Shown here one piece after another: positions 1 to 22,173 of a stretch of 22,173 nt of DNA. Origin of the DNA: a virus; IMG/VR virus record IMGVR_UViG_3300027759_000464, positions 1 through 22,173 of that record. One strand, 5' to 3'. Every line of letters starts with the position of its first letter. Positions within the stretch are counted from its first letter, which is position 1. The position numbers and the translations under genes are program-made. The notes beneath the pieces are model-generated. The model saw only the letters and a program-made list of their open reading frames with translations, was not told the DNA's origin and searched no databases.

Positions 1-556
1 CAGGTTGATTGTTATAATCATATATTGTACTTCTTAAACGAAGATCACCATTTAAATCAAGTTCTTGTGTCGGAAGTATTGTTCCTATTCCTACATAGTT
101 TGTAGAGTTATCATAAAAGAGACCTGATGCTCCTTTGAAATCATTATTATTATTGAATATAACCTGACCCTGAGTACCTGGAGAAAATACTGTAATAGTA
201 ACTCCTACTCCTGGATGTCCAAATGAATTTAAGTATCCTCTTGCACTAATAGCAGAACCAACAAAGTTGAGTTGAGTAATGCTACTGACTCCGCCAGATG
301 GTGTTAAAACATTTTCATCGTATATTGAGATAGTTCCAGGAATTAATCCACCACCAACAGGAACCCAATATCTCACTCCAGGATATCCAATAATAGATAC
401 TGATTGATATTGTGCCCCAACAGGAAGTGTGGGACCAGGAAGAACTGGATCACCAAGATTTGGTTCTGCCTGATTTATTGTAAGATATTGATACCTATCT
501 GAAGTTAATTCTGATTGTGATGTTCTTTTAATTTTACCACTTAAATATTTTGCCAT
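1..556 (-). CDS. fibre-like virion structural protein, 3' end outside the window
   Basis: The reading frame starts at ATG 556-554 (MAKYLSGKIKRTS) and stays open to the left edge, so only the first 185 residues are visible. After a polar N-terminus there is a Gly/Pro/Val-rich stretch typical of beta-structured phage fibre or baseplate decoration proteins. The last visible part carries a module (YVGIGTILPTQELDLNGD, then IYDYNN) that recurs in the proteins at 1236-4313 and 4353-4913. It lies 3 bases downstream of the neighbouring stop codon and is probably co-transcribed with the fibre genes before it. A virion role is inferred from the module and position; I do not recognise a specific T4 homologue. 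Confidence 0.7.
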   Translation of the reverse strand, partial: MAKYLSGKIKRTSQSELTSDRYQYLTINQAEPNLGDPVLPGPTLPVGAQYQSVSIIGYPGVRYWVPVGGGLIPGTISIYDENVLTPSGGVSSITQLNFVGSAISARGYLNSFGHPGVGVTITVFSPGTQGQVIFNNNNDFKGASGLFYDNSTNYVGIGTILPTQELDLNGDLRLRSTIYDYNNQP

Positions 557-559
557 CTC

Positions 560-1234
560 TTATACCGACACGTTGTTCTCAAGAATACTGCAAACAAATT
601 CCATTTGAAGTGGAGCAACTAATCCTCCACTTACATAAGTGTGTGCAATTCCCACCACAATACCAGAATTAGTCACAAATGTTTTTGATACACCAACACT
701 TCCAACAATAGAACTTACAGTAAATGATTGTTGTGGTGATGGGAAAATATTAGTTGTAACTCCAATATTTGAGGCACAAGTAAATGCAAGACCACTCATC
801 GTAACTTCATCACCAACATTAAAATTGTGAGCAGTGAGAGTTGTAACTGTTGTTATACCAGTAGTATTTGTATATTTACAGTCAGTAACAGTAACAATAC
901 CAGATTGAGTTCCACTAATTGCAATAGAATCTGCAATAAGTGCAGATCTTTCTAACACCAATCTACCATCAATAATGACTAATGAATCATTTGGTGGTAT
1001 TTCAGCACTTTTAATAATTCTGTTATTTCTTGTATTTCCAAAAGTTTTCGATGCCGTACTCTTTCTTCGATGAGTAAATGTAACTGTAGGATAGGTCGTT
1101 ACGCCAGCAACATTTGATACTTGAGCATAAAGAACAATTGCGGATACTCCAACAGGAGTTGTATATACAGTCTGTTCACCAGGTGCAACAGGAACTGCAA
1201 TTGTTAGAAACTTATTGAGAGGTGCGACTGCCAT
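560..1234 (-). CDS. putative virion structural protein (224 aa)
   Basis: A 224-residue protein, rich in Thr, Val, Ser and Ile, with no Cys cluster or catalytic motif that I can see. The N-terminal 90 residues alternate hydrophobic and polar positions (FLTIAVPVAPGEQTVYTTPV), as in a beta-sandwich. Around residues 120-150 there is a segment (TTLTAHNFNVGDEVTMSGL) that resembles short beta modules repeated in other cyanophage structural proteins. It starts one base after the 1236-4313 stop and is followed 3 bases on by the next gene, so it belongs to the same late fibre operon. A baseplate- or fibre-associated structural role is inferred from position and composition only. Confidence 0.65.
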   Translation of the reverse strand: MAVAPLNKFLTIAVPVAPGEQTVYTTPVGVSAIVLYAQVSNVAGVTTYPTVTFTHRRKSTASKTFGNTRNNRIIKSAEIPPNDSLVIIDGRLVLERSALIADSIAISGTQSGIVTVTDCKYTNTTGITTVTTLTAHNFNVGDEVTMSGLAFTCASNIGVTTNIFPSPQQSFTVSSIVGSVGVSKTFVTNSGIVVGIAHTYVSGGLVAPLQMEFVCSILENNVSV

Positions 1235-1235
1235 A

Positions 1236-4200
1236 TTATCTTAATGCGAGTATTAGTGGTGTAACTTCTGCCTGTATTGCCCTACTAAAGTCTCTTCCTG
1301 AAATCGTAGACGTTGTTTGATTAACTTGAATACCTTCACCAATATCAAAGTTTCCTTTTTGATCAGTGCTGGTAAATGGAATTTGTGCTCCATCTAGTTT
1401 AACAATTTCATTCGCCTTTATTGGAATTCCACCAAATTGGGGTGTTGCTATATTTATACTTGTACCTGCACCAATATATTCAAAGGAATGAGTACTAGTA
1501 AGAATACGACTAATTCTTCTTAATTCAACTTGATCATTTTCAAATAACTCATATGGAATAAACTCATTGAAAGTTGTTGTTGTAACTCCTGTTGGTGATG
1601 TGCGATTGTCAGTTGATTCCAAAACCGTAAAATATATAGGTTCCATATTTGCAAGATATTTATTTTTATCTTGAACAACACCATCAATCAAAACCCTAAT
1701 ATCTTGCGAGGAAAGATAATTTCTTCCACTATTAATTACATCTATTGAAACAATTTTATTAGTAGTATCATCTATATTTGCACTCGCTTCTGCAATAATT
1801 CCCTGAGGACCTTTTGGTTGGTATGTTCCATCAACATCCTGAATAATAATAGATGGTGGAGAAGATGCACTATATGCAGAACCACTATTATCCAATACAC
1901 TAATAGATCCCAATCTTCTCATTGGAGCAGTAATAATACCAACACCAACTGCATCTCCCGCATAATTGCTAAGATTAATCTTGAACCAAAGTGCTTGACC
2001 ATCATAAGGTCTTCTTGGAGTATTAGTGCCAACATAAAATACCGAAGTAAGACCAACTTTATCATTAAGTCTACCATCAGAATTTTGAGTGAGCGTATTT
2101 CTTATAACTTTACCTGTAAATTCTGTTGCTCCCAATCCAACTGCATATAATCCATAGTTACCAAACGATGAGTTAGAGTTTGTAAGATCACACTGCCCAC
2201 CAGTATCAACATAAATTGCCTTATCACAGTTAATTGTAAAGATAGAAACCAACTGAGCATATCCATTGTTTGTAATGGAAACACCAATACCTGCCTCATT
2301 ATACTGTGTAAATGAGTCGCAAACCATACATTTTAAATTGGCACCAATTTCCGTTGCAGTTGCATGGTCCCCATTAATCTTCATACCAATACTTAATGGC
2401 ATAAAGTTGGTACAGTTACGAATATATGGAGATCTCCATCTTCCACTTGGACCTTCTGTTGCAGGTCCAGGAGCTAGATATCCAGTCACTGCACCATAAG
2501 ATTTTCCTGCCAAAATATCGGTAGTTGTTGGTGGGAATGCAACTGCACCTCCACCAGGATTCGATTCTCCAGTATCACAGGCAAAGTTCATATTTTCAAT
2601 CAGACACCCTCTTCTGACATGAAAAACATCTTTACTTAAGTTTTTAGGAACAACTGTAACAAGTCTCAAATCTTGACCACTTATAGATACATCTGTTCTC
2701 AATCCAATTGGATTATTTTCATAATATACACCGGAACGAATTTTAATAGTATCTCCAGGTTCTGCAATTTCACATGCAGATGCAATTGTGAGTTTAGCAT
2801 CACCTTCAGTTTTTCCCCCATTATCATCATTACCATACTTGGAAACCCAAATTATATTTCTAGAATCTGCTCCTGCTGGGGCCCAAATAACTTTACCACC
2901 AGGATAAGTAATGTTTGGTGCAGAATTTGGACCTCCGCCAATAATTGTAGTTACAATACCAGCACAAACAGTAATTGCTGATACTACATTTGCACATCCA
3001 GTTAAACTTGTATTACTTCCGCTATCTTCTTGTAAGGTTAAATCTCTTACTTGACGAACACTACCCACACCACTTTGGTATGATATTGGCAATGTAACAT
3101 TATTAATTACATATCTTGCTAATTGTGCCGCAGTTGTAATTGCAACAATCGTGGCATCTTTGATTGAATAACCATTTATATCATTACCCGTAATATGAAT
3201 CAATGAAGGTCCATTATAATAAGATAAACCGGCACCAACGGATTGTGAGTTTCCTCCCTTAGTAATATCAAGAGTAATTGCCTTTAAAATTTTCTTAATA
3301 TCATTTCTACAAGTAGATACTCCACCAACACCTGGAACTACAAATGCAGGACTCTTATAACTTGTACTTGTGAGGAATCCGATTGCTTCTGCTGCAATGA
3401 AATCGAGATTCAAGCGAATCATATTGGCAGCATCAAAAAATCTACCGCTAATAATTTCGCCAGTTGTTCCAACTGGAACCTGTGTTAATACTGATCTTGG
3501 AGTTTGATAGAAATTAGTATCATATCCAACATTACGATTGCTGTCATAAAGTCCTTTTCTAAGTAGTACATCTTTTGCAAGATCAATGTCTTTAATTGGA
3601 GCATTAGTTCCAATACCAACCGAACCAATTCCTGTAGTTGTAATAACTGTTCCACCAACACCAACTTGAAGAGTTGAATTTAATGTTGTTGCAGCGCCAA
3701 CTAATAAAGTACTGTTTAGAGAAGCGGCACCAGTAACATTTAATTTATCTCCTAATGAAGTAATTCCAGTAACATTAAGTGTGTCATCAATTGCTGTAGA
3801 ACCATCTACATTTAAAGTAGATTTTAGTGTAGCAGCGCCATCTACGTTTAAGGTTGTGTCTAAATCAGTTGCACCTTTTACGTTTAATGTTGTTTGAAGT
3901 ACTGTAGCACCATCTACGTTTAAGGTTGTGTCTAAATCAGTTGCACCTTTTACGTTTAATGTTGTTTGAAGTACTGTAGCACCATCTACGTTTAATGTTG
4001 AATCAAAATCAACTGCTCCAGTAGCATGAAGAGTTCCAGTAATATCTAAAGTTGATGTTGGATTATTATTTTGAATTCCAACATTAGTCATTCTATAGAT
4101 AGGACTTGCTGACCCAGATCCACTATATCCCCAAAGATCTTGTGTACCTATATCAGCAATCCAATTTGGATTACTAGGATTAACAACGGGTATTAAAGTA

Positions 4201-4313
4201 TCTGTTCCAAGACCAAGACTATTTCTCTGAACAAAATTCAGAGCAGCAAATGCTTGTGCCAAATCATTTGTCGGAATGAATACACCTTGATCTTGGACAT
4301 AAAATCTTGCCAT
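1236..4313 (-). CDS. long tail-fibre-like structural protein with pectin-lyase-like beta-helix
   Basis: A 1025-residue modular fibre-type protein. Residues 1-80 form an N-terminal head (MARFYVQDQGVFIPTNDLAQ), probably the attachment part. Residues about 104-220 are back-to-back 12-residue repeats of the type TLNVDGATxLxT, expected to make an elongated beta shaft. A VGIGTNAP module follows at about 232. Residues about 487-760 look like a right-handed parallel beta-helix of pectin-lyase type: a V-S-x-x-G-x-D-x-N-x-G entry motif (residues 490-499), then GDTIKIRSGVYYE and CLIENMNF. The remaining 250 residues are beta-rich. ATG 4313 has an AGG 8 bases upstream and a TATAAATA late promoter at 4335-4342. 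A fibre role, possibly glycan binding or cleaving, is inferred; no catalytic residues can be assigned by eye. Confidence 0.75.
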   Translation of the reverse strand: MARFYVQDQGVFIPTNDLAQAFAALNFVQRNSLGLGTDTLIPVVNPSNPNWIADIGTQDLWGYSGSGSASPIYRMTNVGIQNNNPTSTLDITGTLHATGAVDFDSTLNVDGATVLQTTLNVKGATDLDTTLNVDGATVLQTTLNVKGATDLDTTLNVDGAATLKSTLNVDGSTAIDDTLNVTGITSLGDKLNVTGAASLNSTLLVGAATTLNSTLQVGVGGTVITTTGIGSVGIGTNAPIKDIDLAKDVLLRKGLYDSNRNVGYDTNFYQTPRSVLTQVPVGTTGEIISGRFFDAANMIRLNLDFIAAEAIGFLTSTSYKSPAFVVPGVGGVSTCRNDIKKILKAITLDITKGGNSQSVGAGLSYYNGPSLIHITGNDINGYSIKDATIVAITTAAQLARYVINNVTLPISYQSGVGSVRQVRDLTLQEDSGSNTSLTGCANVVSAITVCAGIVTTIIGGGPNSAPNITYPGGKVIWAPAGADSRNIIWVSKYGNDDNGGKTEGDAKLTIASACEIAEPGDTIKIRSGVYYENNPIGLRTDVSISGQDLRLVTVVPKNLSKDVFHVRRGCLIENMNFACDTGESNPGGGAVAFPPTTTDILAGKSYGAVTGYLAPGPATEGPSGRWRSPYIRNCTNFMPLSIGMKINGDHATATEIGANLKCMVCDSFTQYNEAGIGVSITNNGYAQLVSIFTINCDKAIYVDTGGQCDLTNSNSSFGNYGLYAVGLGATEFTGKVIRNTLTQNSDGRLNDKVGLTSVFYVGTNTPRRPYDGQALWFKINLSNYAGDAVGVGIITAPMRRLGSISVLDNSGSAYSASSPPSIIIQDVDGTYQPKGPQGIIAEASANIDDTTNKIVSIDVINSGRNYLSSQDIRVLIDGVVQDKNKYLANMEPIYFTVLESTDNRTSPTGVTTTTFNEFIPYELFENDQVELRRISRILTSTHSFEYIGAGTSINIATPQFGGIPIKANEIVKLDGAQIPFTSTDQKGNFDIGEGIQVNQTTSTISGRDFSRAIQAEVTPLILALR
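3839..3995 (-). repeat. perfect 72-bp tandem duplication in the fibre shaft coding region
   Basis: Two identical 72-bp units lie side by side at 3839-3910 and 3911-3982, and the first 13 bases of the unit recur at 3983-3995. Each unit is 24 codons, that is two of the 12-residue shaft repeats (residues about 111-134 and 135-158 of the fibre protein). The copies are identical at synonymous positions, whereas neighbouring 12-residue repeats have diverged. This points to a recent in-frame duplication. Confidence 0.95.
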
Positions 4314-4334
4314 TTTATTTGCCTATGTTAAAAA

Positions 4335-4342
4335 TATTTATA
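4335..4342 (-). promoter_or_regulatory. T4-type late promoter (TATAAATA) for the fibre gene
   Basis: The minus strand reads TATAAATA in the 39-base gap before the 1025-residue fibre gene, 21 bases from its ATG. This matches the T4 late promoter -10 octamer read by the gp55/gp33-modified polymerase. It is one of only a few intergenic gaps in this block. Confidence 0.7.
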
Positions 4343-4352
4343 GATCATATGA

Positions 4353-4913
4353 TTAAACAAAAAGAGGTACTCCCTCATCCAGAACAAAAATTCCGTCAGT
4401 ACTAATTCCAGGAATTATTGGACCAGATTCTGCAATTAATGGGATCCAACGAATTCCACCATCATCCCTAGCTAATTGATAACCATTTTTTCCCGGATCA
4501 TTTACAGAATCGTAAATATTTTCATCTATTTTTACACTTCCACCAACATCAAGTCTTTGTTCTGGTATTGTAGTTGCACCAATACCAATATTTCCACTAA
4601 ATATTGCATTTCCAACCACATCTAGAGATTGTATTGGTGCAGTACTACCTATTCCAACCTTGCCAGTTAAAAATGGAAGTCCATCAAGATCTGAAATTGC
4701 TCTTAATACTGTTCCACCAATTCCAACGTCTAATCTTTTTCTAACTGTTAAAATCCCTACAATTAAATTTCCATCAATAGTTACATCACCAACAATATTA
4801 TTATCAAATTTTGGAAAATCATAGTGAAGTGTTCCATAAACATAAACATCTTTGAAGAATTTGGCATCTTCATTAAAATATGCTTCTTGACCTGTAACGA
4901 AAATATCTGCCAT
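4353..4913 (-). CDS. short fibre-like virion structural protein (186 aa)
   Basis: A 186-residue beta-rich protein. The N-terminus (MADIFVTGQEAYFNEDAKFF) is followed by short repeats of the 'DVTIDGNLIVGILTV' kind (residues about 43-60). Two copies of the fibre module follow: VGIGSTAPIQSLDVVGNAIF (residues about 91-110) and IGATTIPEQRLDVGGSVKI, leading to NIYDSVNDPGKNGYQLA. The C-terminus is hydrophobic and Pro/Gly-rich. It lies one base downstream of the spike-like gene. The shared modules with the two neighbouring fibre proteins suggest it is a fibre or fibre-connector subunit. I do not recognise a named homologue. Confidence 0.7.
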   Translation of the reverse strand: MADIFVTGQEAYFNEDAKFFKDVYVYGTLHYDFPKFDNNIVGDVTIDGNLIVGILTVRKRLDVGIGGTVLRAISDLDGLPFLTGKVGIGSTAPIQSLDVVGNAIFSGNIGIGATTIPEQRLDVGGSVKIDENIYDSVNDPGKNGYQLARDDGGIRWIPLIAESGPIIPGISTDGIFVLDEGVPLFV

Positions 4914-4914
4914 T

Positions 4915-5481
4915 TTACAATCCTATAATTGAGGCTATACCACCACGGAATGTTTGTGTGATAATATCTGAACCAACATAAGTTCCGGCAAAAACAATTT
5001 CTCCAAAACTAGTTCCTTTTGGTGCAAGATTTCCATCCAATGCATCACAGTCTGCCTTATTTGATTTGATAAGAAGTCTTCCAGAACCAGATTCTAATAT
5101 AATATTTCTTCCCGCTTTAATATCAACATCTTCATCCGCATCAATCATAATGTTTTGTCCACGAATTCTTACTCTACCATTTTTTTCTGCTGTAATACAG
5201 ACATCACCATTTCTTCCACTAATTATAATATCTACACCATTTGATTGACTTTTCTGACCTGCAATCAATTCTATTGAATGGTCATTGTAAATTTTATAAG
5301 TTCCACCTTCACTTAATCCACTAATACAAACATCTTTACTATCTGTTACTGCATAAAGATTATAAACATCAGTACCATTCAATCCCATTGTGGGATTATT
5401 CATATCCAATCTAAATTTTGGACCAAAACTGGTTATACTTCTTCCCTGCCAGTTTTGTTTGTCTAAAGGTCTTTCTGCCAT
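4915..5481 (-). CDS. spike-like baseplate protein (188 aa)
   Basis: A 188-residue protein with a repetitive beta pattern at residues about 70-140: SIELIAGQKS, GVDIIISGRNGDVCITAEKNGRV, RIRGQNIMIDADEDVDIKAG and NIILESGSGRLLIKS. Strands of about 8 residues with I/V/L alternation and G/N/D turns are what the trimeric beta-helix of T4 gp5 and VgrG-type spikes look like (for example 'I.I.A..D..I.A..NI.I.S'). It sits directly downstream of the gp5-like gene (one base between stop and ATG), the position the spike domain would occupy at the gp5 C-terminus. I infer a separately encoded central spike or a spike-associated beta-helix. It could instead be a fibre-base protein. Confidence 0.65.
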   Translation of the reverse strand: MAERPLDKQNWQGRSITSFGPKFRLDMNNPTMGLNGTDVYNLYAVTDSKDVCISGLSEGGTYKIYNDHSIELIAGQKSQSNGVDIIISGRNGDVCITAEKNGRVRIRGQNIMIDADEDVDIKAGRNIILESGSGRLLIKSNKADCDALDGNLAPKGTSFGEIVFAGTYVGSDIITQTFRGGIASIIGL

Positions 5482-5482
5482 T

Positions 5483-7462
5483 TTATGTCACACAATCGAT
5501 TACTTGTTTTACTTCACCTTGGAATTCTGAAGGAGTAATATTACTTATATCAAGTATTGGTCTAAGTATAGCACCAGATCCTGTTTTAGAATTTACTGTG
5601 AGAATAGGTAAATCATTCACGGTAACAGTATTTATTTGAGTTCCAGTATTATTATTTGGAGTCACCTTAAAAATACTTCCATTAGATATCTGAACTGGAT
5701 AATTATTTCCAAAATTATCAGTTACAGTATCAGTTGAAGTATAATTTTCTCCAGCATTTTCAATCAATACATTAGATACAAAATAATTCTGAATTGTATC
5801 AATTGGATAATTTTCACCTTCGGATACAATATAGACAGAATCCACCTCTCCAGCATCATTAATTGTTGCTCTTGCTACAGCACCATATCCTTGATTACAA
5901 CTATCAACTACCTCAACAAATGGTGGGAATCTATATCCAGATCCACCATTGATTATTTTTGTGGAAATAATACTTCCTGTGGATCCAACTATTGCACCTA
6001 ATAACGGAATTGCCGCACATCCAACTCCACCTCCACCAAATATATTAATTGTTGGAGGACTGCATGTGGTAGGTGGTCCCGTATAGCAACCACCAATTTG
6101 ATTTGGAATATTATTTGCGGGACTAAAAATACCAGCAACTCCACTGGCAGTTGATATGGCATTAGAAATGTTTGCATTTTCTAAAATTTTTGCAAAATCG
6201 GGTGAAGGAACATTTGAAGGTCCAGATCCAATTATCCATTGATCAACAATACCATTTGCTTTTCCTTTACTTTGATTACAATCAAACAATCCAACAAGAC
6301 CTTTAATGGCATCAGAACTTGTTCTTAAGAAATTATCAACACTAAATGATGGGAAAAATTGAAGAATCCTCTCAACTCCACCGATTGCAGAACTTAATCC
6401 ATCCGTTATCTTTCCAATGATAACATTAACAAGTGTTCCGGTAAATTGATTTGCTGCACAACTTACAAAATTTTGAACATTATCAACTACAGAATTGAGA
6501 ATTTCTTTAATAACACTTCCCAATCCACTAATAATTGCTCCAGAAACACAAGGAATTGCTTCTTGCAATATTTTCACTGGAGGAACCATTACAGTTTGTG
6601 CTGCTACTCCAGCAGCATGTGCAATTGCAGGACTTTTTGTTGCAAGAAAAACTAAGTCATAAACTTTTTGATATAATAATTTTAATCCTTGATTTAATAA
6701 TGGTGCTAATTTTTTAAATAATTTATTCACCATATTACCAACCAATCCATTACAAATTGCCTGAATTTTATCAGTTACTCGATTAATCTCATTTTTAATA
6801 TTGGTAAAGATTGCAGGTGCTTTAAGTTTATTGATTAAATTACCAACTTCTGTTGAAATTTTATTAACTAGTGTATTACTTACTGTATTTGCAAGTTGAA
6901 TCTTATCACCGATTGCACTGAAGATGCAGATTTCATCATTTGCAATATTTTTTGCTTGTTCCGGTGATACATGTCTTGGAGATTTTTGAGAATTTGCATT
7001 CTGTTCGTTAGTCTGATCCGGTTTTACATCAGTTATGCCATTTGGTTTTACAACTTTAGTAGTATATCCAGTGAATGGTTGAAATGGTCCTGGAGTATTG
7101 GAAGTAAGAACTTGCGAAGTTCTTCCAAAACATCCCATGATTACAGGAGTCTGAGCATTATCAGTATCTAAGAAAAATCCAAAAACAACATCGCCAGGAG
7201 AAATCTTTACACTGGTAGAGTTATTTCCTGCACCTGTTCCTGAAGTTGTTGGAAGTAAACATTGTGCCCAAGGTAAATCTTCATCTGGAAGTTCGGTAAG
7301 ATCATAAGGATGATACCCCATAATACGAACTTTAAATCTATTTCCCCATCCTGCACCATTAATTTGCCCACCATGAGCACTTTCTTGAGGAATCTGTCCG
7401 ATCCACCAACGAAATCCGTCTCTTCCTAGAAAATTAGTCTTAAGTAAGGATTCTTGTATCAT
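5483..7462 (-). CDS. 5: gp5-like baseplate hub protein with OB-fold, no lysozyme domain
   Basis: A 659-residue hub protein. Residues about 18-115 match the N-terminal OB-fold of T4 gp5: RWWIGQIPQE, then GNRFKVRIMGYHPYD, LPWAQCLLPTTSG, GDVVFGFFLDTDNAQTPVIMGCFG, in the same order as in T4 (VRVRVVGLHP, LPWMSVIQP, GTRVYGHFLD, GIVLGTYGG). Residues about 180-400 are mostly amphipathic helix. Residues about 490-660 are Gly/Asn-rich and contain GGSGYRFPPFVEVVD, a segment type seen in cyanophage structural proteins. The T4 lysozyme domain (E-x8-D catalytic pair and GYxTIGIGH) is not present. It overlaps the gp27-like gene by ATGA, and gp5-gp27 form the T4 hub complex. Confidence is high for the OB domain and lower for the rest. 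Confidence 0.8.
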   Translation of the reverse strand: MIQESLLKTNFLGRDGFRWWIGQIPQESAHGGQINGAGWGNRFKVRIMGYHPYDLTELPDEDLPWAQCLLPTTSGTGAGNNSTSVKISPGDVVFGFFLDTDNAQTPVIMGCFGRTSQVLTSNTPGPFQPFTGYTTKVVKPNGITDVKPDQTNEQNANSQKSPRHVSPEQAKNIANDEICIFSAIGDKIQLANTVSNTLVNKISTEVGNLINKLKAPAIFTNIKNEINRVTDKIQAICNGLVGNMVNKLFKKLAPLLNQGLKLLYQKVYDLVFLATKSPAIAHAAGVAAQTVMVPPVKILQEAIPCVSGAIISGLGSVIKEILNSVVDNVQNFVSCAANQFTGTLVNVIIGKITDGLSSAIGGVERILQFFPSFSVDNFLRTSSDAIKGLVGLFDCNQSKGKANGIVDQWIIGSGPSNVPSPDFAKILENANISNAISTASGVAGIFSPANNIPNQIGGCYTGPPTTCSPPTINIFGGGGVGCAAIPLLGAIVGSTGSIISTKIINGGSGYRFPPFVEVVDSCNQGYGAVARATINDAGEVDSVYIVSEGENYPIDTIQNYFVSNVLIENAGENYTSTDTVTDNFGNNYPVQISNGSIFKVTPNNNTGTQINTVTVNDLPILTVNSKTGSGAILRPILDISNITPSEFQGEVKQVIDCVT

Positions 7463-8808
7463 TTATCGTTTGTCCCATGTGCTCCAAAGGTATCTCTAAT
7501 CAACTTCATTGAAGTATATGATGCATCAGTATCGAAATGATGACACAGTTCTTTTATCATATATAGACCACTTTGATCCTTGTCATATTCATCACCACTT
7601 CCTCTTGAGATTTTTGGAAATTTACATTCAATAATATCACCTGCTTTCAAATTTGTATTTGATGGTACAACTATACTTAATGTTTGAGTAAAAAGCATAT
7701 TGTATCTCATAATCGCCTGAGATTGATACCTAAATGGGTCAGAGTTTCCTTCTGTAGAAACACCCACTTCTATCGTACCAATATCCAATACCTGAGTTAA
7801 ATATCTAGTTGGTATGTGACCAAGATCAATATTTGAACTATTCGAAATTTTTGGCAATTCAAGTTTTTGTCCAAGATTTTTTACTCCACTTACATAGTCA
7901 TCAGTTGTAAATATTCCTTTTTGCGGATCAGTGAATTCAAATGTTAGTGGATTATAAAACATACGATAACTTGCATAAGAACCAAGTCTCAATTTTTCAA
8001 GTAGATTTTGATTTCTTTCTGTTTTATAGTTGAGAATATTAAAATCATTATCTCTTTCAATTCCAGATTGATTAACTTGTGTATAGGTATATGATGGAAT
8101 TTTGTCTGGTTTCTGTGAAATTAAACTATCAATAGATCTAAATTGAAATCCTTCTTTCGTTTGATAAAATACAAATCCTGCTGTAGCATCCCCAGAAATT
8201 TCTGCAGGAACACCTTTAGATGCTAACCATACCAAAATTGTAAATGGTTTTCTCAGATTGCCGATGAATCCATATTTGTTTTGTGTTTTATCAATTTTAC
8301 CAATCCTTTCAGTCTTTAGATAATTTTTAAGAATATCTTCCACCGATGCATCAATTGTCGAACTTGTTTTATATTTTTTTCCAACTCTTGAAGTTTCATT
8401 TGTAATTGCTTCTCTTGAAGTTAAATTCAAGAGAAAGGTTTCTCTTTGAGATTCTGTTACAATATCAGTGATACTTGAGACATATAAGTAATCTTTTTGA
8501 TTTGTTGCAAAATCTAATCCAGGATTTTTGTTGGAGTTTCCCGTAATTTTTAATGAAACTCTTTCACCACCACGAAGTGGAAGACCATTATAAATTGATT
8601 GCCTTTCTCCATCAGGATTTCCTTCCTTATCAGGCGCCTGAATAGAATCTCCAGTATTAACTATTCTAATCTTTGCAGTAATTGTTGGTGAAAAAATATC
8701 CTCATAATAATCAATAGATACCGCACCCTGTCTGATATCAGCGGTTCTTTTTTGATCATTTGATTCTATCGTCAATTCTTCATAAATTGACTTATTAATT
8801 GCTGCCAT
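7459..8808 (-). CDS. 27: gp27-like baseplate hub subunit
   Basis: A 449-residue protein with features of the gp27/gpD hub fold. The N-terminal beta domain (SIDYYEDIFSPTITAKIRIVN, residues about 31-52, then GERVSLKIT) resembles the tube-like domain that continues the tail tube. A middle domain has SREAITNETSRVGKKY and SVEDILKNYL. The C-terminus reads SIVVPSNTNLKAGDIIECKFP ... SGLYMIKELCHHFD ... SYTSMKLIRDTFG, the usual ending of hub proteins of this class. It overlaps the upstream gene by one base and the downstream gp5-like gene by four. T4 gp27 is 391 residues and also acts next to gp5. The family call rests on pattern and context, since identity to T4 gp27 is too low to judge by eye. Confidence 0.65.
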   Translation of the reverse strand: MAAINKSIYEELTIESNDQKRTADIRQGAVSIDYYEDIFSPTITAKIRIVNTGDSIQAPDKEGNPDGERQSIYNGLPLRGGERVSLKITGNSNKNPGLDFATNQKDYLYVSSITDIVTESQRETFLLNLTSREAITNETSRVGKKYKTSSTIDASVEDILKNYLKTERIGKIDKTQNKYGFIGNLRKPFTILVWLASKGVPAEISGDATAGFVFYQTKEGFQFRSIDSLISQKPDKIPSYTYTQVNQSGIERDNDFNILNYKTERNQNLLEKLRLGSYASYRMFYNPLTFEFTDPQKGIFTTDDYVSGVKNLGQKLELPKISNSSNIDLGHIPTRYLTQVLDIGTIEVGVSTEGNSDPFRYQSQAIMRYNMLFTQTLSIVVPSNTNLKAGDIIECKFPKISRGSGDEYDKDQSGLYMIKELCHHFDTDASYTSMKLIRDTFGAHGTNDK

Positions 8809-10601
8809 TAGGTATACGCTAACTCTAGAAGTATTTGATTCTTAATAAGACTATTTAACGAATCTTCAATGGGCATTGGTTGAGATCCTCCTCCATCTCT
8901 AGAAATAACTTGTTGTGGTGCAGGTGGTTGACGATCATCCACAACCACAACTTGCTGGCCTTTTTTATTTTGAGCAACAACTGAAGGAACATTTTGACCT
9001 GGTGAAGTTGTTGATGAAACTTGTGCTTGAAGTGGTTTTACTCCACCACCTTTATATTCGAAGTGATATGGATCTCCAGGTATTGATGCATAATACCATC
9101 CATATTTTGATCCATTTTTCATCATCCAATTATATGAATCGCTTCCTGGTTGAAGATCAAGTGCCAATCCTACACCATGTCTAGAATAACCAGGAGTTGC
9201 CCTAACAGAACCTTTTACATTTCTTTGATGTTCATAACTTCTATATGCACTATTAATTGGAATATCTTTACCATATGCTTGTTGTGCTGCTAAAAATGCT
9301 TTTCCTGCAGTTGGATTTAACATTGCATTATTTCCGTACCAATCTTGGTAATCAGCAGTATACGATAATGATTTTATTTTCATCAAATCTGAAGAAGTTA
9401 AAAATCCATTTCCTTTACCTGATTGTGGTTTTGAAGGTGCTGGTTGGGAAGTTAAAGATGAAAAAGTAACAGGTGTTCTTTGCGCCTCTTTAATAATCGC
9501 AGTTTCTTTTGCAGAATACCTTGATCCACCAGCAGTCCAAGATCCTATTCCCTGAGACTTCAATACTGCAAGTCCCATTTTATCTTGATTTTCTGGACTG
9601 AATGTATCAGTTGGTTTTAATCCTGCACCTTTCATTGCAGATGGAAAAGTTATTGGAATAATTTGATATCTTCCTGCCGCATAAACTCCATAATTACTAA
9701 TTTGTGGATTTCTTTTATCCATCACATATGCTTGTCTCTGCATAATTTCACCAAGAGTCATTGATGTTAATTCTTTTCCAACCTTAGTTTTTGAATTTCC
9801 TGTAGATCCAACAATTTTTTCCCCAATTGTTCCCTGATTCATTGCATTATAACTACCACCACTTTCTGGACCAGAAATAATGTCTAATGCTTGTTTATGA
9901 ATCCCAGTTACACTTCCACCAGTAGTATCAGTAGTAGGTGCAGATTGTCTATAATCAGTATTCAATGGTGCAGGTGGTGTTTCTCCAGGGCCTTGCCCAA
10001 GAGGAGTTGTAAGTAACTTAAATCCATCTTCAAATTGATCGTGCATTGCATCAATATTAGCACCCAAATCATCCATTGCACTCTGAACTCTTTTTGATTG
10101 ATCGGTAAAATCAAAATGAGTAATATCTTGGTATACAGCAGAAAGAAGATTTCCAAAATCTTGAAATGTGTTTTTAATATTTGACATAAAATCTGTCAAT
10201 ATTGTATATAAAGATTTAATTCTGATAATTAAATCCTCAATTGCCGTCATAATTGTTGGCAAATTATAAAGTAACCAACCAAGTAAAAGACTAGATGCAA
10301 AATCTAACAATCTACCAAGAAATCCTTTTGTACTATTAGCAATCACTGATCCGGTTCTTTTAAATGCACCACTGATACCAGAAGCTTCAATTATACTTTC
10401 CTGATCTTTTCTCTTAACTGCTTCTTCTCTCATACTACTGAGCATTCTATTTCTAGCAATAGATTCTCTTTTTATTTTTGTTCTATTGAGAGTAACATTT
10501 TTTACATTATCTGCAGATTTTTTTAACTGCCCCATTCCAGTATTGAGGGATTTTATTCCGCCAGATACTTTATCAAAATTAATTGAAGATGTAATCGCCA
10601 T
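8808..10601 (-). CDS. tape-measure-like tail protein with lysozyme-like and M15 peptidase domains
   Basis: A 597-residue protein in three parts. Residues 1-200 are helical, with a basic coiled segment (40-66) and a hydrophobic segment GFLGRLLDFASSLLLGWLLY (93-112), similar to the preceding gene product. Residues about 235-372 look like a lysozyme/transglycosylase-like domain: IISGPESGG with Glu246 as the likely catalytic acid, then GVYAAGRYQIIPITF (305-319). Residues about 400-518 are an M15 peptidase domain: INSAYRSYEHQ (449-458), SRHGVGLALD with His475 and Asp482, and DPYHFEY with Asp510 and His513. His475/Asp482/His513 fit the zinc ligands. Asp510 at H-3 fits the catalytic Asp of phage L-Ala-D-Glu endopeptidases such as T5 endolysin. 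The C-terminus is a Pro/Gln-rich linker. Inferred role: hub or tape-associated peptidoglycan digestion at DNA entry. Confidence 0.75.
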   Translation of the reverse strand: MAITSSINFDKVSGGIKSLNTGMGQLKKSADNVKNVTLNRTKIKRESIARNRMLSSMREEAVKRKDQESIIEASGISGAFKRTGSVIANSTKGFLGRLLDFASSLLLGWLLYNLPTIMTAIEDLIIRIKSLYTILTDFMSNIKNTFQDFGNLLSAVYQDITHFDFTDQSKRVQSAMDDLGANIDAMHDQFEDGFKLLTTPLGQGPGETPPAPLNTDYRQSAPTTDTTGGSVTGIHKQALDIISGPESGGSYNAMNQGTIGEKIVGSTGNSKTKVGKELTSMTLGEIMQRQAYVMDKRNPQISNYGVYAAGRYQIIPITFPSAMKGAGLKPTDTFSPENQDKMGLAVLKSQGIGSWTAGGSRYSAKETAIIKEAQRTPVTFSSLTSQPAPSKPQSGKGNGFLTSSDLMKIKSLSYTADYQDWYGNNAMLNPTAGKAFLAAQQAYGKDIPINSAYRSYEHQRNVKGSVRATPGYSRHGVGLALDLQPGSDSYNWMMKNGSKYGWYYASIPGDPYHFEYKGGGVKPLQAQVSSTTSPGQNVPSVVAQNKKGQQVVVVDDRQPPAPQQVISRDGGGSQPMPIEDSLNSLIKNQILLELAYT

Positions 10602-10602
10602 A

Positions 10603-12183
10603 TTACATTACCACATTATAATTGATTTGTGAATATAATGTATAGAAGTTATCAGGATTAGAGGAAGGAATATATGGAACATCACTCGCAGGTCCACTTT
10701 TTAATGGTTGTTGTGGTGGAGGACTAGAAGGATTGGAAGATGTGTATATAATATTTGGTTTTGGTTCAGGTTCTGGTCCAACATTAAATGGTACAGTTGG
10801 AATTTTTGATGTTTCCGCTGATGTTATTTTTGGAGTAGCAGGTTTTGATGAAGTTTCTGCTGGTGGTGTAGTTTCTTTAGGAAATTCTGAAGTTTTTTCT
10901 TCTAAAGATGTAGATATTTTTGCTGGTGTTGAAGTTGGTTGAGATGCTGTAGTTAATAAAGGTAATGAAAATGACAATTTAGTTTTATCAACTTCAGTAG
11001 ATTCAGAAGGCTTTGCAGATGTTGGTACTACTTGTGTTTTAGATTGAGTTTTTTCTTTTTCTTTTGGTTTATTTACTCCAGTGAGAATATCAGCACCTTT
11101 TCCACCATAATAATATCCAGCTCCAGCACCAATCAAAGTTGCTGGAAATTTTAATATTCCTGGAAATTTTGATCCTAGTTTTGCACCTAATTCTGCTGTG
11201 GCAAGACTACCAGCTGCTCCTGCACCTGCTTGAATATTTGTTTGACCTTCTCCCTTTCTTTGCATGAAATCGAACCCACCAAGAGCAAGATTAAATCCAG
11301 TCTTAGCAATTTTTCCGAATCCTTTAGTGATACCACTAAAAAGTCCTTTTCCAGCACCTTTTTCAACACCTTCAGTAATTCCTTTTGTTGCAGCAGATGC
11401 TTCTTTACCACCACCAGTTACTGCTTTTGCTGCACCTTTTACAAGACTTGCCATTCCTTGGAAGAGTTTTCCAAGTGTATTTGCAATTACAAATTTTCCT
11501 ATTTTTCCCGCAAGTTTAAAAATAGTACCAATAACTTTACCTATACCAACATTAATTACTCCAAATATAGCACCTGCAATTGCAAGAGTTTTAATTGTGG
11601 AATTTTTAATATCATCTAGTTGTTTCTTATCTCCATCCTGATATGCCTTAAGTAACTTAATTCCTTGAACAGTTAACCACCCTCCAAGTAATGTTCCAAT
11701 AAATTCCATTAAATTTTGGAATCCAAACGAAACTTTATTTCCAATACGATTTACTGGTTCCGATAAGGCACTCTGAATTTTAGTCTCTAAAAGACTTTCC
11801 TTTCCACCTCTTGCTCCCGCTTCCGCTAATCTTCTTTCCTTTTCTTGTTCATAAAGATCCTTTTGCTTCTCAATAGCACTCTCACTTGCAGTGATTGTTG
11901 CAATTGATTCTAAAGTTTCATTAACCTTATTTAATTGAAGATTTACACCACTAATTTGAGTAATAAGAGATTGATTCAAATTTGCAAAAACATTAACATT
12001 CGCAATATTACTTCTGCTCAACTCATTAACTTGATTTTGAAGTGATGTTACTGAAGATGAGAGTGATTGTAGTGTAGATTTTGTTTCAGGATCTGGTTTG
12101 TTTCCACCAAAAATACTTCCCGATACGGTACTTTCATTAATACCTTGAACCGAATTTGAAAGTGGCGATGGTAGAACTGCCAT
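10603..12183 (-). CDS. probable tail tape measure protein (gp29-like position)
   Basis: A 526-residue protein. Residues 30-150 are rich in Ser/Gln/Glu/Leu/Asn and predict as coiled coil (LQSLSSSVTSLQNQVNELS, then IEKQKDLYEQEKERRLAEA). Residues about 157-245 contain hydrophobic segments (MEFIGTLLGGWLTVQGIKLL; TLAIAGAIFGVINVGIG). A Gly/Ala/Lys-rich middle holds GAGAAGSLATAELGAKLGSKFP, and the last 150 residues are low complexity, rich in Pro, Ser, Thr and Lys. Coiled coil plus membrane-like segments is the usual tape measure pattern, and T4 gp29 (590 residues) is of similar size. The ATG overlaps the stop of the 57-codon ORF (TAATG), so it follows a possible G/GT-type chaperone pair as in lambda-like phages. 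No sequence match to gp29 can be claimed. Confidence 0.6.
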   Translation of the reverse strand: MAVLPSPLSNSVQGINESTVSGSIFGGNKPDPETKSTLQSLSSSVTSLQNQVNELSRSNIANVNVFANLNQSLITQISGVNLQLNKVNETLESIATITASESAIEKQKDLYEQEKERRLAEAGARGGKESLLETKIQSALSEPVNRIGNKVSFGFQNLMEFIGTLLGGWLTVQGIKLLKAYQDGDKKQLDDIKNSTIKTLAIAGAIFGVINVGIGKVIGTIFKLAGKIGKFVIANTLGKLFQGMASLVKGAAKAVTGGGKEASAATKGITEGVEKGAGKGLFSGITKGFGKIAKTGFNLALGGFDFMQRKGEGQTNIQAGAGAAGSLATAELGAKLGSKFPGILKFPATLIGAGAGYYYGGKGADILTGVNKPKEKEKTQSKTQVVPTSAKPSESTEVDKTKLSFSLPLLTTASQPTSTPAKISTSLEEKTSEFPKETTPPAETSSKPATPKITSAETSKIPTVPFNVGPEPEPKPNIIYTSSNPSSPPPQQPLKSGPASDVPYIPSSNPDNFYTLYSQINYNVVM

Positions 12184-12356
12184 TAGGAGGATTGCTGATT
12201 TTTAAGATTTTCTTGTTCAATATATTGTTGCAAAAGTGTAATATAGATTTCTTTCTCCCAAGGAATCATATTATCAAGTTCTGTTAATGAATATTTATGG
12301 TGTTGCATCAGGGAAAAATTAGTCCGGAAGTATGACGCAAGATCATTATGCGCCAT
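12183..12356 (-). CDS. 57-codon ORF after gp26, probably expressed as a -1 frameshift extension
   Basis: Reads MAHNDLASYFRTNF, then LMQHHKYSLTELDNMIPWEK and EIYITLLQQYIEQENLKNQQSS, ending in TAA 12185-12183. It is acidic, Gln-rich and helical, and its 'SLTELDNMIPWEKEIYITLL' core looks like a folded helical domain of the sort found in T parts of tail assembly chaperones. Its ATG (12356-12354) has no Shine-Dalgarno and lies inside the stem of the hairpin at 12328-12360. It is in the -1 frame of gp26 with no stop in between. I infer it is made mainly as a C-terminal extension of gp26. It could alternatively be a small protein translated by coupling to the gp26 stop. Its stop overlaps the next start (TAATG). 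Confidence 0.7.
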   Translation of the reverse strand: MAHNDLASYFRTNFSLMQHHKYSLTELDNMIPWEKEIYITLLQQYIEQENLKNQQSS

Positions 12357-12371
12357 ACTTACACGAAAAAA
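12328..12371 (-). promoter_or_regulatory. putative -1 programmed ribosomal frameshift signal
   Basis: The minus strand carries T TTT TTC at 12371-12365, in register with gp26 codons GCT TTT TTC (residues 236-238), so it fits X XXY YYZ and both slipping tRNAs are tRNA-Phe. A 4-nt spacer GTGT (12364-12361) follows. Then comes a hairpin: AAGTATGGCGCA (12360-12349) pairs with TGCGTCATACTT (12339-12328) in 12 bp with one G.U, around a 9-nt loop. The zero frame ends at TAA 12361-12359. After a -1 slip the frame reads CGT GTA AGT ATG GCG and continues into the 57-codon ORF. The product would be 238 + 3 + 57 = 298 residues. All elements are visible in sequence; actual frameshifting is inferred. Confidence 0.75.
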
Positions 12372-13078
12372 GCAGGAAGTCCCTCCAATACAACTTCACT
12401 TTCAATACCAGTATTTGGATTTTTAATTGAAATATTATGTGAAAGTTTTGGCATTGTTTCAAAGAACTTCTCAATTTCTTTGAATTGCTTTGAACTTAAT
12501 TGCTCAACAAATTCTGAGAGTTCTTTTTTTGAACATTCACTTCCAATCCACGACTCTTCTTCAGAATAAACTTGATCGATACATGCACAAATCAAATCAA
12601 AAGATTCATTGACACCAATTCCCTCTCCACTATTAAAATTATTTTTAATGAATTCTGCCATAGATGGATACTTCATTCTCATAGTTAAAGTATCATCCAA
12701 TTTAATATCTCTATTATGCCCCTCCTGTTCTTGTACTTGAATTTCGTCCAAATTAATACTTACAGGAACTTTTGTTGTATTGTCATCTGGGCATGTAATT
12801 AATATGTCAACAGTCTCACCAACTGATTTTCCACGAATATTCAAGAACAAATATTCAATGTCAAATGTAGCAAGATCATCAATTTTAATTCCTTTGCTTA
12901 AAATGCAGTTTGAAATTACTGTTTTAACTGCATTTGCGATTTGTTTACTATCCTCACTTTCCATTGCAATAATGAGGATCTTTTCTTCTTTAACTAAAAA
13001 TGGGCGATATCTAATGTTCTTCTTTAGTGATGGAATTTCCAACTCATAAATTGGAGTCGCAATCTTTGGTAATGGCAT
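12359..13078 (-). CDS. 26: gp26-like baseplate hub assembly protein
   Basis: A 239-residue protein of the T4 gp26 family (Pfam 'T4 baseplate' type). The start is characteristic: PKIATPIYELEIPSLKKNIR, then YRPFLVKEEKILIIAMES (residues 4-41), followed by IANAVKTVISNCI and FDIEYLFLNIRGKSVGE. It carries no signal peptide or membrane segment. In T4, gp26 is needed for hub assembly and its exact role is unclear. Here it ends GLPAFFV, with the frameshift heptamer in the last codons, so two products are possible: 239 residues and a 298-residue extended form. This suggests a chaperone role like lambda gpG/gpGT. A TATAAATA late promoter lies 26 bases upstream, and AGG precedes ATG 13078 by 5 bases. Family assignment is firm; the chaperone role is inference. 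Confidence 0.85.
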   Translation of the reverse strand: MPLPKIATPIYELEIPSLKKNIRYRPFLVKEEKILIIAMESEDSKQIANAVKTVISNCILSKGIKIDDLATFDIEYLFLNIRGKSVGETVDILITCPDDNTTKVPVSINLDEIQVQEQEGHNRDIKLDDTLTMRMKYPSMAEFIKNNFNSGEGIGVNESFDLICACIDQVYSEEESWIGSECSKKELSEFVEQLSSKQFKEIEKFFETMPKLSHNISIKNPNTGIESEVVLEGLPAFFV

Positions 13079-13104
13079 AATGACCTATAAAATTCATGTG
13101 CTTT

Positions 13105-13112
13105 TATTTATA
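13105..13112 (-). promoter_or_regulatory. T4-type late promoter (TATAAATA) for gp26 and the tail operon
   Basis: The minus strand reads TATAAATA, overlapping the last codons and stop of the gp54-like gene, 26 bases before the gp26 ATG. It matches the T4 late octamer exactly and is placed to drive gp26, the 57-codon ORF and the downstream tail genes. Confidence 0.7.
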
Positions 13113-13959
13113 GCGTTCTAAACCAACTAGCATTATTTGGTTTAGTATTATTGGAAACCAATTTTGCATCTGGACTAGGATTAATTGGACCACCAATTCC
13201 TCTAGGTCTTGGATCATCCAATCTTCCAGTACCTAGATTAAGATTTCTCCAAATCATTTCTTCTCTTCCAGTTGCTAATCTAGTAGTAATTCCTTCTTCA
13301 TTTTTAGCATTTGCCAATGAAGGTTGTCTATTATTATCTCTCATCGTATTTACATCAATACTTCTAATAGACCCACAAATATATCTCTCATAATTAAATG
13401 ATGCCGTTACAGTTAATATTTGCGAATCATTATATGCGATTGATGGAGAATATAATGAAACTGGAAACAATTTAAAAAAGTTATATTCAATTTCGTTCGT
13501 ATAATCTCTATCAAACTTTAATATCTTAACAGTATCACATTTATAATCTTTAGGATATTTCATTCTGAAAAAGTATCCCTCATTCGTTGGATTCATTCCA
13601 GATCCACTAGAAACAAATTCTATCCAATGTTCCAAGAATTTGATCATCTTATATTCTTTATCAACATAAAATGTCAAATCAGTAGAAGTAAAAATTCTGG
13701 TGTGTGCCATCTTTTCAGTGACACCGGTAACATCACCAACAACATCAGAAGTTCCAAGCGAACTACCCGGCAATGATGCAGAAGAGCACAATAATCCAGC
13801 ATTTTCGGCAACAAATCTCCAATCAACACCTCTTAAACTTAAATGATTTTGAAGGGGAAGTGGTAATGCTCCGAAAGAAACTTGGTAGTGAGTAGTTTGT
13901 GCAAGATTACCGAAAATTGGTTTAATTTCCGATATTCTGCGAGGGCGGGCAGTGGACAC
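13108..13959 (-). CDS. 54: gp54-like baseplate tail tube initiator
   Basis: A 283-residue protein resembling tail-tube-fold baseplate proteins. LFPVSLYSPSIAYNDSQILT followed by VTASFNYERY (residues about 168-197) lines up with the T4 gp54 segment ISVSSPELSYDGDNQITTF followed by DVTFAYR. The N-terminal half (THYQVSFGALP, then TRIFTSTDLTFYVDKEY and LEHWIEFVSS) fits the tube beta-sandwich. The C-terminal 80 residues are Arg/Asn/Pro-rich and look extended. T4 gp54 is 320 residues, sits on the gp48 cap and starts tube polymerisation. The start appears to be GTG (13959-13957): no in-frame ATG lies between it and the upstream stop at 13986-13984. In T4, 54 follows 48; here 48 is on the other strand 1 kb away. 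The gp54 call is moderate. Confidence 0.6.
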   Translation of the reverse strand: MSTARPRRISEIKPIFGNLAQTTHYQVSFGALPLPLQNHLSLRGVDWRFVAENAGLLCSSASLPGSSLGTSDVVGDVTGVTEKMAHTRIFTSTDLTFYVDKEYKMIKFLEHWIEFVSSGSGMNPTNEGYFFRMKYPKDYKCDTVKILKFDRDYTNEIEYNFFKLFPVSLYSPSIAYNDSQILTVTASFNYERYICGSIRSIDVNTMRDNNRQPSLANAKNEEGITTRLATGREEMIWRNLNLGTGRLDDPRPRGIGGPINPSPDAKLVSNNTKPNNASWFRTL

Positions 13960-13960
13960 T

Positions 13961-13967
13961 CTAAATA
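13961..13967 (+). promoter_or_regulatory. late-type promoter variant (CTAAATA) upstream of gp4
   Basis: The plus strand reads TCTAAATA at 13960-13967, one base off the NATAAATA late octamer, 26 bases before ATG 13994. The spacing equals that of the gp26 and homing endonuclease promoters. It lies in the short divergent gap between the gp54-like gene and gp4. Confidence 0.45.
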
Positions 13968-13993
13968 CTCTTAAGGTCTTATACTATATGTAT

Positions 13994-14431
13994 ATGTCGT
14001 ACAAAGGAAAATATCAACCAACCAATCCCCAGAAATACCGAGGAGATTATAGTAACATTATTTATAGGTCTTTGTGGGAACGCAAATTCATGAAGTATTG
14101 TGATCTCAATGAAAATATTCTTGAATGGGGAAGTGAAATTTTTGCATTGCCTTACCGATCTCCAATAGATAATCGTATCCACAAATATATTCCAGATTTT
14201 TATATCAAAGTAAAGGAAAGTAATGGCGAAATTAAAAAATGTATCATCGAAATTAAACCTAAGAAACAAACAGTAGAACCAATACCACAAAAGAGAAAAA
14301 CAAAAGGATACATCTATGAAGTTTATGAGTATGCAAAGAATCAGGCGAAATGGAAAGCTGCGAAAGAATTCTGCAAAGATCGACAATGGGAGTTCAGGGT
14401 GTTTACCGAAGATCACTTGGGAATTAAGTAA
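13994..14431 (+). CDS. 4: gp4 head completion protein
   Basis: T4 gp4 (gene 50/65) family, which finishes DNA-filled heads before tail joining. From MSYKGKYQPTNPQKYRG the protein is 145 residues, close to the 150 of T4. Conserved blocks are IIYRSLWERKFMKYCDLNEN, ILEWGSEIFALPYRSP, HKYIPDFYIKVKE and CIIEIKPKKQT. The pattern E-W-G-S-E, P-D-F-Y-I and I-E-I-K-P-K is that of a PD-(D/E)XK nuclease fold, with Asp and Glu-x-Lys at the metal site. ATG 13994 is preferred because the family begins just before the GKY motif. ATG 13988 would add two residues and has AAGG 11 bases upstream. The frame also opens at a GTG at 13952, which overlaps the opposite gene and adds nothing family-like. Its stop overlaps the next ATG (TAATG). 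Confidence 0.88.
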   Translation: MSYKGKYQPTNPQKYRGDYSNIIYRSLWERKFMKYCDLNENILEWGSEIFALPYRSPIDNRIHKYIPDFYIKVKESNGEIKKCIIEIKPKKQTVEPIPQKRKTKGYIYEVYEYAKNQAKWKAAKEFCKDRQWEFRVFTEDHLGIK

Positions 14432-14991
14432 TGGCACTTACCGGATACGAAAAATCACTGGAACAATATACTAAAAATGAATTAGTTGATATTGCAAAAG
14501 AATATACCATATATTATAGGACAGATTCTGGGCAAGGATCTACTAGCAATTATGAAAAATTAACAAAAGAAAAATTAATCTCAATCATAAAATCTGATAG
14601 AGATTATCAAAGTTCTGCTCCATCATCAGAAAAATTGAGCAGAGTTCAAAGAATGATGAAAAGAATTTCACAAGCAACTTATAGTCCAGATGAAATTATG
14701 GAAATTATTCAAGAAATTTTTGATGATGTTGAAAAATATCCGAGACCAGGAAATATATACACTTTCGTTTATACTGCAAAAACACCAGGAATTTGGTATG
14801 ATAAACATCCATTAGTGATAGTTCAAGGAGATGGTTATAGTACATCTGGATTTAGAGGATATAATATTCACTGGTCAGATCATAGAAATTATGTTTGGGA
14901 AGGAGTTGGAAGTTTATTTCATAGAGTTCAAAGAGGTGAAGAATTTGATTATCTTCATGATGTTCCATATAAAGACATATTGCGCACGTAG
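14431..14991 (+). CDS. unknown phage protein between gp4 and gp48 (186 aa)
   Basis: A 186-residue protein. The first 55 residues (YTKNELVDIAKEYTIYY, then YEKLTKEKLISIIKSD) have the helix-turn-helix spacing of a SAP or Rho-N-like nucleic-acid-binding domain. Residues 60-100 are basic then acidic helices. The C-terminal half has RPGNIYTFVYTAKTPGIWYD, HPLVIVQGDGY and GFRGYNIHWSDHRNYVW, a motif series (PG-x-Y, YD-x-x-P-L-V, G-x-N-x-H-x-x-x-x-R) that I have the impression recurs in T4-like phage proteins of unclear role. In T4 the neighbour of gene 4 is gene 2 (DNA end protector), so a gp2-like role is conceivable, but I cannot confirm it from sequence. It is translationally coupled to gp4. Confidence 0.7.
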   Translation: MALTGYEKSLEQYTKNELVDIAKEYTIYYRTDSGQGSTSNYEKLTKEKLISIIKSDRDYQSSAPSSEKLSRVQRMMKRISQATYSPDEIMEIIQEIFDDVEKYPRPGNIYTFVYTAKTPGIWYDKHPLVIVQGDGYSTSGFRGYNIHWSDHRNYVWEGVGSLFHRVQRGEEFDYLHDVPYKDILRT

Positions 14992-14999
14992 ACTAAATA
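14992..14999 (+). promoter_or_regulatory. late-type promoter variant (ACTAAATA) upstream of gp48
   Basis: ACTAAATA ends 14 bases before the gp48 ATG at 15014, in the only gap (22 bases) inside the plus-strand cluster. It differs from TATAAATA at the first two positions but keeps the TAAATA core. It is the same variant type as the one before gp4. Confidence 0.4.
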
Positions 15000-15013
15000 G
15001 TTAGAAAATATAA

Positions 15014-15895
15014 ATGGCGCAACTTCTCAGATATCCATTAAAAAGAATAGATGAATCTGATGATTATCTTCAGATTCATGTGATAGATTATGTTCCTCCA
15101 GATATAGATTTATCAGGTTCTACAAATATACTTCAAAGAACTTCAACACAAGCATTAGAATCTCAAAGTTTAAAAAATCCATTGTATCAAATTCTTCTTC
15201 CCATGCCACAGGGAATTTCTGATACCAATTTGGTTAAATGGGGAGAAGATACTATAAATCCTTTAGAAGCTGCTGGAGTTGGGTTAGCAAAAGGTGTAGT
15301 AGAAGGAGAAAATCCATTAACTAAAATTTCACAAATGGCCGGTGCATTAAAATCTACCCTTACTAATGGAAATGGGCAGTATTTAGTTACTAGTTATATG
15401 TCAGCAAAAGCAGTTGGAACTCTTGGAGGAAATGTGACTGCAGAAGGAGTTCTCGCAAGAACTTCTGGTCAGGTTCTTAACCCAAATATGGAACTTCTGT
15501 TTCAAGGAGTTCAATTGAGATCCTTCAATTTCACATTTAATCTTGCACCCAGATTCGAAGAAGAAGCGAATGATGTTAAAAAAATCATACGAACCTTTAA
15601 ATCATCAATGGCTGCTAAAACTTCAAGTGGTACTGGTGCTGGTCTATTCATTAGTTCTCCCGAAGTATTTCAATTAACTTATAAATCAGGAAACAAAAAA
15701 CACCCATTTCTTCACTCATTTAAACCATGTGCATTAGTAAGTATGGGAGTTGATTACGCAGGATCTGGTGTCTATGCAACTTATGAAGATTCAACACCAG
15801 TTCATATGAAACTCTCACTTTCATTTCAAGAACTGAATCCAATTTACTTTGAAGATTATAATAAGATTCCTTTAACCGATGGAGTTGGATACTAA
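15014..15895 (+). CDS. 48: gp48 baseplate tail tube cap
   Basis: A 293-residue protein of the gp48 type, the cap on the baseplate dome from which the tail tube grows together with gp54. It begins MAQLLRYPLKRIDESDDYLQ. Characteristic segments are YQILLPMPQGISDTNLVKWG (residues about 59-78), an Ala/Gly-rich helix at 85-120, NPNMELLFQGVQLRSFNFTF (residues about 156-175) with APRFEEEA and KKIIRTFKSSMA, and the ending CALVSMGVDYAGSGVYATYE with MKLSLSFQEL. T4 gp48 is 364 residues. The following gp53 gene starts inside the stop codon (TAATG), consistent with joint expression of baseplate parts. Assignment rests on remembered cyanophage gp48 patterns and context. Confidence 0.8.
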   Translation: MAQLLRYPLKRIDESDDYLQIHVIDYVPPDIDLSGSTNILQRTSTQALESQSLKNPLYQILLPMPQGISDTNLVKWGEDTINPLEAAGVGLAKGVVEGENPLTKISQMAGALKSTLTNGNGQYLVTSYMSAKAVGTLGGNVTAEGVLARTSGQVLNPNMELLFQGVQLRSFNFTFNLAPRFEEEANDVKKIIRTFKSSMAAKTSSGTGAGLFISSPEVFQLTYKSGNKKHPFLHSFKPCALVSMGVDYAGSGVYATYEDSTPVHMKLSLSFQELNPIYFEDYNKIPLTDGVGY

Positions 15896-16548
15896 TGGGA
15901 TACTTTAGAGAACTACCAGATTTAGAATATCAATCTCCCTTTGTAGATAGAGTATCTTCGGATGCTTATGTTCGTGCAAAAAATTTGTTTCGTAGAGTTA
16001 AACTTCGTGATGATTTACAGAATGTTTTTACTCTCTTCAATAAGTATCAAATTCCTGATGGTGCCCGACCAGATACTGTGGCAAAAGAACTTTATGGTAG
16101 AGCAGATCTTGATTGGGTTGTGATTCTAACTGCAGGAATTGTAAATATCAGAAATGAATGGCCTTTATCTGATAGAGATATTTACGATTATGCTGAAGGA
16201 ATTTATGGAGAATCATTAAATGCTACACATCATTATGAGACTAAGGAAGTTAAGGATTCTCAGGGACGTTTAATTCTTCCTGCAGGTAAGGTTGTAGATT
16301 ATAATTTCACAATTCCAGATCCAAATATACCAATTCAAAATATTAGTCCGGCACCAGTCGTTGGAATTAGTAATTATCAATATGAAGTAAGAAAAAATCA
16401 AAAAAAGAGATCAATTTATGTTCTAAGAAGTCAATTTTTACAGCAGTATTTGAATGATATGAGAAAGATTATGCATTATGACAAATCTTCACAATATGTT
16501 GATAAAACTTTAATTCGTACTGAGAATACTAGAGTCACAATGCCATAA
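15895..16548 (+). CDS. 53: gp53 baseplate wedge subunit
   Basis: A 217-residue protein of the T4 gp53 family (T4: 196 residues), a LysM-fold wedge component that ties neighbouring wedges around the hub. Key segments are the N-terminal YFRELPDLEYQSPF, the central YQIPDGARPDTVAKELYGRA (residues about 50-70) and DLDWVVILTAGIVNIRNEWP. The 'pDtvA-x-x-lYG-x-x-x-x-x-W-v-i-l' pattern is the recognisable core. The C-terminus is basic (RKNQKKRSIYVLRS). It ends the plus-strand cluster and faces the gp32 gene; the hairpin at 16554-16571 begins six bases after the stop codon. Confidence 0.85.
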   Translation: MGYFRELPDLEYQSPFVDRVSSDAYVRAKNLFRRVKLRDDLQNVFTLFNKYQIPDGARPDTVAKELYGRADLDWVVILTAGIVNIRNEWPLSDRDIYDYAEGIYGESLNATHHYETKEVKDSQGRLILPAGKVVDYNFTIPDPNIPIQNISPAPVVGISNYQYEVRKNQKKRSIYVLRSQFLQQYLNDMRKIMHYDKSSQYVDKTLIRTENTRVTMP

Positions 16549-16571
16549 AAAAGGGGGAGGTCACCCTCCCC
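16547..16571 (-). terminator. rho-independent terminator after gp32
   Basis: On the minus strand GGGGAGG (16571-16565) pairs with CCTCCCC (16560-16554) around a GTGA tetraloop (16564-16561), followed by C and TTTTTT (16552-16547). It lies 8 bases after the gp32 stop and stops minus-strand transcription running into gp53. On the plus strand the same hairpin follows the gp53 stop but lacks a T-run, so it may only stabilise that 3' end. Confidence 0.85.
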
Positions 16572-16578
16572 AATCCTA

Positions 16579-17496
16579 TTACTCAGCAAGTTTTGCGAAG
16601 TAACTAAGTGTGTCATCATCTTCGTCATCATCATAAGATGAAGAATTGGAAGAAGAAAGACTGCTCAACTGAGTGCGAAGATCTTCATCAAGTTCACGAA
16701 CTGGACCACGGGAAGTCTCTTCCTCATCGGCAACCTCAGGATCTTGACGACGAGTAGTCTTGTTACCAAGAACTTGACCAAGACGGGTATTCAGTTCATC
16801 ATAAGACTTGAACTGATCGGGAGCAATGAACTCAGCAAGAGAATATTGCTTCTTCCAGATTGCTTCCATTGCATCGTCATCCTCTAGAAGAGGACCTGCA
16901 GCAGCAAACTCACTGGAATCATAGTTACGATAACCAGCAACGTTCTTTGCTTTCAGTTTGAAGTTAGCACCCTGCCAGAAGTCAAAAGGATCAATTGCTT
17001 GCTCATCTTCAAATTCTGGTTGCATTGCAGTAGTCAGTTTATCAAAGATTTTCTTACCAAATTTATAAAGAAAGACTTTACCTTCGTTGGAAGGATTAGC
17101 AGGATCTTTGACAACATAGATGTTGCTCACATAAGTCAGTTTACGCTTCTGCTTACGTGCTACTTCCTTGTTTGAATCAATTCCAGAATTCCAGAGTCCA
17201 GAATTATGCTCACAAATAGGGCATTTTTGATTGAGAGTTGTGATACACTGATCGATCAACCAACCACCAGGACCTTGGAAGGCATGGGAGTACAGTTTCA
17301 CAAAAGGAATATCCTCTCCCTCAGGAGCAGGAAGGAAACGAATAATTGCATAACCATTCTGTGCTTTATCACATTCAAGTTTCCACAGGCGATCATCGGT
17401 AGATGATGCGTTATTATTCATTTTTTCGACTTCCTTGACTAGTTTTGCAGTCAGGGAACCAAGTTTGGATTGTTTTTTAAGATCGGAAAAGGACAT
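16579..17496 (-). CDS. 32: gp32 single-stranded DNA-binding protein
   Basis: A 305-residue homologue of T4 gp32 (301 residues), which coats ssDNA in replication, recombination and repair. The N-terminal basic region (SDLKKQSKLGSLTAKLVKEV) corresponds to the cooperativity domain. The zinc site is visible as His71-x12-Cys84-x7-Cys92-x2-Cys95 (HAFQGPGGWLIDQC, CPIC), as in T4 (H64, C77, C87, C90). The OB-fold core follows with YVSNIYVVKDP and KVFLYKFGKKIFDKL. The C-terminal tail is acidic (SYDDDEDDDTLSYFAKLAE), the part that recruits partners such as gp59. It has its own consensus sigma-70 promoter and a strong terminator, so it can be made as a separate abundant transcript. Its codon use is visibly more GC-rich than the tail genes. 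No clear Shine-Dalgarno precedes ATG 17496. Confidence 0.95.
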   Translation of the reverse strand: MSFSDLKKQSKLGSLTAKLVKEVEKMNNNASSTDDRLWKLECDKAQNGYAIIRFLPAPEGEDIPFVKLYSHAFQGPGGWLIDQCITTLNQKCPICEHNSGLWNSGIDSNKEVARKQKRKLTYVSNIYVVKDPANPSNEGKVFLYKFGKKIFDKLTTAMQPEFEDEQAIDPFDFWQGANFKLKAKNVAGYRNYDSSEFAAAGPLLEDDDAMEAIWKKQYSLAEFIAPDQFKSYDELNTRLGQVLGNKTTRRQDPEVADEEETSRGPVRELDEDLRTQLSSLSSSNSSSYDDDEDDDTLSYFAKLAE

Positions 17497-17539
17497 TTGG
17501 ATTAGTTAGATAAATTGGATTTGGTTTTGTAACAACTTT

Positions 17540-17568
17540 ATTATAGGATATCTATAAAGGGATGTCAA
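17540..17568 (-). promoter_or_regulatory. consensus sigma-70 promoter for gp32
   Basis: The minus strand reads TTGACA (17568-17563), a 17-base spacer, then TATAAT (17545-17540). Both hexamers and the spacer are at consensus. It lies between the DUF1825 stop and the gp32 start, giving a leader of roughly 35-40 bases. This is a host-polymerase (early-type) promoter. Confidence 0.9.
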
Positions 17569-17578
17569 GCCCGAGATA

Positions 17579-17911
17579 TCATCTATCGATAAATTCTTTA
17601 AGAGACTCTATCGTTTTATTCATACTATTGAAGAGTAGATTCATATCTGTGTCGGGAGGAAATCCCATAATCGCCACAGATTTTTTCAGATTCTCTTTCA
17701 TTTCAACCGCTTGTGGGTCATCTGAAAGAGAAAGTCTTGTGTACATAATGCGTTGCTTTTCCAGCAACTGAGTCAGTTTATCAATGTGTTCCAGTTTACC
17801 TTCACGGGTCATTCTACCAAAGGTCAGAATGCTTCCATAAATGAACTTCTGAAGTTCATTAATTTCATTAAGTTCATTCTGAATCATTTCAGAATCAAAA
17901 AAATCACTCAT
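17579..17911 (-). CDS. DUF1825 family protein
   Basis: A 110-residue acidic helical protein. It matches the layout of DUF1825, a family of small proteins found across cyanobacteria and in cyanophages: start MSDFFDSEMIQNELNEINEL, GRMTREGKLEHIDKL (residues about 32-46), EKQRIMYTRLSLSDDPQA, then MNKTIESLKEF at the end. The cyanobacterial members I recall have the same FFDSE start, REGK block and a final Met-x-x-Thr-[IL]-E-x-[LM]-K. Function is unknown. It overlaps the gp59 gene by 8 bases and sits just before the gp32 promoter, so it is co-expressed with replication and late-transcription factors. A role in replication or in host polymerase or metabolism control would be guesswork. Family call is from memory of pattern. 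Confidence 0.8.
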   Translation of the reverse strand: MSDFFDSEMIQNELNEINELQKFIYGSILTFGRMTREGKLEHIDKLTQLLEKQRIMYTRLSLSDDPQAVEMKENLKKSVAIMGFPPDTDMNLLFNSMNKTIESLKEFIDR

Positions 17912-18494
17912 TGATTATTTCCCTTAATATTTTTTTATAGTTAAAAACATCTATTTGAAGAAATGGTTTGTACTTTCTGATTTTTAAACTTACGGTTTCC
18001 CATACAGGATCCAAAAGTTTCTTATCAAAGACATTTCCGAACTGGAAGATTATATCATAAATCACCAGGATTTCAGGTGAAATCTTCCCACCCAGGAATT
18101 TTTTTAGAACCGGTGGATGACCTTTCGAGCAGTTGAAGGCATCTTCTAATTTGATTTCCGAGAGTAATTCTTCCGATTGTTCTTTGAACAAGTAGGTCAA
18201 ACTCTGCTGTCGTTTCATCCACTCGGTGTAAGTCCTTTCTCCCGAATTTATAATTTCTCCAATCCATATGTTTTGTGGGTTGTCTGTGGCAACAAAGTTT
18301 GATACAAGAAAATTTACAATTTCTTTGTCAGAATATTTTCTGGAAGATTTCTCGAAAAAATACTTATCCTTACGTTTGTTGAAGGAAGTCAGAGTTGCTC
18401 TGGACTTACCACCATATTTAAAGAAATCGTATTTTGGATTTGTAAAATGACTTTTGAGTGAAAGATAATGTTGATAGGTCTCAAATGGACTCAT
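17904..18494 (-). CDS. 59: gp59 helicase loader
   Basis: A 196-residue protein corresponding to T4 gp59 (217 residues), which loads the gp41 helicase onto gp32-coated forks. The start MSPFETYQHYLSLKSHFTN, then PKYDFFKYGGKSRATLTSFN is typical: 'F-E-x-Y-x-x-Y-x-x-x-K-x-H-F' followed by 'YDFFKYGGK'. Later come KRKDKYFFEKSSRKYSDKEI, IGEIINSGERTYTEWMKRQQ, and the C-terminal PVWETVSLKIRKYKPFLQ. The protein is strongly basic and all-helical. It overlaps gp33 (ATGA) and DUF1825 (8 bases). Order 33-59-(DUF1825)-32 parallels the T4 33-59-32 order. Confidence 0.88.
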   Translation of the reverse strand: MSPFETYQHYLSLKSHFTNPKYDFFKYGGKSRATLTSFNKRKDKYFFEKSSRKYSDKEIVNFLVSNFVATDNPQNIWIGEIINSGERTYTEWMKRQQSLTYLFKEQSEELLSEIKLEDAFNCSKGHPPVLKKFLGGKISPEILVIYDIIFQFGNVFDKKLLDPVWETVSLKIRKYKPFLQIDVFNYKKILREIINE

Positions 18495-18751
18495 AAAGGT
18501 AATTTTGCTTTCGAAGTTTTTTTCATAAAGTTTAGATTGATAGCATCATACTTCAATCTTTCTTTAAGTGGTTTTGATACAAGTTTAGTAATTGAATCCA
18601 CTTCAATACCATTCACTTCACAATAGTGAACAATTGCATCAATGTAATTACATTTTTCTTCTGCAACAATCTTTTCTATTTCCAGTGCAAACTTAGAAGG
18701 AGTAAGAAACTTATCCTCTATTGCTTTTTCTAATTGTTTATTTGGTTCCAT
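18491..18751 (-). CDS. 33: gp33 late transcription coactivator
   Basis: Reading from ATG 18751 gives an 86-residue protein (MEPNKQLEKAIEDKFLTPSK, then FALEIEKIVAEEKCNYIDAI) with the size, charge and helical pattern of cyanophage gp33, the factor that with gp55 and the sliding clamp activates late promoters in T4. The hydrophobic LKERLKYDAINLNFMKK near the end could be the clamp- or polymerase-facing part. An upstream start (18832) would add 27 residues that lie wholly over the exonuclease coding region and look like read-through, so I chose 18751, which overlaps the exonuclease end by 14 bases. GGAG lies about 14 bases upstream. It is made from the early-type operon, as needed before late transcription. 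Identification is by pattern and synteny with gp59/gp32. Confidence 0.75.
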   Translation of the reverse strand: MEPNKQLEKAIEDKFLTPSKFALEIEKIVAEEKCNYIDAIVHYCEVNGIEVDSITKLVSKPLKERLKYDAINLNFMKKTSKAKLPL

Positions 18752-19481
18752 ATTGCTCAAGTTTATCTCCAACAAATTTTCTAATATATTGGACGAGCAA
18801 TTTAAGGTACTTTGCTTTGTCATATTCTTCATAAACTACACACTCCCCGTCTTCGCAGGACATAATGATAACAAATTTTTTGACTGAAATACCAGTCAGT
18901 TCGTAATACATTGCGGCATAAGCACAACATTGAACGAAATAATGATCAATCCACTCGCGTGGTTTGGGTTTTTTGGAAGTTTTAAAATCGACGATTGCCA
19001 ATTCTCCGTTGTATTCTGCAATACAATCAACGGTTCCAGCAATACCCAATTTCCTACTATATAGGGAACCTTCAAGAGCGTGAATATTATTTATTCGATT
19101 CAGTTCTGTTTTAGAAATCTTAAACAGAAAATCCGATAAAGGTTGAACTATGGGTAGTTCCCTATTATACAAATAATTTTCAACCAAGGTGTGCATGTCA
19201 GTTCCGCGACTGGTTGCTGCCTTAGTAATCTTATCAGCTTCCTCATTACCAATTCTTTTGCGCCATTTAACAAAAATTTCTTTATTAAAATGACTTGTAA
19301 TTGAGGTAATAGAAACTAACTTGAGAAATTCTTCATCTTCGTCAGGAACTTTATAGTATCTTACACCATCAATGGTTTCCCTTTCAAGTTTTGGAAGATT
19401 TGTATCTATGTGTTTAAATCTTCCTTGCTTAGGAACTTCAGGATGCAACTCATAATATTTTTCAATTAACGGATTTGGCAT
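18738..19481 (-). CDS. PD-(D/E)XK exonuclease, MGME1/RecB-like
   Basis: A 247-residue nuclease of the PD-(D/E)XK superfamily. The active-site pattern is clear: Glu137 (HALEGSLYS), Asp152 (GIAGTVDCIA), Asp165-x-Lys167 (AIVDFKTSKKP) and Gln184 (FVQCCAYAA). RGTDMHTLVENYL (residues about 92-104) is the helix preceding the core, as in MGME1-like and RecB-like nucleases. Such genes are regular members of cyanophage genomes near phoH and gp32. It probably degrades or trims DNA during replication, recombination or host genome breakdown; the exact substrate cannot be read from sequence. It is first in the operon exonuclease-33-59-DUF1825, behind an extended -10 sigma-70 promoter. Confidence 0.85.
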   Translation of the reverse strand: MPNPLIEKYYELHPEVPKQGRFKHIDTNLPKLERETIDGVRYYKVPDEDEEFLKLVSITSITSHFNKEIFVKWRKRIGNEEADKITKAATSRGTDMHTLVENYLYNRELPIVQPLSDFLFKISKTELNRINNIHALEGSLYSRKLGIAGTVDCIAEYNGELAIVDFKTSKKPKPREWIDHYFVQCCAYAAMYYELTGISVKKFVIIMSCEDGECVVYEEYDKAKYLKLLVQYIRKFVGDKLEQYGTK

Positions 19482-19503
19482 TTTTCATTTCGGGGGTAAT
19501 TTC

Positions 19504-19531
19504 ATTATAGCACAGTTTGTGTGTGTTGCAA
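19504..19531 (-). promoter_or_regulatory. sigma-70 promoter with extended -10 for the exonuclease-33-59 operon
   Basis: The minus strand reads TTGCAA (19531-19526), a 16-base spacer, then TATAAT (19509-19504), with TGC directly before the -10 (extended -10 TGnTATAAT). The expected start lies about 15 bases before the exonuclease ATG at 19481, so the leader is very short. Confidence 0.8.
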
Positions 19532-19547
19532 TCCTTTTCCAATAATA

Positions 19548-20312
19548 TTATCGGTAGAAAATTCCCAGATCATGTTTTGCTATTAGGTATTCTTTTACTA
19601 ATCCACTTCTGCAAATATCATCTACAGTAAATTCTATAGTATCAAAGGAAATCATTGTCTTTAGAATTTTGAGAAATTCTCCAACACCATCTCTTTCATA
19701 TTGTTTCAATAGATCACTTTGTTCAGTATCTCCAGTAAAAATAATTCTACTATTTTCCCCAACTCTAGTAATAATAGAATCTAATTCGTGAAATGAAAGA
19801 TTGCTAAACTCATCCACAATAATTACGGCATTATCGAGAGTAGTTCCACGGAGAAATGAAGTACTCCAAAACTTGATAGTTTCTTGAGCTTTAAGATTTC
19901 CATAAAGCATTTCAAAATCGACATCAGAAGACATTTGGAACATATACTTTACCATATTCTTATAAGGAATTTGATAAATGTCTGCCTTATCATCATGAGA
20001 TCCAGGAAGGAATCCAATCTCTCTGGTTGCTACGAGAGAACGAACAATATAAACTTTTTCAACGGGAGAATTTTCATCAAGAACTTCGCGGAGAGCATTA
20101 TAAAGACTAATAAAACTCTTACCAGTTCCTGCACATCCATATGCGACAATATGCTTTTGTGAGGAATAAGAATCAAAAAATTTTCTTTGATTGTCTGTGA
20201 GTGGTTCAATGTTTATTAATGAATCAAATCCAATCGGTTTTTTAGTTTTTCTTTGTCGCGGAAATTCTCCAAATTCAGTTTGCTGATCTTTAGACTGTCT
20301 TCTTCTTGCCAT
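19548..20312 (-). CDS. phoH: PhoH-like P-loop ATPase
   Basis: A 254-residue PhoH-domain protein. Walker A is GCAGTGKS (59-66), Walker B is VIIVDEF (163-169), and IFTGDTEQSD (191-200) is the sensor-like segment; LTDNQRKFFD upstream of Walker A is the PhoH/SF1-like Q-motif region. Length fits the short PhoH form common in cyanophages, without the RNA-binding extensions of some bacterial PhoH proteins. E. coli phoH is induced by phosphate starvation; in cyanophages the role is unproven and may concern RNA or DNA processing. The first 28 residues are strongly basic. It lies 10 bases after the small gene at 20323-20571, so the two are probably co-transcribed. I see no clear promoter directly in front of it. 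Confidence 0.93.
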   Translation of the reverse strand: MARRRQSKDQQTEFGEFPRQRKTKKPIGFDSLINIEPLTDNQRKFFDSYSSQKHIVAYGCAGTGKSFISLYNALREVLDENSPVEKVYIVRSLVATREIGFLPGSHDDKADIYQIPYKNMVKYMFQMSSDVDFEMLYGNLKAQETIKFWSTSFLRGTTLDNAVIIVDEFSNLSFHELDSIITRVGENSRIIFTGDTEQSDLLKQYERDGVGEFLKILKTMISFDTIEFTVDDICRSGLVKEYLIAKHDLGIFYR

Positions 20313-20322
20313 ATTAGGTAGG

Positions 20323-20571
20323 TTAGATTTTCTTTACTTTCGATTTAGGAGCTTTGCTTGCATTACCCAGGACTTCATTCCATCCTGGGTGTTTAGAGAT
20401 CAACTTATTTTGCCAATCTCCAACCTCAAAACTACTTGGCGCTGTTGATGGATCAGACCAATCTCTAATCCACTCATAATTTTCAATTTTCCACCGTTCC
20501 CAATCTTGAATAGTCATAGTCACTTCTTTTTTCTCACCTGTTCTTTTGTTAATAATAGGATATTCTGGCAT
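20323..20571 (-). CDS. small conserved-looking hypothetical protein (82 aa)
   Basis: From ATG 20571 the protein begins MPEYPIINKRTGEKKEVTMT, an opening ('MPxYxxINxxTGExxExxM') that I associate with small FmdB-like or zinc-ribbon-like phage proteins. No Cys is present, so no zinc site. The middle is Trp-rich (DWERWKIENYEWIRDWSDPS) and the end basic (GNASKAPKSKVKKI), with KHPGWNEVLG before it. A longer start at 20691 would run 31 codons into the homing endonuclease gene and lacks family-like sequence. GGA lies 7 bases before ATG 20571, and an AATAAATA late-type octamer 30 bases upstream. Function unknown. Confidence 0.7.
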   Translation of the reverse strand: MPEYPIINKRTGEKKEVTMTIQDWERWKIENYEWIRDWSDPSTAPSSFEVGDWQNKLISKHPGWNEVLGNASKAPKSKVKKI

Positions 20572-20599
20572 TTTTGCTTCCAAAATTTTATATAAAAAT

Positions 20600-21247
20600 C
20601 TATTTATTGATGTTTCTTGTAAATGTTCTACCTCTCCTCCATCCTTCTGGGATTTCAACATCCTTAAAAATATATTTACTATTAACACCATCAGTAATCC
20701 ACATCATAACACTTTTTCCACTATTCCAAGATTTTTTACCATACATATGGTTCTTTTCTCCTATTTGACGCTCACTCATTATTCTTCTAGCTTCTTCAGT
20801 ATGTTGCCTTCCATACATATGGTTCCTTTCACCACATCTATTATACATATGGTTCTTTTCTCCTATTTGCCTTTCACTAAACATCCTCCTATGTTCTTCA
20901 GAATGTCTATATCCATAGGCAGGGTGCTCTTCTCCTATTTTACCATACATAGGATTATTTTCACCATCTGAACAGCAATAAAACTTTACCGAAGTTTGCT
21001 TTGATTTATTAGCAAAGTGAGGATTTTTATCTACTTCATAAAAATTGTGAAGGATTATCTCTGCTTTAAGTACTTTTTCTGCACTATCAAAGGTTTCTAA
21101 AATAATCTTTTGAGTTGGTTTAAAAGTTTTATCGTGAAAACTTCCAAAATAATTTACATCTTTTTCTGGAAGACATTTACATTCCCTTTTTCCAATATAA
21201 CCTCTTCCATATTCCTCATAGGAATAATAGACATAAAAGTGTTTCAT
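20600..21247 (-). CDS. free-standing GIY-YIG homing endonuclease with NUMOD3 repeats
   Basis: A 215-residue protein. The N-terminal domain has FYVYYSY (4-10) and GRGYIGKRE (14-22), matching the GIY and YIG halves with the conserved Arg, and Glu63 (LKAEIILHN) as the metal-binding Glu. Residues about 97-170 contain four to five NUMOD3 DNA-binding repeats (N-P-M-Y-G-K type): NNPMYGK, EHPAYGYRHSEEHRRMFSER, KNHMYNR, RNHMYGRQHTEEARRIMSER and KNHMYGK. The C-terminus MMWITDGVNSKYIFKDVEIP, then EGWRRGR is the ending commonly seen in phage homing endonucleases. It sits alone between thyX and the small gene before phoH, with late-type and sigma-70-like promoters upstream. It looks intact. Confidence 0.85.
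   Translation of the reverse strand: MKHFYVYYSYEEYGRGYIGKRECKCLPEKDVNYFGSFHDKTFKPTQKIILETFDSAEKVLKAEIILHNFYEVDKNPHFANKSKQTSVKFYCCSDGENNPMYGKIGEEHPAYGYRHSEEHRRMFSERQIGEKNHMYNRCGERNHMYGRQHTEEARRIMSERQIGEKNHMYGKKSWNSGKSVMMWITDGVNSKYIFKDVEIPEGWRRGRTFTRNINK
20601..20608 (-). promoter_or_regulatory. late-type promoter (AATAAATA) for the 82-aa gene
   Basis: The minus strand reads AATAAATA, fitting NATAAATA, exactly at the end of the homing endonuclease gene and 30 bases before ATG 20571. Placement fits promoter use, but AT-rich sequence makes chance matches possible. Confidence 0.45.
20741..20869 (-). repeat. 27-bp direct repeats encoding NUMOD3 units
   Basis: The 27-bp sequence at 20741-20767 recurs identically at 20843-20869, 102 bases (34 codons) away. 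A third, shorter copy of its first part starts at 20813. The repeats encode the RQIGEKNHMY stretches of the endonuclease. Identity at synonymous sites suggests recent internal duplication or conversion. Confidence 0.9.
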
Positions 21248-21272
21248 ACTACTCTAAACTTGGTGACAATAA

Positions 21273-21280
21273 TATTTATA
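21273..21280 (-). promoter_or_regulatory. T4-type late promoter (TATAAATA) for the homing endonuclease
   Basis: Exact TATAAATA on the minus strand, 25 bases from ATG 21247, close to the spacing found for gp26. Late promoters directly before homing endonuclease genes are known in T4 (for example I-TevI). Confidence 0.65.
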
Positions 21281-21303
21281 AAAGAAAGGGACATTTCTGC
21301 CCC
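21280..21303 (-). terminator. probable rho-independent terminator after thyX
   Basis: On the minus strand GGGGCA (21303-21298), loop GAAA, TGTCCC (21293-21288) form a 6-bp stem with one G.U and a GNRA-type tetraloop, followed by TTTCTTTT (21287-21280). It lies about 50 bases after the thyX stop. The stem is short and the T-run interrupted, so termination may be partial. Confidence 0.5.
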
Positions 21304-21304
21304 T

Positions 21305-21333
21305 ATTCTACCTGAAATGTGTCACCAAGTCAA
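21305..21333 (-). promoter_or_regulatory. sigma-70-like promoter between thyX and the homing endonuclease
   Basis: The minus strand reads TTGACT (21333-21328), a 17-base spacer, then TAGAAT (21310-21305), each hexamer one base off consensus. The predicted start falls at or just inside the GGGGCA hairpin at 21288-21303. It could give early transcription of the endonuclease and the genes after it. Confidence 0.45.
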
Positions 21334-21355
21334 GGCACTTTTATTTAGGTTTTAT

Positions 21356-22111
21356 TTAAGGACTCAACCTCGCACGATGAAGTCTCTTCTCTTCGTAATA
21401 ACTGAAGATCTCAGGAACCCATGCTTTAATCACAGGAACCATACCTTCACAGAGTGCCTGAATTTCCACCTGTGCGTCCAATTTAGCACGAAGATCAAGA
21501 AAGTGCAAAGCAGCACGAAGTGAGAAAGTAACCACAAAGTTCTGGCGAATGTTTTGTTGAAGATAATCACGAAGATGCTCCTCTGCCATACCACGATTCT
21601 CAAATAGATCAGTATAACGCTCAGATGCCTCTACACAGAACTTAAGTTCTCGTTCATAGTCTTTCTGAGTCCATTCATACTTGTGCCCTTTACGGTCAAG
21701 ATAGAGACCTTCTGGACGCACATAGAAAACTTCTTGTGGTCTCAGTTCACCTTTAGCAACCTTCAGAACACGACGACCGGTATAACGTTGAGATTGAACA
21801 TCAAAGGTTACTCCAACACGATGAGTTCGTGCCTGAACAATTACATTATGAACAAATCCAACACAATCAAAAGTAATCGCAGGGTGCTCCAATGGACCCC
21901 AGTGCCCACGCTCATTTGCAAGTAGTTGCTCAATAACCCATTTACCACACTCTTTCTCATTTGGTGGAAATATTGTATGAATAGGTTCCTCAGAGTAATC
22001 ATTCTTTCCTGCCTGCCAAACCAGAGTTTGTGGAAGTTGTGCCTGCCGAAGCATCACAACTTTCATATTTTGATCTAATTCTAGGAGGTCTTTTGCTCTA
22101 ATAGGTTTCAT
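21356..22111 (-). CDS. thyX: flavin-dependent thymidylate synthase ThyX
   Basis: A 251-residue ThyX, making dTMP from dUMP with FAD/NADPH and methylene-tetrahydrofolate. The ThyX signature is seen as QARTHRVGVTFDVQSQRYTG (93-112), with Arg95, His97, Arg98, Ser107 and Arg109 in the roles of the 'RHRxxS...SxRY' motif. HWGPLEHPAITFDC (residues 70-83) carries the conserved His/Glu-His block. NFVVTFSLRAALHFLDLR (residues about 192-209) carries the conserved Asn...LRxxxHFxxLR block at the dUMP/FAD site. ATG 22111 overlaps the stop of the upstream gene (ATGA), and GGA lies 5 bases before it. The sequence is more GC-rich than the tail genes. ThyX is common in cyanophages and supplies nucleotides for replication. 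Confidence 0.95.
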   Translation of the reverse strand: MKPIRAKDLLELDQNMKVVMLRQAQLPQTLVWQAGKNDYSEEPIHTIFPPNEKECGKWVIEQLLANERGHWGPLEHPAITFDCVGFVHNVIVQARTHRVGVTFDVQSQRYTGRRVLKVAKGELRPQEVFYVRPEGLYLDRKGHKYEWTQKDYERELKFCVEASERYTDLFENRGMAEEHLRDYLQQNIRQNFVVTFSLRAALHFLDLRAKLDAQVEIQALCEGMVPVIKAWVPEIFSYYEEKRLHRARLSP

Positions 22112-22173
22112 TTCTTTCCAAATCCTTTTGATGTTTGTGCTTCTAGTTTTGCTAGTTCTTCTTTTAACATTCT
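22108..22173 (-). CDS. C-terminal end of an unidentified protein
   Basis: A frame open from the right edge ends RMLKEELAKLEAQTSKGFGK-K followed by TGA, which overlaps the thyX ATG. Only 22 codons are visible, a charged helix with a Gly/Lys tail. Because of the tight ATGA coupling it is probably the end of a longer gene in the same operon as thyX. The Met at 22170 could be a start, giving a 21-residue peptide, but that is less likely. Confidence 0.5.
   Translation of the reverse strand, partial: RMLKEELAKLEAQTSKGFGKK

Follow-up and report, generated by a model that had tools for sequence, protein, structure and literature searches.

Two replaceable enzyme slots in a probable virion peptidoglycan hydrolase of T4-like cyanophages

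Virion proteins with two wall-cutting activities, as well as the shuffling of endolysin domains, are already known. In phi29 gp13, the N-terminal domain cuts glycosidic bonds and the C-terminal domain cuts peptide cross-links at entry (PMC11476376), and the baseplate hub protein gp15 of cyanophage A-1(L) carries lysozyme, endoglucanase and peptidase domains, two of which have demonstrated hydrolytic activity (PMC10966104; PDB 8KEA). The tape measure protein of mycobacteriophage TM4, which lies in the tail lumen, bears a peptidoglycan-cutting motif that helps infection (PMC1796659). Here we analyse a protein, Y, encoded on a 22-kb stretch of viral DNA (22,173 nucleotides in full, hereafter the window), which by its gene content is a fragment of a T4-like cyanophage (Kyanoviridae). 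Our comparison indicates that Y is probably a virion-borne, two-headed hydrolase, built as a rack of two replaceable slots in which one glycan cutter and one peptide cutter are kept.

The glycan- and peptide-cutting domains of phi29 gp13, whose peptidase is of the M23 family, likewise sit on one virion protein; gp13, however, is a podovirus tail-knob protein, uses other enzyme families and is not known to undergo two-slot exchange on a conserved scaffold. A-1(L) shares with the window virus a contractile tail and its being a cyanophage, and the lysozyme domain of its gp15 is the second-best structural match of the first Y module, but A-1(L) carries its enzymes as fusions to the hub barrel, whereas Y is a separate protein beside gp27, and A-1(L) belongs to a different phage group. 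The TM4 tape measure differs from Y in being the established ruler of a siphovirus with one motif. Within the Kyanoviridae, ORF213 and ORF214 of S-SCSM1 occupy the gene positions of Y and its neighbour X, and their M15 module is related to that of Y (E 1e-55), but each of these two proteins carries one module, whereas Y carries both, and a profile of the Y N-terminus gave no match to either at E 0.01. A true orthologue is found in S-SRM01, where gp041, annotated 'M23 family metallopeptidase', matches the N-terminal HMM at E 3e-100, has the same neighbours and carries two modules: a divergent lambda-type lysozyme in the first slot and, in the second, an M23 module where Y has M15.

A predicted two-module hydrolase in the baseplate cluster

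The window includes genes for thymidylate synthase, PhoH, gp59, gp32, gp53, gp48, gp2- and gp4-like proteins and the tail tube, and its virus most likely infects a cyanobacterium, judging from its relatives. S-SRM01 is the nearest cultured phage and has its genes arranged identically (tail tube, gp26, gp51, X, Y, gp27-like, gp5), Y being adjoined by the gp26/gp51 genes and X on one side and by the gp27/gp5 genes on the other. Coordinates are collected in Table 1.

Table 1 Features of the Y locus (window coordinates)
Feature	Position	Strand	Remarks
ORF Y, 597 aa	8808..10601	-	predicted two-module peptidoglycan hydrolase on conserved scaffold; ATG start
Y N-terminal scaffold, residues 1-215	9957..10601	-	conserved, mostly helical, hydrophobic stretch
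Slot A, residues 235-378	9468..9899	-	lambda-lysozyme-like module
Glu246	9864..9866	-	presumed catalytic Glu; kept in 33/34 modules
GVYAAGRYQ motif, residues 305-313	9663..9689	-	AGRYQ common to lambda lysozyme
Slot B, residues 389-519	9045..9437	-	predicted M15 (VanY-type) metallopeptidase module
His475	9177..9179	-	predicted zinc ligand; kept in M15 modules
Asp482	9156..9158	-	predicted zinc ligand; kept in M15 modules
Asp510	9072..9074	-	presumed catalytic base; Asp or Glu in relatives
His513	9063..9065	-	predicted zinc ligand; kept in M15 modules
Y C-terminal tail, residues 526-597	8811..9026	-	conserved, predicted helix at end
ORF X, 526 aa	10603..12183	-	Y paralogue at N-terminus, own variable centre, no hydrolase found
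gp51-like ORF, 57 aa	12183..12356	-	baseplate hub assembly catalyst, assigned from its length and position
gp26-like baseplate hub protein	12359..13078	-	
gp27-position tail protein	7459..8808	-	phrog_350, E 1.2e-105
gp5-like central spike	5483..7462	-	T4 gp5 OB domain match only

The original prediction, made from the DNA letters, was that Y joins a lysozyme- or transglycosylase-like domain to an M15 peptidase and could cut both parts of peptidoglycan. We found Glu246, His475, Asp482, Asp510 and His513 all where it had placed them, in the contexts ISGPESGGSY (E246), YSRHGVG (H475), LALDLQ (D482) and GDPYHFEY (D510 and H513), along with the GVYAAGRYQ motif, and profile and PDB searches returned lambda-lysozyme and M15 matches beyond chance. 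The Glu and the zinc ligands, whose loss in close relatives would have spoken against that reading, are kept, and the predicted structures have folds of hydrolases. The pairing of a glycan and a peptide module on one protein of the tail and baseplate cluster is supported, the proposed peptide-bond specificity is not (see below), and the lambda type of the lysozyme and the exchange of modules are additions to what had been seen.

Folding the whole of Y was uninformative (mean pLDDT 55, with Foldseek and VIA-align matching N-terminal helical stretches only), and the two modules were therefore folded without the N-terminus, as residues 232-520 with a 42-sequence alignment, giving a mean pLDDT of 85.6. 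A profile of the N-terminal part matched only designed or coiled helical proteins in the PDB, and phmmer with the whole ORF gave no relevant match.

For slot A, a profile of 34 lysozyme modules matched lambda lysozyme in the PDB (3D3D/1AM7) at E 1.5e-8 and, weakly, the A-1(L) hub 8KEA (0.006). The first half of the module model aligned with 8KEA (Z 6.9) and with lambda lysozyme 1AM7 (Z 6.4, 113 residues aligned, rmsd 4.8); these values are middling taken alone, and it is the sequence evidence that assigns slot A to the lambda lysozyme family, with a predicted activity of the GH104 lytic transglycosylase type. The one aligned module without E246 is that of a distant relative (L030:5962-7710), which has a lambda-lysozyme-like slot A lacking the catalytic Glu and no slot B, a version that is probably degenerate or structural.

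For slot B, Y matched the Pfam families VanY (PF02557; E 2e-6, 28.1 bits, gathering cut-off 25) and Peptidase_M15_3 (24.3 bits, cut-off 23.2), and a profile of M15 modules matched YodJ/LdcB, VanY, VanXY, 1LBU and Ply500 in the PDB, with a best E of 1.1e-11. S473, H475 and D482 are present in 69/69 distinct M15 modules and H513 in 64/64 that reach its column; the zinc-ligand pattern H-x6-D ... H is found in Y as H475, D482 and H513. The second half of the model is closest to VanXYg (Z 11.9, 111 residues aligned, rmsd 2.6), then to VanXYc, VanYB and LdcB types (about 9.6-11), with VanX and hedgehog domains following, supporting a slot B that is an M15 metallopeptidase with a predicted fold of the M15/hedgehog type.

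The specificity originally proposed for this peptidase, L-Ala-D-Glu cutting rather than D,D-carboxypeptidase action, had been read from its D-x-x-H ending. M15C enzymes do carry that Asp (D130 in EndoT5, D114 in EndoRB49; PMC10487532), but of the 69 M15 modules 52 have D at the base position, 6 have E and a few another residue, and since D and E interchange within the family the motif has no discriminating power. Furthermore, the M15C-type Pfam family Peptidase_M15_4 scored 13.8 bits, under its cut-off of 25, and the model is nearest the VanXY, VanY and LdcB folds, with the S. albus DD-peptidase and two M15C enzymes, LysB4 and Ply500, further off at Z 7.7-7.9. Carboxypeptidase-type action is at least as likely as L-Ala-D-Glu cutting.

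Exchange of modules between conserved termini

Alignment of Y with its relatives shows about 215 conserved residues at the N-terminus and about 70 at the C-terminus, with two slots between them. In a set of 52 complete relatives, non-redundant at 95% identity, exactly two modules are present in 51, in 14 combinations. Slot A is of the lambda-lysozyme type in 33 of the 51, Phage_lysozyme2 in nine, SleB/Hydrolase_2 in five, GH73 in two and M23 in two; the Hydrolase_2 (SleB family) matches, which score just under the gathering cut-off, support an additional slot-A type. Slot B holds M23 in 28, M15 in seven, four unnamed types in 14, Phage_lysozyme2 in one and DPBB in one, this last match (0.0025) being below its cut-off.

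The four unnamed slot-B types (B10, L104, B19 and HNHLH; 14/51 proteins) match no Pfam family and were scored as peptidases solely on metal-binding-like motifs. Examples lie at L010:5066-5503, L104:4620-5180 and L019:7168-7650, with motifs such as HDH ... H ... AFDIP and THFHID ... GVDI ... VSHG, the order of which could be that of circularly permuted metallopeptidases. When compared by hhalign with profiles of M15 and M23 and with doubled (permuted) ones, they yielded weak hints only, B19 with M23 (P 6e-4) and L104 with B19 (P 8e-4).

Mapped onto a tree of the N-terminal part, the module type shows a minimum of 17 changes for slot A and 19 for slot B, and the class, glycan or peptide, changed once per slot when the unnamed slot-B types are scored as peptide. 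Wherever both modules fall in named families, one is a glycan and the other a peptide module (35/35 proteins). In three relatives (L082:3453-5417, L096:3465-5426 and L093:3465-5230) the order is reversed, with M23 first and a glycosidase (DPBB, Phage_lysozyme2 or lambda type) second. L082 and L096 are sisters on the tree, and their reversed order fits the single class change per slot.

Closely related pairs reveal recent replacements. L062 and L063 are 99.75% identical over 2368 nt upstream and 99.94% identical over 1643 nt downstream, and the approximately 430 nt between these flanks are wholly replaced, giving slot A of the lambda type in one and Phage_lysozyme2 in the other. In L074 and L076, with flanks 98.7% and 99.0% identical, both slots are replaced, and between the window and L012 or L003 (flanks about 85% and 91%) slot A is replaced by GH73. 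In 14 pairs the N-termini reach 93% identity or more; slot A differs in all 14 and slot B also in 11, a share biased upward because the 95% filter removed clonal pairs. Most of the relatives are metagenome assemblies, in which strain chimaeras could mimic swaps, but identical Y versions recur in separate metagenomes (L074/L077/L078/L080, L076/L079 and L062/L065), which argues against chimaeric assembly. Slots A and B are exchanged independently, each as a unit, between conserved termini.

Could the modules be structural leftovers devoid of activity? The L030 module without Glu, together with the M15 modules of L068 and L108, which lack a D or E base at the usual position, would fit such a reading, but the remaining modules show little or no variation at their catalytic residues, and the repeated arrival of unrelated enzyme families in these slots would be hard to understand unless selection acted on catalysis; we consider inactive modules highly improbable. 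For T4-like cyanophages more generally, we favour, with some reserve, a hypervariable rack of entry lysins in which selection keeps one glycan and one peptide cutter, whatever their family or order.

Virion location, entry and rival readings

Proteins from the same gene positions have been detected in particles. Mass spectrometry of CsCl-purified S-SCSM1 virions found ORF213 and ORF214, the GH73 and M15 proteins at the X and Y positions (PMC9602691), and in CsCl-purified virions of S-CREM2 the X- and Y-position proteins gave 73 and 71 unique peptides, though the authors of both studies note that contamination cannot be excluded. Because these counterparts are found in virions, Y is best read, by analogy, as a hydrolase of the virion that acts when DNA enters.

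The name 'endolysin', which PHROG and RefSeq give to Y relatives, would instead make Y an ordinary lysis enzyme produced late for progeny release, and multi-module endolysins are indeed common. Yet all relatives examined have Y inside the baseplate cluster, beside gp26, gp51, gp27 and gp5, its long helical N-terminal scaffold is unlike that of an endolysin, and Y-position proteins are abundant in purified virions, with the authors' caveat on contamination. On gene position and the virion data of the counterparts we rejected an ordinary endolysin, which we hold to be very unlikely.

No lysozyme domain was detected in the gp5-like ORF (5483-7462), despite its database name 'baseplate hub subunit and tail lysozyme'. 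Since the T4 gp5 lysozyme domain is unrecognisable in this spike, Y probably supplies the entry lysozyme, and a spike with the OB domain only fits a transfer of that function to X/Y. Mechanistically, the helical N-terminal part and the C-terminal tail of Y may anchor the protein in the lumen of the tail or in the baseplate hub, from which it would be released or exposed at tail contraction. The lambda-type module would then cut glycan strands and the M15 zinc peptidase stem peptides, as their families suggest, opening the host wall and letting the tube or DNA through. Slots may be replaced via recombination in flanking conserved DNA or linkers.

X is paralogous to Y at its N-terminus (HMM E about 1e-7) and has a variable centre (~250-430) between conserved ends. 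No hydrolase was recognised in 12 X proteins of Y's clade; in the X of two relatives there are sub-threshold holin-like Pfam matches. Across other Kyanoviridae, hydrolase work is divided differently between the two positions: X is an SLT-type lysozyme and Y an M15 protein in DSL-LC03, X is M15 and Y of the lambda type in ACG-2014d, X is of the lambda type in S-8S53, and a single gene of 864 or 1000 aa replaces the pair in S-CRM01 and S-RSM4. Homology to the Y N-terminus is clear in S-SRM01 and P-SSM2 and weak in the X of S-SZBM1; X/Y equivalence elsewhere is argued from position.

X, Y or both might also act as a tape measure protein with hydrolase modules, as in TM4, its length setting that of the tail. 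Their genes lie near gp26, gp51 and gp27, as would fit a tape measure, and across seven isolates the lengths of X and Y track tail length (r 0.92-0.96; r 0.96 for the summed length, 0.88 without S-CREM2), with tail lengths coming from different laboratories and protein lengths being set partly by the enzyme modules. Multiplying the length of the longer of the two proteins by 0.15 nm gives 170, 140, 140, 134 and 95 nm where the tails are 173, 138, 129, 114 and 100 nm long, respectively. The same rule, however, predicts 235 nm for the 418-nm tail of S-CREM2 (X and Y of 1565 and 1456 aa), X and Y of DSL-LC03 are only 456 and 320 aa long, and S-CRM01 and S-RSM4 have their single gene at this position. 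In the Y studied here only about 215 residues look helical and about 270 form globular enzyme, so that a simple ruler fails for Y. The length correlation is suggestive for the X/Y pair and not for this Y alone, and we regard a tape-measure role as possible but doubtful. It is compatible with Y being a two-headed hydrolase, and the two readings are not exclusive.

Module exchange and phage-host evolution

We found no description of a two-slot exchange of virion lysins in cyanophages in the open-access literature, and the replacement of two complementary modules on a scaffold of the virion is new as far as that literature shows. For annotation, the Kyanoviridae names 'endolysin', 'tape measure', 'M23 metallopeptidase' and 'hypothetical' all refer to one gene position. 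The window phage may also lack a lysozyme in what is called its 'gp5 tail lysozyme'. The 14 natural glycosidase/peptidase pairings on one scaffold make the need for pairing, and the adaptation of modules, directly testable.

Receptor binding is the usual explanation for the rapid diversification of phage tails; in the present case, probable entry enzymes are also swapped freely. The exchange of wall cutters suggests selection by host peptidoglycan chemistry or by competition at entry. If true, passage through the peptidoglycan, beyond adsorption, would be a fast-evolving front between phages and cyanobacteria.
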